DNA from: Parafrankia soli
GTDB lineage: Bacteria; Actinomycetota; Actinomycetes; Frankiales; Frankiaceae
DNA length: 35,987 bases
Direction: 5' to 3'
NCBI RefSeq assembly: GCF_001854695.1
Contig: NZ_MAXA01000202.1
Coordinates: 30,453-66,439, forward strand
Shown one piece after another: positions 1 to 35,987 of this stretch. A program made the position numbers and the translations under genes. The notes beneath the pieces were generated by a model. That model ran no database searches. It was not told where the DNA came from and saw only the letters and a program-made list of their open reading frames with translations. Each line of letters opens with the position of its first letter. Positions within the stretch are counted from its first letter, which is position 1.

Positions 1-3000
1 TTCGTCGAGTTCGGCCCCAAGCAGGTGCTGGCCCAGCTCACCCGGCGCATCCTCGACGACGCGCCGGTCACGGTCGTCTCCACCGACGGCGGCCCGCTGC
101 GTGACGGCGACGTCGTGCTCAAGCAGGCCGCGGTGCAGCTCGCCGTGCTGGGCCTGCCGCTGGCGGACATCAACCGCCACGACGCGACGGCCGGCGCCGA
201 GGGCGACACCGAGCAGCCGCGGCGCGCGGCGATGACGGTCACACTCACCGGCGCCGAGTACGTGCCGCAGTCCCGCCGGGCCCTTTACCAGGCGGGTCTG
301 ACCGACGGCTTCCAGGTCTCCGCGGTCGCGGCGGCCATGAACGGCGGGCCGGCGGCCGTGGCCACGCCGCCCGCCGCCCCGGCCGAGCCGGTTCCGGCCC
401 CGCAGCCCGCGCTCACCGCGGCCGCGCCGGCGGCGGCCGAGCTGCCCGCGGTTCCCGCGGTGGCCGGGTCACCCGCGGCCGCCGGCCGGCCCGCAGGCTC
501 CGCGCCGGTTCCGGCGGCCGCGGCGCTCGGCGCGGGTCCGGCCGGCGCCGGGGTCAGTGAGGCCGTCGCCCTGCACCTCGACCTGCACGGGCGCTACCTG
601 GACGGCCAGCTCCGGGTCACCGAGGAGCTGGTGGGCCTGCTGCGCGACGGCGCCCAGAACGGTGACCAGGCCGGCTGGGTGCCCGCCGCGGTCGAGCAGG
701 TCCGGGACCAGAGCCTCGCGGCGGGTCGGGCACACGTCCACGCCAACGAGGTCCTCGCCGCGCTGGCCGGCCTCGAGCTCGCGGCAGGCGGGCATGCCCC
801 GGCAGCGCCGGCCGCGGGTGCGCCCGCCCGGGTGGGGCTCGCCCCCCGTTCCACCAGCGCCGCCGGGCCGGCCGCCCTCGCACCGCCGCCCGCCGCGCCC
901 ACTGTGCCCGCCCCGGTGATCGCCGACGCACCCGCGACGGTGCCCGCCGACTCCGCCGGCCCTGTCGCGGTACCCGCTCAACCGACGGGCAACGGCCACC
1001 ATCCCCACCAGCCCGGCACCCTGATACCGGCCGCTGCCCCACTCCCCGCCGATGTGTGGCGGGTGAGTGAGTCCATGGACTCACTCACCCGCCACACATC
1101 CTCAGAGGGGGCTGAGGCTCGGCCGGCGGCCGGGCCGGATGAGGCCGGGGTGCGTACCGCGCTGCTCGGGGTCGTCGCCGACCGCACCGGCTACCCCGCC
1201 GAAATGATCGACACCGGCATGGACCTCGAAGCCGACCTCGGCGTCGACTCCATCAAACGAGTCCAAATCCTCGGCGCCCTCCAGGAGCACTTCCCCACCC
1301 TCCCCAGCGCCGGCCCCGAAACCCTCGCCGAAATGCGCACCCTCAACCACATCACCGACTACGTCCTCACCTCGCTCGCCGCCGGCGCACCCCCAGCCGC
1401 TTCGACGCCACCGAACAGCACGCTCAACGGCAGCCCCGCCGCAGCCCCCGGGGTCGACCCGGACACCGTCCGCACCGCGCTGCTCGGCGTCGTCGCCGAC
1501 CGCACCGGCTACCCCGCCGAAATGATCGACACCGGCATGGACCTCGAAGCCGACCTCGGCGTCGACTCCATCAAACGAGTCCAAATCCTCGGCGCCCTCC
1601 AGGAGCACTTCCCCACCCTCCCCAGCGCCGGCCCCGAAACCCTCGCCGAAATGCGCACCCTCAACCACATCACCGACTACGTCCTCACCTCCCTGGGTCC
1701 GGTGAACCCGGCCCCGGACGGCGCCCCGAACGGCACCTCCCCAAAAGGAGATCAGCCGAAAGGAGGTGAGCCGACCGGAACGGCCGGCCTGAACGGTCAT
1801 CACGCCGCCGGCCACGGCGATGACGCCGTACTGCCCCACCGGCCGGTCGAGCTGGTGCCGGCGGCGCCGGTCGACATCCTCGGCGCCACCCCGTTCGGCG
1901 CCGACCCGGTCGCCGTGCTCATCGACGCGACCGGCCACGACGCGCCGGCGCCTGAGCTGACGGCACTCGCCGACGGGCTGACCGCCCGCGGGTTCGCCGT
2001 CCGCACCGTGCGGCTGCCCGGCCACGGCGGGACGGCCGGCGACGGCGCCGAGCAGGCCGACCCGCTCGACGGGTGGGACGCGGCCGAGGTCGAGCAGGCC
2101 CTGGCCGGCGCGCTCGGTGGCGACGGTGCCGTCGACCTGTGCGCCCTGCTGATCGCCGCGAACGGCGGCGACGGCGCCTGGGCGGCGGGGATCCGGCGGC
2201 TCGCCGACACCGTCCTGGTCGCCAAGCACGCCGCCGGGCCGCTGTCGCGAGCCGCGGCGCGCGGCGGGCGGGCGGCGTTCTGCGCCGTCACCCGGCTGGA
2301 CGGCGGCCTGGGACTGCGCGGCGACGCGCCGGCGGTGGAGCGCCTCGTCGGCGGTGCGGCAGGCGTGGTCAAGACGCTGCTGCGCGAGGAGCCTGCGCTG
2401 TTCTGCCGCGCGTTGGACCTCCACCCCGCCCACGCCCCGGCCGCGGTCGCGGAGCTGGTTCTCACCGAGCTGTGGGACGCGGCGACCGACCTGGCCGAGG
2501 TAGGCCTGGACGCGACGGGAGCGCGCTGGACCGTCCGGCCCGGGCCCTTCGGCGACCGGGCCGCACAGGCCGAGGACCGGGAGGCCGGCACCGGCGCCAC
2601 CCTCCCGGTCCTCGGCCCCGACGACATCATCGTCGTGACCGGCGGGGCACGCGGGGTCACCGCGGACTGCGTGCGTGCCCTCGCGGCGCGGACCCGGGCC
2701 CGGTTCGTCCTGCTCGGCCGCACGGCGGCCGACAGCGACCCCGAGTGGGCGACCGGCGTCGCCGACGGCGGCCTGCTCGCCGCCGCCGCGGCGGCCCTGG
2801 CCGCGCAGGCCGGTCCTGGCGGGCCGCGCCCGACGCCCCGCCAGGCCGAGGCGGCCCGCCGCGACGTCCTGGCCCGCAGGGAGATCCGGGACACCCTGGC
2901 CGCGCTCACCGCGGCCGGCTCCGACGCCGAGTACCTGGCCGTGGACATCGCCGACCGGGACGCGGTGCGCGCCGCGCTGGAGCCCTACCGGGGCCGCGCC

Positions 3001-4383
3001 GCCGCCCTGGTGCACGGCGCGGGCGCGCTGGCCGACAGCGCGCTGACCGCCAAGACGCCCGACGCGGTCCGCCGCGTGCTCACGCCCAAGCTGACCGGGC
3101 TGCGCAACGTCCTCGACGCGCTCGGCGACGGGCCGGGCTCGCCCCTGCGCCACCTGGTGCTGTTCGCCTCGGTGGCCGGGCTGATGGGCAATCCCGGCCA
3201 GGCCGACTACGCCGCGGCGAACGAGGCGCTGGGCCGCCTCGCCGCGGGTTGGAAGCACGCCGACCGCGGCCGGCACGTCACCGCGATCGACTGGGGTGCC
3301 TGGGACGGCGGCATGGTCGACGCCGACCTGCGGGAGCTCTTCCGCTCCCGCGGCGTCGCCCTGATCGACCGGACGGCGGGCGCCGAGGCGTTCGCCGAGC
3401 AGTTCGAGCCGGCCCGGGTGGACGACGTGTGCGTCCTGGTCGGCTCCGCCGAGGCGCTGACCGGCGGGTCCGACGTCCGCCCCGCCCCGGCGCTGGTCGC
3501 CCGCCGCGAGCTGCGCGAGATCGCCGAGCACCCGGTCATCCGGGACCACCAGGTAGGCGGCTTCCCCGTCCTGCCGGCGACGTTCGGGCTCGGCTGGCTG
3601 GTCAACGTGGTCGAGCGGGCCCACCCGGGGCTGACGGTGGTCGAGGCCCGCGGGTTCGACGTCCACAAGGGCGTCGTGTTCGACGGGACGGGCGAGCTGG
3701 CGTTCCAGGTGCACACCGCGGCGGCCGAGCGCGAGGGCGCCGGCACGGGCGGACGGGTCGTCGTGAAGGCGAGCGTGCGCAGCCCCGGCGCGTTGCCGGC
3801 CGGGCTGTCGCGCTACGCCGCCACGCTGGTGCTCGCCGCCGCCCCGCCGGCTCCCGCCGAGGTCGAGGACTGGCCCCGGCTCGAAGCCGAGTGGACGGCG
3901 CCCGGCCCCGAGGACGGCCTGGAGATCTACACCGGCGCGACGCTGTTCCACGGCCCGCTGCTGCAGGGCATCCGACGGATCGTGGCGCGCGGCGACGACC
4001 GGCTGGTCGTCGAATGCCGCCTGGACGGCGCGGAGGTGGGCCGGGGCGCGTTCGCCGGCGCCCTGCACGACCCGGTGCTGGCCGACCTGCTGCTGCACGG
4101 CCCGTCCGTGCTCGGCCGGTGGCTGACCGGCCAGGCATGCCTGCCGCTGGCAGTCGGCCGGATCGACTACCGCGCGCCGCTGCCCGCCGGCGAGCCGTTC
4201 GCCGTGGTGATCGACGGCGCGGTGGTGCGCGACACCGGGGTCACCAACCGGGTGACCGCGGTCGGGCGCGACGGGCGGATCCTCGTCCGCCTGCACGACG
4301 TGGCGATGGTCGGGACGCCCGACATGGCCGCGAAGTTCGCCGAGGGCACCGCGAGCTGGCACAAGAAGGAGGTGTCCGCATGA
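1..4383 (+). CDS. pfaA: PfaA-type PUFA/secondary-lipid synthase (3' part)
   Basis: The frame is open from base 1, so the N-terminal ketosynthase and most of the acyltransferase lie outside the window. Residues below are counted from base 1. FVEFGPKQVL at 1-10 is the end of an acyltransferase domain. An Ala/Pro linker and a helical stretch (about 185-265) follow. Two ACPs carry LGVDSIKR, with phosphopantetheine serines at about 417 and 523. A ketoreductase with its structural half has VTGGARGVT near 879, Ser about 1057 and Tyr about 1070 (GQADYAAANE). A C-terminal hotdog dehydratase has HxxxGxxxxP starting at His about 1183. AT-ACPn-KR with a terminal DH-like domain is the known layout of PfaA in omega-3 and related iterative synthases. 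Two ACPs is at the low end for the family. It is coupled to the next gene by ATGA. The product (polyene, PUFA or hydroxylated lipid) cannot be read from sequence. Confidence 0.93.
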   Translation, partial: FVEFGPKQVLAQLTRRILDDAPVTVVSTDGGPLRDGDVVLKQAAVQLAVLGLPLADINRHDATAGAEGDTEQPRRAAMTVTLTGAEYVPQSRRALYQAGLTDGFQVSAVAAAMNGGPAAVATPPAAPAEPVPAPQPALTAAAPAAAELPAVPAVAGSPAAAGRPAGSAPVPAAAALGAGPAGAGVSEAVALHLDLHGRYLDGQLRVTEELVGLLRDGAQNGDQAGWVPAAVEQVRDQSLAAGRAHVHANEVLAALAGLELAAGGHAPAAPAAGAPARVGLAPRSTSAAGPAALAPPPAAPTVPAPVIADAPATVPADSAGPVAVPAQPTGNGHHPHQPGTLIPAAAPLPADVWRVSESMDSLTRHTSSEGAEARPAAGPDEAGVRTALLGVVADRTGYPAEMIDTGMDLEADLGVDSIKRVQILGALQEHFPTLPSAGPETLAEMRTLNHITDYVLTSLAAGAPPAASTPPNSTLNGSPAAAPGVDPDTVRTALLGVVADRTGYPAEMIDTGMDLEADLGVDSIKRVQILGALQEHFPTLPSAGPETLAEMRTLNHITDYVLTSLGPVNPAPDGAPNGTSPKGDQPKGGEPTGTAGLNGHHAAGHGDDAVLPHRPVELVPAAPVDILGATPFGADPVAVLIDATGHDAPAPELTALADGLTARGFAVRTVRLPGHGGTAGDGAEQADPLDGWDAAEVEQALAGALGGDGAVDLCALLIAANGGDGAWAAGIRRLADTVLVAKHAAGPLSRAAARGGRAAFCAVTRLDGGLGLRGDAPAVERLVGGAAGVVKTLLREEPALFCRALDLHPAHAPAAVAELVLTELWDAATDLAEVGLDATGARWTVRPGPFGDRAAQAEDREAGTGATLPVLGPDDIIVVTGGARGVTADCVRALAARTRARFVLLGRTAADSDPEWATGVADGGLLAAAAAALAAQAGPGGPRPTPRQAEAARRDVLARREIRDTLAALTAAGSDAEYLAVDIADRDAVRAALEPYRGRAAALVHGAGALADSALTAKTPDAVRRVLTPKLTGLRNVLDALGDGPGSPLRHLVLFASVAGLMGNPGQADYAAANEALGRLAAGWKHADRGRHVTAIDWGAWDGGMVDADLRELFRSRGVALIDRTAGAEAFAEQFEPARVDDVCVLVGSAEALTGGSDVRPAPALVARRELREIAEHPVIRDHQVGGFPVLPATFGLGWLVNVVERAHPGLTVVEARGFDVHKGVVFDGTGELAFQVHTAAAEREGAGTGGRVVVKASVRSPGALPAGLSRYAATLVLAAAPPAPAEVEDWPRLEAEWTAPGPEDGLEIYTGATLFHGPLLQGIRRIVARGDDRLVVECRLDGAEVGRGAFAGALHDPVLADLLLHGPSVLGRWLTGQACLPLAVGRIDYRAPLPAGEPFAVVIDGAVVRDTGVTNRVTAVGRDGRILVRLHDVAMVGTPDMAAKFAEGTASWHKKEVSA
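1051..1100. repeat. Perfect 50-bp palindrome inside pfaA
   Basis: The 25 bases at 1051-1075 are the exact reverse complement of 1076-1100, with no spacer. The element lies in the non-conserved linker before ACP1, is read through in frame, and encodes about 17 residues (DVWRVSESMDSLTRHTS). It would form a 50-nt hairpin in mRNA or a cruciform in DNA. It resembles a small insertion (REP- or MITE-like) tolerated in a linker, but I see no second copy in this window. Confidence 0.95.
1156..1691. repeat. Direct repeat encoding two near-identical ACPs
   Basis: Bases 1156-1373 and 1474-1691 (218 bp each, offset 318 bp) differ by eye at a single position (1170/1488), a silent change. Each encodes one ACP with LGVDSIKR. 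The repeat is also rich in A-ending codons (gaa, aaa, caa, cga), which are rare in the surrounding GC3-rich gene. This indicates recent duplication or ongoing gene conversion, possibly of a segment with a different origin. Confidence 0.95.
1759..1769 (+). promoter_or_regulatory. Internal perfect Shine-Dalgarno-like site
   Basis: AAAGGAGGTGA is fully complementary to the 3' end of typical 16S rRNA, and is preceded at 1743-1750 by AAAAGGAG. No start codon is suitably placed downstream, so it is not an initiation site. It falls in the ACP2-KR linker (PKGDQPKGGEP). A translational pause between domains is possible; this is inference. Confidence 0.4.
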
Positions 4384-6656
4384 CAGTCGAGATGACCGGA
4401 CCGGCCCTCGCGACACCGTTCGTCGCGGAGGACGACGAACTGTCGTTCTACGGGGAGCCCTTCGACAGCCTGCGACTGACCGCCATGGGACCGACAGCCG
4501 CGGCGCCGTCCACACCAGCACCACCCACGCCAGCGCCGCCCACGGCCCCGCAACCCGCCGCGGCGGCGGCCGGCCCCGCACCGCGGATCGCGGATGTCGT
4601 CCGCGAGGTGCGCGCGGTCGTGGTGGCCGCCCACGAGTCGGCGCTGAACGCGCAGCTCGCGCTCACCCGGCTCACTCTCGCGGGTCCCGGCCGGCCGTTG
4701 GCAGCCGGCTCGCAGGCGCTCGTCCTTCCGCCGGCCGCCGCGGCCGCGGGCGTTCCAGCTGTGGCGGCCGGGCCGGTTGCTCCGGACGTCGCGCCGACGG
4801 ATCCGGTCACGACGGAGGCGGCGTTCAAGCCGCTCGCCCGCTCCGGGCGCCGGGAGCTCACCGACGCCGACCTGGCCGCGCTGAGCCGCGGCGAGGTGGC
4901 CGGCGTCTTCGGCCCGGCCTACGACCAGGAGGGCGTCAACCCGGACGTTCGGCTCACCGACCCCGGCGAGGCGGCCCTGCTCACCTGGGTGGCGGACCTG
5001 CGGCTGCGCGGCGGGAGCCGCACCGCGGGCTCGCTGCACGCCGGGCTGCGTGCGCTGCCCGGCACGGCCGCGCCCGGCTCGTTCGCCGGAGCGGCCGGGT
5101 CCGGTTCGCTGGCCGACGCGCTCCAGGCGGCGGCCGCGCAGGCCGCCAAGGTGTTCGCCCTCTACGCCGGCCTGCACCTGTGCCTGGCGGACGCCCGGTT
5201 CGTCGCCGGCCCGCCGGCCGAGGACGCCGACGGCGGCCCGCGCACCGGCGCGCGGCCGCCCGCCCCGACGGTGGCCCTCACCGCCGACGGCGGGGGCTGG
5301 GACGGCACCGGCGGCGAGCTCGTCCTCGACGTCACCGCCATCGACCTGATCCCGCGGCCCTGGCTCGCCGTGCGCGCGCTGGTCCACGCGGGCGGCCGGC
5401 TGGTCGCCGAGGTCCGCGACGTCGCGGTCACCGTGCGGGAGCGGCCGGGCGCGCCGGTCGGCGCCGACCACGGCGGGGCCGTCACCGCGTTCCTGGGCCG
5501 GCGCACCGCGGCCGGCGAGCGGGCGCTGCTCAGCGAGTTCCACATGGCCCACTGCGCACGCGGCGACCAGGGCGTCGGCCTCGGGCCCGAGTTCGCCGCC
5601 TACCGGGGGCGACGTGCGACCCGGCTGCCCGGCGGCGGCCTGCGCCTCGTCGACCGGGTGATGGCGATGGACTCGCGGCGCGGTGACCTGCGCGGCGGGG
5701 CGACGCACGTCACCGAGTACGACGCGGCGGCCGACTGCTGGTACTTCACCGAGACGGCGAACGCGTCCATGCCGAACTGCGTCTACATGGAGACCAGCCT
5801 GCAGGCCGCGCTGATGCTGGGCTACTACCTCGGCGCCACGCTGGCCGAGCCGGCGGAGGACTACAGCCTGCGCAACCTCGGCGGCAGCGCGACCGTGCTG
5901 CGGGAGGTCGACCTGCGCGACGCCACGATCCGCCAGCACTCGACGCTGCTGTCGACCAACCCGATGCCCGGCACGGCCCTGCAGGACTTCTCCTACGAGC
6001 TCGCCGTCGACGGCGAGCCGTTCTACACCGGCGAGTCGATGTTCGGCTACTTCAACGCCCCGGCGCTGGCCCGCCAGACCGGCCTGGACGGCGGCCGCCT
6101 CGAGCCGACCTGGCTGGACGCGCTCGACGAACGGGAGCGCCCACCGATCCGGATGATCGATGTGGCCGCCCGCCGCGCCGACCCGGCCGCGCCGCTGTGC
6201 GCCCGCGGCCACCTGGCGCTGCTCGACGACGTCGAGGTGGTGGACGGCGGCGGCCGGTTCGGGCAGGGCTACCTGCGCGCCGTGCGGCCGATCGACCCGG
6301 CGGACTGGTTCTTCGCCCGGCACTTCTACCTCGACCCGGTCATCCCCGGCTCGCTCGGGGTGGAGGCGGTCATCCAGGCCATGCAGGAGTGGGTCATCGA
6401 CGCCGGGCACCTCGCCGGCCTCACCCGGCCCGGGTTCGTGCTACCCGTGGGCGTGCCCCTGCAGTGGAAGTACCGCGGCCAGCTCCTGCCCACCGACGGG
6501 ACGTTCACCCTGGAGGTGCACATCAAGGACGTCAGCCACCGGCCCGGACGGGTCCGCGTCACCGCCGACGCGAGCCTGTGGAAGCCGACGATGCGCATCT
6601 ACGAGCTGATTGACGTGGCCGTGGAGCTGCGTGACGAGGGCGCGCCGTCATGGTGA
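4380..6656 (+). CDS. FabA-like tandem dehydratase (PfaC DH part)
   Basis: Predicted 758-residue protein matching the dehydratase half of PfaC, here free-standing rather than fused to KS-CLF. It begins with a low-complexity Pro/Ala stretch and a helical segment. A degenerate region starting VFGPAYD and a hotdog-like segment precede two recognisable FabA-like units. In the last unit HFYLDPVIPGSLGVEAV gives His648 and Glu662, with the 14-residue spacing of FabA His70/Asp84, so it should be active. In the preceding unit MPNCVYMETSLQAA supplies Glu471, but the residue 14 before it is Thr457, not His. The expected role is dehydration of beta-hydroxyacyl-ACP and perhaps double-bond isomerisation during chain building. 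The start ATG overlaps the previous stop (ATGA) and has the strong site AAGGAGGTG 5 nt upstream. Substrate-level function is inferred. Confidence 0.88.
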   Translation: MTVEMTGPALATPFVAEDDELSFYGEPFDSLRLTAMGPTAAAPSTPAPPTPAPPTAPQPAAAAAGPAPRIADVVREVRAVVVAAHESALNAQLALTRLTLAGPGRPLAAGSQALVLPPAAAAAGVPAVAAGPVAPDVAPTDPVTTEAAFKPLARSGRRELTDADLAALSRGEVAGVFGPAYDQEGVNPDVRLTDPGEAALLTWVADLRLRGGSRTAGSLHAGLRALPGTAAPGSFAGAAGSGSLADALQAAAAQAAKVFALYAGLHLCLADARFVAGPPAEDADGGPRTGARPPAPTVALTADGGGWDGTGGELVLDVTAIDLIPRPWLAVRALVHAGGRLVAEVRDVAVTVRERPGAPVGADHGGAVTAFLGRRTAAGERALLSEFHMAHCARGDQGVGLGPEFAAYRGRRATRLPGGGLRLVDRVMAMDSRRGDLRGGATHVTEYDAAADCWYFTETANASMPNCVYMETSLQAALMLGYYLGATLAEPAEDYSLRNLGGSATVLREVDLRDATIRQHSTLLSTNPMPGTALQDFSYELAVDGEPFYTGESMFGYFNAPALARQTGLDGGRLEPTWLDALDERERPPIRMIDVAARRADPAAPLCARGHLALLDDVEVVDGGGRFGQGYLRAVRPIDPADWFFARHFYLDPVIPGSLGVEAVIQAMQEWVIDAGHLAGLTRPGFVLPVGVPLQWKYRGQLLPTDGTFTLEVHIKDVSHRPGRVRVTADASLWKPTMRIYELIDVAVELRDEGAPSW

Positions 6657-8302
6657 CCCCGGTCGCGCCCGCCCCCCGCGCCGCGGCGGCCCGGCCGGCC
6701 ACGGCCCACCCCGGCGCGGCCGGGGCACTCGCCCGGCGGCCGGCCGACATCCACCGGGTGCTCGCCGATCTGGAGCGGCCCTGCTACGTCGTGCAGGACG
6801 CGGCTGGGCTCGGCGTCACCGGCGACGAGCGGGTCGCCGCGGCGGCCGGGCGGGTCCTGGCCGCGGTCGGCCCGCTGCCGCCGGAGCGCCTCGGCGCCCC
6901 GGCGTTCCGCCGCGACCACCAGGTCGCCCAGGCGTACATGGCCGGGTCGATGGCTAACGGCATCGCGTCGGCCGACCTGGTCGTCGCGCTGGCCCGGGCG
7001 GGCTTCCTGGCCTCGTTCGGCGCGGCCGGCGTCGTCGCCGCCCGGGTCGACGACGCGCTGGCCGACATCCGCCGGCGGGCACCGGGCCTGGCGTTCGGCT
7101 GCAACCTGATCCACAGCCCGACCGAGGCGGCGATGGAGCGCGACGTCGTCGACGCCTGCCTGCGCCACCAGGTGCGCTGCGTCGAGGCGTCGGCGTTCCT
7201 GGACCTCACCCCGCAGGTGGTGCGCTACCGGGTCGCCGGGCTGCGCCGCGGCCCCGACGGCCGGGTCGTCGCCGACAACCGGGTCGTCGCCAAGGTGTCG
7301 CGCACCGAGGTCGCCGAGTTGTTCCTGCGGCCCGCGCCGGCCGCGCTGGTCCGTCCGCTGGTGGAGCAGGGGCTGGTCAGCGCCGAGCAGGCGGAGCTGG
7401 CGGCGACGGTGGCGATGGCCGACGACATCACCGGCGAGGCCGACTCCGGCGGGCACACCGACCGCCGGCCGCTGCCCGTCCTGCTGCCCGAGCTGCTCGC
7501 GCTGCGCGCCAGCCTGCGCCGCGACTCCGGGGCGCGCACGGTGCGGATCGGGGCGGCCGGCGGGCTCGGCACCCCGCGCGCCGTCGCCGCCGCGTTCACG
7601 CTCGGCGCCGACTACGTGGTCACCGGCTCGGTGAACCAGGCCTCCGTCGAGGCGGCGCAGTCGCCGGCCACCAAGACGCTGCTGGCGCAGGCCGGGGTCA
7701 CCGACTGCGTCCAGGCGCCGTCGGCGGACATGTTCGAGATCGGCGCGGACGTCCAGGTGCTCGGCCGGGGCACCATGTTCGCGTCGAAGGCCCGCCGGCT
7801 CTACGACCTGTACCGCCGTTTCGACGGGCTCGACGAGATCCCCGCCGACGAGCGCGCCGGCCTGGAACAGCGGATCTTCCGCCGGTCCCTCGACGAGGTC
7901 TGGGCGGACACCGTCACCTTCTTCAGCACCCGCGACCCCGAGCAGATCGAACGCGCCCGAGAGAGCCCGAAGCGGCGGATGGCGCTGGTCTTCCGCTGGT
8001 ATCTCGGCCTGTCGTCGGGCTGGAGCATCACCGGCGTCCCGGACCGGGTCGCCGACTACCAGATCTGGTGCGGCCCGGCGATGGGCGCCTTCAACACCTG
8101 GGTGCGCGCCAGCGCGCTCGAGCCGCTGGCGAACCGGCACGCCGCCGTGATCGCCGCCGAGCTGATGCGCGGCGCCGCGTTCACCAGCCGGGCCGCCGCG
8201 CTGGCCCAGGCCGGCGTCCGGCTGCCGGCGCTCGCCACGACCTACGTGCCGCGGCCGCACCTGCCGCGACCAGATTCCGATCCGGGAGAGCAGGCACCAT
8301 GA
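6650..8302 (+). CDS. pfaD: PfaD-type FMN enoyl reductase
   Basis: The 550-residue length is typical of PfaD, the trans-acting enoyl reductase of PUFA synthases, a TIM-barrel flavoprotein related to nitronate monooxygenase and FabK. Recognisable features are the [14 protein letters not shown] region near residue 100, [16 protein letters not shown] with [11 protein letters not shown] (phosphate/FMN binding side, about 303-325), and [17 protein letters not shown] near 378. A C-terminal cap carries WYLGLSSGW. It reduces selected enoyl-ACP intermediates and so helps decide which double bonds remain. ATG at 6650 overlaps the dehydratase stop by 7 bp, and its own stop overlaps the next start (ATGA). 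No unusual residues noticed. Confidence 0.93.
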
Positions 8303-10143
8303 CAGCATCGGCAACCCGGCAACGGCCCGAGGCGGATCTCGGGACGGCGGAATGGCTCGTCTGCGACGGCTGCCGCCGGATGATCTACGGCCGGCGGTTC
8401 GCCCGCGGCGGGCACGTCTGCCCCGAATGCGGCTGGCACGCCCGGCTGACCGCGACGCAGCGGATCGCGCTGCTGCTCGACGAGGACTCCGTCGAGGTGG
8501 TCGACACCCCGGTCACCGCGGCCGACCCGCTGCAGTTCGTCGACACCCGCCCGTACGCCGACCGGCTGCGCTCGGCTCGGGCGTCCACCGGGCTGCCCGA
8601 GGGGGTCGTGGTGGCCCGCGGACGGATCGAGGGTGCCCCGGTCGTCACCGCGGTGATGGACTTCCGCTTCCTCGGCGGCAGCCTCGGCGCCGCCGTCGGC
8701 GAGGCGATCACCGGCGCCTGTGAGATCGCGCTGCGCGAGCGCACCCCGCTGCTGCTGGTGACCGCCTCCGGCGGCGCGCGGATGCAGGAGGGCGCGCTGT
8801 CGCTGATGCAGATGGCGAAGACGGCCCAGGCGATCGGCCAACTCGACGAGGCCGGCATCCTCACCGTCTCCCTCATCACCGACCCGACGTTCGGCGGGGT
8901 CGCGGCCTCGTTCGCGACGCTGACCGACGTCATCGTCGCCGAGCCCGGGGCACGGCTCGGTTTCGCCGGGGCGCGGGTGATCGAGCAGACCATCCGGCAG
9001 ACGCTGCCACCCGGCTTCCAGACCGCGGAGTTCCTGCTGGCGCACGGCGTCGTCGACCTGATCAGCCCGCGGGCGCAGCTGCGCCCGACGCTGGCCCGCC
9101 TGTTCGGCGTCGCCACCCGCCGCCCCGGCACCGCGCCGGTCACGCCCGGCGACGGGCACAGCGCTGGCGACGGGCGCGGTGCCGGCGACAGCCGCGGCGC
9201 AAGCCACGGCGGTGACGGTGTGGTGCGGGATCCGGCGCGGCTGGCGGACCGCCATCCGTGGGAGGCCGTGCGGCTCGCCCGCAGGCTGGGCCGGCCCAGC
9301 ACGCTGGACTACATCGGCGCGCTGGTCGAGGACTGGACCGAGCTGCACGGCGACCGGGCCGCCACCGACTGCCCGGCGATGGTCGCCGGGCTCGGCCGCC
9401 TCGACGGGACGCCCGTCGTCGTCATCGGCACGCAGAAGGGCCACACCGCCACCGAGCTCGCCGCCCGCTCCTACGGCATGCCCTCGCCCGGCGGCTACCG
9501 CAAGGCCGCGCGGGTGATGCGGCTGGCCGCCAAGCTGGGCCTGCCGGTGATCACCCTCATCGACACCGCCGGCGCGCACCCCGGCATCGAGGCCGAGCAG
9601 AACGGGCAGGCCGTCGCCATCGCCGAGAACCTGCGGGTGATGGCCGGGCTGCCCGTGCCCGTCGTCGCCGTCGTGACCGGCGAGGGCGGCAGCGGCGGGG
9701 CGCTGGCCCTGGCCGTCGCCAACCGGGTGCTGATGTGCGCGAACGCGATCTACTCGGTGATCAGCCCCGAGGGCTGCGCCGCCATCCTGTGGAAGGACCC
9801 GGCGGCCGGGCCGGACGCGGCCGCGGCGCTGCGGGTCGACGCCCGCGCGCTGCTGGCCGCCGGGATCGTCGACGGGGTCGTCCCCGAGCCCGACGGCGGC
9901 GCGGACGTCGACCCGCTGGCCGCCGCCGACGCGCTGCGGGCCGCTCTCACCGGCGCGCTCGCCGAGCTGACGCCGCTGGACCCGCCGACGCTGGTGACGG
10001 CCCGACGGGCCCGGTTCCGCCGTTTCGGTACCCCGGCCCCGGCGGGCGGGGCCGCCCCGGCTCCCGTCGTCCCGGCGGCACGTCCACCACTCGGCGCGGG
10101 ACGGACCCATGCCGATCTCGACGATGCGAGGCGCGCGTCATGA
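8299..10143 (+). CDS. accDA: Fused acetyl-CoA carboxyltransferase beta-alpha
   Basis: Predicted 614 residues. The N-terminal half is AccD: a zinc ribbon with Cys22, Cys25, Cys41 and Cys44, then [20 protein letters not shown] and [16 protein letters not shown] Gly/Asp/Ser linker (about 280-310, repeated GDG/GAGD) leads to an AccA half beginning [15 protein letters not shown] and containing [37 protein letters not shown] and [13 protein letters not shown]. It transfers carboxyl from carboxybiotin to acetyl-CoA, giving malonyl-CoA. Beta-alpha fusions are known in actinobacteria. Its place between pfaD and accB suggests a dedicated malonyl-CoA supply for the lipid synthase rather than housekeeping use; that is inference. 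Both ends overlap the neighbouring genes by ATGA. Confidence 0.95.
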
Positions 10144-10763
10144 CCACGTCCACGGCCAACGGCCGGTCCACGACGACGGCGAACGGGCACGGTGACATCG
10201 GCACGGTGCTGGCGGTGCTGCGCCAGGAGGCGCTGGAGGTCGGCGCGCGCGGCGCGCGGCCGGTCAGCCGGGTGCGGGTGACCGTCGGCGACGTCTCCCT
10301 GGAGGTCGACTGGGCCGGGCCGGGCGGGACCACCGGCTCCGACGGTCCCGGTCAACACAGCACGCCCCCGCAGGCCAACGGCTCCGGCGGTCTCGGCTCA
10401 GTCAGCGCCGCGCCCAGCGACACCAACGGTTCCGCCGCGTCGGGCGCTGACGCCGGTGTTGGTGCCGCGGCACCGGCCGGTCCGGCGGACGACGACGCAC
10501 TCGCGTTCGTCATCCCTGCACACACCGTCGGCGTCTTCTACCACGCGCCCGAGCCGGGCGCGGACCCGTTCGTCCGCCCCGGGGACACCGTCGTCGCCGG
10601 CCAGCAGGTCGGGATCATCGAGGCGATGAAGCTTATGATCCCGGTCGAGGCGGAGCGCGGTGGGCGGGTCCGGGAGATCCTGGTCGCCGACACCACCCCG
10701 GTGGAGTACGGCGAACCGCTGCTCACCCTCGACGTCGCCACGTCCACCGGCGGGACCTCGTGA
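10140..10763 (+). CDS. accB: Biotin carboxyl carrier protein
   Basis: Predicted 207 residues. The N-terminal helical part ([15 protein letters not shown]) and a short beta segment are like AccB. A long Gly/Ser/Ala linker (about 60-120) precedes a biotinyl domain with the EAMKLM motif. Lys164 is the biotin attachment site, and the fold ends [21 protein letters not shown]. It carries carboxybiotin between the carboxylase AccC and the carboxyltransferase AccDA. The start ATG at 10140 overlaps the accDA stop, and the end overlaps the accC GTG start (GTGA). The extended linker is longer than in many AccB proteins but is common in high-GC species. Confidence 0.95.
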
Positions 10764-12106
10764 TCAAGAAGGTCCTGATCGCGAACCGCGGGGAGATCGC
10801 GCTGCGGGTCGCGCGCACCTGCCGCGAGCTGGGCATCGCCACCGTGGCCGCCCACTCGTCGGCGGACCGGGACTCCGCCGTCGTCTCCTTCGCCGACGAG
10901 TCCGTCCAGATCGGCCCGGGGCCGTCCCGGGACAGCTACCTCAACATCCCGGCGGTCGTCGAGGCCGCCCGTATCCGCGGCGCCGACGCCGTCCACCCCG
11001 GGTACGGGTTCCTCTCCGAGAATCCCGACTTCGCCGAGATCTGCGCGGCCGAGGGCCTGACGTTCATCGGCCCGCCGGCCGAGGTGATGGCCCGCCTCGG
11101 TGACAAGGCCGTCGCCCGTCGGATCATGTCCGAGGCCGGGCTGCCCCTGCTGCCCGGCAGCCGGGACACCCCCGACCACCCCGAACAGGCCGCGCAGGTG
11201 GCGGCCGAGATCGGCTACCCGGTCATCATCAAGGCGGCGGCCGGCGGCGGCGGGCGCGGGATGAGCGTCGTGCACGATCCGGACGGCTTCGAGCGCGCCT
11301 ACCGGCACACCCGCTCCACCGCCCAGGCGGTGTTCGGGGACGGCCGCCTGTACGTCGAGCGTTACCTGGCCTCGGCGCGGCACGTCGAGGTCCAGGTGCT
11401 CGCCGATGCGCACGGCGCGGCCGTCCACCTGGGCGCCCGGGACTGCTCGCTGCAGCGCCGGCACCAGAAGCTGGTCGAGGAGACCCCGGCGCCGGCCCTG
11501 CCGGCCGAGATCGTCGAGCCGCTGTGCGCGGCGGCCGTGCGCGGCACCCTGGCCAGCGGGTATGTCGGCGCGGGCACCTTCGAGTTCCTCGTGGACGGCG
11601 AGGGCCGGTTCTACTTCATGGAGGTCAACTGCCGGCTGCAGGTGGAGCACCCGGTCACCGAGATGGTCACCGGGCTCGACCTGGTCGCCGAGCAGATCCG
11701 GATCGCCGCGGGCGAGCCGCTGGGCTACGGCCAGGACGACGTCGACCCGCGCGGGGTGTCGATCGAGTGCCGGATCAACGCCGAGGACCCGCGTCGCGAC
11801 TTCGCCCCCGCGCCGGGTTCGCTCACCGAGTTCACCGTCCCGGCCGGCCCGTTCGTCCGCGTCGACACGCACGCCGCCCCCGGGTACCGCATCCCGGCCT
11901 ACTACGACTCGTTGGTGGCGAAGGTGGTCGTCTGGGCCCCTGACCGCCCGCGGGCCCTGGCCCGGATGCGCCGTGCACTCGACGAACTGCACGCTGACGG
12001 TCCCGGTGTCGTCACCACCACGGGCTTCCTGCGCGAGCTGCTCGACCACCCCCGCTTCGTCGCCGCCGAACACGACACCGTCCTGATCGAGTCCCTGACC
12101 CGCTGA
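10760..12106 (+). CDS. accC: Biotin carboxylase
   Basis: Predicted 448 residues, the full usual length. It starts [18 protein letters not shown] from GTG at 10760, overlapping the accB stop. ATP-grasp features are IIKAAAGGGGRGMSVV near residue 155, the RHVEVQVLAD strand, DCSLQRRHQKLVEE, and FMEVNCRLQVEHPVTEM near 290 (most homologues have NTR where this has NCR). The C-terminal biotin-carboxylase domain is complete. It carboxylates biotin on AccB using ATP and bicarbonate. It is the last gene of the coupled operon. No long acyl-CoA carboxylase fusion is present, so this looks like a dissociated bacterial-type ACC. Confidence 0.95.
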   Translation: MIKKVLIANRGEIALRVARTCRELGIATVAAHSSADRDSAVVSFADESVQIGPGPSRDSYLNIPAVVEAARIRGADAVHPGYGFLSENPDFAEICAAEGLTFIGPPAEVMARLGDKAVARRIMSEAGLPLLPGSRDTPDHPEQAAQVAAEIGYPVIIKAAAGGGGRGMSVVHDPDGFERAYRHTRSTAQAVFGDGRLYVERYLASARHVEVQVLADAHGAAVHLGARDCSLQRRHQKLVEETPAPALPAEIVEPLCAAAVRGTLASGYVGAGTFEFLVDGEGRFYFMEVNCRLQVEHPVTEMVTGLDLVAEQIRIAAGEPLGYGQDDVDPRGVSIECRINAEDPRRDFAPAPGSLTEFTVPAGPFVRVDTHAAPGYRIPAYYDSLVAKVVVWAPDRPRALARMRRALDELHADGPGVVTTTGFLRELLDHPRFVAAEHDTVLIESLTR

Positions 12107-12406
12107 CCAGAGAACCGACACCGGCGCAGGGGCCCGGATGCCGGGGTGGCCTGCCCAGGCACCCGGGGCAGGGGCGAGCCAAGCCGGGGCTGGCCCGGGC
12201 CGGGGAGCCCGCCTCCCCTACTCCTTCTCGCTCTCTCACCCTTCTCGCCGTTTGATGTGAGGCACGGCCACAGACAACGGTCCGTCGGCCCGGTGTGGTG
12301 CGGGAGCCGCGAGCGGGAGGTCGGACAGAGTCCCCCCGTCGCCGTCCTGCCGGTCGCGCGCCCGTGATCCCGAACGCGAGGCCGGACCGGGGCTCTGGAG
12401 CTGGGT
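12107..12406. other. Convergent intergenic region with weak hairpins
   Basis: No gene recognised. It lies between the ends of accC (+) and the oxidoreductase gene (-). A 7-bp stem with 9-nt loop (12150-12172) is the best terminator candidate for the accC side, without a T-run. GGAGCT/AGCTCC (12397-12416) spans the stop codon of the - strand gene. A pyrimidine-rich stretch lies near 12213-12250. Confidence 0.5.
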
Positions 12407-13363
12407 TCAGAGCTCCGGGGTGAGGGTGGCCAGGAACTCCGTCGTCCGGCGCCGGGAGGCAGCGCGGGCGGCGGGGTCGGTGCCGAGCGGGATGGGCCGG
12501 GCCACGAAGTCGGTGACGCCCGCGTCCCGGTAGGCGCGCAGCCGGTCGAGGATGGCGGCCTCGTCCCCGGCGGCCATCACGTCGCCCACGCCGCGGGCGT
12601 CGCCGCGCTCGAGCAGCCGCAGGTAGTTCGGTGAGGTCTCGGCGTGACCGAGGGTCTGCTCGGCCAGCTCGCGCGCGGCGTCGACCTCGCTGTTCGGGCA
12701 CAGTGCCACGGGAACACCGGCGACGACCCGGGGAGCCGGGCGGCCGGCGTCGACCGCGGCCTTCGTGATCCGCGGGACCACGTGGTCACCGACCGCGCGC
12801 TCGTCCGCCATCCACAGGACCGTTCCGGTGGCGTTCGCGCCGGCGATGCCCAGCATCACCGGCCCGAGCGCGGCCAGCAGGATCGCGGGCGGGGCGCCGT
12901 CGGTGACGTCGAGCGGGCTGTGGACCCGGTAGGTGTCGTTCTCGACGTCGATCCGATTCTGGCCGGCGAACGCCGCGTTCAGCACCTCGAGGTAGTCCCG
13001 CGTGAGGTGCGCCGGGCGCTCGTAGCGCAGGCCGAACTGCTCCTCGACGATCCAGTGGTGCGACGGCCCGACCCCCAGCGCGAGGCGCCCGCCGCAGATC
13101 GCCTGCGTGGACAGCGCCTGCTGCGCCGTCGCCACCGGGTGCCGTGTCTGGAGCGGGACGACCGCCGTGCCCAGCTCGATCCGCTCGGTCGCCTGCCCCA
13201 TCAGAGCGACGACGGTGAGCGCGTCGAAGGCGCCGGGCACCTGCGGAATCCACATTGAGGTGAAGCCCAGGCTCTCGGCCGCCCTCGCGTCCGCGACGAA
13301 GCCAGCCACCCGCTCCCGGGCCGCCCGGTCCCTGTCCGAGCCGATCATCAGACCGATGCGCAT
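12407..13363 (-). CDS. F420-dependent LLM-class oxidoreductase
   Basis: Predicted 318 residues, luciferase-like TIM barrel. Recognisable parts are MRIGLMIGSDRDRAA, LGFTSMWIPQVPGAFDALT, TERIELGTAVVPLQTRHP (strand with the non-prolyl cis peptide zone) and RLALGVGPSHHWIVEEQFG, the typical GxGPSH pocket. This is close to the actinobacterial F420 families of about 300-320 residues. Coenzyme use is inferred from family. It follows the ABC transporter genes on the same strand after 107 bp, so it may be the last gene of that operon and act on the imported compound. The ATG at 13363 has a weak AGGGG site upstream. The substrate is unknown. Confidence 0.85.
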   Translation of the reverse strand: MRIGLMIGSDRDRAARERVAGFVADARAAESLGFTSMWIPQVPGAFDALTVVALMGQATERIELGTAVVPLQTRHPVATAQQALSTQAICGGRLALGVGPSHHWIVEEQFGLRYERPAHLTRDYLEVLNAAFAGQNRIDVENDTYRVHSPLDVTDGAPPAILLAALGPVMLGIAGANATGTVLWMADERAVGDHVVPRITKAAVDAGRPAPRVVAGVPVALCPNSEVDAARELAEQTLGHAETSPNYLRLLERGDARGVGDVMAAGDEAAILDRLRAYRDAGVTDFVARPIPLGTDPAARAASRRRTTEFLATLTPEL

Positions 13364-13470
13364 GCGTGAGATCCCCTGTGCCGTCGTACCTGCGGTGAGC
13401 GGGTTCCGTGCCGGACCTCACCCGCGGAACAGCATCGAACGATACCCAGCCGGATCGGTGTCAGCGGGCC

Positions 13471-14364
13471 TTACTTGAGGCCGGAACGGACGAAGGCGCC
13501 GACGACGTGCCGCTGCAGGAGCAGGTAGATCCCGAAGATGGGCAGGCAGGCGAGGCCGGAGCCCGCCATCAATCCACCCCAGTCGGGGCCTTCCACGCCG
13601 ACGAACAGGCCGCGCAGGCCGAGCTGGACGACCGAGTCGGCGCGCTGGAGCACCAGCGCCGGCCAGAAGTAGTCGTTCCAGGCGTTGATGAACAGCACGA
13701 TGCTGAGCGCGGCCAGCGGGGCGCGCAGGTTGGGCACGACGACCGTCCACAGGATCGACCAGGACGACCGCCCGTCCATGCGGGCGGCGTCGAGCAGGTC
13801 GCGGGGGAAGCTGGCCATGTGCTGGCGCAGCAGGAGCACGCCGAGCGCGGAGGCGAGGTTCGGGACGATCACGCCGGCGAGCGTGTTCAGCAGGCCCAGA
13901 CGGTACAGCAGGGTGTAGTTCGGCAGCATCGTCACCTGGAACGGCACCAGCCACGTCCCGACGAACGCCAGGTAGAGCAGGGTCTGACCGCGGAAGCGCC
14001 AGGCGGTGAACGCGTAGGCCGCCAGCAGGCCGACGAGGAGCTGGCCGACGGAGATCAGCGCGGCCACGGCGAACGTGTTGAGGATCAGCCGGCCGATCGG
14101 GATGACGTCCCAGACGTGTGTGTAGTTGCCGACGGAGAGCGGCCACGGGAACAGGGAGACGTTGTAGACCTCCTCCGGCCGGCGCAGCGAGGTGGCGTAC
14201 ATCCAGTAGATCGGGAAGATACAGGCGAGGCTCAGCGCGGCGAGGACACCGTGGCCGACGGCGGTGCGCAGCCACACCCGCGCGCCGGTCTCGCCGGCGA
14301 GGTCCGCGACGGCGGACGGTTCCCCGCGTGCCGGTGCCGGCGCGGTCGTTTCGGCCACCGCCAT
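13471..14364 (-). CDS. ABC sugar permease, MalG/UgpE type
   Basis: Predicted 297 residues, inner-membrane subunit with six expected transmembrane segments (for example LAALSLACIFPIYWMYATSL near 35-55 and LILNTFAVAALISVGQLLVG near 92-111). The EAA loop that contacts the ATPase is visible as LLDAARMDGRSSW, continuing to VVVPNLRAP, near 190-215. The C-terminus QRHVVGAFVRSGLK is typical of the CUT1 family. It pairs with the permease encoded just upstream. ATG at 14364 is preceded by AAGGGGG. Carbohydrate or glycerol-phosphate-like substrates are usual for the family; the substrate here cannot be told. Confidence 0.93.
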   Translation of the reverse strand: MAVAETTAPAPARGEPSAVADLAGETGARVWLRTAVGHGVLAALSLACIFPIYWMYATSLRRPEEVYNVSLFPWPLSVGNYTHVWDVIPIGRLILNTFAVAALISVGQLLVGLLAAYAFTAWRFRGQTLLYLAFVGTWLVPFQVTMLPNYTLLYRLGLLNTLAGVIVPNLASALGVLLLRQHMASFPRDLLDAARMDGRSSWSILWTVVVPNLRAPLAALSIVLFINAWNDYFWPALVLQRADSVVQLGLRGLFVGVEGPDWGGLMAGSGLACLPIFGIYLLLQRHVVGAFVRSGLK

Positions 14365-14387
14365 GGCGAGCCCCCTTCAGTGATCGT

Positions 14388-14428
14388 GCCGGCCGTCAGC
14401 CGCCTGTCACGCCTCGCCTACGGCCGGC
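14388..14428. repeat. Intercistronic inverted repeat between permease genes
   Basis: A 9-bp perfect stem (14388-14396 with 14420-14428) and 23-nt loop lie between the two permease genes of the - strand operon. It may slow decay of the upstream message or reduce downstream expression. No T-run follows, so it is unlikely to be a full terminator. Confidence 0.5.
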
Positions 14429-14433
14429 GGGCG

Positions 14434-15393
14434 TCAGTTGTCGTGGAAGGTCAGTCGGTCGGAGAGGCGGACGAGCCCGGTGGCGACCACCCCGAACGCG
14501 ACGAAGAACAGCAGTCCGGCGCTGGCCGCGAAGCCGGCGTCGAAGTTCTGGAAGCCCCACTCCCAGAGCAGGTAGTAGACGTTCGTCGTGGCGGAGTCCG
14601 GGCCGCCCTGGGTGAGGGTGTCGATCAGCGGGAACGTGAGCTGGCCGGACATCAGCACGGTCATCAGCGCAAGGAACACCAGCGTCGGGGAGAGCAGCGG
14701 CAGGGTGATCCACCGGGTGGTCTGCCAGCGCGAGGCCCGGTCGAGCATCGCCGCCGCCGTGTACTCGTCGTCGATGCCCGCCAGGCCGGCGCTGACGACG
14801 AGGACGGCGAAGCCGAGCAGGTGCCACCCGGTGATCACGACGATGGCGATCTGCGCCGGCCCCGGCTCGTGGATCCAGTTGATCGGATGTCCGATCAGCC
14901 GGTCCACCGCGCCGCTGGTCGGGTCGAGCATCCACTGCCACACCGCGGCGCCCGCCACCGGCGGGACCAGGACCGGCGCGAAGATCATGGCCCGGTAGAC
15001 GGCGCGGCCGCGGCCGCGGATGGCGGACGTCCACAGGGCGACGACGGTCGGCAGCGCGACGGTGAACAGCAGCAGCGCCAGCGTCATCGCCGCGGTGAGC
15101 CACAGGGCGTGCCACAGATCGGGCAGCTCGAGCAGCCGGCGGTAGTTGTCCAGCCCGACGGGTTCCTTCGGCGTGGTCGGCAGGAGGTTCCAGGAGAAGA
15201 ACGACAGGTTGACCGCGGCGGCGAGCGGCCGGTACGTCCACACCGCCAGGCAGCCGATCGCGGGCAGCAGGAACAGGTACGGCGGCAGCGCCCGCAGCAG
15301 CCGCCGGGCCGGCGACGGCCGCGCCGCCGCGACCGGTACGACCGTCGCCGACGGCCGGGGCAGCGCGTCGATCTCGACGAAGGCTCCGGTCAT
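14434..15393 (-). CDS. ABC sugar permease, MalF/UgpA type
   Basis: Predicted 319 residues. After a short cytoplasmic tail the first membrane segment is ALPPYLFLLPAIGCLAVWTY; about five more follow. The EAA loop appears as YTAAAMLDRASRW, continuing to ITLPLLSPT, near 228-252. The TQGGPDSATTNVYYLLWEWGF segment is characteristic of MalF/UgpA permeases of CUT1 importers. An in-frame GTG lies one codon upstream (15396), but the GGAGG site 7 nt before ATG at 15393 favours the ATG. The gene follows the binding-protein gene after a hairpin-containing gap of 135 bp. Confidence 0.92.
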   Translation of the reverse strand: MTGAFVEIDALPRPSATVVPVAAARPSPARRLLRALPPYLFLLPAIGCLAVWTYRPLAAAVNLSFFSWNLLPTTPKEPVGLDNYRRLLELPDLWHALWLTAAMTLALLLFTVALPTVVALWTSAIRGRGRAVYRAMIFAPVLVPPVAGAAVWQWMLDPTSGAVDRLIGHPINWIHEPGPAQIAIVVITGWHLLGFAVLVVSAGLAGIDDEYTAAAMLDRASRWQTTRWITLPLLSPTLVFLALMTVLMSGQLTFPLIDTLTQGGPDSATTNVYYLLWEWGFQNFDAGFAASAGLLFFVAFGVVATGLVRLSDRLTFHDN

Positions 15394-15453
15394 CACCCTT
15401 CCTCCAGCTCGCTACGGCAGTTCAGTTCGATACGGCAGGTCGGTGCGGACGGC

Positions 15454-15492
15454 GTCCCGCCCGCCGCGCGGGACCGGCACGGCGGGCGGGAC
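15454..15492. terminator. Strong hairpin after binding-protein gene
   Basis: A perfect 13-bp GC stem (15454-15466 with 15480-15492), 13-nt loop, lies just downstream of the binding-protein stop on the - strand. Between a binding-protein gene and its permeases such hairpins usually stabilise the upstream message or partly terminate, so more binding protein than membrane protein is made. The role here is inferred. Confidence 0.6.
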
Positions 15493-15499
15493 GGGCACA

Positions 15500-15526
15500 C
15501 AGGTGGAACAGGCGGAACAGGCGGAC
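15500..15526. repeat. Three 9-bp tandem repeats
   Basis: Units CAGGTGGAA, CAGGCGGAA and CAGGCGGAC follow each other immediately after (3' of) the stop codon of the binding-protein gene on the - strand. Probably slippage-derived; no function assigned. Confidence 0.7.
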
Positions 15527-15528
15527 GG

Positions 15529-16923
15529 TCAGGACCGGGGCAGCAGCTTCGCGGCCTGGTTCTGGGCGTCGGTGAGCGTCTTCTGCGGGTCGGCGCCGCT
15601 GTAGACGACGCTCTCGACCGCCTCGAGCATCCCGGTGCGGATCTGGACGTAGTTGTTGCCCGGGAAGGACACCCACGGCTTCAGCTTCGCGAGCTGGTCG
15701 ACGTTCGGCTGGACCAGCGGGTTCTCCGCGGCCCAGGTCTTCAGCCCGTTCGGGTCGTCGAGCAGCCCGGTGCGCAGCGGCAGGTAGCCGATCTTGCTGG
15801 TGATCTGCGTGTAGGCCGCGTCGCTGGTCAGGTAGGTGATCAGCTCCCAGGCGGCCCGCTGCTTCGCGGCGTCCTTGGCGAACATGAACAGCGCCGCCCC
15901 GGAGTTCGTCGGCACGACCGGCTTGCCGGTGAAGCTCGGCATGACGGTGGCGCGCAGCGTCCACGGCGGCTTGGCGCCGCCGGCGCCCTTGATGAAGGTG
16001 CCCTGCGCCGCGCTGGTCTCGACGATCATGCCGATCTCACCGCGGGCGAACGCCGGGTAGGCCTGGTCCTGCGACAGCTTCGGGCTGGCGCCGGAGTTGA
16101 CCAGGTCCTGCGCCATCTCGACCGCCTGCACCGCGGGCGCCTCGGCGAAGGTGAGCTTGGTGCGGTCCTCGGAGATCACCGAGCCGCCGTTGGAGGCCAC
16201 CACCGCCTGGTAGCACCAGTCACCGGAGACCTTGGTGAAGCAGTCGATGTAACCGCCGTTCTTGCCGGTCTTCGCCTTGATGGCCAGCGCGGCGGTCTTG
16301 AACTCGTCCCAGGTCGTCGGCGGCTTCTCCGGGTCGAGGCCGGCCTGGGTGAACAGGTCGGCGTTGTAGTAGAGCACCGGGGTGGAGAAGACGAACGGCA
16401 CACCGTAGGTCTTGCCGTCGACGTCGCCGAGGGTGCGCGCCGTCGGCGCGAACGGGTGGGTGCCGGCGAAGTTCTCCTGGACGGCGTCGCGCCCGACGAT
16501 GTCGTCGAGCGGCTTCGCGCCGAGCGCGGTCGCGGTGTAGCCGAGGTCGCCGAAGGTGAGCTGGGCGACGTCGGGGGCGTTGCCGGTGGCGATCTGGGCC
16601 TGGATGCTGGCGGTCGACGCCGAGCCGTAGCCCTTCAGGGTGGAGGTCTGCGGCTTCTGCGCGGTGACCGAGATGTTCGGGTGGGCCTTCTCGAAGTCGG
16701 CGATCAGGCCGTTGAAGGTGTCCGTCCACGGGCCGGGCTGGGCGAGGTTGTAGCTCTCGAAGACGATCGAGACCTTCTGATCCGGCCCGAGCTCGGGCAC
16801 GACCCCGGCGGTGGACGTTCCGCCCGCGTCGGCGTCGTCGTCGGATCCGCAGGCGGCGAGGGTGAGGGCGAGCGCGGCAGCGCAGGCGGCCGCCACGCCC
16901 CGGGCAAAGCGCCGTCGTTTCAC
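15529..16923 (-). CDS. ABC sugar-binding lipoprotein
   Basis: Predicted 464 residues, an extracytoplasmic family-1 binding protein (UgpB/MalE type). The twin-Arg-like start MKRRRFARG, hydrophobic segment and lipobox LAACG show export and lipid anchoring. The mature part has VSIVFESYNLAQPG, FEKAHPNISVTAQ, IATGNAPDVAQLTFGD, YGVPFVFSTPVLYYNADLF and PPTTWDEFKTAA, all typical of the family. Two Cys about ten apart (DCFTKVSGDWC) could form a disulfide. GTG at 16923 is chosen because AAAGGAG lies 7 nt upstream; it overlaps the ATPase stop (GTGA). It delivers an unknown carbohydrate-like ligand to the two permeases. Confidence 0.93.
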   Translation of the reverse strand: MKRRRFARGVAAACAAALALTLAACGSDDDADAGGTSTAGVVPELGPDQKVSIVFESYNLAQPGPWTDTFNGLIADFEKAHPNISVTAQKPQTSTLKGYGSASTASIQAQIATGNAPDVAQLTFGDLGYTATALGAKPLDDIVGRDAVQENFAGTHPFAPTARTLGDVDGKTYGVPFVFSTPVLYYNADLFTQAGLDPEKPPTTWDEFKTAALAIKAKTGKNGGYIDCFTKVSGDWCYQAVVASNGGSVISEDRTKLTFAEAPAVQAVEMAQDLVNSGASPKLSQDQAYPAFARGEIGMIVETSAAQGTFIKGAGGAKPPWTLRATVMPSFTGKPVVPTNSGAALFMFAKDAAKQRAAWELITYLTSDAAYTQITSKIGYLPLRTGLLDDPNGLKTWAAENPLVQPNVDQLAKLKPWVSFPGNNYVQIRTGMLEAVESVVYSGADPQKTLTDAQNQAAKLLPRS

Positions 16924-18116
16924 GTCGAGCTCCTTTGATGAGTGGTCACGCCGTCGTGGAGTGCCGCGGCCGGCTCGTGGTCGGCCGACTGGCGGTCGGC
17001 CAGCGGGCGGTCGGCCAGCGGGCGCCAGGCGAGCCGCCGGCCACTGTGCCGGTCGAACAGGTGGATGTGGTCGCGCGCCGTGGTGAGCGCGACGGGCTGG
17101 CCGGCGGCCAGCCCGAGGGGGCGGGCGCCCCGGAAGTGCACGAGGGCGCCGCCGACCGCGCACTGCGCGGACTCCTCGGCGCCGAGGTTCTCCACCGCCC
17201 GCACGACACCGCGCAGCCGCGGCATCCCGCCCGGGCCCGCCGGGCCCTCGGCGGCCATCAGGTGGAGGTGTTCGGGCCGGATCCCGAGGATCACGTCGCG
17301 GGCCTCGACGTCCTCGCCGGGCCACAGGTCGACCTCGACGTCGTCGGCGAGCACCCGCACCCGGCCGTCGTGGCACTCCACCCGGGCGGGCAGCAGGTTC
17401 ATCGGCGGGGAGCCGAGGAAGCCGGCGACGAACACCGAGGCCGGGGTGTCGTAGACCTCGGTCGGCGTGCCGAGCTGCTCGAGGCGCCCGTCGTCGAGCA
17501 TCGCGATCCGGGTCGCGAGGCTGAGCGCCTCGACCTGGTCGTGGGTGACGTAGAGGACGGTGCTGCCGAGGGTCTCGTGCAGCATCCGGAACTGGGCCCG
17601 GGTCGCCTGGCGCAGCTTGGCGTCCAGGTTCGACAGCGGCTCGTCCATCAGGAACGCCCGCGGGTCGCGGATGATCGCCCGGCCGACGGCGACCCGCTGG
17701 CGCTGGCCGCCGGAGAGCTCCCGCGGCCGGCGGTCGAGCAGCGGGCCGAGCTCGAGCAGCGCGGCGACCTCCTCGACCCGGCGGCGGACCTCGGCGCGGG
17801 GCGTGCGGGCCGCGCGCAGCGGGAAGCCGATGTTGCGGGCCACGGTCAGGTGCGGGTACAGGGCGTAGCTCTGGAAGACCATCGCCAGGTCGCGCCGGGC
17901 GGGCGGGGCGTGGGTGATGTCCCGGCCGTCGAGCAGCACCCGGCCGCCGGACGGCGTGATCAGGCCGGCGACGAGCCGCAGCAGGGTGGACTTCCCGCAG
18001 CCGCTCGGGCCGAGCAGCACCAGGAACTCGCCGTCGGCGATGTCGAGGCTGACGCCGTCCACGGCGACGACGTCGCCGTATCTCTTCGTCAGCCCGTCGA
18101 GCTCGATCCTGCCCAC
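16920..18116 (-). CDS. ABC importer ATPase, MalK/UgpC type
   Basis: Predicted 398 residues. Walker A GPSGCGKST, signature LSGGQRQRVAVGRA, Walker B AFLMDEPLSNLDAKL and the switch His in TVLYVTHDQVEA are all intact. The C-terminal OB-like regulatory domain (ILGIRPEHLHLM) is present, as in CUT1 ATPases. The tail carries a short repeat (PLADRPLADRQSADHEP). GTG at 18116 is preferred over an upstream ATG because the conserved protein begins MGRIELDGLTKRYGD and GGGGAGGAG lies 6 nt upstream. It is the first gene of the operon, which is less usual than having the binding protein first. It energises the transporter at the inner membrane face. Confidence 0.93.
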   Translation of the reverse strand: MGRIELDGLTKRYGDVVAVDGVSLDIADGEFLVLLGPSGCGKSTLLRLVAGLITPSGGRVLLDGRDITHAPPARRDLAMVFQSYALYPHLTVARNIGFPLRAARTPRAEVRRRVEEVAALLELGPLLDRRPRELSGGQRQRVAVGRAIIRDPRAFLMDEPLSNLDAKLRQATRAQFRMLHETLGSTVLYVTHDQVEALSLATRIAMLDDGRLEQLGTPTEVYDTPASVFVAGFLGSPPMNLLPARVECHDGRVRVLADDVEVDLWPGEDVEARDVILGIRPEHLHLMAAEGPAGPGGMPRLRGVVRAVENLGAEESAQCAVGGALVHFRGARPLGLAAGQPVALTTARDHIHLFDRHSGRRLAWRPLADRPLADRQSADHEPAAALHDGVTTHQRSST

Positions 18117-18362
18117 GGTGGTGGCTCCTCCCCGACACAGCACTGACGTTCCGCCGTCCACACGCCTGGGACGGGCCGTCCCGGCAGCGTTTGTGCCGGC
18201 CGTCCTCCCTGGTCAGACCCCTTGTCCGGCGGCTGAAGAATATGAGCGGAACGAGTTTTCAGGGAAGGCCCATTGCACATTCGGATGAACCGATTGGCGA
18301 CATGGATTACCAGCCACACAAAACGACCGCTGGAATAGCGGTGGAAATCCTCGGGGTGTATT
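18117..18362. other. Promoter-bearing gap before ABC operon
   Basis: No gene seen. This stretch is clearly more AT-rich than its flanks (about 18235-18360). It must hold the promoter of the leftward ABC operon, but I could not settle on one -35/-10 pair. It also holds the terminator of the reductase gene at its right end. Confidence 0.5.
18326..18342 (-). terminator. Terminator of the reductase gene
   Basis: On the - strand ACCGCT-ATTCC-AGCGGT is followed by CGTTTTGTG, a 6-bp stem with a short T-run about 20 nt past the stop codon of the leftward reductase gene. It fits an intrinsic terminator, though the stem is short. Confidence 0.55.
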
Positions 18363-19358
18363 TCAGATGTCCAGGACGAGACGTCCGCCCAGGCCGCGCG
18401 AGACGCAGACCATCATCGTCCGGCCGCCGTCGCGCTCGGCCGGGGTCAGGACGGTGTCACGGTGGTCGACACCGCCCTCGACCACCGGCGTCTCGCAGGT
18501 GCCGCATGTACCGTCCCGGCAGGAGGAGGTGACGGCGGCCCCGGCCGCCTCCAGCACCTCCAGGACCGACTGCCCGGGCCCGACCCGCAGCACCCGCCCG
18601 CTACGGGCCAGGCGCAGCTCGAAGGCGCCGTCGGTGTCGCGGTGGGCGGGCTCGGCGGGGTGGAACCGCTCGACGTGCAGGGCGCTGGCGGGCCACTGCG
18701 CGCAGTGCCCCTCGATGGCCCCGAGCAGACCCTCGGGCCCGCAGCAGTAGACCGCCGTCTCCTCGTGCTCGCCGGAGGCACGCAGGCCATCCAGGACGGG
18801 GCCGAGGGGAAGCAGCCCGTGGGTGTCCTGCGGGTGCAGGACGACCCGGTCGCCGTGGCGGGCGAGGTCGTCGGCGAAGGCCATCGCCGCGCGGTGGCGC
18901 CCGCCGTAGAGCAGCCGCCACTCGGCGCCGCGCGCGGCGAGCTCGTCGATCATCGGCAGCAGCGGGGTGACGCCGATCCCGCCGGCGACCAGCAGGTAGC
19001 GCGGCGCGGCGACCAGGGGGAACGCGTTGCGCGGCTGCCCGACCGGCAGCAGCGCGCTGACACCGACCCGGTCGTGCAGGTGCACCGAACCGCCGCGGCC
19101 GGCGGCCTCCCGCAGCACCGCGATCCGCCAGTGGTGGCGATCCGCTGGATCACCGCACAGCGAGTACTGCCGCACCGTCCCCGGCCGCACCGTGACGTCG
19201 ACATGCGCGCCGGGTGTCCAGGGCGGCAATGCCGCGCCGGTCGGATCGGCCAGATCGAAACAGACGACATCCTCGGCGACGTGGCGGCGGGCGCGGACCG
19301 TCAGCGTCAGCGTCTGCCGCTGTTCGGCTCGATCCACGGTGGACGGGGACGAGGACAC
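18363..19358 (-). CDS. Phthalate-dioxygenase-reductase-type FMN/2Fe-2S protein
   Basis: Predicted 331 residues with the order flavin domain, NAD domain, C-terminal ferredoxin, as in VanB and phthalate dioxygenase reductase. Flavin motif RQYSLCGDP near residue 65; NAD-binding side YLLVAGGIGVTPLLPM near 120 and YCCGPEGLLGAIE near 200; plant-type 2Fe-2S SCRDGTCGTC plus a later Cys in MMVCVSR. It passes electrons from NAD(P)H to an oxygenase, here probably one of the nearby P450s or a missing Rieske enzyme. GTG at 19358 is chosen for GGAGG 6 nt upstream; longer readings would overlap the LysR gene. It lies 38 bp downstream of that gene on the same strand. Confidence 0.9.
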   Translation of the reverse strand: MSSSPSTVDRAEQRQTLTLTVRARRHVAEDVVCFDLADPTGAALPPWTPGAHVDVTVRPGTVRQYSLCGDPADRHHWRIAVLREAAGRGGSVHLHDRVGVSALLPVGQPRNAFPLVAAPRYLLVAGGIGVTPLLPMIDELAARGAEWRLLYGGRHRAAMAFADDLARHGDRVVLHPQDTHGLLPLGPVLDGLRASGEHEETAVYCCGPEGLLGAIEGHCAQWPASALHVERFHPAEPAHRDTDGAFELRLARSGRVLRVGPGQSVLEVLEAAGAAVTSSCRDGTCGTCETPVVEGGVDHRDTVLTPAERDGGRTMMVCVSRGLGGRLVLDI

Positions 19359-19396
19359 AGGCGACCTCCGACGGAAATCCCACTTCGGACCGGGGC

Positions 19397-20410
19397 CTAG
19401 TTCAGGCGATTTCCTGCGACGGTAACGGCGTTTACTGCCGGGCGGACCGGCGCGGGCGCGACCATCGGGATATTCGATCGCCCCCGCTCCCGCACCCAAT
19501 CGACCTTCTCCTCAGGCGTCTCGGCGGATTCCCAGTCGCCGGCCGCGCTTTCCAGGCTCTCGAGCAGCGTTTCGACCAGCCGGGTGCGCGGCGGACGCCA
19601 CACCACATGGACGGGCAGGGTCGGAACGGGGTCGACCAGTGGAACCGCCCGCGATCCGGCGATTCCCAGCGCGCGTTCCCGGGACGCGAAGCCGACCACC
19701 GGGCGGGTGGTCACCAGCAGCGCGCTCGCCCCCGGGTCGTCGACCTCGGCGACGACCCGCAGCTTGATCCGGGCCCGGTCGGCCGACCGGGAGATCGTGT
19801 CGTACAGCGCGGGGCACTGCGCCCGGTGGAACAGCAGGCAGCCCTGCCGTTCCAGCTCGCAGAACGGCACCTGGTCGCGCTCGGCCCACTCGTGGTGCTC
19901 GCCGACGACGGCCAGGATGCGGACCCGCAGCACCTCCATCGAGTGCAGGCTCGAGGTCGGCGGCAGGCCGAAGATGAAGCCGACGTCGAGCTCCCCGCTG
20001 AGCAGGCTCTTGATCTGCGGCCCGGTCCGCCGCTCCCACAGCCGGGGCTGCAGGCCCGGGTGGGAGTTGTGCAGGCGGGCCAGCGTGGGCGGGAGAATCC
20101 GGTGCCCGGCCGGCAGGTTGAACCCGATGTTGATTTTCCCGGCGCGGCCGGCGGCGGTGTCGCGGGTGATTTCGAGGGTGCGGCGCTTCAGCTCGAGGAT
20201 TCTCTTGGCCTCACCCCGGAAGGCCTGGCCCGCGGGGGTGAGACGGACCTCACGCGAGGTGCGGGCGACCAGTTGCACGCCGACCTCGCGCTCGAGACGG
20301 GCGAGATGCTGGCTCAGTGAGGGCTGCGTCAGGTTCAGTCGCCGGGCGGCCCGGCCAAAATGGACTTCTTCGGCGATGGCAAGGAAAGAAACCAGATGTC
20401 GAAACTCCAC
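19397..20410 (-). CDS. LysR-family regulator
   Basis: Predicted 337 residues. The N-terminal winged helix-turn-helix is clear: MEFRHLVSFLAIAEEVHFG, RRLNLTQPSLSQHLARLE, then VQLVARTSREVRLTPAG. The effector domain begins KINIGFNLPAGHRILPP and includes GELDVGFIFGLPP. The C-terminus is about 30 residues longer than usual and ends in a charged and Pro/Val tail. GTG at 20410 is preferred because GGGAGG stands 7 nt upstream and the protein then begins at the canonical first residue. It probably controls the reductase downstream and perhaps the P450/thioesterase pair upstream. The co-inducer is unknown. Confidence 0.92.
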   Translation of the reverse strand: MEFRHLVSFLAIAEEVHFGRAARRLNLTQPSLSQHLARLEREVGVQLVARTSREVRLTPAGQAFRGEAKRILELKRRTLEITRDTAAGRAGKINIGFNLPAGHRILPPTLARLHNSHPGLQPRLWERRTGPQIKSLLSGELDVGFIFGLPPTSSLHSMEVLRVRILAVVGEHHEWAERDQVPFCELERQGCLLFHRAQCPALYDTISRSADRARIKLRVVAEVDDPGASALLVTTRPVVGFASRERALGIAGSRAVPLVDPVPTLPVHVVWRPPRTRLVETLLESLESAAGDWESAETPEEKVDWVRERGRSNIPMVAPAPVRPAVNAVTVAGNRLN

Positions 20411-20637
20411 GAACTTCCTCCCTAATCCCCCAATCGGCAAGTATAGCCAGCAGGGGTAACAGGCGATGAAGTCGGAGTAAGGTGCGAGTAATTGTTCGGA
20501 ATACATGGCGCTGCGGGCGGCCACCACCGAGACGGCACAGAACCTTTCACATTGTAACAATCCGGACCTGAAATGTGTTCTGCATCTCAATTCATGGAAT
20601 TGCCGTATCGCCGGGACCGAAGTGCGGATCAGCCAGA
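20411..20637. promoter_or_regulatory. AT-richer control region of the LysR gene
   Basis: A leftward -10-like TATACT at 20440-20445 stands 29 nt before the LysR start; no convincing -35. Two small dyads lie farther up: ATTG-TAA-CAAT at 20551-20561 (LysR-like T-N11-A spacing class) and CAATTC-ATG-GAATTG at 20588-20602, the latter shortly after the P450 stop and possibly part of its end signal. Confidence 0.35.
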
Positions 20638-21951
20638 TCAGCCGGGTCGGCCGGTGACCCGCACAGGCAGCGACGACATCCCACGGACGACGATGTTCGG
20701 CCGGTACGGCGGCGGATCGGCCAGCAGGGTCATCCCGGTCAGGCGGGTGGCGATGCCCCGCAGCGCCTCACCGACCTCGAGCCGGACCAACGGGGCGCCC
20801 AGGCAGTAGTGCAGGCCCATCCCAAGGGCGAGATGGCGGCTCACCCGCGCGCCGCCCGCGTAGCGGTCGACGAGGAACTCGTCAGGCCGGTCGAAGGCGC
20901 GGGGGTCACGGTTGGCCGAGCCGAGCATGCAGATGACGGCCTCGCCGGGGGCGAACGTCCGGCCCGCCACGGTCACCTCCGCCCGGGCGGTGCGCGTGGT
21001 CACCTGCGCCGGCGCGTCGAACCGCAGGATCTCCTCCACCGCGGGCAGCGCGAGCCCGGGATCGCGCCGCAGCGCGTCGAGCTGCGCGGGGTCGCGCAGC
21101 AGCGCGAGCACCCCGTTGCCGATCAGGTTGACGGTGGTCTCGTGCCCGGCGACCACGAGGATCAGCAGGGTGCCGAGCAGCTCGGTCGTGGTGAGCCGGT
21201 CACCCTCGGCATGCACCTGGGCGAGCGCGCTGATCAGATCGTCGCGGGGGTCGGCCCGGCGGGCGGTGACGAGCGCGCCGAAGAACTCGCGGAACTCCTC
21301 CACGGCGGCGGTCCGCGCGGCGAGCTCGGCCGGTGAGAGCAGGACGTCGGGGTCGAGCCCGCGCGCGATCCCGGCCGACATCCGGCGCACCGCGGGGTGC
21401 TCGGAGACAGGCACCCCGAGCAGCTCGCAGATCATGGTCAGCGGCAGCGGGTAGGCGAGCCCCTCGATCAGGTCCAGCTCCCCCGCCGCCAGGGCGTCGT
21501 CGATCAGCCCGTCCACGACCTGGCGGGCCAGCGGGCGGGTCGCCTCGATGGTCCGCGGGGTGAACGCCCGACTCACCAGGCCGCGCAGCCGGGTGTGGTC
21601 CGGCGGCTCCATCCACAGGAACGAGCCGGGCAGCTCGACGTCACTGTCCGGGTGGAGCAGCTCCGACTCCTCGGCGTGGCTCCACACCGGGTCGGCGAGG
21701 ATGGCGGCGCACTCGGCATGGCCGGGGACGAGCATGGTGCCGGCCAGCGGGCCCGGTAGGAAGGTGCCGGCCCGGCGCAGCGTGCCGTACGCGGGATAGG
21801 GGTCATGCCGCCACGCCGGATCGAAGGACTCGATCACGGCCTGCGCGAGCGCAGCCTCCGCGTCGGGCACCGCGGGCGCACCGGGCGCGCCCGCGACAGC
21901 GTGCGGCGCACTCGTGGCAGCCTGCGGTGTGCTCGTGGCGGGGCCCGTCAC
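20638..21951 (-). CDS. Cytochrome P450 (coupled to thioesterase)
   Basis: Predicted 437 residues, soluble class I bacterial P450. I-helix VVAGHETTVN, ExxR as EEILR, and heme loop LGMGLHYCLGAPLVRLE with the thiolate Cys are all visible; MEPPDHTRLRGLVSRAF is the usual C-helix region. The usual Phe at the start of the heme loop is replaced (LALGMGLHYC). The first about 35 residues are an Ala/Pro tail. GTG at 21951 overlaps the stop of the upstream hotdog gene (GTGA), so the two are co-translated. It hydroxylates an unknown substrate; coupling to a thioesterase suggests an acyl-CoA or thioester-related compound, which is inference. Confidence 0.93.
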   Translation of the reverse strand: MTGPATSTPQAATSAPHAVAGAPGAPAVPDAEAALAQAVIESFDPAWRHDPYPAYGTLRRAGTFLPGPLAGTMLVPGHAECAAILADPVWSHAEESELLHPDSDVELPGSFLWMEPPDHTRLRGLVSRAFTPRTIEATRPLARQVVDGLIDDALAAGELDLIEGLAYPLPLTMICELLGVPVSEHPAVRRMSAGIARGLDPDVLLSPAELAARTAAVEEFREFFGALVTARRADPRDDLISALAQVHAEGDRLTTTELLGTLLILVVAGHETTVNLIGNGVLALLRDPAQLDALRRDPGLALPAVEEILRFDAPAQVTTRTARAEVTVAGRTFAPGEAVICMLGSANRDPRAFDRPDEFLVDRYAGGARVSRHLALGMGLHYCLGAPLVRLEVGEALRGIATRLTGMTLLADPPPYRPNIVVRGMSSLPVRVTGRPG

Positions 21952-22487
21952 GCCGGCCCCGCGGCCGGCTCCGTGCTCGGCCCCGCGGCGGGGCCGGCGA
22001 CCTCGAACAGCAGGCAGGTGGACGAACCGTGCGCGACCAGGGCACCGGCCGGGTTGGTGACGCGGGCCTCGACCGTCGCCGTGCGGCGCCCGACGTGGAC
22101 GGCCGTCGCGACGCAGGTGAGCATGCCGCCGTCCAGCGCGACCGGCCGGATGAAGTTCACCTTCAGCTCCAGCGTCGTGTAAAGCACTCCGGCGGGCAGG
22201 CGAGTGTAGACCGCGCTGCCCATCGCGGTGTCCATCAGGGTGCTGATAACCCCGCCGTGCACGGTCATCATCGCGTTCGCCGCGGCCGGCGACGGGGTGA
22301 GCGTCCAGGTGGACGAGCCGTCGCCCAGCTCGGCGAGCGTGACGCCGAGGGAGTGGCCGACGCCGATGCCGGCCCGCAGCCCGTGCTCGACGAGATCGGC
22401 GAGATCACGCAGGCGCCGGGCCTGATCAGGCGGGTCGGCCGCGACGACGGTGTCGGTGGTGCGGTCCCGGTCCAAGGTTCGGTCCAT
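21948..22487 (-). CDS. PaaI-type hotdog thioesterase
   Basis: Predicted 179 residues, single hotdog domain of the PaaI/YbgC-like acyl-CoA thioesterase group. The key motif is VHGGVISTLMDTAMGSAV (about 76-93), where HGG and the helix Asp are the usual catalytic and substrate-binding elements; LKVNFIRPV and the following strands complete the fold. A short Ala/Pro tail ends the protein. It hydrolyses acyl- or aryl-CoA thioesters. It is the first gene of the leftward pair with the P450 (4-bp overlap) and diverges from the P450 on the + strand. Specificity cannot be inferred. Confidence 0.88.
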   Translation of the reverse strand: MDRTLDRDRTTDTVVAADPPDQARRLRDLADLVEHGLRAGIGVGHSLGVTLAELGDGSSTWTLTPSPAAANAMMTVHGGVISTLMDTAMGSAVYTRLPAGVLYTTLELKVNFIRPVALDGGMLTCVATAVHVGRRTATVEARVTNPAGALVAHGSSTCLLFEVAGPAAGPSTEPAAGPA

Positions 22488-22801
22488 GGTCGGCGGTCTC
22501 CCGGTGCGTCGGTGTCGACCAACGAGTCGTCGCGCTGCATCGTGACCCCGGCCGAGCGCGGATGGCGAGCCCCATTGGCATCTCGTATCGATCCATCAGC
22601 GACGCCCGGCAGCCGGCGACCGACGGTCCGCGGCCGGCGGTGGACGGTCAGCTGTCGACGGGGCGCAATCGTCCGATTGGACTCGGCACTGGGCGCTGTC
22701 TCCCGGCGCCGCCGTCCTGCATCGTGCGTGCCGCGGAGTGAGTGCACCCGTGCGCGCGGGCGCGGCCGCACGCACCGCGCCGACGTAGGAGTGGGAGAGC
22801 C
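22488..22801. other. Divergent promoter region, no gene seen
   Basis: About 314 bp between the divergent thioesterase and P450 genes. It should hold two promoters. Only short AT-richer patches are seen (near 22575-22600 and 22665-22685), with no convincing -10/-35 pair or strong dyad. GGGAG lies just before the rightward ATG at 22802. Confidence 0.4.
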
Positions 22802-24055
22802 ATGGTCGCCGCCGAGGTCACCGCAGGGGTCGCCGCCGAGTCCGCCCCGGTGGAGTTCACCGCGTTCCATCCGACCCACAAGGCCGATCCGTACGCCGTC
22901 TACCAGCGGGTGCGGGAGGCCCGGCCGCTGTGCCCGTTCATGCTCGGCGACATCCCGGTGACAGTGCTCACCCGGTACGCCGACTGCGAGGCGGTGCTGC
23001 AGAGCGACGACTGGGTGCACGGCTACGACGCCGGCATCAGCCCGTTCCGGGACGGCGCGGCGAGCGCCCCGCGGTCGTTCCTGCGGATGGACCCGCCGGA
23101 CCACACCCGGCTGCGCGGGCTGGTCAACAAGGCGTTCACGCCGCGGATCGTCAACCAGATGGCACCGGGCATCCAGGCCCTCGCCGACCGGCTGGTGGAC
23201 GACGCGCTGGCCACCGGGAGCCTCGACGTCATCAGCGGGTACGCGGCCCTGATCGCGAGCGCGACCCTCGGTCACCTGCTGGGCGTCCCGGACGACGTCG
23301 GCGCGTCGCTGCGCGGCTGGGCGCTGGCCATCGCCCGCGGCACCGACCCCGACAACCTGCTCACCGAGGCCGAGCTCGTCGCACGCCGGCAGGCCACCCA
23401 GGATTTCCAGGCCTACTTCGAGGAGCTGATCGCGCAGCGCCGGGCGAACCCCACCGACGACCTGATCAGCCGGATGGCCGCGGCCCGCGACCGCGACGAC
23501 GCGCTCAGCGAGCTCGAGCTGCTCGGCGTCTCGTCGCTGCTCGTCGTGGCAGGGATGGAGACGTCCATCAACTACGTCGGGTCGGCGGTGCTCTCGCTGC
23601 TGCGCCACCCCGACCAGCTGGCGCTGCTGCGCGCCCGGCCGGAGCTGCTCCCCTCCGCGGTGGAGGAGGTGCTGCGCTACGACCCGCCGACGCAGTTCAC
23701 CATGCGCACCGCGTGCCGCCGGACCGAGCTGGCCGGGCACACGTTCGCCCGCGGCGACGGCGTCCTGCTGGTCAGCGCCGCCGCCGGCCGGGACCCGGCG
23801 GCGTTCACCGACCCCGACCGGTTCGACATCACCCGCTACCACGGGCCGCGCCCGGCCCGCCGGCACCTGGGCTTCAGCGTCGGCATCCACTTCTGCCTGG
23901 GCGCCCCGCTCGCCCGGATCGAGGCGGCGGCGGCCATCGGGGCCCTCGTCCGGCGCACAACCACCCTGGAGCTCGCCGTCGACGAGGCCGAGCTGGTCTA
24001 CCTGCCCAGCCTCATCCACCGCGCGCTGGCCACCCTCCCGGTGCGGGTACGCTGA
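22802..24055 (+). CDS. Cytochrome P450
   Basis: Predicted 417 residues. I-helix VVAGMETSINYVG keeps the acid but has Ser where Thr is usual (AGxETS) and Met where His or Gln is common. ExxR is EEVLR, and heme loop FSVGIHFCLGAPLARIE fits the class I consensus. MDPPDHTRLRGLVNKAFTP is the expected C-helix region. ATG at 22802 is preferred, with GGGAG 5 nt upstream; in-frame upstream sequence is not P450-like. It has no coupled ferredoxin and lies 150 bp before a second P450 on the same strand, so both may share that ferredoxin. Substrate unknown. Confidence 0.93.
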   Translation: MVAAEVTAGVAAESAPVEFTAFHPTHKADPYAVYQRVREARPLCPFMLGDIPVTVLTRYADCEAVLQSDDWVHGYDAGISPFRDGAASAPRSFLRMDPPDHTRLRGLVNKAFTPRIVNQMAPGIQALADRLVDDALATGSLDVISGYAALIASATLGHLLGVPDDVGASLRGWALAIARGTDPDNLLTEAELVARRQATQDFQAYFEELIAQRRANPTDDLISRMAAARDRDDALSELELLGVSSLLVVAGMETSINYVGSAVLSLLRHPDQLALLRARPELLPSAVEEVLRYDPPTQFTMRTACRRTELAGHTFARGDGVLLVSAAAGRDPAAFTDPDRFDITRYHGPRPARRHLGFSVGIHFCLGAPLARIEAAAAIGALVRRTTTLELAVDEAELVYLPSLIHRALATLPVRVR

Positions 24056-24119
24056 GCGAAGCCGGCGGGGATGCTGAGGGGGCGGGCGAGCCTAGCCGAG
24101 CGGCCAGGAAATTCGTGGC

Positions 24120-24190
24120 AGTACGTACTCGGACGGGTCGTTTGTCTCGCGCCCGCGCCGGATGGGAGACTTCGACTGTCGACGTCGAAG
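24120..24190. promoter_or_regulatory. Dyads before the second + strand P450
   Basis: AGTACGTACT (24120-24129) is a perfect 10-bp palindrome. CTTCGAC-N7-GTCGAAG (24170-24190) is a 7-bp perfect inverted repeat ending directly at the ribosome-binding GGGAG of the P450 starting at 24206. Either could be an operator; the second could also form an RNA hairpin against the ribosome site. No regulator is assigned. Confidence 0.4.
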
Positions 24191-24205
24191 GGAGCGGTAC
24201 AGACC

Positions 24206-25498
24206 GTGAGTGAGCTCGAGACCAAGGACTTCTTCCGGGACGAGGAGCTCGTCGCGGACCCGTACCCGTTCCTTGAGGCGATGCGCGGGAAGTGCCCCGT
24301 GCAGCGCGAGAATCACCACGACGTGGTGATGGTGACGGGGTACGACGAGGCGGTCCAGGTCTTCCACGACTCGGCGACCTTCTCCTCGTGCGTCTCGGTG
24401 ACGGGTCCGTTCCCGGGTTTCCCCGTCCCGCTCGAGGGCGACGACGTCACCGAGCTGATCGAGCGGCACCGCGGTGAGCTGCCGATGAACGACCAGCTCC
24501 CCACGCTCGACCCGCCCACGCACACCGCGCACCGCGCGCTGCTGATGCGGCTGATCACGCCGAAGCGCCTCAAGGAGAACGAGGCGCAGATGTGGCGGCT
24601 CGTCGACCAGATGGTCGAGCCGTACCTGGCCGGCGGCGAGGGCGAGTTCATCACCGGCTTCGCCGGGCCGTTCACCCTGCTGGTGATCGCCGATCTGCTG
24701 GGCGTGCCCGAGGAGGACCAGGAGGAGTTCCTCGACCGCCTCCAGCGCCAGCCGCAGGAGAGCGGCGGCATCGGCAGCACCGGCGACGACCACATGGCGC
24801 ACAACCCGCTGGAGTTCCTCTACAACAAGTTCACCGCCTACATCGAGGACCGCCGGCGCGAGCCCCGCGAGGACGTCCTCACCGGGCTGGCGCTGGCGAC
24901 GTTCCCCGACGGGTCGACCCCGGAGGTCATCGACGCCGTCCGGGTCGCGGCCAACCTGTTCTCCGCCGGGCAGGAGACCACCGTCCGGCTACTCTCCTCG
25001 GCACTGAAGATCCTCGCCGAGGACCGCGAGCTCCAGCAGCTGCTGCGGGCCGAGCCGGACCGCGTCGGCAACTTCATCGAGGAGACGCTGCGGCTGGAGA
25101 GCCCGGTCAAGGGCGACTTCCGGCTCTCCCGGGTGCCGACCACCGTCGGCGGCGTCGACCTGCCCGCCGGCACCACGGTCATGGTCGTCAACGGCGCCGC
25201 GAACCGCGACCCGCGCCGCTTCGAGAACCCGAGCGTGTTCGACGTCGCCCGCCCGAACGCCCGCCACCACGTGGCGTTCGGCCGTGGCATCCACACCTGC
25301 CCCGGCGCCCCGCTCGCCCGCGCCGAGGCGCGTGCGAGCATCGAGCGGCTGCTCGAGCGCACCACCGACATCCGGATCTCCGAAAGCGTGCACGGCCCCG
25401 CGGACGACCGCCGGTACAGCTACCTGCCCACCTTCATCCTGCGTGGGCTGACGCACCTCAACCTCGAGTTCACCCTCGCAGAGAGCAAGACGCCATGA
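24206..25498 (+). CDS. Cytochrome P450 with cognate ferredoxin
   Basis: Predicted 430 residues. I-helix FSAGQETTVRLL, ExxR EETLR, and heme loop VAFGRGIHTCPGAPLARAE with the thiolate Cys show a complete class I P450. LDPPTHTAHRALLMRLITP replaces the common DHTRLR sequence, as in several actinobacterial CYPs with an 'ETT' I-helix. GTG at 24206 is chosen since the protein then begins MSELETKDFFRDEELVADPYP and AAGGGAG lies about 10 nt upstream. It overlaps the ferredoxin start by ATGA, so electron donor and P450 are made together. The substrate is unknown, and it is distinct in sequence from the other two P450s here. Confidence 0.93.
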   Translation: MSELETKDFFRDEELVADPYPFLEAMRGKCPVQRENHHDVVMVTGYDEAVQVFHDSATFSSCVSVTGPFPGFPVPLEGDDVTELIERHRGELPMNDQLPTLDPPTHTAHRALLMRLITPKRLKENEAQMWRLVDQMVEPYLAGGEGEFITGFAGPFTLLVIADLLGVPEEDQEEFLDRLQRQPQESGGIGSTGDDHMAHNPLEFLYNKFTAYIEDRRREPREDVLTGLALATFPDGSTPEVIDAVRVAANLFSAGQETTVRLLSSALKILAEDRELQQLLRAEPDRVGNFIEETLRLESPVKGDFRLSRVPTTVGGVDLPAGTTVMVVNGAANRDPRRFENPSVFDVARPNARHHVAFGRGIHTCPGAPLARAEARASIERLLERTTDIRISESVHGPADDRRYSYLPTFILRGLTHLNLEFTLAESKTP

Positions 25499-25683
25499 AA
25501 GTCACTGTTGACGCCGACGGCTGCTGCGGGCATTCCACCTGCTGCACGCTGTGCCCCGAGGTCTTCACCCTCAGCGACGACGGCTACGCGGTAGTCGAGG
25601 TCGACGAGGTCCCCGCGGAGTTCGAGAAGGCTGTGCGGGAGGCCGTCGCGAACTGCCCCGAACGGGCCATCACCGCAAGCTGA
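25495..25683 (+). CDS. P450-partner 3Fe-4S-type ferredoxin
   Basis: Predicted 62 residues, MKVTVDADGCCGHSTCC at the N-terminus and ANCPERAI near the end. The spacing Cys10-x2-His13-x2-Cys16 with a late CP gives the CxxHxxC...CP arrangement known for actinobacterial ferredoxins that serve P450s. The variable central residue, here His, replaces the Cys of 4Fe-4S proteins. Extra Cys at 11, 17 and 20 are unusual. It transfers single electrons to the P450 encoded immediately upstream (ATGA overlap). A cognate NAD(P)H-ferredoxin reductase is not adjacent. Confidence 0.92.
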   Translation: MKVTVDADGCCGHSTCCTLCPEVFTLSDDGYAVVEVDEVPAEFEKAVREAVANCPERAITAS

Positions 25684-25688
25684 CGTCA

Positions 25689-25721
25689 CGCCGGGCCGGC
25701 GGTCTCGCCGCGGGCCCGGCG
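25689..25721. terminator. Bidirectional hairpin between ferredoxin and TetR remnant
   Basis: A 9-bp stem (25689-25697 with 25713-25721) continues after a 3-nt bulge into a 4-bp stem GGCG/CGCC with loop GTCT. It sits between convergent reading frames and ends 10 bp before the stop of the leftward one. No T-run; a GC hairpin terminator is likely. Confidence 0.6.
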
Positions 25722-25730
25722 CTCGTCCGC

Positions 25731-26099
25731 TCACCGCGGGTCGAGGTCGCGGGCGGTCAGCGCCCGGCCGGGCAGCGAGGCGTCCGACCGGGCGCGGAGT
25801 CCGTCGAGGATGACGGCGCGGGCCCGGTCATAGGCGGCGTCGGCCAGCGCACCGGGCATCTCCTGCAGCCCGCGCAGCAGCAGCCAGAACAGGTGGATGA
25901 CGTCGCCGGTGCCGACGTCCGGGCGCAGCGAACCCTCCTGCTGCGCCGCACTCACGAGGCTGTCGATCAGCGCCGTGAGCTCGCCACGGATCCGCAGAAC
26001 CACCGGGTCCGCCCGGATGGCCTCGCCGGTTGCGGGCAGGAACAGGTACGGGATGCGCAGCGTGATTCGGAGCTCCCGGGAGCCGGCGGGCGTCCGCAC
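25731..26099 (-). pseudogene. TetR-family C-terminal fragment, HTH missing
   Basis: About 122 residues resembling the ligand-binding half of a TetR regulator: VVLRIRGELTALIDSLVSAAQQEG, then LRPDVGTGDVIHLFWLLLRGLQEMP and RARAVILDGLRA. No helix-turn-helix precedes it. The frame upstream meets a stop at 26165 within about 20 codons, and the other two frames show none either. A GTG at 26099 could still allow a short protein. The missing 5' half is replaced by a run of 17-bp repeats, so a deletion or rearrangement seems likely. It converges with the P450-ferredoxin genes and may once have controlled them. Confidence 0.7.
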
Positions 26100-26148
26100 G
26101 GAGCCGGGCCGGGGGTGACGCCGCCATGGCCCGCGACTCCTCTCCTCG

Positions 26149-26231
26149 CCGAGCGCTGCCTGTCACCGAGCTCTGTCGGTCACCGAGCTCTCTCTGTTAC
26201 GAGCTCTGCCTGTCATGGAGCGCTGTCTGTC
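26149..26231. repeat. Five imperfect 17-bp tandem repeats
   Basis: Units start at 26149, 26166, 26183, 26200 (16 bp) and 26216; consensus roughly CCGAGCTCTGTCTGTCA, with GAGCTC or GAGCGCT cores. They lie immediately upstream of the TetR remnant. Repeated operator sites or slippage products are both possible. Confidence 0.8.
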
Positions 26232-26354
26232 GCCGGGCGGTGGCAACGCGACGACTCCGGTGCCGCCCCGGTCGTGGCTGCCGTTCGGACGGCGACCGGG
26301 ACCGGTTCGGCACCGGAGAACGTTACGCGCTGGATGTACTGAGCCGCAGCCCGA

Positions 26355-26495
26355 TCAGGCGACGGGGGTCGGCTTCGGGTCCGACCAGTTGCGGTTGGCG
26401 TTCGACCAGCAGACGAACGGGTCCTTCTTCGTCCCGCCGACCACCTGGAACTTGCCACCCCTCACCTGGACGATGGCGATGTGTTCCACCTGTAC
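26355..26495 (-). pseudogene. C-terminal remnant of an unrecognised gene
   Basis: On the - strand a 46-codon frame ending TGA at 26355 reads VQVEHIAIVQVRGGKFQVVG and ends DPKPTPVA, with nearly every third base G or C. It has the look of the end of an extracellular substrate-binding protein (strand, GGKF, strand, Trp-rich tail), but I cannot name the family with confidence. No good start lies in frame and upstream sequence does not continue it. It is probably a decayed gene end. Confidence 0.35.
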
Positions 26496-26644
26496 CCGGA
26501 GTGCGGGCCGCACCCGCGGAACGCGCCGGAACGCACCGTCCGAATGATCAGCCTCGCACGGCCGCCGCCGGCGCGGCCCGGAGTGGACGGGGCCGGCGAG
26601 GCGATCGGTTTATCCGGCTGGGCGCCGCCACTACTGTCCGGGTG

Positions 26645-27508
26645 GTGACATACGCGAACGTCAACGGCCTGCGCATCGGCTACGACCTGATCGGCGACAG
26701 CGGGCGGACCTGGGTGCTCACCCTGGGCGGCCGCTTCACCAGGCAGACCCCCGGGCTGCCGGAGCTCGCCCGCGCCCTCGCCGCGCAGGGCGACCGGGTG
26801 CTGCTGTGGGACCGCCCGAACACCGGCGAGTCCGACGTCTGCCTCGCAGGCCCGAGCGAGCCGCGGATGCAGGCCGACACCCTCGCCGCGCTCCTGACGG
26901 AGCTCGACCTCGGGCCGGCGGTGCTCGCCGGCGCCACGGTCGGCTCGCACGTCTCGCTGCTCACCGCCGCGCATCACCCCGAGGTCGTCGCCGGCCTGTC
27001 CCTGTGGTGGATCAGCGGCGGCGTCATGGGCCTCATGATCCTCGCGAACGTCTACTACACACCGGCCATCACGGCCGCGTGGACGACCGGCATGGAGGCG
27101 GTGGCGGCGCTGCCCGACTGGGCCCCGCTGCTCGACCAGAACGAGCGGAACCGCAGCCACGTCCTCGAACAGGACAGGGAGACCTTCCTCGCCACCATGC
27201 AACAGTGGATGGCCGCCTACTGCCCACGGCCGGGCGAGCAGGTGCCGGGCCTGCCGGACGAGCTCGCGCGCGCCATCACCGCCCCCGCACTCGTCTTCCG
27301 CGGCGGCGCGAGCGATCCCTTCCACCCGCGGGCGACGTCGGAGGCGCTGGCCGGCCTGCTGCCGAACGCCCGGCTGGTCGAGCCACCCTGGGGGGACCGT
27401 GAGTACCTCGACCGCCAGGCCGAACGGGAGAGCGCCGGTGGCCTGTTCGTCCGCTGGCCGCTGCTGGCCACGGCGATGCGGGAGTGGGCCGGCGAGACGC
27501 TCGCCTGA
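26645..27508 (+). CDS. Alpha/beta-hydrolase-fold protein, atypical triad
   Basis: Predicted 287 residues. NVNGLRIGYDLIGDSGRTWV, LARALAAQGDRVLLWDRPNTGES and LLTELDLGPAVLAGATVGSHVS follow the usual order of the MhpC-like fold. The nucleophile elbow is G-A-T-V-G, with Thr98 in place of Ser, Cys or Asp. An acid is available in RGGASDPFHP near 220, but the late strand has PPWGDREYLD where a GH pair normally supplies the catalytic His. It may be an inactive or altered hydrolase. The start is GTG 26645 (or 26642). There is no ribosome site, but TACTGT at 26632-26637 would suit a leaderless transcript. It converges with the GntR gene, 20 bp apart. Confidence 0.75.
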   Translation: MTYANVNGLRIGYDLIGDSGRTWVLTLGGRFTRQTPGLPELARALAAQGDRVLLWDRPNTGESDVCLAGPSEPRMQADTLAALLTELDLGPAVLAGATVGSHVSLLTAAHHPEVVAGLSLWWISGGVMGLMILANVYYTPAITAAWTTGMEAVAALPDWAPLLDQNERNRSHVLEQDRETFLATMQQWMAAYCPRPGEQVPGLPDELARAITAPALVFRGGASDPFHPRATSEALAGLLPNARLVEPPWGDREYLDRQAERESAGGLFVRWPLLATAMREWAGETLA

Positions 27509-27528
27509 CTCCGGGCCTGGGCCGGGGG

Positions 27529-28257
27529 TCAGGACGTCGCGGCCTCGTCGGGAATCCAGAGGATGTTGCGGGCCCGGAGCAGGTCGACGACGCGCTCACC
27601 GTGCTGCTGGAGGAGCGAGACGAACGCCGCGTTGGAGCGCTCCCCGTCACGCGCCCGCACGGCTCGGGAGACCGCCGTGATCCCCTTCTTCTGCAGGTCG
27701 ATCGTGCCCGGCACCAGCTCGAAGAAGTTGCCGGGGATGATGCCGTTCATCTGCCGGCTCATCGCCTTCAGGCGTGACGACCGCGCGAGCGCGAAGATCT
27801 GGCGCAGGAACATCTCGTTCGCGTCCCGGACGGTGGTGGGATCGGTCGCGGCCCGCAACGCGCGCTCGGCCGTCTGCACCCGGGCCAGCCCGTCGTCGTC
27901 GCCGCGTTCGGTGGCGCGCTGCGCGGCGTAGCCGTAGAGCAGGCCGATGAGCCCGTAGTGGTCGCGGACGGAGTTCTCGTCCAGGCCGTGGACGAACGCG
28001 CCGCGGTGCAGCTCGTTCGTCACCCAGCCCTCCTGGTCGAGGACGATGATGGCCTCGCGGACGGGAATCCGGCTCACCCCGAGATCCTCCGCGATCTCGT
28101 CCTGCCGGACATGGTCGCCCTGACGCAGCTCACCGGAGCAAATCAGGTTCCGGATGTAGTCCGCCACCTGGGCGCCGCTGCTGCGCCGGTCGATCGCGGC
28201 ACGCCGCTGCGTCGCGGTCGGGGTCGGGGTCGACGCGGCTCGACCTTGGGGAGGTAT
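27529..28257 (-). CDS. GntR/FCD-family regulator, probable ATA start
   Basis: Winged helix-turn-helix ADYIRNLICSGELRQGDHVR, QDEIAEDLGVSRIPVREAI, LDQEGWV, then a helical FCD-type effector domain (YGLIGLLYGYAAQRATERG, RDANEMFLRQIFALARSSR, VSLLQQHGERVVDLLRAR). The conventional GTG at 28167 (212 residues) would cut just before ADYIR, while the in-frame upstream residues RRSSGAQV look like the normal start of the first helix. Up to the stop at 28309-28311 there is no ATG, GTG or TTG. However ATA at 28255-28257 stands 6 nt after a perfect AAGGAG. That start gives 242 residues. A single-base error or mutation of ATG is the alternative. The regulator probably acts on itself and nearby genes. Confidence 0.8.
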   Translation of the reverse strand: MPPQGRAASTPTPTATQRRAAIDRRSSGAQVADYIRNLICSGELRQGDHVRQDEIAEDLGVSRIPVREAIIVLDQEGWVTNELHRGAFVHGLDENSVRDHYGLIGLLYGYAAQRATERGDDDGLARVQTAERALRAATDPTTVRDANEMFLRQIFALARSSRLKAMSRQMNGIIPGNFFELVPGTIDLQKKGITAVSRAVRARDGERSNAAFVSLLQQHGERVVDLLRARNILWIPDEAATS

Positions 28258-28337
28258 TGCGGGCTCCTTCGACGCGGCGGCGCCGCTGAAGGAGACACCT
28301 CCACCGCGTCACCCGGCGCCGAGGCGGCCGCAGCCCG

Positions 28338-28354
28338 TCGATCGTATCGATCGA
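28338..28354. promoter_or_regulatory. Candidate GntR operator
   Basis: TCGATCG-TAT-CGATCGA is a perfect 7-3-7 inverted repeat, 81 bp upstream of the likely GntR start, followed by one more ATCG. Short dyads of this size are typical of GntR binding sites. Autoregulation is inferred. Confidence 0.45.
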
Positions 28355-28459
28355 TCGGGGGCGCGGGCGAACCGCCCACCCGGCCCGCATGGCGAACCGG
28401 GTGGCCTGGCCAGTGCCTGGACCAGGGAGAACGGATCGGGCAGCCGGACGGCCGCCGGC

Positions 28460-28978
28460 CTACCGGAGCGCGGGAGCGAGCCGGCGCCACTGCTCGCGTG
28501 GAAAGGCCTTCGGGTCGGCGGTGAGAACCTGGACGCAGACGAGGATCACCGTCTGCTCGGGGAGCACGAGGGGCCCGGCTCCCAGGCTGTCGCGTGCCTG
28601 CCGGGTGTGCTCGGGCGTCACGAGGTACGGATGTACGCCGCGCGCCCTCGGCGGCCCCGGCCCCGGCGGCAGGCGGCCCGACGGGAGCCGTCCGGTCCAC
28701 CGACGAGGTCCGGGCGGCCTCGGCGCGCTCGGGCCGCCCGGGGGCGTCGTCGAGCGGCGCACCGGCCCCGCGGGCGTAGATGACCTGCTCGTTCCAGGCG
28801 CGCAGGTCCGCGACGTCCACCTGCTCCCGTCGGCGGACCTCGTCCGGCCAGTCCGTGAGAAAGACGTCCGCGCGGCTGGCGAGGCCCCGGAGCACCCGGC
28901 GACCCACTGCGCCAGCACCGCCCCGGCGGTGGGGACGAAGACCCAGGAGGCAAGTTCGACGACCCGTACGCCGGCCAT
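28460..28978 (-). pseudogene. Fused remnants: CaiB CoA-transferase and F420 oxidoreductase
   Basis: The frame from ATG 28978 starts MAGVRVVELASWVFVPTAGA, the N-terminus of a class III (CaiB/BaiF) CoA transferase, and loses similarity after about 25 residues. About 28755-28895 continues the same family in another frame (GLASRADVFLTDWPDEVRR, DLRAWNEQVIYARG), after a gap of roughly 50-60 residues. The original frame then resumes as a different family: from 28633 it reads HPYLVTPEHTRQARDSLGAG, PEQTVIL, then VCVQVLTADP and PREQWRRLAPALR. These are the middle and extreme C-terminus of an F420-type luciferase-like oxidoreductase with the segment between them deleted. It is a deletion scar; a 172-residue hybrid could still be translated but should not be functional. 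Confidence 0.72.
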
Positions 28979-29120
28979 GACGCCGGTCGTCTCGCCGCCC
29001 TCCGCCGGTCCCACGGCTGGAAGATCCATACATTGCCCGTCCAATGGTCGCCTCGGCCGGCGGTCGATGGACGCGGGGGGCGGGCGGCGGGACGCTCATC
29101 CGGTCCGCCGACCGTGGACC

Positions 29121-30308
29121 GTGAGCGGACCAGACCTGGATGGAGATCTCGTGCTCGATGATGATGTGCGGCAGGTCATCGCCTCGACCCGGCGTTTCGT
29201 GCGCGAGCGCGTGGTCCCGGCGGAGGCGGAGATCGAGCGGACCGACGCGATCCCGCCCGACCTGCGCCGTGCGGCGGCGGCGATGGGCCTGTTCGGGTTC
29301 GCCGTCCCCGAGGAGTACGGCGGCCTGGGGCTGGACATGAGCGCCGAGGTCCAGCTCGTCTTCGAGCTGGGCTACACCACACCGGCCTTCCGCTCGATGT
29401 TCGGGACCAACAACGGCATCGCCGGCCACGTCCTGCTCGAGGGCGCGACCCAGGAACAGAAGAAGGCCTACCTGCCGCTGATCGCCTCGGGCGAGTGGAC
29501 GGCCGCGTTCGCCCTCACCGAGGAGAACGCCGGCTCCGACCCCGCGGGCCTGGCGACATCCGCGCGCCGCGACGGCGACGAGTGGGTGATCAACGGTGCC
29601 AAGCGCTTCATCACCAACGCGCCGCTGGCCGACGTCTTCATGGTCTTCGCCCGCACCGACCCCGGTGCCGAGGGCGGGCACGGCATCACGGCGTTCATGG
29701 TGGAACGCGACGCGCCGGGGCTGAGCGTCGGCCCGAAGGACCACAAGATGGGCCAGGCGGGCGCGTGGACGGCGGACGTCCTGCTGGCCGACGTGCGGGT
29801 CCCGGCGTCGGCGGTGATCGGCGGCGAGGACGGGGTGGGCCGCGGCTACGCGACCGCGATGCGCTGCCTGGCCCACGGCCGGATCCACATCGCCGCGCTG
29901 TGCGTCGGGCTGGCCCAGCGGCTGGTCGACGAGTCCGTGGCCTATGCCGCGACGCGGGTGCAGGGTGGCGGCGTGATCGGCACCCACCAGCTCGTGCAGG
30001 GACTGCTCGCCGACTCCGCCACCGATCTCTACGCCGCGCGGGCGCTCGTCGTCGACGTGGCCGCGCGGTTCGACGACGGCAGCGACACCCGGATCGGGCC
30101 CTCGTGCGCGAAGTACTTCGCCTCCGAGGCGGTCGGGCGGGTCGCCGACCGGGCGGTGCAGATCCACGGCGGGGCGGGCTACATGCGCGGAGTCCCGGTC
30201 GAGCGCTTCTACCGTGACGCGCGGCTGTTCCGGATCTACGAGGGCACCAGCCAGATCCAGCAGATCGTGATCGCCCGTCAGCTCCTGCGCGACGCCGGCG
30301 TCCGGTAA
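29121..30308 (+). CDS. Acyl-CoA dehydrogenase
   Basis: Predicted 395 residues, full length. FAVPEEYGGLGLDMSAEVQL, FALTEENAGSDPAGLATSA (FAD/substrate loop), KMGQAGAWTADVLLADVRVP, VQIHGGAGYMRGVPVERFYRD and the catalytic Glu in RIYEGTSQIQQIVIARQLL are all present. It forms a trans-2-enoyl-CoA from an acyl-CoA, passing electrons to ETF. GTG at 29121 gives a normal N-terminus (VLDDDVRQVIASTRRFVRER); GTG at 29151 is an alternative. It diverges from the CoA-transferase scar and converges with the thiolase gene, with which it could work in beta-oxidation. Chain specificity is unknown. Confidence 0.94.
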   Translation: MSGPDLDGDLVLDDDVRQVIASTRRFVRERVVPAEAEIERTDAIPPDLRRAAAAMGLFGFAVPEEYGGLGLDMSAEVQLVFELGYTTPAFRSMFGTNNGIAGHVLLEGATQEQKKAYLPLIASGEWTAAFALTEENAGSDPAGLATSARRDGDEWVINGAKRFITNAPLADVFMVFARTDPGAEGGHGITAFMVERDAPGLSVGPKDHKMGQAGAWTADVLLADVRVPASAVIGGEDGVGRGYATAMRCLAHGRIHIAALCVGLAQRLVDESVAYAATRVQGGGVIGTHQLVQGLLADSATDLYAARALVVDVAARFDDGSDTRIGPSCAKYFASEAVGRVADRAVQIHGGAGYMRGVPVERFYRDARLFRIYEGTSQIQQIVIARQLLRDAGVR

Positions 30309-30318
30309 CGGCCGGGGT

Positions 30319-30353
30319 GGGCGGGGCCGACCCGGTTCGGGACGGCCCCGCCC
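30319..30353. terminator. Bidirectional terminator hairpin
   Basis: 11-bp perfect stem (30319-30329 with 30343-30353), an A/A mismatch, then CCCG-GTT-CGGG. It lies exactly between the convergent dehydrogenase and thiolase genes and would stop both. Confidence 0.75.
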
Positions 30354-30370
30354 CTGTCAGCCGACCCGAA

Positions 30371-31582
30371 TCAGCCGACCCGTTCGAAGATCGCGGTGAT
30401 CCCCTGGCCGCCGCCGATGCACAGGGTCTCCAGCCCGTACCGGGCGTCCCGGCGCTCCATCTCGTGGAGCAGGGTCGCGAGGATCCGGCCACCGGTCGCC
30501 GCGACGGGATGACCGAGCGAGATCCCGGAACCGTTGACGTTGAGCCGGTCCAGGTCCGCGGTCGTGAGCCCCCACTCCCGGGTGCAGGCGAGCACCTGCG
30601 CCGCGAAGGCCTCGTTGAGCTCGATCAGGTCGATGTCGGCGAGCTTGAGGTTCGCCCGCTCCAGCGCCTTCGCCGTGGCCGCAACGGGTCCGATCCCCAT
30701 CCTCGCGGGTTCCACACCGGCGACCGCCCAGCTCACCAGCCGACCGAGCGGACGCAGGCCGAGTCGCCTCGCCGCCTCCGGATGGGTGACGACACACGCC
30801 GACGCCGCGTCGTTCTGCCCGCTGGAATTGCCCGCAGTGACCGTGGCCTCCGGGTCGGTCCTACCCATGATCGGGCGCAGCGCGGCGAGCGTGTCGAGGC
30901 TGGCGTCGGCGCGGGGATGCTCGTCGACGTCCACGACGACCGAACCGCCGCGACCCGACACCGACACCGACACGATCTCGTCCGCGAACCGACCGGCGGC
31001 CTGCGCGTCCACGGCCCGGACATGCGACCGCAGCGCGAACTCGTCCTGCTCGGAGCGCGAGATCCCGTACTCCCGCCGCAGGTTCTCCGCCGTCTCGATC
31101 ATCCCGCCAGGGACGGGGAAGTTCGCGCCGCCCGCGGTCACCCGGCCGCGGGCCAGGGCGTCGTGCAGCGTGACGTCCCCGCCGCCCGACCCCCGGCGCA
31201 TCCGGGTCGAGTAGAAGGGGGCGTTGCTCATGCTCTCCGCTCCCCCGGCGATCACGACGTCGGCCGCTCCGGTCTGGACCTGCATCGCGGCCGTCGTGAC
31301 CGCCTGCACGCCCGATCCGCAGCGGCGGTCGAGCTGCAGGCCCGCGACGGTGACGTCGAGGCCGGCGTCGAGGGCGACCACCCGGCCAAGCGCGGGTGCC
31401 TCCATCGTCGGATAACAGGACCCGAAGATCACGTCATCGATGTCCGCTGACCGCAGGCCGGTCCGGTCCAGCAGGCCGCGCAGCACGGCCGCGCCGAGCG
31501 CCTGCGCGCTCAGCGCCGCGAGCGCACCGCCGTAGCGCCCGACCGCGGTGCGCACCGGTTCGCAGATGACCGCCTCACGCAT
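30371..31582 (-). CDS. Acetyl-CoA acyltransferase (thiolase)
   Basis: Predicted 403 residues. Nucleophile Cys in QLDRRCGSGVQAV near 89, NEAFAAQVL, GHPVAATGGR with the catalytic His near 356, and the second Cys in LCIGGGQGITAIFE are all intact; the thiolase order is complete. It cleaves 3-ketoacyl-CoA with CoA in beta-oxidation, or condenses acetyl-CoA units in reverse. ATG at 31582 has GGAGG 4 nt upstream; longer readings upstream are not thiolase-like. It diverges from the FAH-family gene over 187 bp and converges with the acyl-CoA dehydrogenase gene. Confidence 0.95.
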   Translation of the reverse strand: MREAVICEPVRTAVGRYGGALAALSAQALGAAVLRGLLDRTGLRSADIDDVIFGSCYPTMEAPALGRVVALDAGLDVTVAGLQLDRRCGSGVQAVTTAAMQVQTGAADVVIAGGAESMSNAPFYSTRMRRGSGGGDVTLHDALARGRVTAGGANFPVPGGMIETAENLRREYGISRSEQDEFALRSHVRAVDAQAAGRFADEIVSVSVSGRGGSVVVDVDEHPRADASLDTLAALRPIMGRTDPEATVTAGNSSGQNDAASACVVTHPEAARRLGLRPLGRLVSWAVAGVEPARMGIGPVAATAKALERANLKLADIDLIELNEAFAAQVLACTREWGLTTADLDRLNVNGSGISLGHPVAATGGRILATLLHEMERRDARYGLETLCIGGGQGITAIFERVG

Positions 31583-31769
31583 GAGTCCTCCGTTAGTTGT
31601 CGGGTGGCGCGGGGGGACCGGATGTGTGGCGCCGGAGGTGAACTGGACCAGAACGATGTCGCTGTCATAACACGCGGGCGCCGGCTTCCTGGCGTCCCGT
31701 GGTGCACAATTCCGGTGTCCGATCCGAGCCGGGGCGGCCGGTGTCGGGGTGGGAGGGAGGACGGGTTCG

Positions 31770-32657
31770 ATGCGGTTCGTGGGATTGCGGGACGGACGGC
31801 GGGTCGTGGTCGGCCTGGTGTTCGGTGCCGACGGGGCCGGCCCGCAGGGCGGGCCCATGGGCACGGCCGGGGACGAACGCCCCCGGGTCGCCCGCGTCGC
31901 CGACGTCGACGAGTTCTACGGAGACCTCGCCGACTGGACGGCGAAGGCCCGCCGGATGACCGCCGGTGAGCATGACCTCGCCGACGTCGAGCTCGTCCCG
32001 CCCGTACCGGCCGGAGCCCGGATCCTCGGCATGGGGCTGAATTATCATGCGCACGCCGCGGAGACCGGGCTGGAACTGCCCAGGCGGCCACCGATCTTCG
32101 GCCGGTGGACCGCGTCCCTGACGGTGGACGGCACCCCCGTCCCCGTCCCGCCGGGCGAGCGGGGCCTGGACTGGGAGGGCGAGCTCGCCGTCATCGTCGG
32201 GTCCAGGATGACCGATGTCGACGAGGACGCCGCCCTGCGCGGCGTGTTCGGCTACGCGGTGTTCAACGACCTCAGCGCCCGCCGCGCCCAGGGCGCCTCG
32301 GCACAGTGGACGCTGGGCAAGAACTCCGACCGCAGCGGGCCGATGGGGCCCGTCGTGACCGCCGACGAGGTCGGCGATCCGGCGGCGGGCCTGCGGCTGG
32401 TCACCCGCGTCAACGGCGAGGTGGTACAGGACGGCGACACCAGCGACATGATCTTCTCGATCGGCCGGATCCTGTCGTTCGTGAGCCGCACCCTGACCCT
32501 CAACCCGGGTGACATCCTGATCACCGGAACTCCCGCCGGGGTCGGCTACATCCGCAAGCCGCCCCGCTACCTGGGTCCGGGTGACGTCGTCGAGGTGTGG
32601 ATCGAGCGGGTGGGCACGATCCGCAACCCGGTCGTGGACGCGTCCGCCCGGCCGTGA
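31770..32657 (+). CDS. Fumarylacetoacetate-hydrolase-family enzyme
   Basis: Predicted 295 residues. LGMGLNYHAHAAE, DWEGELAVIVG (metal-binding acids), GYAVFNDLSARRAQ, FSIGRILSFVSRTLTLNPGD and ITGTPAGVGYIRKPP are the family signatures, in order. Members are Mg/Mn-dependent C-C hydrolases, isomerases or acylpyruvases acting on 2,4-dioxo acids or 2-hydroxy-dienoates of aromatic breakdown, and some are oxaloacetate decarboxylases. ATG at 31770 has GGGAGG about 9 nt upstream. It shares its upstream region with the divergent thiolase gene, suggesting joint control. The exact reaction is not predictable. Confidence 0.93.
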   Translation: MRFVGLRDGRRVVVGLVFGADGAGPQGGPMGTAGDERPRVARVADVDEFYGDLADWTAKARRMTAGEHDLADVELVPPVPAGARILGMGLNYHAHAAETGLELPRRPPIFGRWTASLTVDGTPVPVPPGERGLDWEGELAVIVGSRMTDVDEDAALRGVFGYAVFNDLSARRAQGASAQWTLGKNSDRSGPMGPVVTADEVGDPAAGLRLVTRVNGEVVQDGDTSDMIFSIGRILSFVSRTLTLNPGDILITGTPAGVGYIRKPPRYLGPGDVVEVWIERVGTIRNPVVDASARP

Positions 32658-32663
32658 CCCGGC

Positions 32664-32700
32664 GGTGGGCCGAACCCGTGGCGGGTCGGGTCGGCCCACC
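32664..32700. terminator. Bidirectional terminator hairpin
   Basis: 10-bp perfect stem (32664-32673 with 32691-32700) topped by ACCCG-TGG-CGGGT with a 4-nt bulge. It sits between the convergent FAH-family and FabG-like genes and can terminate both. Confidence 0.75.
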
Positions 32701-32745
32701 ACACCCGTGTTCCGCGTCAACGCGGGCCGGGGTCACCGGGCACGT

Positions 32746-33507
32746 TCACGCCTTCGGCCCACCGGCGACGTAGATCACCTGACCGGACACGAATCCCGCG
32801 CCCTCGCTCACCAGGAACGAGACGGTGTGGGCGATGTCCTCGGGCTCGCCGACCCTGGCCACGGGAATCTGGGCCGCGCGGGCGGTGGCGTAGTCGTCCC
32901 ACGTGTGCCCCAGGCGCTCGGCCGTCGCCCGGGTCATCTCGGTCGCGATCAGACCGGGCGCCACCGCGTTGCAGGTGACGCCGAACTTCCCGAGCTCGAT
33001 CGCCACCGTCTTGGTGAATCCCTGCAGGCCCGCCTTCGCCGCCGAGTAGTTCGCCTGGCCGCGGTTACCCAGCGCCGACGTGCTCGACAGGTTCACGATC
33101 CGCCCGAAGCCCGCCTCGACCATGAACTTCTGCACAGCGCGGGTCGTCAGGAACGTGCCCCGCAGGTGCACCCCCATGACGAGGTCCCAGTCGGTCTCGG
33201 ACATCTTGAACAGCAGGTTGTCGCGGGTGATCCCGGCGTTGTTCACCAGGACGGTCGGCCCGCCGAGCTCGGCGGCCACCCGCTCCACCGCGGCCGTGAC
33301 CTGCTCGGCCTCGCTCACGTCCACGCCGAGGGCGATCGCGGTCCCGCCGGCGGCGACGATCGCCTCGACGGTGCCCTTCGACGCGCTCTCCTCCAGGTCG
33401 AGCGCCGCCACGGCCATGCCGTCGGCGGCGAGCCTGCGCGCCGTGGCGGCACCGATGCCGCGGGCGGCCCCCGTGACGATCGCGACGCGGTCCTGGGCAG
33501 CGGGCAT
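32746..33507 (-). CDS. FabG-like short-chain dehydrogenase
   Basis: Predicted 253 residues, classical SDR. TGAARGIGAATARRL (cofactor), NNAGITRDNLLFKM, VNLSSTSALGNRGQANYSAAKAG with the Ser, Tyr and Lys of the active site, PGLIATEMTRA and a C-terminus ending VIYVAGGPKA agree with 3-oxoacyl-ACP/CoA reductases. An Asp (ALDLEE) at the end of the second strand favours NAD over NADP. It probably acts as a 3-hydroxyacyl-CoA dehydrogenase with the neighbouring dehydrogenase and thiolase. ATG at 33507 has GAGGAG 6 nt upstream. Convergent with the FAH-family gene. Confidence 0.93.
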   Translation of the reverse strand: MPAAQDRVAIVTGAARGIGAATARRLAADGMAVAALDLEESASKGTVEAIVAAGGTAIALGVDVSEAEQVTAAVERVAAELGGPTVLVNNAGITRDNLLFKMSETDWDLVMGVHLRGTFLTTRAVQKFMVEAGFGRIVNLSSTSALGNRGQANYSAAKAGLQGFTKTVAIELGKFGVTCNAVAPGLIATEMTRATAERLGHTWDDYATARAAQIPVARVGEPEDIAHTVSFLVSEGAGFVSGQVIYVAGGPKA

Positions 33508-33871
33508 GCTGGTCTCCTCGCACGATGACGTTCGCTTGTCGGACGAATGGCGACCGGGCCGCGCCGGGACCGCTTGGAACCGGGCGAGACCGGGCGGAGA
33601 CCGGGTCGCCGAGAAAGTCTGTCAGGCGCCGACGACCGACGCGTCCAGGACGGCGACGACCTGCCCGGCGGGCCTCACGGGTAACGGGTTGACGCCGGGC
33701 TTCGAACGGCGGATCCCCGCCCCGCGGATCAGTCCGAACGACCTGCTCCGCGGGGAGGGGATCCGCCGGGCCAACGGAAATTGAATGGCCGTCGGCACGG
33801 AAACCGGCCATCGTTGATCTCGGCGGCACGCGGGGCACCGGTCCCGCGCCGTGACCGAGGAGTGATGCCCC
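33508..33871. other. Divergent gap between FabG-like gene and rtcB
   Basis: No recognised gene. The first about 30 bp hold the start signal of the leftward FabG-like gene. TTCG-N9-CGAA (33532-33548) is a weak dyad. Repeated GACCGGG motifs lie at 33550-33607. Two hairpins at 33663-33768 are listed separately. A GC3-rich leftward frame from about 33770 to 33622 (ending VVAVLDASVVGA) could be a gene relic, but I do not recognise it. Confidence 0.45.
33663..33768. other. Two-hairpin structured element upstream of rtcB
   Basis: Hairpin 1 has an 8-bp perfect stem (33663-33670 with 33693-33700) and 22-nt loop. Hairpin 2, 6 nt later, has 21-bp arms with one mismatch (33707-33727 with 33748-33768) and a 20-nt loop. 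Because the flanking genes diverge, these are not terminators for either. They could be a structured 5' leader or small RNA of rtcB, or DNA-level palindromes. No tRNA-like cloverleaf or known riboswitch is recognised. Confidence 0.6.
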
Positions 33872-35095
33872 GTGACCCCCGTCCACGAGCTGGCGGGAGC
33901 GACCGCGCCGATCTGGATGTGGACCTCTCCACAGGAGGTCGAAAGCGCCGCGCTCGACCAGCTCCGCACCATCGCGGAACTCCCCTACGTCCACCACCAC
34001 GTCGCCGTCATGCCGGACGTCCACCTCGGCAAGGGCGCGACGGTCGGTTCGGTGATCGCGCTGCGTGACGCCGTCTCCCCGGCCGCCGTCGGGGTCGACA
34101 TCGGATGCGGGATGGCCGCGCTGCGGACCAACCTGACCGCCGCCGACCTGCCCGACGACCTCGGGCCGGTACGGGCCGCGGTCGAGGCAGCCATCCCCGT
34201 CGGCCATCGCGGGCACACCGAGATCTCCCGCCGGGTCCGCGGCTACGCCGACCTGTGGGGGACCTTCGGCGACCTGCACCCCAAGGTCACCGGGCGCAGC
34301 GGCAGCATCGACCGGGTGATGGCGCAGATGGGCAGCCTGGGCTCGGGCAACCACTTCGTCGAGCTCTGCCTGGACACCGAGGACGCCGTCTGGCTCATGC
34401 TGCACTCGGGCTCGCGCAACATCGGCAAGACCCTCGCCGAGCTGCACATCGCGGCCGCGAAGAAGCTCCCGCACAACACCGGCCTGCGCGACCGGGACCT
34501 CTCCGTCTTCCTCGCCGGCACCCCCGAGATGGCCGCCTACCGGGCCGACCTCACCTGGGCGCAGACCTACGCGCGCCGCAACCGCGACACCATGCTCGCT
34601 CTCTACGTCGACGCGCTGCGCGACCACCTGCCCACGCTGCGCGTGCCGACCCCGCCCACGCACGGGCCGCACGCCGCCGACACCGCCTTCGCCGCGGTCA
34701 ACTGCCACCACAACTACGTCGCCGAGGAGCACCACTACGGAGCGGACGTCCTGGTCACCCGCAAGGGCGCGATCTCGGCCCGGGCCGGCGAGTACGGGAT
34801 CATCCCCGGCTCCATGGGCACCCGCTCGTACATCGTCCGCGGCCTCGGTAGCGCCGAGTCGTTCCACTCGGCCGCGCACGGCGCCGGGCGGCGGATGAGC
34901 CGTACCCGTGCCCGCAAGGAGTTCACCACCGACGACCTCGTCGCCCAGACCACCGGCGTCGAGTGCCGCAAGGACCCCGGAGTCCTCGACGAGATCCCCG
35001 CCGCCTACAAGGACATCGACGCCGTCATCGCCCACCAGAGCGATCTCGTGGACGTCGCCGCCGAGCTGCGCGCCGTCCTCTGTGTGAAGGGCTGA
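33872..35095 (+). CDS. rtcB: RtcB RNA-splicing ligase
   Basis: Predicted 407 residues. HHVAVMPDVHLGKGATVGSV, VGVDIGCGMAA (metal Cys), MGSLGSGNHFVELC (metal His), LHSGSRNIG, AVNCHHNYVAEE (metal His), GIIPGSMGTRSYIV and SFHSAAHGAGRRMSR with the guanylylated His are all intact. RtcB joins RNA 2',3'-cyclic phosphate ends to 5'-OH ends using GTP and Mn; in bacteria it is linked to RNA repair. GTG at 33872 gives the normal N-terminus; GAGGAG lies about 9 nt upstream. No RtcA, RtcR or archease gene is nearby. A TetR gene converges from the right. Confidence 0.95.
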   Translation: MTPVHELAGATAPIWMWTSPQEVESAALDQLRTIAELPYVHHHVAVMPDVHLGKGATVGSVIALRDAVSPAAVGVDIGCGMAALRTNLTAADLPDDLGPVRAAVEAAIPVGHRGHTEISRRVRGYADLWGTFGDLHPKVTGRSGSIDRVMAQMGSLGSGNHFVELCLDTEDAVWLMLHSGSRNIGKTLAELHIAAAKKLPHNTGLRDRDLSVFLAGTPEMAAYRADLTWAQTYARRNRDTMLALYVDALRDHLPTLRVPTPPTHGPHAADTAFAAVNCHHNYVAEEHHYGADVLVTRKGAISARAGEYGIIPGSMGTRSYIVRGLGSAESFHSAAHGAGRRMSRTRARKEFTTDDLVAQTTGVECRKDPGVLDEIPAAYKDIDAVIAHQSDLVDVAAELRAVLCVKG

Positions 35096-35110
35096 CCCGA
35101 CCCGGACCAG

Positions 35111-35192
35111 CCCGCGTCCGCCCGGTCCGCGCTCCGCTGGCCGGGCGGGCGCTGCGTTGCCGGCGGGCGCCGGGCCGCCGGGCGGACGCGGG
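35111..35192. terminator. Long bidirectional hairpin after rtcB
   Basis: 15-bp perfect arms (35111-35125 and 35178-35192) enclose 52 nt that is itself GC-rich and can pair. The right arm abuts the stop codon of the leftward TetR gene. It likely terminates both convergent genes. Confidence 0.6.
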
Positions 35193-35945
35193 TCAGCGCG
35201 GTCCGTGGCCGTCCCGGACGGCGCCGCGGATCAGCTCGATCACCCAGCCGGCGACGCGGCTCGCCTGGCTGGCGTCCAGCTCCCACACGGTGATCAGGCG
35301 CTCGAACGACGGCACGCTCCAGAAGACGTCAAGGGCGGCGGCGACGAGCTCGCACTCGGCCGGCGACCAGTCGTCCGCGGCGGCGGCCACGGCGGCGACG
35401 AGCGCGTCACGGCGGCGCCGGTCGAGCGCCGCGAACGTCGGGTCGCCGGTCGGCCCGCCGCTCGTGGGGAACGACGAGAGATAGGAGTAGACCCGGCCGA
35501 TGACGTCGCCGAAGGCGTCCAGGCGGAGGGTGTCCACGTCCACGCCGGCCTCCTGCTCGAGGTGGCGCATCACCGCATCACGCAGCCCCCGCTCGCTGCC
35601 GAAGTAGCGGTAGATCGTGCTCTCGTTGACCTGGGCACGCCGGGCGACGGCCCGCACGGTCAGCTCACGCCAGTCCCAGCTCGGGAACCCGTGGACCATC
35701 TCGGCTCCGGCCGCGACGATGCGTTCCCGGGTCCGCTCGGCCTGCTGACGGCGCACGGGGCTGTCGTAGGAACGGCGGCCCGGCTCCGACTGCTCACCCT
35801 CGGGTCGCACCGCCGGCTCGGCCCCCGGTGGCACCGCCCGCTCGGCCCCGGTGGACGCCGGCGGCCCGGCCGTGGGTGACGCCGCCGGATCGCGCGCGGG
35901 TCTAGCCACGACCGTGGAACGTGCGGTCGTTGCGCATCGCGGCAC
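35193..35945 (-). CDS. TetR-family regulator
   Basis: Predicted 250 residues from GTG at 35945, including a poorly conserved Pro/Ala/Glu-rich N-terminal tail of about 65; GTG at 35909 is an equally possible start. The helix-turn-helix domain is clear: RTRERIVAAGAEMV, WRELTVRAVARRAQVNESTI, YRYFGSERGLRDAVMRHLE. The C-terminal domain is helical (RRRRDALVAAVAAAADDWSP, LDVFWSVPSFERLITVWELD) and of unknown ligand. It converges with rtcB across a long hairpin. The target genes are probably to the right, outside the window, or itself. Confidence 0.9.
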   Translation of the reverse strand: MPRCATTARSTVVARPARDPAASPTAGPPASTGAERAVPPGAEPAVRPEGEQSEPGRRSYDSPVRRQQAERTRERIVAAGAEMVHGFPSWDWRELTVRAVARRAQVNESTIYRYFGSERGLRDAVMRHLEQEAGVDVDTLRLDAFGDVIGRVYSYLSSFPTSGGPTGDPTFAALDRRRRDALVAAVAAAADDWSPAECELVAAALDVFWSVPSFERLITVWELDASQASRVAGWVIELIRGAVRDGHGPR

Positions 35946-35987
35946 CTGCCTCGGCCTGGGGGCTCGCCTGCCCTGCCTGGCCAGTCT

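Follow-up and report, generated by a model that had tools for sequence, protein, structure and literature searches.

The first 12,106 nt of the DNA analysed here probably form the core operon of an iterative secondary-lipid synthase of the PUFA type (Pfa), equipped with its own acetyl-CoA carboxylase (ACC) for malonyl-CoA supply, a reading in which we have good confidence. The window, by which we mean the whole stretch of 35,987 nt, corresponds to contig C202:30453-66439 in a genome of 8.03 Mb, whose close relatives by sequence, Parafrankia colletiae and Parafrankia sp. EUN1f, make a Parafrankia its most likely host. Six genes occupy positions 1 to 12106 of the window on the + strand: a pfaA-like gene (3′ part only), followed by genes for a PfaC-type dehydratase (DH) protein, PfaD, an AccD-AccA fusion (AccDA), AccB and AccC. 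Genes, domains and junctions are as follows.

1..4383, + strand: 3′ part of the pfaA-like gene (end of the AT, two ACPs, KR, PKS-type DH).
C202:27843-34835 (window -2609 to 4383), + strand: full pfaA-like gene, GTG start, 2330 aa.
1159..1365, + strand: ACP domain 1, phosphopantetheine site LGVDS.
1477..1683 (boundaries approximate), + strand: ACP domain 2, phosphopantetheine site LGVDS.
2629..3306, + strand: KR domain, Y-x-x-x-N present.
3523..4320 (end approximate), + strand: PKS-type DH domain, HxxxGxxxxP motif.
4380..6656, + strand: dehydratase protein of 758 aa that stands alone, equivalent to the DH half of PfaC minus KS-CLF.
6207-6605, + strand: FabA-like C-terminal domain of the DH protein, HFYLDPVIPG.
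6650..8302, + strand: PfaD-type FMN enoyl reductase of the PfaD family, 550 aa.
8299..10143, + strand: AccD-AccA fusion, 614 aa, E. coli-type carboxyltransferase with zinc ribbon CX2C...CX2C.
10140..10763, + strand: biotin carboxyl carrier protein (AccB) of 207 aa; the Lys of its biotinylation motif, EAMK, is at 10629-10631.
10760..12106, + strand: AccC, biotin carboxylase, 448 aa, called from Pfam/NCBIfam matches and motifs.
pfaA/DH junction: 4 bp overlap, ATG at 4380 and stop at 4383.
DH/PfaD junction: 7 bp overlap, ATG at 6650 and stop at 6656 (4 bp with the alternative GTG at 6653).
PfaD/AccDA junction: 4 bp overlap, ATG at 8299 and stop at 8302.
AccDA/AccB junction: 4 bp overlap, ATG at 10140 and stop at 10143.
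AccB/AccC junction: 4 bp overlap, GTG at 10760 and stop at 10763.

All five of the five junctions overlap, by 4, 7, 4, 4 and 4 bp, in agreement with the 4–7 bp overlaps of the original prediction, and Pfam/NCBIfam searches upheld its reading frames and domain calls for the six genes. Elsewhere on the contig, overlaps of 1–10 bp occur at 8 of 43 same-strand junctions as delimited by a crude gene caller. Catalytic motifs are intact throughout the synthase (the Cys and His of the KS, GHSFG in the AT, a serine in each of the two ACPs, the KR Tyr/Asn and the His motifs of the DHs) and the carboxylase (AccD zinc ribbon, AccB biotinyl lysine, two AccC motifs).

The complete PfaA-like protein has the order KS-AT-ACP-ACP-KR-DH, with the KS and most of the AT upstream of the window. 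The domains of the AT-ACP2-KR-DH arrangement previously read from the window alone are all present, and the AT at the left edge is just the end of this larger, KS-containing protein. A gap at that edge was ruled out, as only a single ambiguous base (C202:30452) is found there and the frame is continuous. The TIGR02813 PfaA model matches both halves of the protein (906 and 614 bits, each half scored by itself because the window edge divides the protein; the model's cut-off, 1010, refers to the full-length protein). The AT carries GHSFG and, further on, an AFH motif, a pattern that goes with malonyl rather than methylmalonyl specificity. The N-terminal half of the DH protein receives no Pfam name and is PfaC-like by eye; as had been proposed, the dehydratase half of PfaC stands alone, free of KS and CLF. 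PfaD exceeds its model cut-off clearly (TIGR02814, 613 bits against 449) and matches the solved PfaD chains 6lkc and 4yx6. The features that define a Pfa secondary lipid synthase, namely a PfaA-like KS-AT-ACPn-KR protein, tandem ACPs and PfaD, are therefore all in place.

Comparison with the canonical pfaABCDE synthase of EPA/DHA reveals a shared framework of a PfaA-like KS-AT-ACPn-KR protein, a PfaC-type DH protein and PfaD. In contrast, the cluster described here lacks PfaB and the KS-CLF in PfaC that characterizes a canonical PUFA synthase, has two ACPs instead of four to six, carries one more DH domain where PfaA ends, and adds a complete ACC. A KS/CLF and a phosphopantetheinyl transferase (PPTase) had been expected to the left of the window; the KS was indeed found there, a CLF was not, and the neighbouring genes examined included no PPTase. 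The cluster contains a single KS only, with no second KS or CLF detected.

AccA, AccB, AccC and AccD, each with its catalytic motifs, make up a complete E. coli-type acetyl-CoA carboxylase. Both parts of AccDA score above their TIGR cut-offs within a single chain, the start of which was moved from the earliest possible position, 8068, to 8299. AccB (96 bits) falls below the curated NCBIfam cut-off of 115 and retains the biotinylation motif, and AccC (615) lies below the TIGR equivalog cut-off of 626.5. A complete four-activity enzyme could be the housekeeping acetyl-CoA carboxylase, placed beside the pfa genes by chance, but this is highly improbable. The usual actinobacterial FAS-II operon, fabD-fabH-acp-fabF-accD, lies elsewhere in the genome (contig C102), and contig C251 encodes a BC-type (BC-BCCP) protein with a PccB-type subunit; another acyl-CoA carboxylase pair adjoins an acyl-CoA dehydrogenase on contig C216 (gene names at these loci and the next two read in part by eye). 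A second set of E. coli-type subunits is also present, which ruled out the operon AccDA as the only E. coli-type carboxyltransferase in the genome. Its AccDA (C101:1104-2669, L128; 62% identity over the AccA part) adjoins an ACP gene and a fragment resembling a KS; its AccB/AccC (C262:27206-28923, L173 17907-19624; AccC 65%) are next to cyclase, ketoreductase and monooxygenase genes. In addition, complete relatives, such as genome G010, lack the carboxylase of the operon. We therefore rejected the housekeeping reading, which is largely refuted by the fabD-fabH-acp-fabF-accD operon and the other carboxylases; the original prediction had itself named the absence of a second, identical carboxylase operon as the outcome that would point to a housekeeping role, and other carboxylases do exist in the genome.

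The ends of contigs C101 and C262 are probably two pieces of a single type II PKS cluster that has a carboxylase of its own. Because this second AccDA/B/C set adjoins type II PKS genes, a pathway-bound carboxylase is probably used twice in the genome. A second PfaD, together with a KS-AT-ACP cluster and no carboxylase, was observed at C238:2201-10900 (L015; KS 50%, PfaD 53%); FRAAL1675, from its F. alni counterpart, appears in the accessible part of a published symbiosis phyloprofile (PMC10252897).

Conservation of the block was examined in other genomes, where a search for the same gene order had been recommended. The order pfaA-DH-PfaD-AccDA-AccB-AccC recurs in Frankiaceae and in several other actinobacteria (Actinokineospora, Thermocatellispora, Saccharopolyspora indica, Nocardia inohanensis and Pseudonocardia parietis); in N. 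uniformis the contig begins inside the cluster. Junctions in these relatives mostly overlap or are a few bases apart. In Amycolatopsis sp. GM8 and A. pithecellobii, an intact PfaD-AccDA-AccB-AccC block is located upstream of the ligase. Among 35 Frankiaceae genomes, AccA of this type was found in 23 of the 24 with this PfaD and in none of the 11 without it (Fisher p ~3e-8, kinship ignored), and the lone PfaD-positive exception is an assembly in ~1310 contigs. Pairwise distances of PfaD, AccD, AccA, AccC, KS, AT and DH correlate at 0.77–0.91, shared ancestry being ignored. An AccDA-type carboxylase is absent at the locus in Rhodococcus jostii, Streptomyces himastatinicus and Nocardia salmonicida, as well as in most Streptomyces with the CLF-containing synthase type. 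Since these synthase relatives have none at the locus, the carboxylase is a frequent rather than a universal part of the cluster, and no strict requirement.

Because malonyl-CoA is diffusible, 'dedicated' refers here to supply and does not imply exclusive use. This property, and the related clusters that manage without a carboxylase, would fit an enzyme that travels with PfaD and serves as a general malonyl-CoA top-up for secondary metabolism or lipid storage, with no special coupling to the synthase. Such a role is unlikely given the overlaps at all five boundaries, retained in many relatives, and the near-perfect co-occurrence of carboxylase and PfaD in Frankiaceae. Dedicated supply, as originally proposed, is instead made likely by its context: the block is conserved and has moved as a unit, the carboxylase co-occurs with PfaD, and the housekeeping ACC genes are separate. 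An ACC distinct from the housekeeping enzyme and co-inherited with its pathway is what a pathway-dedicated carboxylase should look like.

In a PfaD tree, Frankiaceae form three or more groups interspersed with other genera, a pattern suggestive of transfer between actinobacteria, although several deep forks are weakly supported. The PfaD gene is split in two frames in Parafrankia sp. EUN1f (L061/L067 4156-5747), Protofrankia coriariae BMG5.1 (L060 9222-10800) and Candidatus Frankia californiensis (L069 ~6.0-7.2k), reflecting either sequencing errors or gene decay. Near the DH gene, at the place taken by AccDA/B/C in other relatives, Nocardia aurantia and Nocardia sp. alder85J encode a PccB-type carboxyltransferase and a BC-type protein (L080 14460-17987; L083 ~14987-17968). 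This pair might be an independently recruited replacement supply, or a catabolic neighbour.

Genes for an acyl-CoA ligase, a geranylgeranyl-reductase (GGR)-like flavoprotein, an acyl-CoA dehydrogenase, a hotdog protein, an alpha/beta hydrolase and a GDSL hydrolase lie directly upstream on the same strand. Further upstream of the pfa genes are P450 and LysR genes and a divergent set encoding an FAAL (by eye), a diiron-like protein, a 4HBT thioesterase, an ACP, a CMAS-type methyltransferase, an FA_desaturase_2 protein and a flavoprotein. The FAAL, ACP, CMAS and FA_desaturase_2 genes map to C202:9209-16050 (window -21243 to -14402), and this set is beside the pfa genes in F. alni too. One of its products, a 262-aa protein, has no Pfam or NCBIfam match and is diiron-like by sequence. 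In F. alni ACN14a, the homologues form one row on one strand, in the order FAAL, diiron, thioesterase, ACP, CMAS, desaturase, P450, LysR, ligase, GGR, GDSL and pfaA, continuing with DH, PfaD, AccDA, AccB and AccC. On the basis of this single row we take ~C202:9209-42558 as the probable extent of the pathway. Within the window, ARAGORN calls a tRNA-His at 33885-33965 (−) inside a long opposite-strand frame (33872-35095, +); it may be a false positive.

From gene content and context we infer a scheme covering catalysis, dedicated supply, coupling, pathway extent and product. AccC would carboxylate the biotin on AccB, and the AccDA fusion would move the carboxyl group onto acetyl-CoA to give malonyl-CoA, which the AT of the PfaA-like protein would load onto the tandem ACPs. 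The single KS would elongate the chain, and KR, the two kinds of DH and PfaD would process each round to yield a long acyl chain that is partly unsaturated or reduced; the originally suggested polyene or special envelope lipid would be a candidate product. The overlapping stop and start codons would couple translation of the carboxylase to that of the synthase. Chain release and modification would probably fall to the upstream ligase, GGR-like, dehydrogenase and hydrolase genes and the FAAL-diiron-thioesterase-ACP-CMAS-acyl-ACP desaturase set.

The cluster itself is already known. Shulse and Allen reported that the secondary lipid synthase they call Type M is conserved in F. alni ACN14a, Frankia sp. 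CcI3 and EAN1pec (accessible text of PMC3098273). The genome taken as CcI3 encodes just one PfaD-family protein and one close PfaA-type KS, each of them in this cluster, and for this reason the locus is most likely Type M; the Type M strain list also fits the distribution of the cluster. F. alni genes FRAAL3189-3196 are in the published symbiosis phyloprofile as well (accessible part of PMC10252897). In the accessible parts of three Frankia mutant papers, no gene of the cluster is named. Whereas the operon here carries a complete ACC, the accessible text of PMC3098273 mentions no carboxylase for Type M, and we found no remark on a complete attached carboxylase in the accessible literature on the cluster.

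Dedicated ACCs on polyketide-type clusters have precedents. Inactivation of JadJ lowers jadomycin (cited in the accessible part of PMC4943663), and persiamycin PerHIJ, with the same three kinds of subunit, is annotated as a carboxylase (PMC7296137); like these and the second set in the same genome, the enzyme described here would be a pathway-bound source of malonyl-CoA. JadJ and PerHIJ, however, belong to aromatic type II PKSs and not to a PUFA-type iterative type I synthase. The Type R cluster of Candidatus Koribacter also has an ACC gene within a pfa-like cluster, but according to the accessible text it is a partial ACC in one genome of the type (PMC3098273). PUFA-like clusters of Streptomyces and Catenulispora (L097-L123) share a related KS, DH and PfaD (PfaD 55–61% identity) and differ in an extra KS-type region, a KS with a probable CLF, which separates the DH protein from the DH of PfaA. 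In most of them no ACC lies nearby; three have an AccD-type match further downstream, and in the two of these that were extended it belongs to a complete AccDA-AccB-AccC set with 52–59% identity. The locus varies a known kind of cluster, pairing a PUFA-type synthase that has no CLF with a complete carboxylase inherited along with it.

A narrower proposal, compatible with dedicated supply, is that the product of the locus is a lipid of the envelope around the nitrogen-fixing vesicle. It draws on analogy with the PUFA-type synthases of other nitrogen fixers, which make the chains of heterocyst glycolipids in cyanobacteria and of cyst phenolic lipids in Azotobacter (Table 1 in the accessible part of PMC3098273). 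Across the 35 Frankiaceae genomes, cluster and nifD are both present in 21 and both absent in 7 (agreement 28/35; Fisher p 0.004, kinship ignored). Pujic and colleagues identified 108 genes common to symbiotic Frankia and absent from two non-infective strains, among them FRAAL3189, 3191, 3194, 3195 and 3196; in the accessible part of their paper, they comment on accA solely as a malonyl-CoA source (PMC10252897). By coordinates, FRAAL3191 and FRAAL3195 are the GGR and PfaD genes of the F. alni cluster. Against these points, the cluster is missing from four nif-positive genomes and occurs in three nif-negative ones, orthologues occur in Nocardia and other genera, and Frankia strains do not form one clade in the PfaD tree. 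Nocardia and the other orthologue-bearing genera are not known to form vesicles. Hopanoids, moreover, are named as the envelope lipid in the accessible part of published vesicle work (PMC12501873). With seven of 35 genomes discordant, the link to nitrogen fixation is suggestive only, and a clean link is weakened further by the non-monophyletic PfaD tree. A vesicle lipid is thus a doubtful assignment. We consider it similarly improbable that this CLF-less, single-KS synthase and an obligately coupled, co-transferred carboxylase together produce a vesicle lipid or another envelope lipid of Frankia; if they did, malonyl-CoA supply would be switched on together with envelope building.

PUFA-type synthases compete with ordinary fatty acid synthesis for the same malonyl-CoA, and where a complete carboxylase travels with the enoyl reductase, some actinobacteria may be meeting this competition with a supply of their own. 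The carboxylase also marks one widespread, uncharacterised lipid pathway, which in Frankia is one lipid locus among those tracked to symbiotic strains.
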